The notes beneath the pieces were generated by a model that worked only from the letters and a program-made list of their open reading frames with translations, was not told the DNA's origin and did not search any database. A stretch of 64,000 bases of DNA from Branchiostoma floridae (Eukaryota > Chordata > Leptocardii > Amphioxiformes > Branchiostomatidae). Within the stretch, counting starts at the first letter, position 1, and the number at the start of each line of letters is the position of its first letter. This document shows, in pieces, positions 1-64,000 of this stretch. Made by a program: the position numbers and the translations under genes. Location: contig NC_049990.1 of NCBI RefSeq assembly GCF_000003815.2, positions 4,403,803 to 4,467,802 of the forward strand, written 5' to 3'.

Positions 1-273
1 AGCTCTAAAGGGTAGTCATGTGACTGGGTGTCAAAGGTTACAGGGGTCACGAAACAAAGGTGTTGTAGAACTTAGAAGGAGGGGAGTATAGCATGTCACA
101 TTTTACCTTTAAGTTTTCTGAAGGAATGTGGCTTTTCCATTCTCAGTCATAGCTTCATGCAAAGTACATGCCTTGGTAGGTGTACATGTAGTAGTAAAAA
201 TTACCTTTTATTTCCTGACCAGTGTTGTACTTGTTGACTCAGTTAACATGTTCTTGCTCCATCCCATTGACAG

Positions 274-3200
274 CTGCCCAACGGAAGGCATACGATATGT
301 GGGGTTTGGCTGCCAAATGCAGAGGAGTTACAAGGTAAGACATCATCTTGCTGTGAAATTCTACCTACACCACTAGAACCATGACTTGTAGTGGTAGTCC
401 ACTGTGTTCTGTTGCTACATGGGGTCTGGACACCCTGCAGCTGCAATCTGTCTTTCTTCAGATCTGTCCACTTTATTCTGTTCATTGCAAGCTTCCTTAT
501 CTTTTGTAGTTTTCTACAGTTCCCATGACTTGTATCTGTCATTCTTGCCTCAACTAATGGATGAAAAGCACTCCAAAATCCTAACAATTAAAGCTTCTCC
601 TGCAGTCTCCTATCCTCTACCATTAAAGTTACAATATTGTCTCTTGCTGCAGGTAAAGATGACAACATGGTAGAAGCAGGACTAGGCTATGCTGCACACC
701 TCCTGATGATGATTGCCCAGTTTCTCCAGCTGCCCCTGCAGTATCCCATCATCTACAGGGGCTCCAAGTCTAAGATCAGAGACCCCATCACGGCCAAACT
801 GGCAGACAGGGACAGAGAGTAAGACTTCATCTATTTGTTCTTCAATTAAAATGACTACTCCAGCTTCCTGGAGAATCTGAATGATTAATATACAGCTTAG
901 GGGTTTGGTACAACTCTTTGAATACTCGTACCAAATTTACAGATGAATGGCATCAGCTTGAATAAGACTAAAGGGTTTGTTGAAACTTTGACTGTGTTTT
1001 TTACTTCATATTCAATTTGAAGAATTAAGTAAAGTGTCTTTTTGTATCTCAGAAGTCAGATGTTTTACATATTAGAAATCAGATACAGAATAATTATTGA
1101 TAGTAAATCTTCCATTCTTGTAGGTTCCCCTTGTATTCCAAGGGAAAAGAAAGATTCCAGTTCAGCTATGCCGTGTTTCTTCTCAACAAGAACATTGCCC
1201 AGGTCAGTTGTTAGACTTCAGACTTCTCTAATTTCAGTTGCCTCATTCAATGAACAGTGTGTTGTTTTGATATCTGTGTTCATACTCATACATCATAGAC
1301 ATGATATTTAGTCTCTCCAAGTTCAAAGCAAACAGTATTTCTATATAACAATATAACAATCCTATATTCCACCACCACCACAGCTGTGGTACTATTGAAG
1401 TCTAGATGAACTACATGTAAGATTTAAACTTATTCCAAATTAAAAGTAAATGCAATCATTGTTTTCAAACAATGTAGTTTACACTATAGTTTTTCCACCA
1501 CCACAGTTGAGGTACTATTGCAGCCTACAGACATTCCAAAGTCAAAGTTCACACCAAGTTTTTCTATAGTTTACAGTTGGGTATATTGCAGCTTGTTAGA
1601 AAGCTATGGGACTAATGATTATGATGATGATACAAATGTATTCCCTCCCCCCAGCTGAGGTACTACTGTGGCCTGGGCACCAGTGACCTGAGGCTGACCC
1701 TGCCCAACCTGAAGAGTCTGCTGGAACAGAGGCTGGGGGTCAGGTTGTGAGTAGCCATGTTCTTCTCCTTGTAATTAGACTTAATAGTGTTTTTTTTTTA
1801 ATGTAGTTAAGGCCCTCTGCCAAGCAACCAACTGTCATACCCAAAAGCAACCACTTTTTCAGACCCAAAGGAGCAGTCACCCTCCACGCAACATTTTCAA
1901 TGAGGATTTCTGCTGGCACAGTTACCCTGAGTTTCTTTTGTTTGGGTTTATTATGTCTTGGTAACTTTGAAAAGTCACCCAAAAAATAAAAATGCCCCAA
2001 AACCTCCTGTTTATCTCTTGTCTAGTTTCCTATGGTCTTCTCCATCTAACCAGGATTACCATAACATCAATTAATCATCTGACTAACCAACAAACTTGTT
2101 GGGAGCAACCACCTGTCATCAGCAACCATTTTTGCTCAATCTTTTGAGTGGTTGCTTAGGACAGGTTTGACTGTATCATGATGGTTTTTCTTTGAGAAGT
2201 GCAACTTGTATTTTTCCTGTTACAGCGAGGCGACACCCCCAGGTGCGGTACCACAGAGACCCCTTCCTGCACCCCCGCCCCAGCCAGTGGCACAGCCCAC
2301 CACCCAACAGAACTCTGTACCCATTCCTGTCTCCAACAAGGACGCTACAGACGGGCCCACGTCTCTGCCAAACGTACCCAACACCAACGTAAACCCCAAA
2401 CCCTACCCTGTACAAGTGCAATCAGGACTCGGAAATCCAGGCGTTATCGTCAACACCAGCGTCACCAACGGAAGTTTTCCAGAAAAAGTCCAACAACCGA
2501 TTCCCACACATGCCAACTTTCCTGCCACATCAAACGGTGCTCTGCCAAAGGAAAAGCATGAACAATCCGTAGCAGAAGTTCCAAATGTTCCTACGTCGAT
2601 TAGAACACAAATGATTCCACAGACTGTTGCACAGACAAGTCAGGAAACGATACATGCGGATACGGGTAGAAGTGACGCAACAGTCTTGCCGCAAACTGCA
2701 ATGCAAAATGTCCAGGTGTTGACTTCGCAGTTACCCGTAGAGACAGACTCTAAGAAGGAAGATACGGGCAACTCAAGTCCAGGTGTACATAGAGACCTTC
2801 TTAATCTCCAAGGTCGCGGTTCCAGAAAGTCGAGCGTAGGGGACTCGGACGGAAACAATTCTCACGATAACGACTCAGACGTTAACCAGGACTATGTCGA
2901 GCAGTTTAAGCGTATCTCTCTCACCGAGGACGTTATAGACGCCATGCAAAGTCAAGAAGCCACAGAGGATAACGTGAATGTTGACAAACTGCAGCAAAAT
3001 TCCGACAGCGGGGTGTCGCTTACGACAACCAAACCATCGTCTAGCCTGAGCTCAAATCCTATCAGCTCAGATGAAGTGCGTATAACAGTCGACATTAAGC
3101 CAACTGCGAACGTTCCTAACTCCAATCCTACTGGGCACCAGTCTGGTCCTGGGCCAGAGCAACTAGGGGAGGCAGTTGAGGTTCCATTAAGTATAGAAGA

Positions 3201-3321
3201 TGCAATAAGGAACGCTCAGATAGGGGGACTTTCCGACGACATCACCTCAAGAGCTGCCGCCCTCTCGGCTCAGCCCAAAAGCTTTAAGAAAGTCAGTTCC
3301 TCCATGACTGGAAAGACATAG
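274..3321 (+). CDS. UVRAG: UVRAG (UV radiation resistance-associated / Vps38 homologue), 3' five exons
   Basis: UVRAG is the Vps38-type subunit of the class III PI3-kinase complex II (with VPS34, VPS15 and Beclin 1), acting in endosome maturation and autophagosome fusion. Exons read at 274-334, 653-818, 1124-1202, 1655-1746 and 2226-3321. Every junction has AG/GT borders and compatible phases, giving 497 residues to the stop; the 5' exons lie before the window. The reading passes through [70 protein letters not shown] and [20 protein letters not shown] in short conserved blocks, which match the vertebrate UVRAG C-terminal fold ([34 protein letters not shown] as known for the family). The last exon codes for a 364-residue low-complexity tail rich in Pro, Ser, Asn and Asp, with an acidic Ser patch near residues 210-225 of that exon ([12 protein letters not shown]), as in vertebrates where the tail is disordered. 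The start of the tail exon is fixed by the acceptor at 2225. Bases 1-273 are intron. Confidence 0.93.
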
Positions 3322-5180
3322 CAAATCCAGACATTGTAGAAAAACTCTTTGAATCCAGTGCTTCCTTGTGTGTATATTTCATTGTATACTAGATATCCCA
3401 TTCGCAATGCTTGCTTATGGTTGCACCAATAGTTTTGTTTCCCTGGTCTGCAATGTCTTCAAGTACAAATCAACAAGAGGTCTTGATTAAAGTAGAGGGC
3501 TAGGAGGGCAACTTATAAAATATTTGACTCTTCACTGCCCCAAACTGTGTGCACCTAAGATGCTGTTTTTGTTAAGCTTCCTTCTGGCCAGTTCAGCATA
3601 ATTTTCTTTTTTGAATCCATAAACCAACAAATGCGATCCATGCAGCACTAGTGGTTTAATCTGAAGGATATTTCCTGATCTTCTTTCCCAGTAGAAAGGT
3701 TTTATTTAAATGAACTTTGCCAAAATTTCACTTTTTTGTCTACTTCACGAAGTCTACTTGTAATGAGAAAAGATGGTATTGTGTTCAAGAGCCCTCTTCA
3801 TGTTGTGTATTGTATATTTGATTGAAATTGATACACAATGCACTGATAATTCTTTAGAAAATGTAGCAGCAATATGATTTCTGCATTGCACTGTGTCTTC
3901 TGAATGCGGTATAACCAGCTGACCACAAATCAGCATAACACACCACATTTGCAAGCATGCAGCAGCAGCTGGCCAGATCTTATCATAAGACTTGTGGCAT
4001 TTTACACGTAACATCATATCTTATTCAATCTGCCTTTCCAAGCTTTCTAGTCTTGGGTCGTCCCTCAGTCTGTAAATAGTTGAATTGTAGTATGATGGGG
4101 CGTCACTTCCAGATACCGAATAGCTCAGAACCACATTTACAAGTGTTACAGCTGTTCTGATCTCTTCCTATGGAACTTACAATGTAGATTGACCAATATG
4201 TTGATATTACACAGCAAAGTCAGTTCTCAAATATTTTACCTCTATTTTCTGCTACATAATGCATATAGTACATAAGATTCATAATGCTATATTCTTTCAG
4301 CCTGACAAATTGCAAACTATCAATATTTTTTTCTGGAGGGGAAAAAGAATTGCCTGAAAACTAAACAACCTGGTTACAGATGGGTATTTGCATCCCTGAA
4401 AGTAGAAGTAAGCAAGACAATTGCAGGCTTGAATTTTTTATTGCCATATCTCTGTATTTCTTGATCATACTCCATACACATGTAACCTTCCCTTTAGTCT
4501 TACTTAGTGTGTGCTTCACTGAAGCTGTGGTAGGTTGGTGTCATCACTATGGTCAAACCATTTCACACAATGCTCAACAAATTTCATCGATAAAAAAACT
4601 TTTTGTGTTTTGTTGTCTTTTTCATTTTTGTTATACTTGTACTTTCTTCATGATATTCCCATGATAATGTCAAGGGTAACAGAAATTCAATTTAGAACAT
4701 AGCGATGTGCATACGTACCTCAGTCCAATGAGATACTACCCACTTTAGCCAGTACTCATTCAAACGAAACATACAAAAGTGTAGCAATGAAGAGAAAAAG
4801 TGTACAGAATTGCAGCCATATCATTTATTGTGATGCAAAATAAGATGTGTAGATACACCAATGAGGTGTACACTGCAGGTATGTATATTTTATAAGTAAG
4901 TATTTATATGCAAGACTTGTTGTGAACTCAGTTCTTGTGGATCAACCGAAAAAAGTGACTTGTGCAAAGTACAGAAATGTGTTAAAATGTGTACAAAGTT
5001 TGCAAAATATAATGTGAGTTCTAAGTTAAGGATGATGCTATGATGTGAAAGATTCTGTTTCAATCTATAATTTTATGGTGCACAGAAGACAACTGAGTTT
5101 ATGTATCAAAGATTGTTCTAAATATTGTAAATGATAAATCGCTTTGTTCCAGTGGAATAAACTATCAGATTGTGACAGTT
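3322..5180 (+). other. UVRAG 3'UTR / downstream sequence
   Basis: AT-rich sequence with no coding signal follows the UVRAG stop. A canonical AATAAA at 5156-5161, preceded by T- and A-rich sequence, is the best polyadenylation signal, which would give a 3'UTR of about 1.85 kb. No splice or repeat structure was recognised in between. The exact end is inferred, not seen. Confidence 0.55.
5156..5161 (+). terminator. Polyadenylation signal, likely UVRAG
   Basis: AATAAA hexamer, followed within about 20-50 bases by T/GT-rich sequence (gacagttgggttttctttt). It is the last good hexamer before the next gene region. Confidence 0.5.
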
Positions 5181-5340
5181 GGGTTTTCTTTTCATTTTTA
5201 GCCAGCTTTTCTCTTATTCTCTTTCATTTCTTTACGACTATAGCTAGTCGTCACCTAATTGTATAATAATATTGTAAAATAAGGGATCAGTAACAAGAGT
5301 GCGTATATGTATATTCAAGTCCGTATGAGATGCGTAGTGA

Positions 5341-5660
5341 CTAGGGGTGGGTACCGGTACAGAAAATTCAGGTCCAGAGGATCAGGTCAAGGTCCGTACC
5401 TTCAGTATGTGAAAACTTGCGAATAGACTGTACTCACAACAATGGTCCATTTCACTACAAAGAAATCTGTTTGGTAGAGTAATTCGACTTACACACTGGT
5501 GTTCTAAAATCTTACAAGGCAAACCTTGGTAGAAATGACTATCTACTTCGCTCCTGATATGTTTCTTCGACTGGTAAGCGTCAAAACGTGTGAATGCCTG
5601 ATCAAGTAACATCCGGTCTACTGAATTTTTCAGGTCCGGTTTCCTGATGTTTCCCTCATC
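5341..5660. repeat. Interspersed GGTACCGGTACAG repeat, copy 1
   Basis: Starts with GGGTGGGTACCGGTACAG and a run of AGGTCCAG-like words, and ends with CATCCGGTCTACTGA and CAGGTCCGG words. The same two blocks in the same order recur at 48113-48440, and partial copies lie at 25620-25675, 26350-26440 and 62203-62275. It sits just upstream of the kinase gene. It accounts for an open frame on the minus strand here, so that frame is not called as a gene. Confidence 0.55.
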
Positions 5661-5938
5661 TAGTTTACTGGAAAACAGAAACTCTCCATTGTTTTCTTCC
5701 GTCACAAAAACTCTTGGCAACCGCGTTCGACTTGTTCTAGAACGCCCGCCGTTCCTTATGATTTCACAATGTTCGGACCATTCTCGCTGCTCTTTCTGCA
5801 CTGGAACAATGGGGGACCCAACGTAAGCCAGTGCATTTCAGTCCCCGAGCGCTAAGATTTTTGACTTAAAGACCGAGTAGAATTAGAATCCCCCTTGAAC
5901 ACTTAACTTAAGACAAGGAAGAAACAGTTGCTAAGACA

Positions 5939-12380
<6,442 letters not shown>

Positions 12381-12600
12381 AAAGTAGACCGAGTTTTAAC
12401 TGTTATCAGTACAATTAACTTTTGTGCAGTATAGTCATTTTCAAAACCGAAAATATACAGATTTTTGTGCCTCAAACTAAACCAAACCATTGTTATTTTT
12501 AAAAGTTTCTTGGGGACATACTTGAAGAAAGGTGTACTCTTTTCCCTTACTTTCAGACAAGCCTCCCTTTACCATACGTTCCCGGTGTAATAATGAATGG

Positions 12601-12606
12601 AATAAA
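12601..12606 (+). terminator. Polyadenylation signal, likely TSSK
   Basis: AATAAA followed by an A run, about 220 bases after the proposed kinase stop at 12380. Confidence 0.5.
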
Positions 12607-14688
12607 AAAAAAACATGCTTTGAGCTAAGACTCGATATCTTATTGAATGTTACATAAGGTCACACTGACTCGATTTTATGAATTTTACGTCCACTCGACA
12701 CTCCAATATTAATGCGACCATACGCAAATAAAAACGCCATGAGATGAAAATACATGTGTGCCTAACTCCTTTGAAGAAAGGGATCGGGAATGTTGTAGAA
12801 AGAAGTAAACACACACTGTATGGTACAATATTGTAGGGCTGGTGACTCACCGTGAGGTGTATGCGGTGCCATAAGGCATTATCGGTTCCTATAAACGAGT
12901 AAACCATTGAGTGAGCGAAGCGAACCAGGTGGTTAATGAGGTGGGTATAGCAGCCGACCATGTCTTGTGATACTGTATACAAGTATGGAAAGCGGCCCAT
13001 TGTCATACAGCCAAACTATAGTATGACAAACTGACAAATGAGTGAGACAACTCTTGTTTTAGGATCAAAATCTAAATCTTTTAATGTTACACACAGCATT
13101 TGTCAAATCACAGGTTGAGTGAAACGTACAGGCTCACTTCGAGCATATCAATATCTCTTCAAGGAAAGTGATAAAAAATAGAATACAATCAAAATCTCCT
13201 GAATAAATTCTCTAAATGAGCGCATTATTGAACCCACCCCCCTCTACACATGGTTCAGCCCTCAGAAAAAAGTGGTCAAATCACGTTTTTTATAGCACGA
13301 TTGAGCCTCTCATTGATTAACGTCATCTGGCAATATGATGATATCATAGAATCAGGCTGTGCGAACCAACCAAAAGCCTCTATTGCCATTGATTATACAG
13401 ACATCTTATACATGCACAGTGAAGAAGAAAGCTGTGCACTCATTTCTGCATATTATACTTAAACTGTAGGTAACACTTGAACACATATATTACTTTCAAA
13501 TCTATAGTATACACAACCAACAATGCTAAGTTACCAATTATTTACTTACAAGAAAAGAAAAGTATTTGTCATTTTGAAGTCGCCTGTTTAATCCCATCTT
13601 ATGATTTGTCGTCTGAATCTGACTTGGTCAACCAGTACACCCCTTGGTGTATACCCCAGCTTGATTATTGTTGCTGTATTGTTGCTATCCATCGTACCAA
13701 ACATATATTCCTTACGTAGACTTGAAACCGTGCATTAGATCCTCAAGCTGCGGTTCTGAGCAGTCACCAGTACCTCATCAAATTGCAAACTGCACACAAT
13801 AAGCTATTTTGCTCGTATGTCATGACATTGCTGTGTCTTTCTAAGAAGAAACATTGTTAACACAGCAGCTGATCGATCATGAAAGCTAAGTGATGTATGT
13901 ATACATGAACAAGTCTCTGCTGCACTTTGCAGTAACTTTACATTCCCATCTCCGATAATGTTCAAGCACACTGTGGAGTAGCACATTCTTCCTCTTCTTC
14001 TGGCGACGTTTATGTAATGAAGGAGTGATGGCTCTTACATCAACAGAGTTTTGGGTCCAGTACCGGTGAGCACGGTCATCTTCATTTGGTTGGATATTCA
14101 TCATCTGCTACCCCTTTATCTCGAAGAAATTCCTTTTCATGTCTTAGTCTGTTATCTACGTCAGCTATCACTCCATGGACCACGTAAGCACCGGTAACCC
14201 ACTTTCACATTTTCAGATTTTGCTAGGTAACTTGTGGCAGTTGTGTTTACCACAAAGCTGCTGTTGGGTCATGGTCTTTTGAATGCACTGGCACTTCCTG
14301 CTAACGTGTCAGGTTCCCGTTATAGTGGATAGCGGAAGCAGATTCAGGTCTCCCATTCAGCTTTAGTGTTTTTTTCTATCAAATACTTTGGGGAGCAATG
14401 GTCACTGGGTATTAGATAAACACAATGACTGAAGTACACTGCAAAGCTATAACGTTACAGTAATACAACGTCAGTGGCAGAATCATGGCTCATAGCTCCA
14501 GTGTTAGACCAAATGGCGTTTATACCGGTTGACCAATTCAGAATCAGGCAACGAAATTTTCCTTTTTTTTTTTACTTAAACATATTTTTGTCATGTATCT
14601 TATTCAAATGCTTGTATGTACAATGTAAAGATACAATGTCATCGAAACTTGTTCTCAGGGTTGGCAATGTTATGTGCATGTGTGTGTG

Positions 14689-14720
<32 letters not shown>

Positions 14721-16438
14721 TGTGTGTATTTGTGTATGTGTAACCCAATAACCCAGAATGTAGAGTTAGCTTTTAGACTACATAGACTTTTAAGTGGTAA
14801 ATTTGAAATTGAACTCAATTCACCTTCCTGCTAAGTTAGTCTTTTGGGCACAAAATGTGACAGTGATTTGGCATTGACAGAAAGCTTCAAGTTACTGTGG
14901 TGAGTCTTTAATTTTAAAGAAGCTCAACCCTTGATTTGAAAACTATGTCTGACCCAGCCCTAACTCAACTTTTAATCAGGGGTTCACCCTCTTCATCAAA
15001 GGAAACAAATACCAATATTATGCAACTTACACAGTCATACATACTCCAGACCAAACGTTTCCAAATTGATTGAACATATTCCTTAAAAATCTTGTATGTA
15101 TATATATATACACTTGTTGGATCCGTCACCCCACTGCTGTACTTTATTTTATTTGATCTCACATGGTTTTGTCCTTTGTTTATTTTATTTTATTTTATTT
15201 TCAAATGTCCTAGTGGTAATGTTAATATTAGCTCGGCTAGAGTGCATTCACCACTATGTCATGTCTGATATGTAAATCAATAAAATAAGGGGAAAAAAGA
15301 AGAGTTCAAAGATGTCACGCTTCCGTGGAGTATCATATATTCCTAGCTTGTCGTTTGTTTTTGTTACGTTTCTTCTTCTTCTTTTTCATAAAAATAAGGT
15401 CAATGACCTGTACAAAACGACCGTTACCATGGTTACTGGCCGTCACCATGGGTATTTGTCAGCACCAAATGTGTCATTTGATCACTTTCTGTCACTCTAC
15501 GAAGAAATTGTCCATGACTAGCATATTGATAATATATAATGGCAAAGACATAGACCAAATGCCCATAGGCTGCGATGTTTTGCAAATAAATCATTCTCAT
15601 TCTGAAAAATAATACTTCAATTGAATTAGTAGTCTCCTCCTGGACTGTCTGTCATTTCTGATAAACAACTATAAACATAGTTCTGTAAACCTAAACTCTA
15701 CCTAGAGTCTGACTTTAACAGTGAAATCACCTTCGCACTCTCTTCCTGTCACTCAATTGTCTTCAAATATGTACGAACACACATCACCACAAACATCCAG
15801 ACACACCGAAAGCAAGACTTCGTACTTAAAGGCAATTGTGCTACAATTGTACGAGTTTATGCCTTTCCAAAAAAAACATTTCCAAAACTTTGCAAGCAAG
15901 TTCATAATTCATGTCTAATAGTATCAACTCAAACACGTCACACACTTCCATCTTTTAGACTTTGTCTTATTAATTGTGCAAGTGAGATCCTCCTCTTCAT
16001 AACTTTCATGATCTCCTCTACCCAAAATTCGTTTTTCGTAAGTATGATGACACAGTCGTTTTGCAGAAGTTTGTCATAGTAATCCTCGTTAGTTATGCAA
16101 TGCCACCATGTTTTGCAAAGTCTACGTTTGCCAATGTTCACTCTTGTCTGAATTTCTCACGTCGGGAGTATAAAAATCGACCTGCTGTTTGTGGACAAAA
16201 TGCATCTTTCTGCATCTGCAACAAAGTTTTCATGTCAGAAAACGACACTGCATGATTATCTAATATATATTGCACCCTGACATATTATTGCATGTATACT
16301 GCGATATTGGTCTGTAGTTTCTATTCATGAAAAGGTTTTGACTTGGATGTGACCTCTGGCTGTGGAAACAATCAGGACCTTCCTGACTGCCAGTCTAATA
16401 TCCATTGCCGTCGGCAATCTACAGCCCTACGAAAAGGG
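12607..16438. other. Intergenic stretch, no gene recognised
   Basis: The open frames here are short and lack codon bias or homology I recognise; the longest, 118 codons on the minus strand at 12650-13006, has no domain signal. It contains a TG microsatellite (14674-14740), a TA run near 15100 and a (TTTTA)n run near 15180-15200. It ends at the first scaffold gap. Confidence 0.5.
14674..14740. repeat. (TG)n/(TGCG)n microsatellite
   Basis: Uninterrupted TG repeats pass into TGCG repeats and back. Simple sequence. Confidence 0.9.
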
Positions 16439-16538
16439 NNNNNNNNNNNNNNNNNNNNNNNNNNNNNNNNNNNNNNNNNNNNNNNNNNNNNNNNNNNNNN
16501 NNNNNNNNNNNNNNNNNNNNNNNNNNNNNNNNNNNNNN
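16439..16538. other. Scaffold gap (100 N)
   Basis: Exactly 100 N, a default gap size, so the real distance is unknown. It adjoins degraded units of the receptor's tail repeat. Confidence 0.99.
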
Positions 16539-16771
16539 GCCCTTGGCCCATAAGGTTTAAGCAGGTTGGGTTAGGGGAAAAACCCCCCAGGGTGGTTGGT
16601 TTAGGGGTTCCCTCGTTCTGGGGGCATCTTCCCAAGCCCAGTTAGTGTTTAGTCAATGTGGGGCCGGGGGGAGGGTCTCCCCCCCGTTGTTTGTTTAGGG
16701 GTTCCCTTCCCGGGCAGAGATTTCCCCAGGGCCAGTAGGTGTTTAGGCAGTTTTGAGAAGGGGGTTAGGTG
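16539..16771 (-). repeat. Frame-broken further units of the receptor tail repeat next to the gap
   Basis: On the minus strand this still shows the 84-base unit (CCTAAACACCTACTGGCCCTGG, AAGGGAACCCC, ACATTGACTAAACACTAACTGGGC), but with extra G/C bases in homopolymers and several frame changes. The receptor stop at 16772 arises from a one-base shift inside a unit. The sequence is either a decayed 3' end of the array or poor sequence at a contig edge. Confidence 0.6.
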
Positions 16772-17368
16772 CTAAGTAAGCGTGGGTAGGGGGAGGGACG
16801 CACGCCTCGGTGTGTTATTATGGGTTCCCTCGCCTGGCATCACCCATGGCCAGTAGGTGTTAGGCAGTGTGGCGAGTGGGAGGGACGAACGCCGTGGAGT
16901 GGTATGGGTTCCCTGCACGGGTATCTCCCATGGCCAGTAGGTGTTAGGCAGTGTGGGTAGGGGGAGGGACGCACGTCGTGGGGTGCTACGGGTACCCTGC
17001 GCTGTGGTCTCACATGGCCAGTAGGTGTTGGACAGTGTGGGGACGGGGAGGGACGCATGCCGTGGTGTGTTACGGGTTCCCTGCTCTGTAATCTCCCATG
17101 GCCAGTAGGTGTTAGGCAGTGTGGGTAGGGGGAGGGACGCACGCCGTGGTGTGTTACGGGTTCCCTTCCCAGGGATCGCCCATGGCCAGTAGGTGTTAGG
17201 CAGTGTGGGTAGGGGGAGGGACGCACGCCGTGGTGTGTTACGGGTTCCCTTCCCAGGGATCGCCCATGGCCAGTAGGTGTTAGGCAGTGTGGGTAGGGGG
17301 AGGGAAGCACGCCGTGGTGTGTTACGGGGTCCCAACCCTGGGGTCTCCCATTGCCAGTAGGAGTTAGA
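16772..17368 (-). repeat. Coding minisatellite, 84-base unit x7 (TYWPW / RRASL)
   Basis: Tyr 854, 882, 910, 938, 966, 994 and 1022 are spaced exactly 28 residues apart. Ser follows RRA at 872, 900, 928, 984 and 1041, with RHAS (956) and RRSS (1012) variants. Two units are nearly identical in DNA (17105-17280), which points to recent array growth or gene conversion. Confidence 0.9.
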
Positions 17369-19918
17369 CGAGATGGGAAGAAATCGTCGCCGTGTTATAC
17401 TTTGGGCTCCCTCCCCTGAGTTGGCATATAACAGAAACGTATGAGTACCATATGCTCTAACACAATAGTGCCTAACTATCATGGGCAGGCTATACATAAC
17501 AAGTCTACCAGAAGTAGGCTGAGGACTTTGCAAAGTAGTGCAGTTTCCCCGGTAGGTTTGAAAGTTCTGCCTAGTTTTTGTAACTGTAGGAAGCGAAGGC
17601 TCTGCAGCAGCACTGTAAAAGGGAATGGGTTCATCATCGGGACTCTCTAAGATGTTACGGTCTGAGACGTCTAAGGAATGACCGAGGTCAGGTAGGGACT
17701 CGCAAGACTCTGTGGCATCTTGGACCTCCTGCCGTGTACGTCTTACGACAGGAAGCGTGTTATTCCATGGCAAAAGTGGGAAGGCAGGCAGAGGCCGCTG
17801 AGCAAGAGCTAAATGATCTGGGATCTCTGCGTAGGTGTGCGGAAATGCCGATAGAGGCCGCCGAGCAAGAGTTAGATGATCTGGGATCTCTGCGTATGTG
17901 TGGGGAAAGGCAGGCAGAGGCCGCTGAGCAAGAGCTAAATGATCTGGGATCTCTGCGTATGTGTGGGGAAGGGCAGGCAGGGGCCTTTGAGCAGCAGCCA
18001 GATGATCTGGGATCTCAGCGTAGTCATGTTGGAGGGTAGGCACTATGTCATCCGAGCTCCTCCGGTACACGGACTGAACAGATTGGAGGGCCGAAGGCAT
18101 TGCGGTACAGGCGACAAGACCAGGAATTGTCGCTATTTGTCCATTGTTAGCATCCATGTGGTTCTGTGGCCTGTTCCCTTTTCTTAACTTCGGCAGGCAC
18201 ATCTTCAGCAGAAATCCCAAAGAGAGGAACAAGATCGTAATGCCTACGACTGAAACAACAACTGGGATGACAGGGAACTTTGGTGATGGGGTGAATTGGT
18301 TAAGATTGGTTTGGAGAGTGCCCAGCTGCAATGTGGATGTCATTGTGGCCAGATTTGGAAGTGTCAGAGATCTTAACTCTTCTGCTGTTTGGGACCTTGT
18401 GCTGGGCTTGGGTGTTTGAAAGTTTGTTTCGTCTTTGTCGCTTTTGTGCACAGGGCATGCTTTGTGGAGCCTTTTCGGGACTGAGGGAATGTCTATGGAT
18501 AATGGGGCTTGCTTGTGTTTCGATAGGACGATACAAGTTAGATTGACGCTATCTGTGTGGTCACTGTCTGAGTTGGGTCTTGCTTTGTTTTCGTTTGAAT
18601 GGCCGACTGACTCTGCGGTGCTGACTATTTTCGTGTCTGGTGTGTCGTCAACCAGAATGGCAACATCTGCCTCGGTTGCGTTCCCTACACCCAAGGAAAC
18701 CAGCTGTACCGTAGAGTTATCCTTCAAAGCCACTGTAACGCCCAGGTTGTGTTCCCACACCCGTCTGCACTTTTCTCGGTACGAATGGTTGCTGGGGCCC
18801 CCCATTTCTGGGTTATCATTGGTAGCAATGACGACAAAACGTGTCAGAATGATTTGGTTTGGTTGAGGTTCGGTTAACTCGTCACAAGACGTAGGAATTT
18901 TAATGTATTCTGATGTGCGAGGCGCAACATCTTTTGAGTTAAACCTCCACGAAAACGACTTCTTGTTCCCTCCTGGGTTAATCCTGATACAGAAGGTGAA
19001 GCTGGGCACCTCAACAGATGTGAATAGCTTGTATGGTTGGAATTTGTCTATTTGCTGATACTGCGTGATTTGGCTTTCGTGCATTGAAACGATCCATTTC
19101 AATTTATGTGGCGTTTCATCGTGCACTGTTGTCAAGCTGTTACCACTGGCATAGAAGACTGCCCGATTCAGTGCCTGTCCCCTCAATACCCCCCAGTCAA
19201 GGCAGGACAGAGCACTTCTCTCTAGGTATAGTTCAAACAGACTCATGTTCTTGAACGTGCTTGGAGGAATGGTCTTAATGTCATTTCCCCCCAAGTACAG
19301 TTGCATCAGTGTTGTTTGGCCAAGGAACCAGGCGGGGTCTACGACCTGTAACGCGTTGTTCTCCAGGCCAAGGAAAAGAAGCCACGGCATGTTTCTGAAG
19401 CACCCTGGGTCAATCTGCGCTATTCGGTTATTGGATAAGGTTAGAAAACTAAGGGTCTCTAAACCGGTGAACCAGCTCTGTTTGACATGTGTCAGCCTGT
19501 TGAAATCTAGACTCAGATATTTCAGGTCTGAAAACCCAATCATCGTATTGTCCTCCAAATCTGAGATTTCATCCTCAATCAGAACCAAGGCTTTTACTGA
19601 TGACCGTTCAAATGATGGCATTTTCTTTCCTGATAGTACACCGAGTGGAGTTCCCCTGATGGCAAATGCTGTTTGTATGCCTAGCAAGCAGGGTACAGTA
19701 GGGATGGGAGTATTGCTGACACTAACAGTGCTATGTTGTTTGCATAAGATGCATGTACCCGATTGGTACAGAAGCATTTCGAGCATCGAGTCATCTAAAC
19801 ATTGCGACCAGCTCGCTTTTGCACAGCGAGGGAAGCAGAAACCTGCCGAGGCTGCCCCAGCAGTCACAAGGAACAGAGCAAATAGCATGGGTATGTTCGC
19901 CCCTGTTCTAAGAGCCAT
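16772..19918 (-). CDS. Single-exon LRR type I membrane receptor with SH2/SH3-ligand and RRASL repeat tail
   Basis: The 1048-codon frame starts at 19918 with a signal peptide (residues 1-25, MLFALFLVTAGAASA). It continues through a cysteine-bearing N-cap (Cys 28, 32, 40), about five LRRs (106-240; motifs LKYLSLDFNRL, LSFLTLSNNRI, LLFLGLENNAL, LMQLYLGGNDI), a folded extracellular part with Asn-X-Ser/Thr sites, and one membrane segment (549-572) followed by LRKGNR. The cytoplasmic tail has two arrays. Four 21-residue units at 631-714 each hold YAEIPDH (Tyr 633, 654, 675, 696) and RPLPAxP (RPLSAFP in the third). Seven 28-residue units at 851-1048 hold TYWPW and RRASLPLPTLPN. No TIR or kinase domain is present. 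It is probably a cell-surface recognition or adhesion receptor signalling through Src-type adaptors; ligand unknown. The C-terminus is uncertain because the array runs into a gap. The family is not named. Confidence 0.88.
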   Translation of the reverse strand: MALRTGANIPMLFALFLVTAGAASAGFCFPRCAKASWSQCLDDSMLEMLLYQSGTCILCKQHSTVSVSNTPIPTVPCLLGIQTAFAIRGTPLGVLSGKKMPSFERSSVKALVLIEDEISDLEDNTMIGFSDLKYLSLDFNRLTHVKQSWFTGLETLSFLTLSNNRIAQIDPGCFRNMPWLLFLGLENNALQVVDPAWFLGQTTLMQLYLGGNDIKTIPPSTFKNMSLFELYLERSALSCLDWGVLRGQALNRAVFYASGNSLTTVHDETPHKLKWIVSMHESQITQYQQIDKFQPYKLFTSVEVPSFTFCIRINPGGNKKSFSWRFNSKDVAPRTSEYIKIPTSCDELTEPQPNQIILTRFVVIATNDNPEMGGPSNHSYREKCRRVWEHNLGVTVALKDNSTVQLVSLGVGNATEADVAILVDDTPDTKIVSTAESVGHSNENKARPNSDSDHTDSVNLTCIVLSKHKQAPLSIDIPSVPKRLHKACPVHKSDKDETNFQTPKPSTRSQTAEELRSLTLPNLATMTSTLQLGTLQTNLNQFTPSPKFPVIPVVVSVVGITILFLSLGFLLKMCLPKLRKGNRPQNHMDANNGQIATIPGLVACTAMPSALQSVQSVYRRSSDDIVPTLQHDYAEIPDHLAAAQRPLPALPHTYAEIPDHLALAQRPLPAFPHTYAEIPDHLTLARRPLSAFPHTYAEIPDHLALAQRPLPAFPLLPWNNTLPVVRRTRQEVQDATESCESLPDLGHSLDVSDRNILESPDDEPIPFYSAAAEPSLPTVTKTRQNFQTYRGNCTTLQSPQPTSGRLVMYSLPMIVRHYCVRAYGTHTFLLYANSGEGAQSITRRRFLPISSNSYWQWETPGLGPRNTPRRASLPLPTLPNTYWPWAIPGKGTRNTPRRASLPLPTLPNTYWPWAIPGKGTRNTPRRASLPLPTLPNTYWPWEITEQGTRNTPRHASLPVPTLSNTYWPCETTAQGTRSTPRRASLPLPTLPNTYWPWEIPVQGTHTTPRRSSLPLATLPNTYWPWVMPGEGTHNNTPRRASLPLPTLT
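17777..18028 (-). repeat. Coding minisatellite, 63-base unit x4 (YAEIPDH / RPLPAFP)
   Basis: Four in-frame 21-residue units in the receptor's juxtamembrane tail. YAEI fits the pY-x-E-I type SH2-binding pattern and RPLPALP/RPLPAFP fits the class I SH3 ligand RxLPxxP. The third unit has Ser in place of the central Pro. Confidence 0.9.
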
Positions 19919-20094
19919 TACGTATGTCTCCTTGAAGCTGATAGAGGGGAACGTTGCGGCACTAACCTGGTTAGCTTTTTGGCAAAGGAGGAGGAGGAGG
20001 ACCAGCGAAATGTGGCCGCGGACAGAAGATGTGCTTGTCCGTCTGGCGGGGAAGTCGTGGCACCCTTAGACTGCAGTACTTCCTCTGCCTGTCC

Positions 20095-21000
20095 TGCCTG
20101 CAATGTCCAGATTTATAGATGTGTCCCGTTTAGTAATTAATATTGATGAGATATACGGAAGGATACTGTTGATGAAGACCTGCTGACAATGTTTGTGTCC
20201 CAAGGGCGTGCAAGTAATGTTTGGGGGTTCCTGTCTTGGGATTTAGAGCTTCCGCTATGTATGTTTGTGATGGAAAAGATGAGTCACGTTACTCCAAATC
20301 TTCATCATGTTAAATTTCGGACATTTGGCAATGCTTACAGTCCAGCCATCGTTCTGTTTGCAATGTCCAGAAGTATAGGTATATTTCGTGAAGTAATATT
20401 GACCAATTCGATGCAAATGGATGGTGTTGATGAAGAATTGCTGTGATGTATTTGTGCCCCCCCTGGGAAAATGCCCCTTCCTGATAGCCAGACAAATTTC
20501 CACTGGGTATAATAGCCCTGCAGTAAAAGGTCAGAAGATGAGATGGTCGCTTCTTGTTTATTGATGAATGACAGGAGTTTATGGTTATGTTTTCTTGATG
20601 AATGACAATAGCTAGTTTGTAAAGACAATTTGGCCGAATGACTTAATTTGGTTTGGTAAAGGTTGGCATGTTCTGCTTCACATTGGTCAGACCTGAAGGA
20701 AAACAAAGTTGCAAAGTCCAGATATAAAATGTATCCCGTTCAGTAATATTGATGAGATGTACGGAAGGATGGTGTTGATGAAGACCTGCTGACAAGGTTT
20801 ATGTCCCCAGGGCTTGCAATGTTTGGGGTTCCTGTCTTGGGATCTAGAACTTCCGTGGTGTGTTACGTGATGGAAAAGATGGGTCAAAATTACAAATTCT
20901 TCGATATGTTACACTTAGGAGGTTTGAAAATGCTTACACACGTTCTGTTTGCAACGCTCAAAGGTATACCAGATGTGAAGTGATATCGACAAAGCATGCA
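20095..21000. repeat. Iterated promoter-proximal module upstream of the LRR receptor
   Basis: A block of about 100-200 bases beginning GCAATGTCCAGA-TATA and continuing TAATATTGATGAGATRTACGG and GATGAAGACCTGCTGACAA appears near 20100, 20360, 20709 and (short) 20953. A following block (AAATGCYCCTTCCTGRTAG then CAGACAAATTTCCA) appears at 20468, 21055 and 21440. The copies are diverged and unequally spaced. Confidence 0.6.
20111..20118 (-). promoter_or_regulatory. TATA box candidate of the LRR receptor gene
   Basis: CTATAAAT on the minus strand, about 195 bases before the start codon, followed at a suitable distance by a GCAGGCAGGACAGG stretch where transcription could begin. No intron is needed between it and the ATG. 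Inferred from position only. Confidence 0.4.
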
Positions 21001-21174
21001 AACATATGCTACTTTTGAAGGCCTATTGAAAAAAGTTTTGCTCCCAGAGCAGCGGAAAATGCTCCTTCCTGGTAGTCAGACCAATTTCCATTGATCAGCC
21101 CCTGGTCAGAAAGTATGCGGAAGGGTATTGATGGAAATCTGCTATCACGATTGTGCCCCCAGGACAGGTAAAGT

Positions 21175-21346
21175 TTCGCCTGTGTACCATCCGGGCAGTA
21201 GTTCGCTCCTACTATATGTTCGCTTCTGAATAGCAGAGAAGCGACTGTATATAGTGTTTAATAAATATCAGAGCGAGAAGCGACTGTATATAGTGTATAA
21301 TAAACCAATAGCGAAGCGGACTACTTTCCGGGTGGTACCCAGGCTA
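21175..21346. mobile_element. hAT-like MITE, TAGCCTGGGTA family, copy 1
   Basis: Left end GCCTGTGTACCATCCGGGCAG and right end CTTTCCGGGTGGTACCCAGGCTA are inverted, followed inward by AGTAGTTCGCTCC / AGCGGACTACT. Inside, GAGAAGCGACTGTATATAGTGT is doubled. Flanks GGTAAAGTTT and GGTAAATTTG suggest a short target duplication. It is related to 29645-30031. Confidence 0.6.
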
Positions 21347-21556
21347 GGTAAATTTGTGATCTCCAGGCAGATCTACCGGTGGCATAAGGATCGTACGTAT
21401 GTTTACCAGGCTGGATGAAAACACTTGTCCCCCCGAGCAGCGGAAAACGCTCCTTCCCGATAGTCAGACAAATTTCCACTACAACATGTATTTAGCCCTG
21501 TGGCAAAAAGTTAGATGATGAGATGGTGACTTCTGGTCTATTGATGAAACGGCAAA

Positions 21557-21736
21557 GGACCGATCCTGATCGAACGCGACATCGAACAAATAGAACCAGG
21601 TAGAACCCCATGTTCTATTTCGAACACCTCCGTCAAAACCTGCCCCAGTGGGACCAGGGACAGAAATGGTTATTTTTGAAGGAGGTGTTCGAAATAGAAC
21701 ATGATCGAAAAGGGGGCGTGGCTTCAGGATCGGTCC
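21557..21736. mobile_element. Palindromic 180-bp element (foldback MITE)
   Basis: GGACCGATCCTGA (21557-21569) is the exact reverse complement of 21724-21736. A 23-base inner arm at 21609-21631 is the exact reverse complement of 21681-21703. There is no coding sequence. It is absent from the sister copy near 23063, which supports insertion. Confidence 0.75.
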
Positions 21737-21754
21737 ATTGATCAAAAGGCTATA

Positions 21755-22681
21755 GGGCTTATTCACGTGACGTCATCACCCCTTCCCTCCGTGCGCCGCC
21801 ATTTTGGTGTACCACCAGTCCCGGCGAAGATTCTCGGTGTCTGAAGATCTCTAACTAAGTCCGAGGAAAGTGAAGTCATTTGCACGCTGTTTGACTATGC
21901 AAAGAGCTTCCAACCTCAAGTCATATTTTCGCTACAAAAATTGGATAGAAATTATCCATATTTCATCAGTGTGGGAAAGTTTTCGGAGATCCAGTCTACT
22001 TTACGAACACGGCAACAGTGACGGGGTGACAGCGGAGTCCATCGATCTTGTCTTTGTTATTTTGTTCTGTGAACGAATTTCTGCACACTCAGTTAAAAAC
22101 GTACCAGGCTTACAACAACTTGATGAAAAGTCCTTGCGACAACGTAGTATCTGGACAAATACTGGAGTGTAGGATGAGATTTAGTTGATAGAAGTAACGT
22201 TACGTAGTGATCGGGAAAGTTCGACATTCAGAAGTTGGACGACCACAGGATAGTATCCTGTGCCGCGGTTTTTGTTCACACACAGTCAGCATCTTGTACT
22301 CTTGTTTTTTTTTCATGAAAATTCATCAAAGAACTAGGGGACATGCTCCTGCTGTCGTTTATGGACTCCGCTGTTTGTTTTCGGAATTTCCCTTCGTATT
22401 TTCATTCCCGCACGGCTTTCCTAGAGAATCGCGAAGCAAATCTTACTGTTACCCAATCTGTGTGTGCTTTACCAGTGCAGAACCAACATCCCACGCCAAG
22501 ACAAAGCACCGTGATCGTGAAACTAAACGTTTTGAACGGATGATGGTGCATTGCTTGGGAAATATTTACAATTTCTACGGCGAGTTGCATAGGGCCCCAC
22601 TGTAGGCGGGCTGATTGTGGTACACCAAAATGGCCGACTTCGCTCGTTGCTAGGGGGAGGACCACGTGACTGAATAAGCCC
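21755..22681. mobile_element. Non-autonomous DNA transposon with TATA target duplication
   Basis: The ends GGGCTTATTCA...TGAATAAGCCC are inverted and the similarity extends about 60 bases (CACGTGAC, GCCATTTTGGTGTACCAC). The element is flanked on both sides by TATA (21751-21754, 22682-22685), and the unoccupied sister site reads CCTATGGGAC. Two frames inside (100 and 132 codons, plus strand) show no transposase motif I recognise. Length 927 bases. Superfamily not assigned. Confidence 0.8.
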
Positions 22682-23424
22682 TATAGGACTACCTCGGCCT
22701 TCTTTCCTTTGTATGTGGCACTGCTAGAATAAGTTACTAGCCTGAGTGCGTGCCACGTTGTCCTGGTCTGTCTTAGAGTAAATTATAAAAAGAAAACCAC
22801 ACACTCATCCCATAGTAAGTCAACGAACTAACTACTACACCAACACAAACTTATTCATGAGGAGCTTTTGCTTTACTGATGATTCAACAGAACCGTATTC
22901 AGCCATCCTTTCTCCTAATGCTTGGTAGCACACATTAACGGTCCGACGGTCATCATCGTCATTTGTCATACTCTATAAGGTGCAGCAAGTGAAGTTGGAC
23001 TTCCAGTACAGTCTGTCATACATCGCTGTGAGAAGGAGATGGTGGCTTCTGGTCTGCTGATGAAACGGCCTCAAAAGCCTATGGGACAACCTCGACTTTC
23101 TTTCCTTTGTATGTGGCACTGTTAGAATAAGTTACTGGCTTGAGTACGGACCACATTGTTCTCGTCTGTCTTAGAGCAAATCAAAAAGAAAACCGCACCC
23201 TCATCCCATAGTAAGTCACCGAACTACTACACCAACACAAACTTATTCATGACCTTATGCTTTACTGATGATTCAACAGAACCGTATTCAGCCATCCTTT
23301 CTCCTAATGCTTGGTAGTACACATTAACGGTCCGACGGTCATCATCGTCATTTGTCATACTCTATGGGGTGCAGCAAGTGAAGTTTGACTTCCAGTACAG
23401 TCTGTCATACATCGCTGTGAGAAG

Positions 23425-24218
23425 TTCCGGACCGTCCAGTCCAGTTTCTAACTCAATAAGCTTTTTCAAAGTTAGCCTTGGGCGACCAACTCGTTTCTTA
23501 AAACAGGTGTCCAGAACAAGAGTTTTCCGGCTGGCTCTCTACCACGAGCCACATGGCCGGCAAGGAGTAGTCGGCGTTGTTTAACAACAGAGGTAACATT
23601 TGGTAACGATCCATATAGCTGATTATTTGTAATGTGTTTCTACCATGGTGTACCATATACTATTCCGATGGTACTACCATACAAACATGTTTGAAAACAT
23701 ACAACTTCAACTCAAAGGATCAAGTTTAGGAATAACATTTATTGCAACATCCACAAACACAATACTGATTGTAACCACTTCCTTATAGAAGCTATTTTTG
23801 GCACATGACTCGCACCAATACTGAGAAGATCCACACAAAAGTATCAGCTACCTTTTGCTGGACTGAAGATTATCCAATAAAAAAAGAATAACATGAAATA
23901 CATATGGAACTGGACAAAATCTTCCCATTTTGAAACGTTAGCCTTGAGCTAGTTGGGCAGCAAAACCAACTAAATAAAATGTCACGCAAACCAATAATAT
24001 AATCTGGTCACAGGTGAACATTCACAAAATACAAAGATCAAATGTAGTTGACTACTACACACCTGTAACCTGTCAAGTAGCCAAATGTCATGACATATTG
24101 AGAAATTCTACCACTATAGCCTGTTGCTATAAGGAATGCATAGTATAAGTAACAAAGAACAAGTAACTTTATCGTCAGCATGAAAGTTCATATACATGTA
24201 TGTGCTGGTAAATAACAT
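23425..24218. other. Intergenic stretch without recognised features
   Basis: AT-rich single-copy-looking sequence following the local duplication; no open frame or repeat recognised. Confidence 0.4.
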
Positions 24219-24666
24219 TATGACAGACTAAACTTTACTTGACCAACACTACAGAGAGTTGGGAAATTTTCTGCAAATTCTGTTAGCCTTCTTCATGGAA
24301 TGGACTAGTCTACTGCATCCTGGACGTGACATCATAATCACGTGACTGGTGTCAGATAACCTATGACCCCCCTCCCCCCCACCCGGCCACCCCCCCGTCT
24401 CTGTCGTGTTGGACAGTAAGCTCGAATGTTGTCTACATATGCATGTACTTCACTTCTCTTGCAAATAAATATGGAGGCTGTGAACATTTGAGCTCACTGT
24501 CCAACACTGAACAGAGACGGGGGGCGATATAGGTTATCTCCCACCTATGACCAGCTGCTTCAGTCACATGGTTCTTACGTCACACCCCAGAAGCTTCCAT
24601 ATATAGACATGTCCATTCCGTGAGCAAGGCTTAAGTGTTGGTTAAGTAAAGTTTAGTCTGTCATAA
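24219..24666. repeat. Long foldback element, ~200-bp arms
   Basis: The left arm (24219-24428, from TTATGACAGACTAAACTTTACTT through GGAATGGAC, CACGTGACTG, AGATAACCTAT and CCGTCTCTGT to GTTGGACAGT) is matched in reverse by 24485-24666 in the same block order, leaving a loop of about 56 bases. The left arm has a ~35-base extra segment. Probably a MITE derived from an inverted element. Confidence 0.75.
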
Positions 24667-24741
24667 ATTTTCACATGGTCATGGAATGACATGAGCAACA
24701 TAGAAATGATGCAACTGTTATGAGAATGCCTTACATGTCAC

Positions 24742-25080
24742 ATTTGCTAGCCCTTATAAAATTAGGACTCACTATGTATAACTACAGAGCAATGTCTGTA
24801 AATAAAACATCTGACAATCAGTGACATCAAACACTTTTTTGCCGTAAGCATTACACAGCACAAGTCTGAAATCCAATGATGGTACTGCAATACATAGCAA
24901 CAGTTCACATTTGCTACATGTAGCCCTTATAAAACTAGGACTCACTGTGTAATAACTACAGAAACAATATCTGTAAATAAAATATCAAATATTTTTCTGA
25001 CATATCTTTGCCCAAAGCACATCACAGGACTGAAATCCACTGATGGTACTGCAATACTGTATATAGCAATAGTTTTCATA
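24742..25080. repeat. Twofold tandem duplication, ~170-bp unit
   Basis: CCCTTATAAAAYTAGGACTCACT, TCTGTAAATAAAA, TGAAATCCAMTGATGGTAC and TGCAATAC occur in the same order at 24751 and again at 24924. Confidence 0.7.
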
Positions 25081-25778
25081 TATAGCTCAGTGCCTAAAGT
25101 TAATATTTTGTTTTACTTGCATATACATTAGCATAGTACAGAATTCTTAAAAGGCATTATTAAAAGGAAATAGGAAAGTGACACTTTTGCCTTATCTTTG
25201 CTGCCAAACTCCATAATAAATACAACTTGCTGCCAAAAAAGTATCTTGGAAGGTTTGCAAAAACATTCCAATGTTGCATATACGTCTAAGTAACTTTTAG
25301 TTGACTCATTACTCTCATATCTTACACTAGAACACTGCAACACTTGGTGTAACCAATTCAACATTGTACCTGCAGTTAATTTGAAACTTACTATGATACA
25401 CATTGCACATACAAGAAGGAACTGTTATGCAATTTTCTGCACATAGGGAATGACAACTTCATTGATTCAACTGTCTTAATTACACATCAGTATGTGCACA
25501 TCACAAAACAATCTCTGGACAAATGACATAAGCATTAACGGTTTGCTATTTAACCTTATTTTGAGACAAATGTATGTTTATAATGTCACTAGGGTGGATA
25601 ATGGTTTGTCTTAATCAGGTACAACTCTAGGTTTAGGTCCAGAGGTCCAGGTTTAGGTCTGGACCTGAGCCTGTCTAGTTGAAATGTCTGGTTCTGTTAA
25701 ACCATAATAATGTTGATATTTGAATGTTGACATTTGCACTTATTTTTGACACTTTTTTATTAGTTGCCAACAAGCAAG

Positions 25779-26234
25779 TGTAACAGTGGTGTTCAAGGAC
25801 TGCTAAACCGAAGACGCCTAACGGCTTAAGCCTTTTGGCCGAACGGTTTGCACGTTCCATTTGTGATCCGGCTGCCCGGGTTTGGCGCGGGTTCGAATCC
25901 CGGGAGTCGGGGTGTTGTTTCTTTCTGTTCTTACTCGCCCCTCTGGTTGTTTCAATGGTTCCCACGCCGGCCCTGTGATTAACAGGCTAGTATGTGCCAC
26001 ACAGGGATGTCGATCTCGGAGATTCGAGGACGAATCTTGAAAAGAAAAGGGGGAGTAGTGTAACAGTGGTGTTCAAGGACTGCTAAACCGAAGACGCCTA
26101 ACGGCTTAAGCCTTTTGGCCGAACGGTTTGCACGTTCCATTTGTGATCCGGCTGCCCGGGTTTGGCGCGGGTTCGAATCCCGGGAGTCGGGGTGTTGTTT
26201 CTTTCTGTTCTTACTCGCCCCTCTGGTTGTTTCA
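25779..26234. mobile_element. TRIM-type LTR miniature retrotransposon with tRNA-like Pol III promoter in each LTR
   Basis: Two direct repeats of 176 bases (25779-25954 and 26059-26234) look identical, begin TGTAACAG and end TTGTTTCA (TG...CA). They flank a 104-base interior. Directly after the first LTR comes ATGGTTCCCACGCCGGC, a TGG-initial primer-binding-site-like sequence; directly before the second comes AAAGAAAAGGGGGAG, a polypurine tract. CAAG flanks both sides (25775-25778, 26235-26238), a 4-base target duplication. There are no gag or pol frames, so it depends on another element. Each LTR carries an A box TGGCCGAACGG (25836-25846; 26116-26126) and a perfect B box GGTTCGAATCC (25890-25900; 26170-26180), spaced as in a tRNA-Leu/Ser-type gene. 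The acceptor stem does not pair, so this is not a working tRNA gene. Confidence 0.85.
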
Positions 26235-26775
26235 CAAGCATAAGTAAAATTAAAAACCACTTTTATGTTCTTCAAACATAAGCTAGAAGAATGTTTATTC
26301 ATTTATCCCCTATAAGTTGTCTTGATAAAAACTTTCCGCTTTTTTGTCTCTCTTCACACCTTTCAGGATTTCTGGACTCAATTCTACGGTGTTGTACCAT
26401 GTCTGGACCAGATCCAGTGAACCGGTACCAACCCTTATAATTATCTGCAACACATTCCCTTCTCAAGAAAGCCCCAATTTGCTTTCATGAACGTATAAGA
26501 AGTCTCTGTCTTTTGGGCAGAAGGTATTATGTTCCTCTAACTGTTGAATTGCATACATGCACTACATAAATCTGTACAACTGTGTTGCATGCTTTTGTTC
26601 CTTCATTTTACATTAAGTAACGTTAGGTCATGAAAATCTCTGATTGCATCTGTCATATTACAGCTCAACAACACTCACTATTCCGTCATACTCTATCATC
26701 TGTTGCTACCCGAATTAGACATGCTTGCACATAGATGTAGAGGCTTGATGGCAGCCCGCCATCAGCTTCTGTTTC

Positions 26776-26932
26776 AAGTTGTAATGACCCAAAGCCTATG
26801 TCACATATCCAGACCCAAAGTGTGACATCAACAAAGGGTCAAAGGTGCTTGGTCCGAGACGGAGGCCGATACTGACTTCCAAGCATGACCCTTTGCTGAC
26901 ACGACACTTTCGGTTTTGGGTCATTACAACTT
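26776..26932. repeat. Foldback element, AAGTTGTAATGACCCAAA arms
   Basis: AAGTTGTAATGACCCAAAGCC at 26776 is inverted as TTTTGGGTCATTACAACTT ending at 26932. Inner blocks CAAAGTGTGACATCA / AGGGTCAAAGGTGCTTGG are mirrored by CCAAGCATGACCCTTTGCTGACACGACACTTTCG. About 157 bases, no coding sequence. Confidence 0.7.
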
Positions 26933-26978
26933 CAAAAGGATCAGAGGAGTGATCAAAAGCTTGTTGGTGAGCGCTTTA

Positions 26979-26984
26979 TTTTTG
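26979..26984 (-). terminator. Polyadenylation signal candidate for TRAPPC14
   Basis: AATAAA on the minus strand, beyond both extra terminal-exon copies. If used, the 3'UTR would contain the copies. No closer hexamer was noted. Confidence 0.35.
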
Positions 26985-27021
26985 TGTACGGATATAAAGT
27001 TTAAAATTGTATCATAAAATC

Positions 27022-27545
27022 TCAAGTGTTGGGTTCCATGACGTAGACCTTGCAGTTGTGCTTCATGATCTTGTCGAGAGACAGGAACAAAAATACATAG
27101 TCATGAGAATAATTTGTGTACGTTCAGTGATAAACACTTTTGATTACTTTGTGTTTCTGCAAATATCCCGGTTGGGACCTGGTTTGGAAACTGTATCTGT
27201 ATCTATATAGCCAGTATAACTGCCCTTTGGCGTAACACAGCAGCTTCACACGCGCCTGATGCGGCAGCAGCTGTTATGTTACACTGAACGACCCGTCACA
27301 CCTAACCTTTGCACATCTATCTGCAAACGTTCTGTAGCATTAGTTGACAACAATCTCCGATGCCCTCTAAGTGTTGGGTTCCATGACATGGCCTTGCAGT
27401 TGTGTTTCATGATTTTGACCAATGACAGGAACATAAATACATTTAGCCATGAGAATAATTTGTGTATGTTTGATGAGAATAGTTTGACACTTTTGGTTAT
27501 TTTCCGTTTCCACAAACATGCTGCTAGGCCCCCCGTTTGGAAAAT
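27022..27545 (-). pseudogene. Two extra tandem copies of the TRAPPC14 terminal exon end
   Basis: On the minus strand, copy A (27022-27193) still reads LSLDKIMKHNCKVYVMEPNT plus stop. Copy B (27366-27545) reads LSLVKIMKHNCK, then loses the frame by a short deletion. Both share the sequence beyond (ATGAGAATAATTTGTGTAYGTT) and end in a CCGTTTGGAAA MITE-like block. Neither has the upstream part of the exon or an acceptor. They lie downstream of the intact exon at 27574-27730. Confidence 0.8.
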
Positions 27546-27573
27546 GTGATGGCAGCATTAGTTGAAAACAATC

Positions 27574-30500
27574 TCAAGTGTTGGGTTCCATGACGTAGAC
27601 CTTGCAGTTGTGCTTCATGATCTTGTCCAGCGAGAGGACCGGTGCGGGCGGCTGGGCCAGGAAGGCCGGCGCAGAGCGGGAGGGGGAGCTGGTGCGCGAG
27701 TCCTGCGAGTGGGTCGGGCTGTTCGTTTGTCTGGGGATAGTGAAAATAATTAGTAATATCACAGATGTGACTGGAAACTTGCTTTGGCCATGGTGCTGAT
27801 AACATGATTGCTATCCATAATACCTGATAATCATTGGAATCTTATGCCAAAATCAAATGACTTGCACAGTCTAAGTGTGAAGTACATTCATCTCATTACA
27901 GCTGACCTGTTCTAATCTATATTTATCATATATTTAAGGTATAATAAGGTAGACACACCGGTAATCAAGTTATCATTTTTTATCAAAGTATTCCCGTTCC
28001 TTGTGCTTCCAAGTTGATAAGTGAAAGCAACACACACCAATGGTGCATTTAGACAAAGCAAGACAGTACTTTCATCAAAGCACATGTTCTACAAAGAGAA
28101 AATAAAGAATTTTTAAAATTAAGAATCTTCTGTGTATTGTACCTTGAAAAGCAAAGAATACTAATAGACAATAGCTATATATATCCTATTTTATCACCTG
28201 CTTCTTGTCTGGAGTGAAGATGGGGTTGTTGGTCATTTCAAAGCTTTGTAAATCTAGTTTATGAGACATTTTTAAGAGTTCTTACCTCACACCAGCAGGG
28301 TAATACTGTGTTTTCACTATAGCAGCCGAGGTTGAGTCCGTAAAAGAGTATGACTTGGCGGCCATGCCCTGTTTTTTGTCCGGGGTGAAGTTGGGGCTGT
28401 TGGTTCGGCTGAAGGAGGACCCGGGGGTGGACTTGCCGTCGGAGCTGCCGCTGTGGCTGTGGGGAAAGTTTGGGGTGATGGTGTTGAACTGGAGCTTCAG
28501 TTTCATGTGTTGGCCGACCTATATATAGGGAGGGTAACAAAACAATGGTTAGAGATACATTTGTCAACTTACTGTAAATGCAGAAATGTTCACGGTGGTT
28601 TTATGTTTGCGGTTTTTGCGGTGGCTGCTTCACCGCGAAGTTAAAACCACGCGAAATTTTTCCATTACAGTATGTGACTACAGTACCAGGCGCTACTGCA
28701 ACTTAAAACCACTGCGAACACACCATTTTCCCTCTACCGTGAAAGTAAATCCCTGCAAGCTTAAACGCATTTACAGTAATTAGCACTTGTTCACCTGTAT
28801 CTGTTCAGTTGGGTAACCTACATGTACATAACCGTTACCTCTAAAATCAGGGTATGTAGGGATACTAAATCGACAAACGGTTGTTTCAAATTGCAAATAT
28901 TTTCAAAATTGTTAAAACAGTGTTGTTGAGTACCAGAAAACCTGATAATTGAAAATAAACTTTTCACTTGAAAAGTGATTACGAGCTTTTAGTGGCAACG
29001 TAACATGTTGTAAGTCCTACATTTTTACTGGATGGCAAGTACCACTACACATTATATATTTATATATATAAACATGCTTCCTTCTATGTTATACAGAAAG
29101 ATAGTATCTATCACAATTACAAGGATGGTACTGGTGCATACCATTGTGCAGTGTAGACAGTTGGGCCACACAAAACTTGACCACACATATTACATGTACA
29201 ATGATTTGGTTTGCTTCCTTTAGAAAATGTTTTTGATTCGAATATTTGATAGACTGGAAGTCCTTGCAACTAAACATGCTCTAAAGGGAAAGGTTGCATT
29301 CTAGAGTTCCAAATAGCAATTACTCAAGCAAATGTATATGATTTTCGAAACGTGATTGGATATGATTTTCAGACATTTCAGAGAGCATCCGTTATCTTTC
29401 GTCAGTATTTTATTACCTGGATGTCTAACCTTCATTTATGTAAAATGAGAGAATGTGTTGTAAAATGTTTAACTTCAAAGCATACAATGTACATTTTTGT
29501 ACCTATCTTTCCTTTACTCTGGTATAAAACTTGGCCCAACAAGGGTTTCATGTGAAAAATTAAGTCTGTGCATCCAAAAGAAGAAACTTGGGCCATTCAA
29601 AGGGTTTTGTTTAAACAATTGGGTCTGAACGACCTAAAGAAGAATAGCCTGGGTATCATCTGGTACTAGTAGTTCGCTCCAACTTTTATCATACACTATA
29701 TGCAGTCGCTTTTCTGCTATTCCATCTGGGAACCTTGGCATCTCTAACGTCTGGAATTGTCCAAATTTCGGAAGAGGGCGCTGATTGGTCCTTACACATG
29801 AACGAATTATGGGATGGGTTCAAGCGCTCGTTTGGACAGGTGTTCCAACACCCGAAACGCCTCCATACACTTGTGGGAGGGCCTGTTGTCATCGAACAAG
29901 CACTCTAGAACCCATTCCCTAATTTGGCCTTTACCTGATGTTACGACCAAAAGATTTGAATATACAGTTCCCCAGATGAGTAGCAGAAGCGAACATAAGA
30001 GCGAACTACTACCTGGATGGTACCCAGGCTAAAGAAGAAACATGTGAACAGCTTCACCTCAAAGAGCCCTGGTCTCAGCACTTGGAAGGGGACAGTGAAG
30101 GAGACAGTCGACCCACACTTGCAGAAACTACAACAGTACAAAACACCAGTCACCATTAGGACTAACAACTACGGTGCAATACACCACAGTGCTTACAACT
30201 ACATGTATGTCACCATGCAGAAACACCAGTTGGGACACACACATGCAATTCCTACAATCATTAGACATGCCAGTTCTAGATTGTGCCATCTAAATGTGTA
30301 CCATACAAAAGAAGAGATTTGTGCCATATACCAACAGGAGAGAGAGAAAGAGACAGCTGCATAAAACATATACACTGTCAGCTAGAATTGTACTACCAGC
30401 ACTTATGAAAATGTTAGGCATTGTTTGAGATAATGTATATTTCCCCAATACTGTTTCACAGAGTTTTCTACTTAACCACATAAGCTGCCTTGGTGTAACA

Positions 30501-33500
30501 ATATTTGCACATATTGTGTTGTCATAATGAAAATTATACGTCTTATATGTGTATGATATGATATATGTATGATATGACTCACCCCAGGTTGTAGCTTGGA
30601 GTATGGCAGACTACAGAGTCCATCACACTTCTGGCAGACCTGATACTTGCCTCTGTCTTATCTGTAACACAATTATAAAGAAAAGATCTTACAGATTGTA
30701 AAACTCATAAACTGGATTACAGAAAAAAATTATTTTTAAGAAAGTCAGTGTTACCAGGGTTGGACAAGTCTACTAGCCCTACTGTCCAGGGCAAGTGAAA
30801 GTTCTGATTGGGCTTCACTTTCACTTTTGCAAGTGCATGACCTACTTCACTTGCCCGATCAGGCAAGTAAGGTTTTTACAATGAGTGAGATTTTGATACA
30901 CTTGTTGTAGAAGTGTGTTGTTTTTGTTGCATAGAAAAAAATACATGGATTTCCATGACTTCTTGTATATAAGCTGTAGATACTGTACGTGTCCAAAGAA
31001 CATATTAGGAAATATGCCCATAAGCAGTTACTCAAGCAACTGGATATGATTTTGGAATTGTATCTTAATACTTGGATGTCCAACCTTCGTCAACATGTGC
31101 AAGGGGATCTTAAGATAAAGGCTTGAGGGTCCTTAAGTTACCTTTCTGGTCCTGAAGTGCCTTCTCAGGACTCCACACCAGCTTGATGGTCAGAAAGTCC
31201 TGCAGGTTGTTCACTAGGGTGTACTTCACATCAAATCTGGGAGAACACAAGTTACAATGCAGTTACAATCAGTGGGATCTAACTGTGCACATTATTGGTA
31301 CCTCACATCAAATCTGGGATAAAACAAAATGGTAGAAATAACTGGGTTAACTACAGCACAAATCACCAGTGTGAACTAAATAGCATGGAAGGCAAAGAAG
31401 GCAGAAACACTTTCTGTGTCATATATCAATGAGAGTTGATAGAATCACCATTTTAAATCTGTTATGAGATAATCAAAGCACGACAGCAATGTGTAAAGGG
31501 AGTCCTGACCTTTGACCTACGTAGACGGGTGATGGACAGGTGGCATTCATAATGAACTGTGGTTCATCAAGCTTCATCACAGGCAGGCTGGAGAGGACAG
31601 AAAAGGGGGTTATACAAATGTAAAAGCTGATGTTGAAATAATTGAGTTGTAATCAGGGATGTCTCCAGCTTAAAATTTTTCCGTCCCACTCATTCTTTTG
31701 GAGCTAATGTTGTTGATTTTCCTGGTAGATATGTCATTTTAAACTTATGAAAGTACATTTTTAACAATTTCATGTCACTTTTGAGACAGATAGGGTAAAA
31801 TTATTTTCTGTCCCAACAGGCAAATTTCCATCACAGGATGAAAGGACGGGTCCTGGAGACTGTCCTGGTTATAATGTCAGTTGCATACTTGCCTGTAACT
31901 TGACAGTGGTACATACAAGTATATGTGAGGTAACCTTGTAAAATTCAAACCCAAACCTCAAGGCCTCTATATCTTCTCCCCTAATCTTTGAGATGATATA
32001 CACCATGATCTAGAAGCTGTACTTTTCCCTGCTCACCTGTAGTGTGTGTGGATGTGCTCTTCACTGCTGTTAGAGTTGACAGCTTTCCCAGGCTGCCACA
32101 GCATAAGGAGAAGTAGGGCTGACTCGTGTGACTGGGAATGGAAAGAACAATCGTTTTGAACTGGAAGGTGTATTTGTGTTAGGTCTAGATCTAAGCATTC
32201 AGACCAAGCATTCCCCTGCAGCCGCTGTGGCTGACGCTGTCTGTCACGTATTGGACTCATCAGCCACCAGTGCGCTTGCACCAGCCGCGGGCTACATCCT
32301 AGATGACCTTCGTTTGCAAAGCCAAGCCAAGAGAGAGAGAGATCTAAGCATATAAAAGCCAAAGCTAAAGTTGCCCATACATCAGGACAAGTATCTGCTA
32401 CAGTATTAGGCAGCAGGCAGAGATAAGAGTAATTAACTCACCTTTTAATTGTCGGCATTCCAGTAATCATTGACAACAAAAGCAGGCTGTTTACTGGTTA
32501 ATGATGGCCATGTTATGGCTTACCTTCCCTGCTGTGGTAACTTTTTTGGCACCAAATCTGTTTTAGTTACAGGATAGGGCAGCAGGGAGAATAACTCACC
32601 TCATACTTGCCCACATTCCAGTTGTCTTTGACAACAAAACCAGCTGGCTGTTTCCCTCTAGAGGCTGATGGTGGCCATGTTTTGGCTTACCTTCCCTCCT
32701 AACGTATCTCTTTTGCACAAAATCTCTATTGATATCAGAAGTAACTCACCTCATACTTGCCAGCGTTCCAGTTGTCGTTGACGACGATCTGGAAGACGAG
32801 ACAGAGTTCCTCCAGCGGCTGCAGGTGTGAGGGCAGCTGGGAAGGGTCGGTGTGCACTAGAGAGAACAGGCCGCCTTCTGCTGTTCTTCTGAGGGATGTT
32901 ATGAAGATTTTGTCATTTGTTTACGTGCTAAAAGCCTTCACATACAAGGCAATGTCTGTAAGAAAGATAAAACATACAGAAGGAGAGAGAAGCCTACATG
33001 TACATGTACATGTATAATCATAGAAATGAGAAATACAGAGGAGCACAGTATGTACTTGAACTAAAAAATGGGGTGGCCATTTCATGAAAGCTTTAAGTAC
33101 TAGGTAAAGTTATAGATGAAGCATGATCTGCTTTTGTACTTGGCTTGGGTATAGCAATATCATATTTTTTACATTTGTAGCAAGATCGGGTTACCCCTAC
33201 TCTTCTTAAATAAGTGTAATATGGGTTATTCAATGTGCAATGTGAGTTTTAGTGCCTAAAAGTAAAAGTAGACTATCCAATAGAAAAAAAGTGAAGGGTT
33301 ACGGTTGTCTCCAAAGTTGCACTTACTTGCTAGGTGTTTGAATATTTGGCTGAGGACTGGTCTTCTCTGCACTGTCGTGCTGGAAAGCAGCGTTGCAGTT
33401 TGGAATGATCTGTAGCTGATGAACAGTGACGTCTTCACAGGACGAGTTGTATACTGTAACAGTTGTAAAAGAAAATGACAATATCAGAAATGAATATCAT

Positions 33501-34029
33501 CTTCTTTAGGTACAAGCCGAGATCAAGAAATATGTACCCTATAAATTTCATATTGAAAAAATGCTCTTAAAGGTGTATGGGTCAGGATTAGGAGACAATA
33601 CTGGTACTCAACAAGACTTTCTATTAAACGTATCCTACACGCAACTGTCTGGAAAATACCAACGAAAATTTGCTATTTTTGAAATACAAAATACGCAATA
33701 ATATGTGAGCTAAAAATCCATCAAATCAGAGATATGTTAAAAAAACCCAACTATATTACCACGCAGCTAGTGTGGCACCAGACTGGGCCCGCCCCGGCAG
33801 AATTTCCTCTTTTCAACTGAAAACTAGACTTCACACACTACCCTGACAAGGATTTAATATATAATAAACCAGCACCCACCTTTGATAATGAGAAAGTGTT
33901 TCCTACCAACCGAAACCTTCCTGCACTTCACCAGTGGGGGAGGTAACAAGGGGAATGTCTCTGTAACTGGGAGGCAAACAATTGTCATTTTTTAATACAG
34001 TATATGATTCTATGTAGGAAAGGACCAGG

Positions 34030-34069
<40 letters not shown>

Positions 34070-36665
34070 GTTTGTGTGTGTGTGTATGTGTATGTGTGTG
34101 TGTGTGAGTGTGTGTTTGTACATATGTAAATTTATACGTATTCATGTATGTAACGTTATATGTACATTTATCAAATTTTACGCGTGCAAAAAAAGTTAAA
34201 CATAAGATATGCCGATGTATTCACTTATCACAGAGGGGTTCATTAAACTTCCGTTTGAAAACGATGATTTATTGAAAAAAGTGGCAAACTCGGGGTCCCT
34301 CCCGTTACATGTGTATGTGAGTGTCTGTGTAGGAATGTATGTGTCTGTGTCACCCTAAATATATAATGTTGATGTATGTATGTGTGTGTGTGTGTGTGTG
34401 TGAGTGAATGCTAATGTAGACAGCATATTTTCTTTTCCAAAACAGATCTATATATAATACACATTTCAGTGATATCATTACCTTTTCAAGAATAGCCATA
34501 AACATAGGTAAAACAGAAAAAAGTTACCCAATAACCAGAAATAACAGAAAAACAACTGGAGGTACCTCGATCTGAGTGGTACTGACAGAGGAGAATCAGG
34601 ACTACACACAGAAACACAGGGAAGAAAAATAGAAGATCAGACAAGAAATGGAAGATCTCATACCTCAATGAAATACATTCACAGTTTTTATGAATTTCTT
34701 GACAAAATGTTGTAATTGCAGACATTTTCGCGTTTGTTTTATATTCGCAGTTTTCGTGGTGGCCGCTGAACCGTCAACTTAAAAACACCTCAAATATCAT
34801 AACACAGTATGCGACTACAGTACAACAGTACTGTAAATAAGTTTGTGGTATGGCGCTACCGCGAAAAATAAAAACACCGCGAACACCCCATTTTCCCACC
34901 GGTGCAAACTTAAATCCCCGCAAAATTAAATGCATTTACAGTATTAAACAACCCTAGCCTGGGTACCAACTGATTTCTAAAGGGGGCTCCTTGTACTTTT
35001 TTTTAGGGCAGCGCATGCAAGGAGCCCAAGGTAGAAATCGGATGGTAATCAGGCTGGTTACAGGGGTAGATAAAAAAATTGGCAGATAAAAATAAGTACC
35101 ATGGCATTTGACATCTGAAGACTCCTTGACCTCCTTGGTGACCTGTTCCTCCACAGATTCAGCAGGAGTGTTCGAGTTTTCCTCTGCATCCTCCTCGCCA
35201 CTGTCGACCTCTGGGTTCCAGACCACGACGGAAACGCCGACCCTTTTTGTTCCGACGGGAAGCTTGTCCAGACTGACTCTCAGTGGGAAGACTACGGTGT
35301 CATCTGATACAGTCACTGGGTCCTCACCCTGGAATATGATATTTTTCTTATTTGTTTTGTAGAATGTTGGAAAAAATTGGACATAATGACAACACACATT
35401 GTCTTCTAAATGCTCTAAACATGAAAGAAGTTGGAAGTTTCATCATGTGTGGAAAAATGACAGTTGTATATGAATATATAAAAGAACAGTATATTATATA
35501 CATGTACAATGATAATATTGTACTATAATTTCTATGTAACACTAATTTAAGCATAAAAATATAACGTTATCTTTAATTCAATTTTGAAACAGAGTTCTTT
35601 TTTTATTGGTAATAACTAATGCCTTTAAGGTGGTTTATTTAGCCCTTTCGACCACGCTCTAACAGTACTTAAGGTGTGCAAACTTGATGTAATGTTGATG
35701 ATCTACATGACCTTAGCACTAATAAGTCATTTATAATGGGGCAACGTTTTTATGGCAAACAGAAAAAAATTAAAACAAGTTAACGTTACACCTGTCCAGC
35801 TTTATAGGGATTACTTGTCATCAGATAACATACATAATAGAGTAGAGTAGAGTGACAATGTAGACATTAAAACCATTCTTACAGTAATACTTATTAAAAA
35901 CACTGAATCTTCACTTCCATTCATAACAAGGCGTATTAAATCGATACAAAGATAAGAGGGCAAATAAAAAGGGTAAGAGGGCCACGCCCCCGTGCCCTTA
36001 GAGTGGGCGTGACTCCTCAATGTGTCCGCGGAATGTAAACAAACAATAGTCCACGTGGTAATGTTTTCCTTGTCGGTGGGAAACACGATTATGATCGGAT
36101 ATCCGGGAGAATCGTGTCACATTTGTCCCGCTGTGGGGTCGATTCGTAAGGCTAGGTCCGGGATTTGCGCCACGGTCGCCAGAAAAAATGGCGCGCTGTA
36201 ACAGCTGTGTCCGTTACAACAACACAGGAGGTCGCGAAACGTCAAAACATCTTACCCGGACGGTTATAAAAATGTATGTAACGGCCTACCTACCTTTTCT
36301 GCTTGATCTTTCGCAGAGCTGTTGTGCAGAAGGAGCGGTACACAGTCTCTGAAGTCTTGTTTTCCGTTGGAAACAGGAACAGTCCCCCTCTCCAGGCCCC
36401 CTTCGTGGTGACAAATGTCCTGTGACTGAAACAAACTCGTGGCGGTGGCGGCAGTGCTCAGCTCCAAAACACGGTCCCGCCAGGCACGTATTCTCTCCTC
36501 GTCTCGGTCTTCCTCGCAATACTTGGCGATCAGAAGCACGTCGATGGTCTCTCCCTGGTAGACAAAGTTTCTGCGAGGAGTCTGGGAGAGATTCAGCACG
36601 TCTCCGACCTTGCAGGACGGAAAATGCAGAGAAAATCCTGTTTCCGACCTGCCGTCAGGCGCCAT
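27574..36665 (-). CDS. TRAPPC14: TRAPPC14 (MAP11/C7orf43), complete 12-exon gene
   Basis: TRAPPC14 is a metazoan subunit of the TRAPPII tethering complex, and in mammals it links TRAPPII and Rabin8 vesicles to centriolar distal appendages for ciliogenesis. Exons, 5' to 3': 36294-36665, 35100-35328, 33880-33960, 33327-33453, 32750-32888, 32037-32122, 31510-31587, 31142-31236, 30583-30661, 30058-30127, 28286-28518, 27574-27730. Borders are AG/GT and phases agree throughout; the sum is 1746 bases, 581 residues, against about 580 in human. Family blocks visible in order: PRRNFVYQGETIDVLL, CVPLLLHN, DDTVVFPLRVSLDKLPVGTK, LLPPPLVKCRK, VYNSSCEDVTVHQLQIIPN, LQPLEELCLVFQ, HIHTHY, FDVKYTLVNNLQDFL, SVVCHTPSYNLG, VSFTVPFQVLRPGLFE, GQHMKLKLQF, and the C-terminus LSLDKIMKHNCKVYVMEPNT. 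The start is the only ATG before the first block. Several introns hold MITEs and degraded copies of adjacent exon ends. Confidence 0.96.
28196..28258 (-). pseudogene. Degraded duplicate of part of TRAPPC14 exon 11
   Basis: The minus strand reads FEMTNNPIFTPDKKQ followed by GTGATAA, echoing FSRTNSPNFTPDKKQ inside exon 11 (28286-28518), which lies just upstream in the transcript. Only this segment is copied, and the following residues are replaced by a potential donor site. It may be a decayed duplicate or a rarely used exon. Confidence 0.55.
28570..28778. mobile_element. MITE, TACTRTAAATGC-TIR family, copy 2
   Basis: Ends TACTGTAAATGC...GCATTTACAGTA are exact inverted repeats of 12 bases. The body has CGGTGGTTTTATGTTYGCGG, CACCGCGAAGTTAAAACCAC and CCATTTTCCCTCTACCGTGAA. 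It is the cleanest copy of the family, in TRAPPC14 intron 10. Confidence 0.75.
29645..30031. mobile_element. hAT-like MITE, TAGCCTGGGTA family, copy 2
   Basis: Left TAGCCTGGGTATCATCTGG and right CTGGATGGTACCCAGGCTA are inverted, with inner AGTAGTTCGCTCC / GAGCGAACTACT. Both sides carry AAGAAGAA, an 8-base target duplication typical of hAT elements. The right end lies 26 bases from the exon 10 donor of TRAPPC14. Confidence 0.8.
32434..32640 (-). pseudogene. Two degraded copies of the end of TRAPPC14 exon 5 with its donor site
   Basis: Exon 5 ends IVVNDNWNAGKYE|GTGAGTTA (donor next to 32750). About 151 bases further into the intron (32592) the sequence reads FVVKDNWNVGKYE|GTGAGTTA, and about 158 bases beyond that (32434) FVVNDYWNADN-stop, then GTGAGTTA. 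Each unit also shares GGCTGATGGTGGCCATGTT-like intron sequence. None has a recognisable acceptor. Confidence 0.8.
34031..34117. repeat. (TG)n microsatellite
   Basis: Long TG run with minor interruptions in TRAPPC14 intron 2. A shorter one is at 34378-34402. Confidence 0.9.
34710..34943. mobile_element. MITE, TACTRTAAATGC-TIR family, copy 3
   Basis: TTGTAATTGCAGACATTTTCGCG at the left and CAAAATTAAATGCATTTACAGTA at the right match the other copies, with ATTCGCAGTTTTCGTGGTGGCC and CCATTTTCCCACCGGTG inside. The left end is more diverged. Confidence 0.65.
34955..35057. mobile_element. Short TAGCCTGGGTACCA foldback element
   Basis: TAGCCTGGGTACCAACTGATTTC and GGGGCTCCTTGTA on the left are mirrored by TGCAAGGAGCCC and GAAATCGGATGGTAATCAGGCT on the right. 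It is a 103-base near-palindrome, 43 bases from the end of TRAPPC14 exon 2. It shares its terminus with the hAT-like family. Confidence 0.6.
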
Positions 36666-37820
36666 GACTTCTCACTGGGGGCTCCGCAAATTTCGGTACG
36701 TCCCATGTGAACTTTCCTCCGCCTAGAAAACTCACTCAACCAATCTCACCAAAAACGTATTTCATAACCTTAAATCATGCAAAAAATGCTATCTAGTAAC
36801 TTTTATTTGGTATTTTGATGTATTAGTATTGTTTTTAATGCGAGAAATCGAGGTAATATCTATCAGGGATGGTTTGCGGCGGTCAGTCCGTTTGGGTCCT
36901 CGCGTATTGATCGCTCTCTGGTGGACAGGAAGGGGACAAGTAGGTGGTTTCGTACTTATTTCTACCATTTCTGATCCCTTCGCAAATCACTCCATCTGCT
37001 TTGTCTTGGTCGCAGTGGCTTGCCGAGGACTATAGCTAGCTCTACCGTTAATTTTCTTGGCGAGCGGCGTTGCAAACGGGTGAAAACCCCTCCCGAACAT
37101 TGCAGAGCGCTCGAATCTCACACCCGCCTAAAGGATGGCCCGATCAGATGGTCGGACTGAAGGGGGTGATATTTTCTCGCTCCTTGCTCTATCGCTATAA
37201 CTTCCAGCGATATCTTTGGATGCAAACGGCTTCTTTGCTTCACCTTTTCTTCTGTATAGTGTGTACAAGGGATAGTTTTAACGGTAGGCGATTGTGATCA
37301 CAATGCTAGGCTCACAAAGTGCTGTATAGTAGATATACACCCTCCCCCATCCTCATGCATACATGCATGTGCAATACGTTATACTGTCGGAGCAAAAATG
37401 GGTGGGGCATCGCTTTCTCCTACCCAGCGTCTTCATCTCTATGTCTACTTCCTTACGTCTTAGTCCCTCTGCGTTTGTTTCTTGGAATTTCTTGCTAAGG
37501 TTTGCCTTGTCTTGAGCTATTTAGTCACGCTTGGCCACATATTAAATGCATCAACGGGAGATATGTTATAATAATAATGATATCGCTGGCAATCTCGTAT
37601 CACGGCGTGCAAAGTGATGCATTTTTCATGGCTGGACTTAAAGGCCCAACAAGATCTGAAATGTCTTATTTCGATCTTATTGCATTTCTCAATTGGAATC
37701 GTGGCGAGAATGCCGAGCGGCCCGGTTCGCGGTCGTGGCCGCAGTTGGCATTGATTATTTAAGGGATCAGCGATTATCCGAGTACTTTGGCTTCATGCAG
37801 GAAGCATGAGTAGCATCGTC
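36666..37820. other. TRAPPC14 5' flank and downstream intergenic sequence
   Basis: GC content and CpG frequency are higher around 36000-37150 than in the flanking deserts, as expected at a promoter. No TATA box was noted near the ATG. Frames to the right (for example 36829-37035, 37502-37762) show no homology and are not called. Confidence 0.4.
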
Positions 37821-37822
37821 AC

Positions 37823-38960
37823 ACCGGTATCACTGATTGGCTAACCTCTGACACCCAATTCTGAACCTGGAACACCAGTCTGGATATGTAGCTAATGAGA
37901 AATGAAACTTTGAAAGATGTGTTTATAACATATTCAATATGTGATATCACATATTTTTCATCGTAGAAATATTCAACATTCTTGTCACACTGGTATCACT
38001 GATTGGCTGACCTTTGACACCCACTTCTGAACCTGGAACAACACTGGATACAGCTAGTACTATTAATCAGAACTGAAAGATTGAAAGATGTGTTTATAAC
38101 ATATTCAACATCATGTATTGTTGACTTTAAGTATTCTTTAACGTAGAACTATCATATTCATTTCACACCGGTATCACTGATTGGCTGACCTCTGACACCC
38201 AATTCTGAACCTGGAACAACACTGGATACAGCTAGTACTATTAATCAGAAATGAAACTTTGAAAGATGTGTTTATAACATATTCAATATCATATATTGTG
38301 AGTTTAAGTATTCTTTATCGTAGAAGTATCATATTCATTTCACACCGGTATCACTGATTGGCTAACCTCTGACACCCAATTCTGAACCTGGAACAACACT
38401 GGATGTACAGCTAACTTACTATTAATCAGAAATGAAACTTTGAAAGATGAAATTGTCAGTGTTTATAACATATTTAATATCACATATTGTTGAGTTTAAG
38501 TATTTTTTATCGTAGAAATATTCTTGTCACATAATGTAGTGTGTAATGTGTAGGTTTTTAACCTGAAACATAATCAGGCAATAAAGATATGCAGCTAATC
38601 TGAAATTGGAGCTTACTTCTAGTCCTATTCAGTATTTATAACATATGATATTAGATAATCAGTTCCATTATCTTACCAGTATCACTGCTTTGGTAACCTC
38701 TGGCACTAAGTGGTTTGTTTTTGAACCTGGAACAAGAAGGCAATAAGGATACAGCTATTTTGAAATTAAAGATAAATTAATTTGTATTTTTAGCATCATT
38801 TATTCAATATCATAGAAATGAGTAGCATTGTCATTTAACAATTGAGAAACCCCTCGCTCTGAGCAGATGTGTTTCTGAACCTGAAACAACCAGGCAATAA
38901 AGATCCAGCTAATCTGAAATTAGAAATTTGTCATTAAGAATTGTTGTTGATATCTTGTCA
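37823..38960. repeat. Tandem satellite, ~177-bp unit, about 4 good and 3 decayed copies
   Basis: CACTGATTGGCTRACCTYTGACACCC begins at 37831, 37997, 38175 and 38352. Each is followed by TCTGAACCTGGAACA, AAGATGTGTTTATAACATATTC and ATCGTAGAA. Weaker units follow near 38530, 38686 and 38860 (AACCTGAAACA...CAGGCAATAAAGAT). Spacings are 166, 178 and 177. Confidence 0.85.
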
Positions 38961-39570
38961 CTGGGGTGATGTATGATAATTGTTTGTCATCGTAAGGTTG
39001 GATGGTTAGCTGTTTTCATACCAAATTTGGGCCAAAACTCCTATATTATGAAAGAAAAGAATAAAAGTTTAATCAGATCGCTACCATTGATAATTAGTTT
39101 TGTTTACCAAAGTGCAATAAAGAAAACTTTTTTTGTTGTTAACATGAGATATTTCTTCTTGAGTACAATATTGCTACATGGCATTGACAATTTTAATGTC
39201 TTTTGCCTTTCCAAGTTAGTAATTTGATATTAAGAAAATTACCATATTTGTTTCAAACTTTGATTCTACAGCAATTCTATTGTTCTTACATTGATATGCA
39301 TTACAGTAAAACCTGTACATAAAGACCACCTGGCCATTGGGATCTGAGTGGTCTTTTGGGGCAGTTTTGAGTGTATTTTAATGTCCTTTGTCTGGTCAAG
39401 CATATGGTAAAGCATATGGTGTCCCTGCCATCAGTGAATTATACTGTAATTATATCTGCTCTGTGTTACAAATGTACCACAAGGATGTCGAGCGGTGTCA
39501 AAGCCATATATTACAGATAGACGTAACAGTAATAACGGCGGCGGATCTCTCCCAGCACTGATTATAAGTC

Positions 39571-39864
39571 GTATATTTCTGCTGTGTCAGTCCGGTCGCT
39601 AGTTCAGGCTTATATAGGGCTCACCACGGGGGAACATCCGTCTTATTCTGATAGGACCTGCAATAAGGGGTGATTATGCCAATTTTTGTATGGCTTTTAT
39701 TTTATTTTTATGTATCTTTTTTTTCTAATATAAAAGGTTGTATATTTCTGCTGTGTCAGTCCGGTCGCTAGTTCAGGCTTATATAGGGCTCACCACGGGG
39801 GAACATCCGTCTTATTCTGATAGGACCGGCAATAAGGGGTGATTATGCCAATTTTTGTATGGCC
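39571..39864. repeat. Recent tandem duplication, 169-bp period
   Basis: About 125 bases starting GTATATTTCTGCTGTGTCAG, through CCACGGGGGAACATCCG, to GCCAATTTTTGTATGGC recur from 39740 with about one mismatch. The ~45-base spacer is AT-rich. The low divergence suggests a young event. Confidence 0.85.
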
Positions 39865-41140
39865 TTTACTTGCAACCTTTTGATATAGCATCAAGCATCG
39901 GTACTGCAATATCTGACAAGCTTTCGTGTGGTGAAATTTATCCCAGACTTGATTTAGAAAATCAAATCATATTACTGGATCTTCCTAAGATAAATCTTAC
40001 TTGTTACCATTTCAAGATTTTTTCCTTATTTTTAAGATAAGAACTTATATGGAAGTAAGCAACAAATACAATTGAACACCATAGAACCAGTAATAATATA
40101 ATATATATCTTATCAAAAGTCATGCTTTGTAAATACCTTTGTCTCCTTATCACTATGGCAACTGTTTTGCATATGGCGTATATCCTCGTCATCATCATCC
40201 CAATACTGTTATCTAGTATTTGGATTTTTTTAGCCTGCTAGAATGAAGGCATTAGACTATTAATTGAAAGCTGTTTAGCAGTGGAAGAAAAGTAGTTGTT
40301 TACACAATGTACATGTACTTAGTTGTAAAGTAAACCTAATCATTGTTTTTTTATTGATTTTTTTCAATCTCCCCCAAACAGGTGGTTCAATCAATATTTG
40401 AGATTTGTTTATCATTCTAAATATAGACTTGAACAATCTGTTTCTGTGGAATGAGAAACAAATTGTAGTAAAAAGTTATTCTTAACTGTTTTATTTTAAT
40501 TCTAAATAGCTGTCTAGAATGAATTCAAATGCAGTATCACTTAAGCAATCTGCATGTCAAAAATTGTGATGATCCATTTATCGGATCCCCTCTCGAGTTA
40601 TTCTGTTTCAAAGACTGAAACTAAACTAGCTCCTGTAGTTCCGAAAAAAGCTTCTAGGTGGCCGAAACCTACTTACTCTCTGCCTCAAGAGCTACATCAG
40701 TACATGTATCTACCATTCAAAAATCACAGCCGTAGCAATTGTCCAGAACTTGACATATCCCACTGCAGTACCATAAAAAGATGCTAGGGTGTCCAAAATC
40801 TAAATGTTTTCAGGTCTTGTCAAAACTTACCCACATAATAAATACCAATACAATCCATCCAGGTGATTTTGAGTCTTCTTCTGATGCTGGTCTTCTACAT
40901 ACAAATATACAAACAAATGCTACCAAAAACATAACCTTCTTGTTGAAGGTACTTAATAAGTGGAATGCATTGGTAGGGACGAAATGCTGTTCCCCATAGG
41001 AGACGTATGCAGGAAAGTTAATGTAAAGCTCTGATTGCAGTCAGAGTTCTGAATCACTGGTTTTTATGAGTGGAAGGGCCCCTCATCATCATACACTAAT
41101 CATAAGATCAACATCAGGACACGCTTTGGCACCTGATGGC
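39865..41140. other. Intergenic stretch, nothing recognised
   Basis: AT-rich, with only short unsupported frames (40554-40787, 40781-40999). The second contains ATGLVGTKCC-like RT-tail flavour (VLNKWNALVGTKCC), which might be a relic of a reverse-transcribed element but is too short to call. Confidence 0.35.
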
Positions 41141-41149
41141 TGCCCATAA

Positions 41150-41785
41150 AAACGGGAAAGAAATTACTTCACGAGGTAGTGTTAATTTCTGTCTAGAAAA
41201 TTCGAGGAAAAAACGCATTTTCTAAACAGAGGCTATGGGTTTAGGTTTTCAGCATCTTTATTGGGCTTTCTCTTCTGTCAGGTATTTTGTCTACTCAGCA
41301 GCCAAAAGTAAACCTGACAAATAAGTGGAAACCAATGGAAATGGAGAGAAATTACTTCACGAGGCAACGCTAATTTCTGTCTAGAAAAATCGAGGAAAAA
41401 CGGTATTCTTTGTTACCTACTAGTATATGTAAAGACACTTTGTAAAGAACCTTGTGCACTTCTGCTTCAGTCTATATTTAGCATATGATGAATATTAATA
41501 CAGTATTAGATATGTTATCAGTGGGGTTAAGCATCCTTTATCGTTTTGATATCATAAGATTCAGCATCTGACTGCAGCAAAGACACATGTAAATTACCTT
41601 TACTTTAAAGTAAAGCATTTCTACTTCTGCTTCTATATTTAGCATATGATAAATATTGATATTAGATATGTTATCAGTATAGGGTTAAGTATCATTTTTA
41701 TATCATAAGATTCAGCATCTGATTGCAGTAAAGACACATGTAAATTACTGTTACTTTAAAATTAAGCAGTTCTACTTCTCCTGCT
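41150..41785. repeat. Two adjacent duplications, ~188-bp and ~161-bp periods
   Basis: AAATTACTTCACGAGG, TAATTTCTGTCTAGAAAA and TCGAGGAAAAA occur at 41161 and again at 41349. TCTATATTTAGCATATGAT, GATATGTTATCAGT, CATAAGATTCAGCATCTG and GACACATGTAAATTAC occur at 41471 and again at 41632. Confidence 0.75.
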
Positions 41786-41963
41786 TTCTTGAAATCCTTG
41801 TTGACGACCGTCCCGCGGGGCCTGACTAATCAATCCACTTCCCCCCATCTCCTGCCTGGAAGGGTTGTTGGAAAGCCATCACTGCAGCTCAGATTTGATC
41901 ATATCTGGCCCTAATACAATCCGCGATCATTCACTGCACATAATAACACGGGACGGCCCCTAC

Positions 41964-42078
41964 GGAATACGCCCTCATTTGCATAGATTTGGAAAAAGGG
42001 ATGAGGATGACTGGATGCCTTCCGGAGCACTGCCGTTGCCCGGGGTTACCGACTGTGGAATGCGCCCTTATTTGCATA
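41964..42078. promoter_or_regulatory. Twin POU-octamer candidate enhancer
   Basis: GGAATRCGCCCTYATTTGCATA occurs twice, at 41964 and 42057, 20 of 22 positions identical, 93 bases apart in the same orientation. Each copy ends in the POU octamer ATTTGCAT. The surrounding ~250 bases (41800-42100) are GC-richer and not obviously repetitive, in an AT-rich desert. Regulatory function is inferred. Confidence 0.4.
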
Positions 42079-42524
42079 TTTAGAATTAAGCACACCGGAG
42101 AGCGTCCTCCCTACATTTTTGTGTCCAATTCTCTTGCAAATAAAATCAGTAATTTCCATTTGTTCTCAAGCTACTTTTCCATTTATATTTTACATATTAT
42201 TGTACTATGGAAAACAATCATCATAATGTTTTTAGAAATTATCAATTAGATTATTTCTATTTTTAGAAAAGAGTACACATTTATGCCAATAAATATTTTA
42301 CTCACATAGTCTCATTTTGTTGTTCTCGCCTTTTGTTTTATAATATATGAAGAATATAAATCAGATGAAATCAATGCAGTTGCCCGGGGATATGGCCCCC
42401 GTGGTTAATGACTTTCCTCATGGGAATTGACGTGAGGATGAAAAATATTCCCTGGCCGACCACATGGAGTGTTCCAGAAATATCCCTGCTTTACATGCAT
42501 AGCTAACACGTAGCAATAGCAGCT

Positions 42525-42790
42525 TCCAAAAATTGCTGAAGGAATTCTTTTGGATTCCTTAACTGCAGCACCCGTTTGTGTCATAGAATTTGTTAGCGAA
42601 GCTTCGCGATCTCATTTTACTGTCGTCTGGCTTGAAAGATATAGTGGAGACTTGCCATTTGCTGGGGTGCAGCTTTCAAAAATTGCTGAAGGAATTTCTT
42701 GGATTCGTGAACTTCAACAGCCGCTTGTGTCATAGAATTGGTCTGCGCGATCCTGTGAACTGTCCTCTGGCTTGTAACATCGCCACTTTG
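42525..42790. repeat. Twofold duplication, ~147-bp period
   Basis: CTTYCAAAAATTGCTGAAGGAAT, TTGTGTCATAGAATT, CGCGATC and GTCSTCTGGCTTG occur in order in both halves. Confidence 0.7.
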
Positions 42791-42999
42791 ACCAGCCGTG
42801 GCTTGATGTTGTAACGGCTGTTGCCATTTGCCGGGGCGCGTGTGTATCGGGGAGGCAGCGGCGTTCACCTTCTGTATTGAACTCAGACAGTGCCAGGGAT
42901 GGTGCTGCAATTTTCTAGCTGAGTGGGAATAATAGAGGGAGAGATGGTGCCCGGTCTGTTGGAGCTGTCTGTCTGTCAGCAGGCTGATGGATTGCTGTC

Positions 43000-43500
43000 T
43001 GTAAGGTGGGTCTCATCGTGTATTTCTGGGTGGAATTCTTTTATCATTATTTCTATGTAACAAAGGATTTTTATTTTACAGTCACTGTATTATTAGATAA
43101 AACCTTACATAGAAATACAACAGCAAAATCTGAAGTGCTCAGAAGTTAGTTATAGGTATCACACAGGACATCAAGCATTGTGGTGTTTTTTTGTCCTTAT
43201 GTATTTCTTTTTGGAATTTTTTAAAATCAGTATCTACCTGACAAAGGAGTAGACAATTTCATTGGGTAAAACCTTTCCCTGAAATATAACAGGGAAATCA
43301 CAGGGAAAGTACAATTGTAGGTATCATGCTCAAGAATTGTGGTGTTTTTTTTCCTGTCTTTTTATACTGCTGTTAGATTTTGATTCTTATTATAGGTGCC
43401 TATTTAACAAAGGAGTAGACAGTTTTATTAGATAAAACCTTACCCAGAAATATGACAGCAGAATCCTGAAGTGCTCAGTTGTAGCACACCAGTCCAAACC
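43000..43500. repeat. Threefold degenerate duplication, ~168-bp period
   Basis: ACAAAGGA...TTAGATAAAACCTT, GAAATAYRACAGCARAATC, GAAGTGCTCAG and ATTGTGGTGTTTTTTT recur at about 43101, 43270 and 43436. A further weak unit may lie near 43765. Confidence 0.65.
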
Positions 43501-43799
43501 ATAACCATTAAGACAGGAAGGTGGGAATTCATTATTTTCTCCATGTGTAATTTGTTAATTGTGGAGACAGTACAAAAGAGAAATCTAATGCGTTATGTGA
43601 AGCTGTAGGAACCACAATGCTTTCATTTTCTACATTGGACTGCTTGTTCCATACCTTTTGTGCAACAATATGTATTTGAGACCAGTCCAGACTATGTTAT
43701 GGTAATTATTATGGCCACCGTACAAAGGAATTAGGTATAGGATGTAAAACGTCATAGACTGTTACCCCCAAATATAACAATGGAATCATCTAATATTCA

Positions 43800-46159
43800 C
43801 ACTGCTTTAGCTTTTGATAGTGTTGTCTAATAATTGTTATGTCAAGCAGTGTTCTCTTTTTTAGACTTGTTCTTCTATTTTTGTAAATTTCTTGACCTTT
43901 TGTCCAACAACGTTTTATATAAAATAGTCCAAAACTATAACCATCAAACTGCACATTCATATATACAGAGAATTGTGTGTGTGTGTAGCAGCACTAGCCT
44001 AACAAAGGCTTTGTCCTCCCTGTCCTGAGGCCACCTACACACCTCTGTGTATTCCCAGAGTGCATCTATCTTCAGCTAGCAGATTTGCTCTTGCCGTAGT
44101 GCTGAAACTCTGACTGTTGTTACAGTCACTTAGCCCTGACCTCAACCTGGAATATAGCACTACTAATTCTATACCATGGCTGTTATTACCCCCATAATTG
44201 TTCCCTGCATGTGAGTTTATGTGTTTGGGGCTTTGTGTTTGCCCCCTTTTTGTTGGTTTACAAGTGGAAATCACACCCATGGTATTTGCCAGACCTACAG
44301 AGGTATAAAAATGGATTTTCGTTAACATAATGTGATGGTGATAAAAAGGAGACCAACCAATTCTACTGCAGATGAGAATGCACATAAAAATGCTATTATT
44401 ATTTACATTGTTGATGCATTTCTATTTTGATGCAGATCGTGTAATTTGGCCTGAGGCGCAATGTTCATGGCTTAATAATGGTTTTACTCTAAAGTTGTAT
44501 GAATAATGATATAAAAGGGAGACCAGTTCTGATTCATATGAAAAAAGCACACAATGCAATCATTTACACGGCTTAGATTTTTTCCTTTTCTGATGCAGAT
44601 GTTAAAGGTGTAAAATAGCCTTGTTTTACAGTAATTTCATGATTCAAATATTGACTGATTTTGGTGCATATGAGAGGCCTCATTTACAAAGAATTGTATA
44701 GAAAAAATACAAACTACTTATTTTTTCCTACTTAGATGATGATGTAATCTATCCTAATGTTCATCTCATATTCATTACACCGGAACAGAAAGCGGGATCT
44801 GTTGTTCTGCTTGCTTGCATGCTGGCCATAGAATTTATTCATAATCTCAGCTATTTGATAGTACGTTGTCATGCATGGCTTCCAGGCATACCATGTCTAT
44901 TCTTTATGGAGGGAAAATGGTGCTAAATTATTCAAAGGCACTTTTGGAAGGTGTGACTGCATTTTCTGGCCCCATGGTTATTGTCCCAGTTTTTGCTTGT
45001 AACTTTGTATATGTTGATATGAGTATATAGGTCAGTGGTTTAAGTTGGTATGTTGGGATTGAAATTCAAAGTGTAAAACTCATGTATTTGAGAGTCTAAG
45101 AGGGGAAAGTTGAGTTCTATGTACAGTTTTGTTTTCTGATTGTGTACAGTAGTGAAATCTGTCATATGCTATATATCATGTGACCTAGCTTATCTAGTAA
45201 AAATATTTTTGTTACAAATTCGAAACTCTGTGGTAATAGTAATAATAGTGCTTGATTTATACTTTTTGACACCTTTAATTTTGTACCATTAAAATTTGTT
45301 CAGAGGTTACAATACAAATTTGCCTAGCGTTTACTGCAAAATTATGTTCATTAAGTTTTTCAATACTGTAATAGAGCTTGATAAACAGATTTTGACAGTC
45401 TAGATTGTTACTTTATTGAGTAAACTTTTTTTTTTATGTAGGACTCTGAAGAAGGTATCTTGCATTGTGTGGACATGCACTTTTATGGTATCGAAAATTC
45501 CAGGCTTGAGACAAAGATACTATTATTATGAATCGGGTTCAAGTATTATGTATGTGTCATAAGATGGGTATAGGTATTTGTACATCTAGTATTTGCCAGT
45601 ACATACATGTACATGTGTGTGTCATTGGATGGGTATGTGTACATCTAGTATTTGCCAGCACATCGGGACCCCCCCTCCCCCTTTGGGACTATATCTACAT
45701 AGCATGACATGTAACACATTAGGCAAGATCTGTACATTTGTGTCAAATAATCGTACTGCATTACTATGCATTGCTTTTTTAGCATGGGAATAGACTTATC
45801 ATGCACTAGAAACAACTACTTAAAAGAACGGACGAAAGAAAATGTTACCTAAGGTCACACCAAATTCATTTGCTGCTTCTTGGACTTTTTCAGAAAAAAA
45901 TTGGACTAGCAGGTAAAAAAAAGTAAATTTTTTCAGAAGGTCTGGGGTGAAGATATATGGCTTAAATAACACAAAGATACAGCAGCCCAAGGAGTTTAAT
46001 GGTACGTTTTATGCAATTAATCCCTTCCTTTGATTTGGTATTTATGCTCCGAATAAAAGGCATTGTTTTTAGACTGAAATTATGTGTATGTGGCTCTGAT
46101 TGGCAATATTTACATGTTTGTGAACAAAAATCTTTTCTCGGGAATTCAATTTTTTTTTT
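43800..46159. other. Intergenic stretch, no gene recognised
   Basis: AT-rich. A weak ~172-base duplication (GGAGACCA...GATGCAGAT) lies near 44340 and 44512, and a short doubled segment (TACATCTAGTATTTGCCAG) near 45580 and 45640. The 116-codon minus frame at 44035-44385 has no homology and is not called. Confidence 0.4.
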
Positions 46160-47127
46160 TTAACCCTCAAACCACCGTATGGGGTCAAAACTGACCCCAG
46201 GCGTATATCAATGTGTGCTATTATGGCATTTCTGGTCGAAAACAAATTTCCTTTTAGGAGTTTGTTTGTATATATGCCCTAAAACTGTTTATACATTTTT
46301 ACCGAGATTGGCTAATTTTTGATTAAGTTATCCTCGAAAGTTTATGCATGGTCCAGTGGGGTCAAAACTGACCCCAGAATTTTTTAAACAAACATTTGCG
46401 ACCCACACCAAAACTACTTATTGTAGGATCACGAAATTTTCAGAGAATGATGTACATGTAAGCCAACATTATTGTAACAACTTTTGTGCCATTATCATAT
46501 TATATGACGACATTATGACGTCATCTAGGTAATATCGGCCGCCATCTTGGATTTTGACTGATGACGTCATCAAATTAGCAAAATCATGAATATTGAGTCA
46601 TGAAATTTACGTTGAATTTCATAAGATGTGATAAACAACTGTTTTTTGCCAATAAAACCTTAAACTTAATTGTTTAATACAAAATTAGAAAATTTCGTAA
46701 TAAATATGTCTGTCAGAATTCCGTTGCCATGGCAACATGAAAAATGATGAACATACTTCGTTCACTGAAAATGTTTGGTATCAACATTTTCTAAAAACTT
46801 ACTAAGTTTAGTGGCCCTAGCATAAGCCATTCAGGCACTATACGGCATTGAAGTTGGTACAGGCATCAAAAACCTCCTTCCTGGTCTGAATAGAGTTGGT
46901 GCAAAATGTAGTCCATATGATCTTTTGCATAAATTATGATAATGAGCTAGAATTATTCTCACCTAATCATGTCAGACTGTCACACATAGATTAATGAAAC
47001 TATACGTATATACAAATCACTAAAAGAGTCACACAAAAAACTGTATTTGTACAAAACGTTTTGGGGTCAGTTTTGACCCCATACGGTAATCTACGTCACA
47101 AAAAAGCTACGGTGGTTTGAGGGTTAA
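46160..47127. mobile_element. piggyBac-type non-autonomous element (TTAA ends)
   Basis: TTAACCCTCAAACCACCGTA at 46160-46179 is the exact reverse complement of 47108-47127. TTAA at both ends and CCC next to it are the piggyBac signature. Subterminal palindromes GGGGTCAAAACTGACCCC (46181, 46359) and their reverse (47061) mark both ends. The interior of about 900 AT-rich bases has no transposase frame. Length 968 bases including both TTAA. Confidence 0.85.
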
Positions 47128-47572
47128 ATAAAAAACAAATGGACGGGCAAATCTGAGAAGCAACAAATAACATTGGTGTGGTCTAAACTAACAGTTGTTA
47201 TTATTGATGTTCTGTTTGAACATTTCCCTGCTGTAAATTTACCGGCCTGGCTAAGAGCAAGATGAGGCACAAAGCAGCAGTTAAAATGCACAATTCCAGC
47301 CGTGCCAGATTGATAGGTTTTTCCTCACCCAGCTCTCTCGGTAAATGTACATGATATTGAGTGGAGCAGCGCAAGTGTTCACAGAAGTGTGGTATATAGA
47401 GGGGGAAGAGAAGTGATGGGCACTTAGTCAACTCAGGCGTACAAACTTCGCAGGAGAGGAGGTGTCCATCCATGACAGGCAATTTCGGGGGTAAGAATTA
47501 TGATAGGCCCTCTTTCCACTAGCTGGTGTTTGCTGAGTTACTGTACGGAGACCAAAATTTCCCTTTCAACAA

Positions 47573-47820
47573 CCGGTGCAATGGCCGAGTGGGTAGAGTG
47601 TTTGAGTTTGATCCCTGGCCGAGTTATACCAAAGACTTTAAAATTGGTACATGCTGCTTTCTCTGCTTAGCACTCAGCATTCGGAAAAGAGTATGGAAGT
47701 TGAACACACCCCACTACCAGTGGAATTGCCTCCTGCTGTAGTGATTGCACAAAGCTGTGTGGCCCCGGGCCACTGAGACAGTGATAGGCACCATCCTATG
47801 CACCATCAGGCATAGGTATT
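47573..47820 (+). mobile_element. tRNA-derived SINE, copy 1
   Basis: Begins CCGGTGCAATGGCCGAGTGG (A box TGGCCGAGTGG) and has B box GTTTGATCCCTGG, but about 20 bases of the anticodon region are missing compared with 57064. The body ACCAAAGACT, ATGCTGCTTTCTC, GAGTATGGAARTTGAACACAC, GTAGTGATTGCACAAA and CTATGCRYCATCAGGC matches copy 2 in order. Confidence 0.8.
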
Positions 47821-48112
47821 TGTTTGGCATATGTATATCTTACATGTAGTAAGATGGAAAATATTGTTCATGAAACCTAGAAGTAGATATGTTGATGCCA
47901 ATCTTCTTGCATGTATTTATGGAACCATTGACAATACAAAAGAGTATAATGTTGCATCTTTGCTTGAGGGCATTTTATGATGCTATGTCCATTAATGGCA
48001 ATGTCTTGGAGTAAAGCACTGTAAAGAAGAAGTGGAGCATGAAGAAAATGTAATCATGGTTTGATCAATAGTTTCCCACTGTTTGTACTGCAAGTGATTT
48101 GCCTGGACTGTA

Positions 48113-48440
48113 GGGGTGGGTACCGGTACAGGAAAATTCAGATACAGGTACAGTCCCGGTCCAGAGGAATATCCAACGTCCACTTGCGTTGTAAAATCCC
48201 ATCCGAGTCATGTAAACAGCCTCAGATTAGACCAAGTTTGACTGTAGAAGCTCAGTAAAACTGCTTCACTCTTTTTATTTTGTTGGCCCCTTAAGCCCTA
48301 AAACATGTGAAAGCTTGCCAGTATGCCAGCTTGCTGTTCACTTTTGAATGGGTCCAACATCCGGTCTACTGATTTTTTAGGCCTGTTTTCTGGACCGGTC
48401 TAACAAGAAAATGCATTTTTGTACACCATACCGGTATGTA
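48113..48440. repeat. Interspersed GGTACCGGTACAG repeat, copy 2
   Basis: GGGGTGGGTACCGGTACAGG, AAATTCAG, CCGGTCCAGAGG, ACATCCGGTCTACTGA and TGGACCGGTCT, then ACCATACCGGTATG. The order is as in 5341-5660. Confidence 0.6.
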
Positions 48441-49299
48441 TCCTTACTGGACTGTAATCTCAACTGTTCTCTGGTGGGACATGCTTTGCAGTCTCAGTCC
48501 AGGGGGAGGATGACTCACAAGATATTTGCATAGAAGATTTGTCAAGCGTAGAAAAGGAACGGAAATTTAAGTTTTTATGTGGCATTTGGGAGTTCCTAGG
48601 TTTGAATATTGATGATAGCAAAGTTTGTTATCATCAGGAAATTAATTCGCATGTATGCCATGGGTATATTCAATAAAAGTGATTCTATTCGATCTTTACA
48701 CTGTATTTTGGCACCAAATTTGAAATTCAATTGGCTATATGGGGCTATGCAGCTGGGAAAGGTTTAAGTTGTGTTTTGCATGCCTTTGTTGCAGTGTTTT
48801 TATCACAGCTTAACATATAACATGGTGCTTAGCTGCCGTATCCTCATGTTTTACTTTTAGTACTATCTCAGTGCTGTTTTGATGCCTGTACTCAAAGCTA
48901 GACATTGTGTCCCTCAGGAAGTCACTTTTGTTGTACTTTCCTCCCTCCACCCATGTGTGAAAAAACTTAAAAAGGGAACCTGAGTCCTGACTTCAGTTGG
49001 AAAGGTAAAAGACTGTGGAAGGAGAGGGATGGGCTCCGCCTTCCAATACTGTACCCTAGACACAGTGGATTAACAAACTGCTGCTCCTACGGCCACGAAA
49101 AGACTATAACTCATGAGACCTTTACCTTTCTAGTGTCCTTAAGATCAACTCTGTTTCTTTCGTTACAGCTATATTTGTACTTGTTAGAGAACTGTTATGA
49201 AATCGCTAGGCTGAGCATTTGAGCATTTGAATGGGAAAATTGGCAGGGTTTCTCAGGCCACTTCTTCTGCTTTGCTTCACAGTGATCCCTTTCTGGTGC

Positions 49300-50460
49300 C
49301 AGAAATAGCCAAACATGAACGGGTAGCTTTTTATACTGCCTCAAAATAGTCAGCCTTAACACGGTTGTTAGATTTACTTAGAAAGTAACCCCACGAAGAC
49401 CTCAAGCGGTCATGGACGTTTTAATGATCTCAATGGAACAAACCGTACAGTCAGTACTCTGAAGACCAGAAAAAAACACATGAACAGGCAACTTTTTATA
49501 CTGCCTCAAAATAGACATCCTTGACAAGTTTAATAGATTTTCTTGAAAAGTGACCCCACGAAGACCTCAAGCAGTCATGGACATTTTAATGATCTCAATG
49601 GAACAAACCGTACAGTTAGTACTTTGAAGACCAGAAAAAAACACATGAACAGGCAACTTTTTATACTGCCTCAAAATAGACAACCTTAACAAGGTTGATA
49701 GATTTTCTTCAAAAGTGACCCCACTAACTGACTGAGCCTCAAGCGGTCATGGACATTTTAATGATTCAAGTGGTACAAACAGTACATGTATTAGTCAGTG
49801 CTCTGAAGACCAGAAATAGCCAAATATGAACAGGCAATTTTTTATACTGCCTCAAAATAGTAGTCCTTAACAAGGTTGATAGATTTTCTTCAAAAGTGAC
49901 CCCACTAACTGACTAAGCCTCAAGCGGTCATGGACGTTTTAATGATTCAAGTGGTACAAACCATACATGTATGAGTCAGTGCTCTGAAGACCAGAAAAAG
50001 CAAACATGAACAGGCAACTTTTTATACCGACTCAAAATAGACATCCTTAACAAGGTTGTTAGACTTACTTAGAAAGTAACCCCACGAAGACCTCAAGAAG
50101 TCATGGGCGTTTTAATGATCTCAGTGGTACAAACCATACATGTACGAGTCAGTACTCTGAAGACCAGAAATAGCCAAACACTAACGGGCAACTTTTTGTA
50201 CTGCCTCAAAATAGTCTTGAAACCTTGACAAGTGACCCTACGAAGACCTCAAACGGTCATGGAAATTTTAATGAATTTGAAAGTTTATTTTCAAGTTCAT
50301 GCCCAATAAAGTCAAAGTCAACATAGGGAACATACATATGACAGTGGATAGTGATAAATATTATTGTAAAAAGAGACTACTCAAATACTAGTGTTGGCTA
50401 TATCTACACAGGTTGGGTTTGACTTCTTTTTGGGAAGCAGAGGAAGATGCTAATGATCCC
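49300..50460. repeat. Satellite array, six 165-181-bp units
   Basis: TATACTGCCTCAAAATAG begins at 49332, 49497, 49662, 49843, 50023 and 50197 (one variant). Each unit then has CTTRACAAGGTTGWTAGA, AGTRACCCCACKAA, CCTCAAGCGGTCATGGAC, TTTTAATGAT and CTGAAGACCAGAAA. The last unit is split by an insertion at 50275-50450. Confidence 0.9.
50275..50450 (-). mobile_element. Retroelement 3' end inserted in the satellite array
   Basis: 176 bases carrying GGTTGGGTTTGACTTCTTTTT and TTCAAGTTCATGCCC, matching 9525-9800 and 10636-10905. It is flanked by TAATGA (50269-50274 and 50451-50456), a target duplication within the satellite word TTTTAATGAT, so it inserted after the array formed. Confidence 0.75.
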
Positions 50461-52538
50461 AGTTATACAAATTATACATGTATGAGTCAGTGATCTGGAG
50501 GGCACTCAAACAACTTATATAACTCTGTCAAGCACCACTTCAGCCTGTTGAGGATGGTTCTTTCAGCCTCTCAACCCCCAGGATTATGATATACAAAGCC
50601 ACTTAGAATGTGATATCGTAGCTTCCTGTTCTTCTTTGTGCCATCGTAAGCACATCCTGTTCTTTCAAATAGTAGGACACTGAACAAGCCACTAGAATGG
50701 AGTACTAGTAGTTAAAAATTGATAGCGGAGCCACTCTCAGTGGGATGGCACGTGTTTGTTTATATATTGTACTAGTACTTGACAATGTGTATATATTACT
50801 ACTAATTCATTGTCTAGCACTTTTGTAGGTATTGTCCAATACTTCTGTAGGTAATGTAAAGTCTGTAAATATTAAGATGCTTGACTTGACCTTGAGGTGG
50901 TTTTCTTTTCACAATGACCCTTCCACAACAAACTCCCTATACTGTAAATATATCTTTCCAACTGTACTACAGATTTGTTTCATGTCAAAAGATTAAAACA
51001 ACACAAAAACATCCTTCCTCCATCTGTGACAAAATTAAGGCCCCTTTAATTTTGCAATTATATTTTTCATACATCACAAAATTCTCTTACAAAAACCTGT
51101 CTGCTATTGTTATTGTATCAACAGCATGAAAACTTACAGATACCTTGACGAATGTGTATTCTTGCTCTACCTAATATTGGTAGGCAGCTCCTGAAGTTGA
51201 AGTTCAACGTCCTCCTGTTTCATTACATCCTGTCATTATTGCCAAGGCCACTCATCTGTAATAGCTACAAGCTAGTCAGGCTTGGCTTTATGTGATGGAG
51301 GCAGACCAATAAATAAAAAGAAGGACACTGGGATCCAGAAATTTATTTTCAGTTCCTAATCTTAGTTTCTTACCTTACCTTATCTGCTGCAATGATACTG
51401 CTGAGATATGGTCATGGGACTGAATTTCTCATTGGCAATAGATTGCTTTGTCTGGTTTAGAATCACCACCTGCATACATATTTTGTGTGTAGGAAAGCAT
51501 AGATGAAATTGGAGCTGTGCAGGTATTTTTGATATTTGCTTGCATCTTGTCTGCACTGGTCCATGTACTGGGTATATATAGGTTAGTGTAGGTAAAATTG
51601 CAGTTTTGCAGGTATTTTTAATGTTTACCTGCACCTTACCTGCACTATACTTCCCAATATTTCCAGTAAAGCGCTGATATGTAAGGAATAGAATAGTCTC
51701 TGTAGAGAAGACTAATATATTTCCATTTTAATCCAAACTTTCTGACATGAAGACTATTTCATGTCAGAATGGTACAGGTATAAATTTGTCTTGTGCAAAC
51801 AGTTATGTTATCATGGAAGCTTATCTGTGTTGGTAGTAATCATATTACAATGCTAACCTTTCTTCCAACACAAAAGTCTAGTACACACGGATCAAATTTT
51901 CAACGACCACTGTCGTCTTCTTCAGGATCAATACTGATGACCAATCTTCAGAACGTAAACTCACGAGAGTTAGTAAGTTTGAATGTTATTTTCACCGAAA
52001 AATAATCCCCAAAAGAGGAATTTTGAGCCGTGGCTTCGATTTCTCCATGTCATTGGTGTAATTTCCCCATTAGGCGACAGAGGTCAGTCCTGTGTTGGGA
52101 TCCTGCCATGCTGTTCGATCTCCGAACACCACCATAATCCAGTCTCTCATTCCCTTACTGGCCTCCGGAGAAATCACGTTAAGACGGCATGATTGGCGCA
52201 GGATTGGGCCGAGACGAGTGTAGTACACGGTTTACATGGGAATGGCGGCCGTAATTCTTGAATTAGACGTCAACGCAGACATTTTGTAAGCCCCAGAGGG
52301 TGACCCACTGTAGGTAAGCCATTTTGCTCTGGTACTGTCAGAAGCAGAGGGACAGAGTTATGCTGGTTTAGCTACGTTTTCTTGTCTTGTAAAGAAGATG
52401 ATGCAACTGTTATCCTTCTTGGGAGTGAGAAATTCTTGAGTGAGGAGTTGTTTAATGAAGGTGTGCTGCTGGTGTATAAGGTAAAGTCTATGAAGGTTGT
52501 ATGTGTATGAAAGTGTGTCTGTGTTTTTAGTTGTCTGT

Positions 52539-52573
<35 letters not shown>

Positions 52574-55500
52574 TGTATTGTACACGTGTATGTTTGTATA
52601 TAATTATGATTGTAGGAGGAGGCTGTTATCAATCTTGATTTGATCGTTTTCTACCACACAAGTTTCTATGATTACATCTCTGGTGCTGAATTTCAATTGT
52701 ATCATTCTGCCTCTTTGATCAGTCAGCAGATTTTTGTGGGGAATACTTGCATTTGTCTAAGCCATGGCTTCTGATCAGGATATTATACATTTCTCCAGCT
52801 CTATGTTGGCTATCATTTGGTCAACTTTAACATCTGTTTTTCAGTGTTTAGTTGGTTGGTATATCTATATGTCTCTCCTTGGTGCTGATTGACTATCACT
52901 CTTCTGGGCTCAACATACTGTCTGCATATGCATTTTGTACACCAAAATTTGGAGCTGCACACAAAGTGAAATTCTTTGTTGGTTAAGTTCAACCCTGTCC
53001 TTGGTGCTGAAAGTAGGATTCTTGTGCTTGTGTGATATTTGGGGCAAAAGATGGCAGTATGTTTTTGTATACTATTTTTTTTTTAAATAGTTAATCCTAG
53101 AGCTAGCCAGAATCTAGACTTTCAATTTTTAGTTTTAGTGTCTTTATTAAGGTTCCTATTGTTTTGGAAAGACCAACGGTTTTTGTTGCAAAAGGTTTAG
53201 TATCAGACAACAAGATCAGCATGTTCGATAATAGTAAGTCCAACATCTGTTGTGTGTTTTCCACAACAGCAGTCCCCGTGCAAACATGATTAAGTATTGT
53301 TTTAATTGATCCTAATCAAAGTCTTCACCAGTGTTCATTGTGCACAATTTGTAAAAAAAGAAGTTTGGCATAGATTTTTGCTTTTCGTAGATTTGTCCTG
53401 ACATTACAAAGAAATGATTACATGATGGAGATATACATACCAGGTTGATATAAACAGACATAGCAATTTTGTGAAGAACTTCTAGACAGTATTACGCTTG
53501 ATTATGGTTGAGGATGTCTGCATTTCTGTTCAGGTAAATCTTAGAAATCAATTTCTTTATTATGCAGAACTCGAAATTCATTTTTGGAAGAAAAATTTTG
53601 GGTGTACCACACAACAGCTGTTGTTTGTTTTCCACAACATGCAGTTCCCGTGCATATGTGATTAAGTATTGTTTTAATTGATCCTAATCACCAGTGATCG
53701 GTTCCAGGGTGTGTTGATCGATGAGGTCTGTCTGTTGTCACTTTTCTTCAAACATCTGACGATGTTCCTTTGTAGGGAATTGACATATCTTCTCTATATC
53801 CGAATACTTCTAGAAATTTCGATCAGTTAGTTTACAAAAATTACACACAGTTTGCTTGTTATATATCTGACTGGCATGATTTTTTTGTGAAGATATTTTG
53901 AGAACATTATTTGTTTTTATTTTTTGACTTCATTTTCAAATTATTAAATTAGAAAATTGAAAAAATTGTACCACCCCCTCAATCCCCCGCTTTGCCATAT
54001 TGACAAACTGATCTCAGAAAAAATTGAAAAAATTATGACTGAGATTACTGTGCACCCCCTCCCCTCTTAGTAGACAATAGTTGAATCTGCATTACTTAGT
54101 CCACTAAACCAGTACCAAGGATGATTAATTGATTTGGTCTAATAATAGACATTGTTTACCATAGAGAACCTACCATATAAAAACTGTATGACTGAGTCTT
54201 TAATGACCCTGAGAACAAAAGATGCTTACAGAGGAACTCTTCTTTGTGATTCATGAATAAATTTGCTTTGTCACCATTCAAGGAAATGTTAGAATGACCT
54301 TATTATGCTGCCTTGACCTTGAGTTTGACATTGTAAATGTTCCGTGCTCTTTAATACCATTATTTCATGTGTCACAAAACACATAAACGTAAGAAAAACT
54401 GTCCTTCTAGACTCGTATAACGCGGAGTGAGACATTTTTGATTAAGTTGGTTTATAGTACTGTAACGTTGCAGTGCGTTTGTAAGGATTTTCCTTTGGGT
54501 GTGGCTTTTTCCGGTTGCAGACTCGAGATTTTCCCATGCGAGGATAAATTATTCAATAAGCTGAGACCTGGTGATTTTACGTGAGACACTTCCAGTTGTT
54601 TGTGTACCGAGGCTGCAGAAGGCAGGGACGTTTTTTTCTTGACATTTGACTGGAAATGGCACTTCTTGAAATTGTAAGTAAACCCTTTCAATTGTTAGGA
54701 GTAGTGTAAGGGTTTTAAAAACTAGATTTTGAATGCTATTGTGAAAATAGCTGTAGCATTGAGCAAGAAATACCTTGCTAAGAAAAATGTTCATTCTGAA
54801 TTATTAAGAAAAATAAGGGCACGCAATTCCATTGAAACTACCTATATATACCTTTTAGCCTTATTGTATTGTTTTGGGATTTGTGAGTGTAACTGTGTAT
54901 CATGTAACAGTGGTGTTATGTTAGAAGTGTTTTTTTAAATGAATAAATAGGAATTAGGATAACAGGCTTGCTGCTACACATCAGAGGTCAAAAATCATAT
55001 TGTCAATAGCTGTGTTGCCTCAAATAGGCAGTTTGAATTTCTTTTACCTCATGGAAATCATATTGTTGTACACGTATCTATATGATCTTATGTGTTACAG
55101 TCATTGACACGTATTAAGTGGCCTAATATGTTGGGCAAGTTTTCACAGAATATCTGGATTAACACAGGATGAATAGGATTGCAGTGGATAAGTTATAATA
55201 TACTAATAAGTAAATATTGAAATAGCCGATTCTTGGGATATGCAATGCATTCTTCTACTTCCAAAATCATATCTTTTTTGGCGTTTCTACTTCAATGTTC
55301 CAGCAAGAATTTCTTTATGTCCTCATATCAACCAGGAATCCTACTAATAAATATACTTTTTTTTTTAAAATTCGAAAGCCTTGTTCAGACATTGAAATAC
55401 TATGCTGGAGAGAGTAGTGGTCTTTTTAGTACAACCTCAGTATTTCTAACTTACAAATTCTTGACAAATCTTTTGGTGTTTTTGCATAAACTGGTCATGA

Positions 55501-55640
55501 CAGACTTTGCTACTGTTCATTGGTAGAAATACTGAGGCCAATATTTTTTTTCTTGAATGTTGTTTTATAAATCCCTGTAATGTATGTATGGAGGTATTTC
55601 TAAAAAGAAGAGTGTAATCTGCTGGTAAAATGAAGAAATG
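50457..55640. other. Intergenic stretch, no gene recognised
   Basis: Holds a short doubled GCAGGTATTTTTRATRTTTRCYTGCA motif (51527, 51611; period 84), a (TG)n run at 52540-52578 and a ~370-base-spaced duplication around 53240 and 53610 (CCACAACA...CAGTYCCCGTGCA, ATTAAGTATTGTTTTAATTG). A GC-richer non-repetitive island at about 52045-52340 stands out. The frames are short and unsupported. Confidence 0.4.
52540..52578. repeat. (TG)n microsatellite
   Basis: GTGTGT run of about 35 bases. Confidence 0.9.
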
Positions 55641-55649
55641 AAATGAAAT

Positions 55650-56300
55650 GTTGGCTTGAAAGTTCATCTGTGTCTAGAAGTCATTCTGAATCATGGTCAA
55701 ACTGTAACGCTCGTTTACCTTTATCCGTGGGGTGACCTTTATCCGTTGTCTTTAAAAACAGCACATTTAGGAGTATTAAGTCTGTGGACTGTGGTTTCAA
55801 ATTTGCAATATTTTCAAAATGTTCTGATTTGAAACCACCGTCCGTCGACTTAATATCCCTAAAAGCGTTTTTTTTCTTACAGACAACGAATATAGGTTAC
55901 CCCCGGATAAAGGTGAACCAGCGTTAATGTCAAACACAAAAACTGTCCAAGTCAAATTTTTGTATCAGAGATTTTAGTTCAAAAATGCTGTAACAGTTGT
56001 AAAAGATGAAAACTACTGATATCCAAAATTGCAGTTTTCTAATATTTTTGCTTATGAGCCCTAACTTCAAATTGGCTTGAAAGTTCATATGTGTTGGTAG
56101 AACTACAAATCATTCTAAATCAACTGTAATTTCCAACACAAAATTTAGACTCACCCAGATTTGCGACTGCCCAATTTTTTATAAGAATTTACAGTTAAAC
56201 TTTGTCACATACATGTTGTTGTAAAAGATAAAAACTATTAATATCCAAAATTGCAGTTTTCTAATATTTTTGCCTCATCAGTATGAGCCCTAACTTCAAA
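55650..56300. repeat. Degenerate tandem duplication interrupted by a MITE
   Basis: GGCTTGAAAGTTCATMTGTGT, ATTCTRAATCA and AACTGTAA occur at 55656 and 56072. GTTGTAAAAGATRAAAACTA, ATATCCAAAATTGCAG and TGAGCCCTAACTTCAAATTG occur near 55990 and 56220. The first copy is split by the element at 55705-55926. Confidence 0.7.
55705..55926. mobile_element. MITE with TAACGCTGGTTCACCTTTATCCG termini, copy 1
   Basis: Left TAACGCTCGTTTACCTTTATCCG and right CGGATAAAGGTGAACCAGCGTTA are inverted, with inner GGTTTCAAAT...ATTTGAAACCACC arms. Flanking TA is consistent with a TA target: the unoccupied sister sequence at about 56120 reads AACTGTAATTTCCAACAC. Confidence 0.8.
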
Positions 56301-56427
56301 TTGCAGCGTGCAAGATGGGCATCCCATCCCCCAGTGCAATCATTGGAACCCTGGACAAGATCCAAATTGCCTCCATGGCAAGCCTTACATCATTTGTTGA
56401 TTGAGACGACTATTACTTTCCCCACGG

Positions 56428-57800
56428 CTTAGAAATGATGCAGAAATGTCCCATTTGTAATTGTGTCTCAAACATTGAGGAATCACCTTGCCTCTCCAAT
56501 CATGCTGACAGGTCCAGTTTGGCAGGAAGGGAGGCCTACATGTCACTGGTTAAATAGCAATGGCCTTTTTACCTCAGCTGTACCCTGTCCAGTGCCAGGC
56601 CTGACTCTAGTGCGTGCGTAGTCCAAGGATTCCGGCCCTGCCTCCAAACCAAGAAGCTAACTCACACGAGCGGTGGTCCACTGTTCATTGTGCTTGTTGA
56701 AAAAAGCTAGCCAGGGGGGAATTTCACCAGTACAGTGAACTTGTAAATACTGTACATAGTGTCTCTGTTCTCTCTATCGCAACCAGTGGAAGAATAACTC
56801 TTCAGTGAGCTAAACTGGACAACCAAACCGAGGTACAAGCCCAAAACTTTTGTGAAGACTTCAGATAATTTCTAGACCAGGAACCTATTACTCTCCCCAT
56901 GGCTTAGAAATGATGCAGAAATGTCCCATTTGTAATTGTGTCTCGGACATTGAGGAATCACCCAGGCTCTCCAATCATGCTGACAGGTCCAATTTGGCAG
57001 GAAAGGAGGCCTACATGTCACTGGTTAAATGGCAATGTCCTTTTTACCTCAGCTGCACCCAGTCCGGTGCAATGGTCGAGTTGGTAGAGTATTGGCCTTG
57101 CATTAGGTAGGTTGTGAGTTTGATCCCTCGTCGAGTCATCCCAAAGACTGTAAAAATGGTGCATGCTGCTTTCTCAGGTTAGTGCTCAGCAATTAGGAAA
57201 GAGTATGGAAATTGAACACACAGTTACCAATACCAGTGGACTAGCCCTCTACTGTAGTGATTGCACAAATCTGTGTGGCCCAGGGCTACTGATATGGAGA
57301 TGGGCACCGCCCTATGCGTCATCAGGCGCGGGAAGGACTTTGACTTTTTTTTTCACCCTGGCTTGCCAGGCCTGACTCTTGTGTGTGTGTAGTCCAGCGG
57401 ATAGAGGCCCTGCCTCAGAAACAAGAAGCTCTCTAACACAGTGAGTCACTATCCGGTTTAGCGTCAGACTCTGTTATTCCCTGTCTTGCAAGGGTTGGAT
57501 GTTTCGGGCTGTCGTTTATGGGTCTGATTGCTGATCTCCAGCTGCATCTTTAAAGGGGGTGGCTTTTTGCAAGTTCAGTTTGAATCTCAAAGCTGTGAGT
57601 TTGAATCTTAAGCTGTTGTCACTCACCTGACATGGGTTGCAGCCCTTAGGATGGGACATTAAGCCGTGATCCACTGTTCATTGTGCTTGTCAAAAAGAAC
57701 TAGGGAAATTTTACCAGTACAGTGAACCTGTAAATACTGTACATAGTGTCTGTTTTCTCTATTGCAACCAGTGGAAGAATAGCTCTTCAGTGAGCTAAAC
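56428..57800. repeat. Direct duplication, second copy interrupted by a SINE
   Basis: TTAGAAATGATGCAGAAATG, TCCCATTTGTAATTGTGTCTC, CAATCATGCTGACAGGTCC, CCTACATGTCACTGGTTAAAT, GCCAGGCCTGACTCT and CCACTGTTCATTGTGCTTG, then CAGTGGAAGAATARCTCTTCAGTGAGC, run from 56428 to about 56825 and again from 56905 to 57800. In the second copy about 290 bases of SINE separate CAGTCCGG from TGCCAGGCC. Confidence 0.85.
57064..57353 (+). mobile_element. tRNA-derived SINE, copy 2
   Basis: CCGGTGCAATGGTCGAGTTGG start, A box TGGTCGAGTTGG, anticodon-like loop around CCTTGCATTAGG, B box GAGTTTGATCC, then the same body as copy 1 and a final GACTTTGACTTTTTTTTT tail. The sister duplicate without it reads CCAGTGCCAGGCC, which fixes the insertion point. 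Confidence 0.85.
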
Positions 57801-58291
57801 TGGACAGCCAAACGCAGGTACAATATCACAAAAATTTTGTGACGACTTCAAACAAACAAACAAACAAACCATTTCTAGTCTGGAAACTTGGAAGAAATCC
57901 CCCTGACGTAACTAAAACCATGCGTCCTCCATAAACTTTGGTATTTATAACCTTTTGCCACAAAATTTTTATTGTCAAAGCGTCAGGCAGCTGTTAAAAA
58001 AAAGATTAGCATTCAGGGCAAGTGCGCGACTTCATTGATTGTACTTTATTGGGTCACTTGCAGCCATGTTTTTGACAAGGGGTTTTAACCACCGGTTCCT
58101 TTATTACACGCTCATACAACTTTTATGGCACCCGAGCAGGTTCTTGGGAAGGTAATAAAGGGACTGGGAAGTTTCCATGTGGCTGTGCTGAAAAGGTAGG
58201 AGAGTGGAGTTGTCAGGGCGGCCTTCATAAACTTGTGATCATGTGATCATAAGTCAAAGGGTAACCAGCTTTATCTGGACTCACTTATGCT

Positions 58292-58504
58292 AGTTCACCT
58301 TTATCCGTGGGGTGACCTTTATCCGTTGTCTTTAAAAACAACACATTTAGGAGTATTAAGTCTGCGGACAGTGGTTTCAGATTTGCAATCTTTACAAAAT
58401 GTTCCCATTTGAAACCACCGTCCGTCGACTTTATATCCCTAAATACGTTTCTTTGTACAAACAAGGAATATAGGTTACCCCCGGATAAAGGTGAACCAGC
58501 GTTA
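58292..58504. mobile_element. MITE with GGTTCACCTTTATCCG termini, copy 2
   Basis: AGTTCACCTTTATCCGTGGG left and CCCCGGATAAAGGTGAACC right, with the same core as copy 1 (CATTTAGGAGTATTAAGTCTG, AAACCACCGTCCGTCGACTT). The 5' terminal bases are altered. Confidence 0.75.
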
Positions 58505-60061
58505 CATGTACAATATGTTTATGCTGATTTATTTATTACATCCAAAGGCAAAGAAGATATTTTTGATTATAGAATATTTATTAATTCATAACTGCTACTT
58601 TTGAGTTAAGGCTGGAGTTAACTTGAAAAAAAATGTATTCCTACCAGTCATAAAGTGATAATTACTCAAAGTCAAGCCCCACTCACTGAAAGATCTGACT
58701 AAAATGTGTGCACCAATGTACATATGTTACTCTTATGTTGATCTTCATGTTTTGCATAACTCTTAAATTTAGAAATTGAGAATAAATAACTTAAAGTTAA
58801 ACTTAAGATCTGTTGTAATTCCCTTTTCAGACCACAGTATAATATTCTAAAAACCGAAACCCAACAATTCAAAACCTATCCATATCTAAATCTCCTTCTT
58901 TATTCACTCACAATGACCTCCCATTTTGCTGCTGCTTCTTATGGGCAAAACCATTCTTGCACATCTTTACCTATCATCATAAAAGAGCAAGATTCCTCAT
59001 TTTAATTTCAGAAAACCGATGGAAGTCAGCACTAGCGTATTTGACTGTCATCTATAAAAGCACTTTGTGGCCTTGCCGGACACTGTCATAGCTAGCACTT
59101 GCTATCAGAAATTCTTGAGCATTTCTACTTGTCATCTTAAACAAGAGATTTCTTGTTTCGATTTCATGGAACAGCTAAAAATCAATGTATTCATGACGGT
59201 CATGAATAAAATAAAGACTTTTGTGGCCTTATATGACACCATCATATGTTGCGCTCTTATAAGTTATTGACTTTTTGTAGGTCATTTTTCAAAGATTTTG
59301 TTCACTTTCAAGAAACAGAGAGATCAACAAATGCAGATGGCATCCATAAAATGTCAGGGACATTGCAATCAGGTTAAAACGAACGCTAAACCAGATAGTA
59401 AGTGTAAGTGAGTGAAAGACTCCAATTGCAATTTCTTTATACTGTCCATCTGAATCAGCAATTCTGCCATACTGCAATCTCTGACACCTGATATGACAAT
59501 CAAAAGGAAGCATTTGATTCACCCTCGGTCCCTGATGGACTATACAGGAATGTGACTTTCAGTACACGTGTCATCCGATGACTCTCCAGACGTCGCTTTT
59601 ATGGCAGCTGATACCGTGGTGCAGCCAAGTGTGAACAGAGACGTGGCAGGGCTAAGATTGGAACAGCCCCTCCTAAATTATGGATGAGTCGGAAACGCAC
59701 ATCCTCACATTACCTGAGTCGTCAAAATTATGACAATACCGACAATAAACAGTCATCAATACTGTGATAAAAAGACACAAGTTTACCCTTTTTCAAGAGG
59801 GGTCTGGCTGTTCAGCAAAAAACAATGGAATGCAATGGAATACACAAAAATTATACCAAAATACTTATGTTAAGAAATCATGTTTGGGCATAAAACAAAC
59901 TATGTACATGTATATATGGTCCAGGTGACAAGAAAGCACTAGAAACTGATGGACAATCCTGGCCCTTCGCAATATTTGTTATGATTTACTGACTACAATG
60001 ACGATTTGAGAGTATTGTTTATTTCTACATAACCTACAAAAAATATGTAAAATGACATTTA
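58505..60061. other. Intergenic stretch before the second gap
   Basis: No gene or repeat recognised. A GC-richer island at about 59570-59720, with TAAATTATGG and AAAATTATGAC homeodomain-like words, could be regulatory, but this is weak. Confidence 0.3.
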
Positions 60062-60161
60062 NNNNNNNNNNNNNNNNNNNNNNNNNNNNNNNNNNNNNNN
60101 NNNNNNNNNNNNNNNNNNNNNNNNNNNNNNNNNNNNNNNNNNNNNNNNNNNNNNNNNNNNN
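60062..60161. other. Scaffold gap (100 N)
   Basis: Exactly 100 N. Confidence 0.99.
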
Positions 60162-60469
60162 ACTCCTTTTACGGGGCCGTCTCTTGCAGTAAAATCAGGA
60201 CTGATGCAAATGAATATTGCTAATAATACATGTAGCACAGGATCATATTTCACATTACGTCACAGAAATGAAAACGATACGCTCTATTAGACAACCATAA
60301 AACTTGACACGTTTACGACTTGCAGTGTCTTTTTGCTGGCTTGAAATACATAACATGTACTGGGTGCATTTTTGTGCTACAAAAATTGCAGTTGTGCACT
60401 TATTTTTTTACTCCTCTCCCCGCCCTAATTCTAGGAGCGAACTGGTAAAATTCCTGGCCACTATACATA

Positions 60470-60760
60470 TAATTCCAGTGACCAGACCTCTGCTTGGAGA
60501 ATACCCACCCCACAATGGTACAGACAAAAATTCAAATGGAAATAGCCCAGATTTAAATCAATTTTTATGAAGTGGCTTCATTTTGAGATAGAAGAACTGA
60601 TGGCCCAGATTTTTACTAGTTCACTCCTGAAACCTCTGCTTGGAGAATATCCACCCCCACACTACCCCACAATGATAGAAAAATTCAACGCTGAAAATAG
60701 CCCTGATTCAAATCCCTTTTTATCAAGGTGCTTCATTCTGAGAAAATAGAATTGATGGCC
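60470..60760. repeat. Twofold duplication, ~155-bp period
   Basis: ACCTCTGCTTGGAGAATAYCCACCCC, CCCACAATGRTA, AATAGCCC and GTGSCTTCATTYTGAGA, then TTGATGGCC, occur in both halves. Confidence 0.75.
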
Positions 60761-61389
60761 TAGAAGCACAAAGGTTTCCGGCTACTGCCAATCAGAGCTA
60801 ACTCAGGTGACCTCAATATGACAATGCCTGCCCCAGTTGAGACAATATGATTGTGATGTATTCACTCTCGGGCATACCGTGGCTGCTCTTCTTCATAAGT
60901 GTGCTGGTTTTAGTGCATTCTCAAGGTGCTATGCTGCCCCTTAAGGATCTTAGAGCATGAGATGGATATCTCTGAAGTTTCATCAGGTTGGTAGATATAC
61001 TTGTAGCATGTACGTAGTATAACAATCGGTGCTCAAAATATTTTTTCAGCCAGGTTGCTCAGGCGGCAATCTGAGTCAAAAGCCAGGTTGCGCCATCAAC
61101 ATTTCAGGTTGCCCCACTTCCAAGTTATTACATTCTTCAAACCAGCAATTTATCCATTATCTTTTCTTCCAGTTACAAGTAACTACTTAAAATATGTTTT
61201 ATCTTATCAAGAAATAAATACAAATTTAAAACTTATGATATTGTATGCACGTCCAACTGCAGAATTTTGGGTTGGGCACTGCGCTACCTGAATTAAAAAT
61301 CAACTTAAGCCAAGCAAAATGTGGTACCGTTGGATTTGCAAGACTTAGTGTGTAAGTGGGTATTTTAAAAAACACATGAGCAATAGTCC

Positions 61390-61885
61390 AAACCCAAATG
61401 CTCAGTTCAATTTTAATCTGCTCGCTGTTAGATACTTCAACATTCTAGAGAAAAGGAAAATCCACACATCAGTATTCAACATGTGCATGTAATGGTCTCC
61501 TATTTGTTATCCATCTCTCCCACCATAGTAGGTACAGGAAAATCTTGAAATTTTTCTAGTAGGTACAAGCTACGAGATTTTTCAAAAGAATATCAAAAAT
61601 TAAAAAAATCTCAAAATTTATTTAAATTTTTTTTTTTTTTCAAAGAATAAAGGCTCTCACTTTGGGGGGTATTATGATGCGGTATTCAACATAGAACCTT
61701 TGCACAAAATATCAGACATGTATGTAAAGTCAAGAAGCATGAATCCAAACCCAAATGCTTAGATTAATTTCAATCTGCTCGCTGTTTAATATTTCAGCAT
61801 TCTGGAAAAAGGGACTCTGCAGACATCAGTATTCAACATGTGCATCTTCTGGTCTCCTATTTGTTATCCATCTCTTCCTCGATAT
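61390..61885. repeat. Direct duplication, ~357-bp period
   Basis: CAAACCCAAATGCT, AATCTGCTCGCTGTT, ACATCAGTATTCAACATGTGCAT and GGTCTCCTATTTGTTATCCATCTC recur in order at about 61390 and 61747. A T-rich and A-rich low-complexity stretch (61570-61650) lies between. Confidence 0.8.
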
Positions 61886-62202
61886 ATCTGCCCATCAGGG
61901 TCAGAGGGTCCATATCATGTCATCACCGGAAATTGCCACAATTCAATCGCTACAGCGAGATTGCTTTGCACAAGTAGGGAGGGGGGGGGGGGCAGAAATA
62001 TGAGTGCTCGTCACAAATGTGCTATTGCGAGGCCAAGGCATGTTATATTTGTGTACTTTCTTGTTACTCAGACACTTGAAGTGCAGGACCTCCAGTGATA
62101 TCAGAATGTAGAATGGAATTTGGACTTTTTTTTCGCCAAACAGAATCTGAAAAGGATCATTGTTTTGAGTATCGCCCGTTCAAAATTTTTTACACAGAAT
62201 TA

Positions 62203-62275
62203 GGTCCAGGTTCAGGTCCGTACCTGGACATACGTGTACCTGGACCTGAATTTTCTGTACCGATACCCGCCCCTC
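62203..62275. repeat. Interspersed GGTACCGGTACAG repeat, fragment (reverse)
   Basis: AGGTCCAGGTTCAGGTCCG, TACCTGGACCTGAATTTTCTG and TACCGATACCCGCCCCTCC are the reverse of the copy-1 left end. Confidence 0.55.
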
Positions 62276-63159
62276 CCATGTATGCTTTCTTCCCCACAAA
62301 TAAGGACACTCTCCAGTGCAAGATAAATGTAACAGTTTGCGTACTTCACCCCCAGTATCGTGCGATCAATACCCTTTTTCATTTGTGATACATTGACATT
62401 GAATTACAGTTGCAGGACGTATCGAGCTCCTTTACAGCCCCGGCGGCATAATCCATACGCTGCACCCAGGGACAAAAGAGTCAACTGCTTATCGTATCGA
62501 AAAATTCAGGGACACAAAAATTGAGGCTCATTTTGGTGCCCTTAGATTCTTGTACCTACATGTGGGACATTTATTCCATTGTCCTTATTATATTGAGATA
62601 ACTTGATCAGAGGTTTTCAATCTTGTCATACATTTAGATTGCCATCTTTGATAAGTCCCTTGCCTGTTAGTTATTTTCTATTCTGTCTGTCATTTTTATA
62701 GATGATAACCACATGTGCATTGATTTTGATCTGAGTGTAGTTCGAGAAGAAATATTGCCGCTTTTGACAAACGGGCATTAACCCCACAAATCAATACTAG
62801 GCAAACGTGAGTCACTTATAGCAATGGGCTTCTGTACATGTACATGTATGTATTAGTAGTCCACTGTGTTCTGCTGGTGCAGTGGTCTGTATGTGAATCC
62901 TTGGAAATGACTAAAAAATGAATATGAAGTGAGTGTCATGAAATTATCCGAAAAATCTTAATCAGTACATATTTTATGCTCGCAATGCATCATTATCAAG
63001 TTCTTTGAACACAAATATTTGTTTCCTTTGTACATATGATTTATATGGTCTGGATGGTTCCATTTTTGTTTATGTATTATAATGTTACATGTGAATAAAA
63101 AAAAAAGTGTTTCCTCAGTGTGATACTGACTGGTTCTACTTACAACTGCAGCCAGGTGT

Positions 63160-63560
63160 CGCTGCCATCTTGACTTCATTGACTCATCAATAGGCGAAGC
63201 AGGGGTTATGGAGGATGGTCGGGAAATTCTCCGAAATGGTTTGGGCCACACACTCCAAGGAGGTCCCCTACTCTTTTGGAAAAGTGTGGTGGGTTCTTTT
63301 ACGGGCTTGACTCCCAAACCCCCACTCCTACCTCACCCGTAGCACAGGACCCCCACATTCTATCCCAGGGATGGTCCTAACCGGGGCTAGGTACTGGTTT
63401 TCACCTGAGTGAAGTGAGGAAAGCCAAGTAAAGGGCCTTTCTCAAGGGCACATGATCGGTGATATGGCAGGATTCCAACTCATGACTTCTACATGTAGCT
63501 TCTGAGCCAGACATGCTGACCTTATTCCACACAACCTCACACTTGCTTATTACAGCTTGC
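63160..63560 (-). mobile_element. tRNA-derived SINE, second family
   Basis: On the minus strand, GTCATGAGTTGGAATCCTGCC resembles a B box region. It is followed by CCCTTGAGAAAGGCCCTTTAC and TTCCTCACTTCACTCAGGTG, the kind of conserved core seen in deuterostome SINEs (from general knowledge). A 5' tRNA A box is not clear. It ends in GACTCCCAACCC-rich sequence near 63310. Confidence 0.5.
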
Positions 63561-64000
63561 CTATCACCATCAGTTCTGCAGTATTTCTTAGGCCTGTCCA
63601 GAGATGATAAAGACCATAAAAGTTAATCCAAGTCTTCTTCTGCTTCTCTTATGGCCATTTAGACTCTGTATCAAGCTGGAAGATCTGCACTAAGGCATTA
63701 AGGCAGTATATGCCGCTGTGTTTGAGTTGTGTTAGGTAACATGGGGTAATGGTTCAACTGTCTTAAGGAAATTGCCCCGATTTGCTGTTAAAAGAAATCC
63801 AGGTCTTGCCTTTACCCATAAAAGATGAAGAAAATGGAATGAAGAAGTCCTTGTACTTCTGGTACTGATTTCTTATCTAAGGAAATGGTTTGCAAAAAAG
63901 TCCTAATTCTGGTCTGGGTCAAATGGTGCATTGGGCAATGCCCATCTGCATTTCTGTAGCCCTGGGCCGCACAGCAAATTGAAGCACCATAAAGCAGTGG

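Follow-up and report, generated by a model that had tools for sequence, protein, structure and literature searches.

Described small LTR elements and the lancelet locus

The closest described elements are those named Helenus (TRIMp3; Kojima 2024, PMC10886601), TRIMs with tRNA-like LTRs, a Gypsy-like primer-binding site (PBS) and, in animals, a 4-bp target site duplication (TSD), whose box A reads TRGCY and whose box B reads GGTTC. They were reported from coelacanth, sturgeon, paddlefish, zebrafish and its relatives, molluscs, wasps and other hosts, and priming by tRNA-Glu was predicted for those of bivalves; how RNA polymerase III (Pol III)-driven animal Helenus find a helper was open, a likeness of their PBS to that of Gypsy having been reported (PMC10886601). 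Cassandra, in plants, carries a 5S-type Pol III promoter inside its LTRs and also forms tandem arrays (PMC7215508), and the nemertean TRIM Ajax has a small-RNA promoter in its LTR, likewise of the 5S type, together with a 5-bp TSD (PMC10886601). Retrozymes are LTR elements, small and non-autonomous, whose LTRs are unusual and which carry hammerhead ribozymes (PMC10886601). Short, non-coding SINEs derived from tRNA have Pol III boxes, lack LTRs and insert by LINE-dependent target priming.

The element described here lies at positions 25779-26234 of the window, the whole 64,000-nucleotide stretch of Branchiostoma floridae DNA that was analysed. At 456 bp (below 1000 bp), with two LTRs, a PBS, a polypurine tract (PPT) and no protein coding, it is a TRIM, and with tRNA-like boxes A and B in its LTRs, a Gypsy-like PBS directed at a tRNA 3' end, a PPT and a 4-bp TSD it belongs, by published features, with Helenus. 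It shares with Cassandra and Ajax a small-RNA promoter inside the LTR, as judged by its boxes, and differs from both in promoter type and from Ajax also in TSD length; Rfam returned no 5S rRNA match in the window or element, no family at the gathering threshold in the window, and no hammerhead for the element at E up to 10. Unlike tRNA-derived SINEs it has LTRs, a PBS, a PPT and 4-bp TSDs, and it was classed neither with those SINEs nor with Cassandra or the Retrozymes. The original prediction presented an animal TRIM with a tRNA-type promoter, and the features it described are present apart from the tRNA-Leu/Ser isotype; the implied novelty falls because Helenus had already been published. 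The main text of that paper has no occurrence of "Branchiostoma", "lancelet" or "amphioxus", and a literature search found no report of lancelet TRIMs or Helenus, so that the lancelet member and the evidence on its helper appear new within a known kind. Compared with published animal Helenus, for which Gypsy similarity was described at the PBS (PMC10886601), the lancelet family adds captured primers, a palindrome with a T-run before box A, a likely helper and a chimera flanked by a TSD of its own. Tandem arrays, found in the lancelet family, were also described for the zebrafish Helenus LTR-11_DR (PMC10886601).

Taken together, the evidence below makes it highly probable (roughly 0.86) that this is a Helenus-type TRIM that is transcribed by Pol III, packaged by a Ty3-type element, primed by tRNA-Glu and integrated with a 4-bp duplication. 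The tRNA-type boxes of the 5' LTR would recruit Pol III, and transcription would run into the 3' LTR; the RNA would be packaged by the Ty3-type element, as shared ends and a chimera suggest, and reverse transcription would start from tRNA-Glu at the PBS, as captured primers in relatives indicate, and be completed through the PPT. Insertion, which left the observed 4-bp duplications, would be the work of the helper's integrase. The mechanism of the original prediction thus largely stands.

Structure of the element

The LTRs, at 25779-25954 and 26059-26234, are each 176 bp long, 100% identical and bounded by TG...CA, and CAAG is duplicated in the flanks at 25775-25778 and 26235-26238. All features of the element are given on the + strand. 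The 104-bp internal region (25955-26058) is non-coding and begins with the PBS TGGTTCCCACGCCGGCC (25956-25972), which starts 1 base 3' of the 5' LTR and is close to the complement of the tRNA-Glu 3' end; near its other end the polypurine tract GAAAAGAAAAGGGGGAG stops 3 bases short of the 3' LTR, with TAG in between. No stop-to-stop frame of at least 120 aa overlaps the element. The identical LTRs, PBS-like site, polypurine tract, CAAG duplication and lack of coding sequence that had been read from the sequence at the outset were all confirmed.

Box A lies at LTR position 58 and an exact box B at LTR position 112, with fitting spacing, which places them at 25836-25846 and 25890-25900 (GGTTCGAATCC) in the 5' LTR and at 26116-26126 and 26170-26180 in the 3' LTR. 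The pair appeared in 0/20,000 dinucleotide shuffles of the LTR and box B alone in 38/20,000, and a scan of both strands found no second pair elsewhere in the window, in agreement with the A box and perfect B box predicted for each LTR. The assignment of these boxes to a tRNA-Leu/Ser type is unsupported, ARAGORN and Rfam finding no tRNA in the window or element; a functional tRNA was rejected on the same grounds, and only the two boxes are therefore tRNA-like. Folding of the tRNA-like part was no better than that of shuffles (z -0.60). A 15-base match at window position 54903 was set aside as isolated.

Copies, target sites and tandem forms in the genome

The genome search covered a 513-Mb assembly of 431 contigs. 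A DNA search with the element, in which the best 40 of 1095 candidates were scored, placed matches of 97-100% identity in at least 40 distinct places dispersed over many contigs, and 44 of the 46 matches listed cover at least 445 of the 456 bases. The PPT/LTR junction with up to 3 mismatches occurred 276 times, the exact 18-base junction 286 times, the exact PBS 17-mer 125 times and a U5 27-mer with up to 2 mismatches 587 times, each reversed pattern occurring 0 times, and the genome therefore holds a few hundred copies. Some of the U5 matches listed are isolated, as expected of solo LTRs. Within the 35 two-LTR copies among the best 40, which are those closest to the window copy, 13 LTR pairs are identical, with a mean of 1.1 substitutions per pair.

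An exact 4-bp TSD was present in 34 of the 40 best-match places and in 57 of 70 scorable loci, out of 80 examined (10 unscored) that were chosen non-randomly as the 40 best matches plus 40 exact-PPT loci on contigs C1-C4. The other 13 scorable loci comprise 11 without a TSD, one with 5 bp and one with 3 bp, by a script that missed two visible TSDs (L038, L047). Seven of the 57 have the flank TTCC in common, and the number of distinct TSD sites is at most 51, since the TTCC-flanked insertion sits inside another amplified repeat. The copy count with 4-base TSDs that the original prediction had proposed thus describes a dispersed family.

Five of the 40 best matches have the form LTR-interior-LTR-interior-LTR, each with a single outer 4-bp TSD, and in L049 the middle LTR comes from another subfamily. 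Template switching during reverse transcription is reportedly a route to complex insertions in plants. Such tandem forms, with the tRNA-type boxes, are what could be expected if a SINE or tRNA pseudogene had been duplicated in tandem and the LTR appearance were accidental, an explanation that we consider extremely improbable and reject because the copies are dispersed and flanked by 4-bp TSDs; moreover, each of the five tandem forms has one outer TSD, and the PBS, the PPT and the captured tRNA primers described below are those of LTR-type reverse transcription. Copies in tandem only, or insertions lacking a TSD, had been named beforehand as the outcomes that would speak for simple duplication, and neither describes the family, the copies being spread over many contigs and most scorable ones having a 4-bp TSD.

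Several loci are unusual in form. A Helenus insertion with the TSD TTCC appears to lie inside another multi-copy repeat at L052, L055, L056, L064, L066, L070, L073, L078 and L082, and this insertion, riding in the repeat, may spread by two routes; in the first five of these, identity to the LTRs of the window element is 81-83% for the 5' LTR and 96-99% for the 3' LTR. L048 and L060, which seem to have a different interior, were rejected as the helper, being truncated copies of this insertion in the co-amplified repeat. L061 contains three head-to-tail 148-base units of PPT and LTR start, without a PBS, the fuller LTR being last. About 1.2 kb of foreign sequence stands between PBS and PPT at L114 (C2:561050-563000) and L115 (C10:14468050-14469900), where the LTRs come from two subfamilies and the inserts differ at their starts.

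Captured tRNA-Glu primers

The PBS of the window element matches the complement of tRNA-Glu in 14 of its first 16 bases (by eye), and some diverged copies, whose interiors start TGGTTCCCACACCG, fit tRNA-Glu better. A pattern for the tRNA-Glu 3' end gave 53 genome matches, and 28 were inspected, a non-random set in which L029, L085, L091 and L092 were chosen as neighbours of Helenus matches and from which clustered matches on contig C12, possibly true genes, were left out. In 22 of the 28, an LTR-like 3' end is followed, at the position of a PBS, by an antisense tRNA with its CCA (read as TGG); five have no CCA and a run of T5-T6 downstream, like true genes (by eye), and one is ambiguous. Without the four neighbours, captures make up 18 of 24. 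A script located an upstream LTR start for 17 of the 22, that at L089 being spurious, and six of the 22 extend to the first base of the tRNA. ARAGORN called tRNA-Glu(CTC) in 5/5 loci submitted, all of them captures.

The sequence beyond the tRNA differs between captures: at L091 it is a U5 end and the TSD CATT, at L090 another LTR with the TSD TCTC, and at L088 the tRNA runs nearly directly into the flank, with the TSD GATA (all three TSDs by eye). Eukaryotic tRNA genes are not known to encode CCA, and reverse transcriptase usually copies about 18 bases of a tRNA primer. From their sequence, the captures would be the expected product of reverse transcriptase copying beyond those bases. The original prediction had suggested comparing the PBS with tRNA 3' ends; the match to tRNA-Glu is large, and the captured primers support its use. 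A narrow literature search found no report of such tRNA primer captures. Copies of tRNA-Glu with a CCA tail reveal the primer directly, and LTR elements can in this way inflate tRNA gene counts.

A likely Ty3-type helper

The capture at L089 belongs to a different LTR, 511 bp long, that contains AATAAA, is flanked by the TSD ACAA (by eye) and matches neither of the A/B box patterns. When 435 bases of this LTR region were used as the query and the best 40 of 97 candidates were scored, the 41 matches listed included three same-strand pairs spaced 7.8-7.9 kb. In one copy of this element, two separate segments of 1.3 kb gave matches to RVT_1, RNase H, Integrase_H2C2 and rve, which stand in this order in Ty3-type elements; a segment from the gag side of another copy matched no Pfam family. 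TSDs of 4 bp flank two of the copies (CTGC, GAAT). For the larger partner sharing PBS and PPT that the original prediction had proposed to look for, a likely candidate was thus found in a Ty3-type element of about 8 kb.

The ends of its interior resemble those of Helenus. Its LTRs are followed by TGGTTCC[CT]ACAC... and then TGTGAATAAC, similar to the first 28 bases from 25956 of the window element, and its 3' LTR is preceded by ATTTGAGGACAAAT...GGGGGAGGTAG, similar to the polypurine-tract region at 26023-26058 (PPT itself 26039-26055). Against the window interior, 0/1000 letter shuffles were as good as the PBS/leader and 9/1000 as good as the PPT region; for four other Helenus interiors the values were 0-2/1000 at the 5' end and 6-39/1000 in the PPT region, the likeness there being weak for one subfamily (39/1000). 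The likeness extends over no more than about 28 bases at one end of the interior and about 40 at the other; at the 5' end it is in part the PBS itself, which a common primer alone would explain. The two families also have the 5' tip TGTAAC and the TSD length in common, and each has a tRNA-Glu capture. The 3' tip is GTTATA in the copies with the TSDs CTGC and GAAT, and TTTCA in Helenus and in the helper at L089. This comparison of sequences makes the 8-kb Ty3-type family the likely helper of Helenus, in support of the predicted mobilisation by a Ty3-type element, and a closer helper may exist.

At L117 an LTR of this helper passes, at the PBS, into a Helenus interior and then a Helenus LTR (97% for each), and with the outer flank read from L136 the insertion has GGGT on both sides. 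A single TSD enclosing both the helper LTR and the Helenus LTR suggests that their union preceded integration, as expected of strand transfer between RNAs packaged together; this is a single case, for which the chance of a 4-base match is about 1/256. Through this TSD-flanked chimera, a Helenus family is linked to one specific Ty3-type family. Alternatively, Helenus may be moved by some other family that uses the same primer, the chimera being a product of later recombination. The short extent of the interior similarity, the partly different 3' LTR tips, and a survey that covered one Ty3-type family and yielded one chimera all leave room for it, yet the chimera's own GGGT points to joining before integration, and the family found shares 5' tip, TSD length and primer and has a tRNA-Glu capture of its own. 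We therefore consider another helper unlikely, if a serious contender, and the 8-kb family the better candidate.

Helper and Helenus sequences also stand side by side at L017, L018 and L106, which may be ordinary nested insertions. At L128 (C10:6246623-6250056), which overlaps L017, a helper LTR, an inverted Helenus and a further helper LTR follow one another, seemingly placed between two helper elements, with helper LTR ends lost at the junctions.

The Pol III boxes and the palindrome before box A

If the element were a canonical TRIM transcribed by Pol II, its tRNA-like boxes would be passengers. That the palindrome and T-run described below are not retained in every copy suits this view; against it, of 129 distinct LTRs from the various subfamilies, 117 have an exact GGTTCGANNCC box B, and the helper LTR at L089, by contrast, has AATAAA and no match to the box patterns. 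Pol II transcription is therefore improbable, and transcription by Pol III, predicted from the boxes, is preferred.

Diverged subfamilies have a short palindrome directly before a T-run at about LTR position 55, where it overlaps or abuts box A. In the window element the 10-base palindrome GGCTTAAGCC with TTTT, a candidate Pol III terminator or R element, lies at 25823-25836 in the 5' LTR and at 26103-26116 in the 3' LTR; at the latter site a Pol III transcript begun in the 5' LTR might end. Variants include GCTCTTGAGC, GCACTAGTGC and GCTCTAGAGC, as well as palindromes of other length, e.g., GCCTGTCAGGC. The mean stem before box A is 2.9 pairs, and that at the remaining T-runs of these LTRs 0.07 (46 distinct segments). 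The first three pairs are kept in 131 of 153 distinct LTR sequences, a set that includes a few rows that are not true LTRs; pairs were counted from the T-run because the MAFFT alignment shifts one group by a column. Pairs 2, 3 and 4 vary on both sides between groups. Counted by distinct 10-mers, 5/16 keep the first three pairs and 11/16 misfit in the T-run register, and at offsets from -40 to +89 other than the palindrome's own, none had above a quarter of 10-mers paired.

TTTT as a fixed terminator was reduced to a weak hypothesis, since the majority LTR reads TTTAT and no T4 occurs in 25 of the 40 best-match copies. A T4 is also absent from 790/20,000 shuffles of the majority LTR, which makes its absence weak evidence, and from 12/5000 shuffles of the whole element, in which the LTR counts twice. 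By analogy with the 18-bp terminal redundancy of Cassandra (PMC10886601), the palindrome and T-run could possibly be a Pol III terminator that gives a short R; in the text of that article the word "terminator" occurs once, for Cassandra. Alternatively, they might be a dimerisation or protein site. As a tentative and rather doubtful combination, we propose a self-contained Pol III LTR unit, terminating in the 3' LTR at the palindrome and T-run near position 55 with a very short R, together with frequent primer read-through that would make many genomic tRNA-Glu look-alikes captures and not genes. The palindrome and T-run make the end point of a Pol III LTR transcript testable. Diverged LTR relatives with a T-run before box A lie near or beside other copies at L088 (near 1886) and L026 (296-500).

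Other repeats in the window

Elsewhere in the window, direct repeats of 165-179 bases lie at 49313-50168, and two inverted arms of 115 bases, with 1.1 kb between them, lie at 9527-10899. An open frame of 1097 aa on the - strand (16772-20065) contains 84-base and 63-base repeats.
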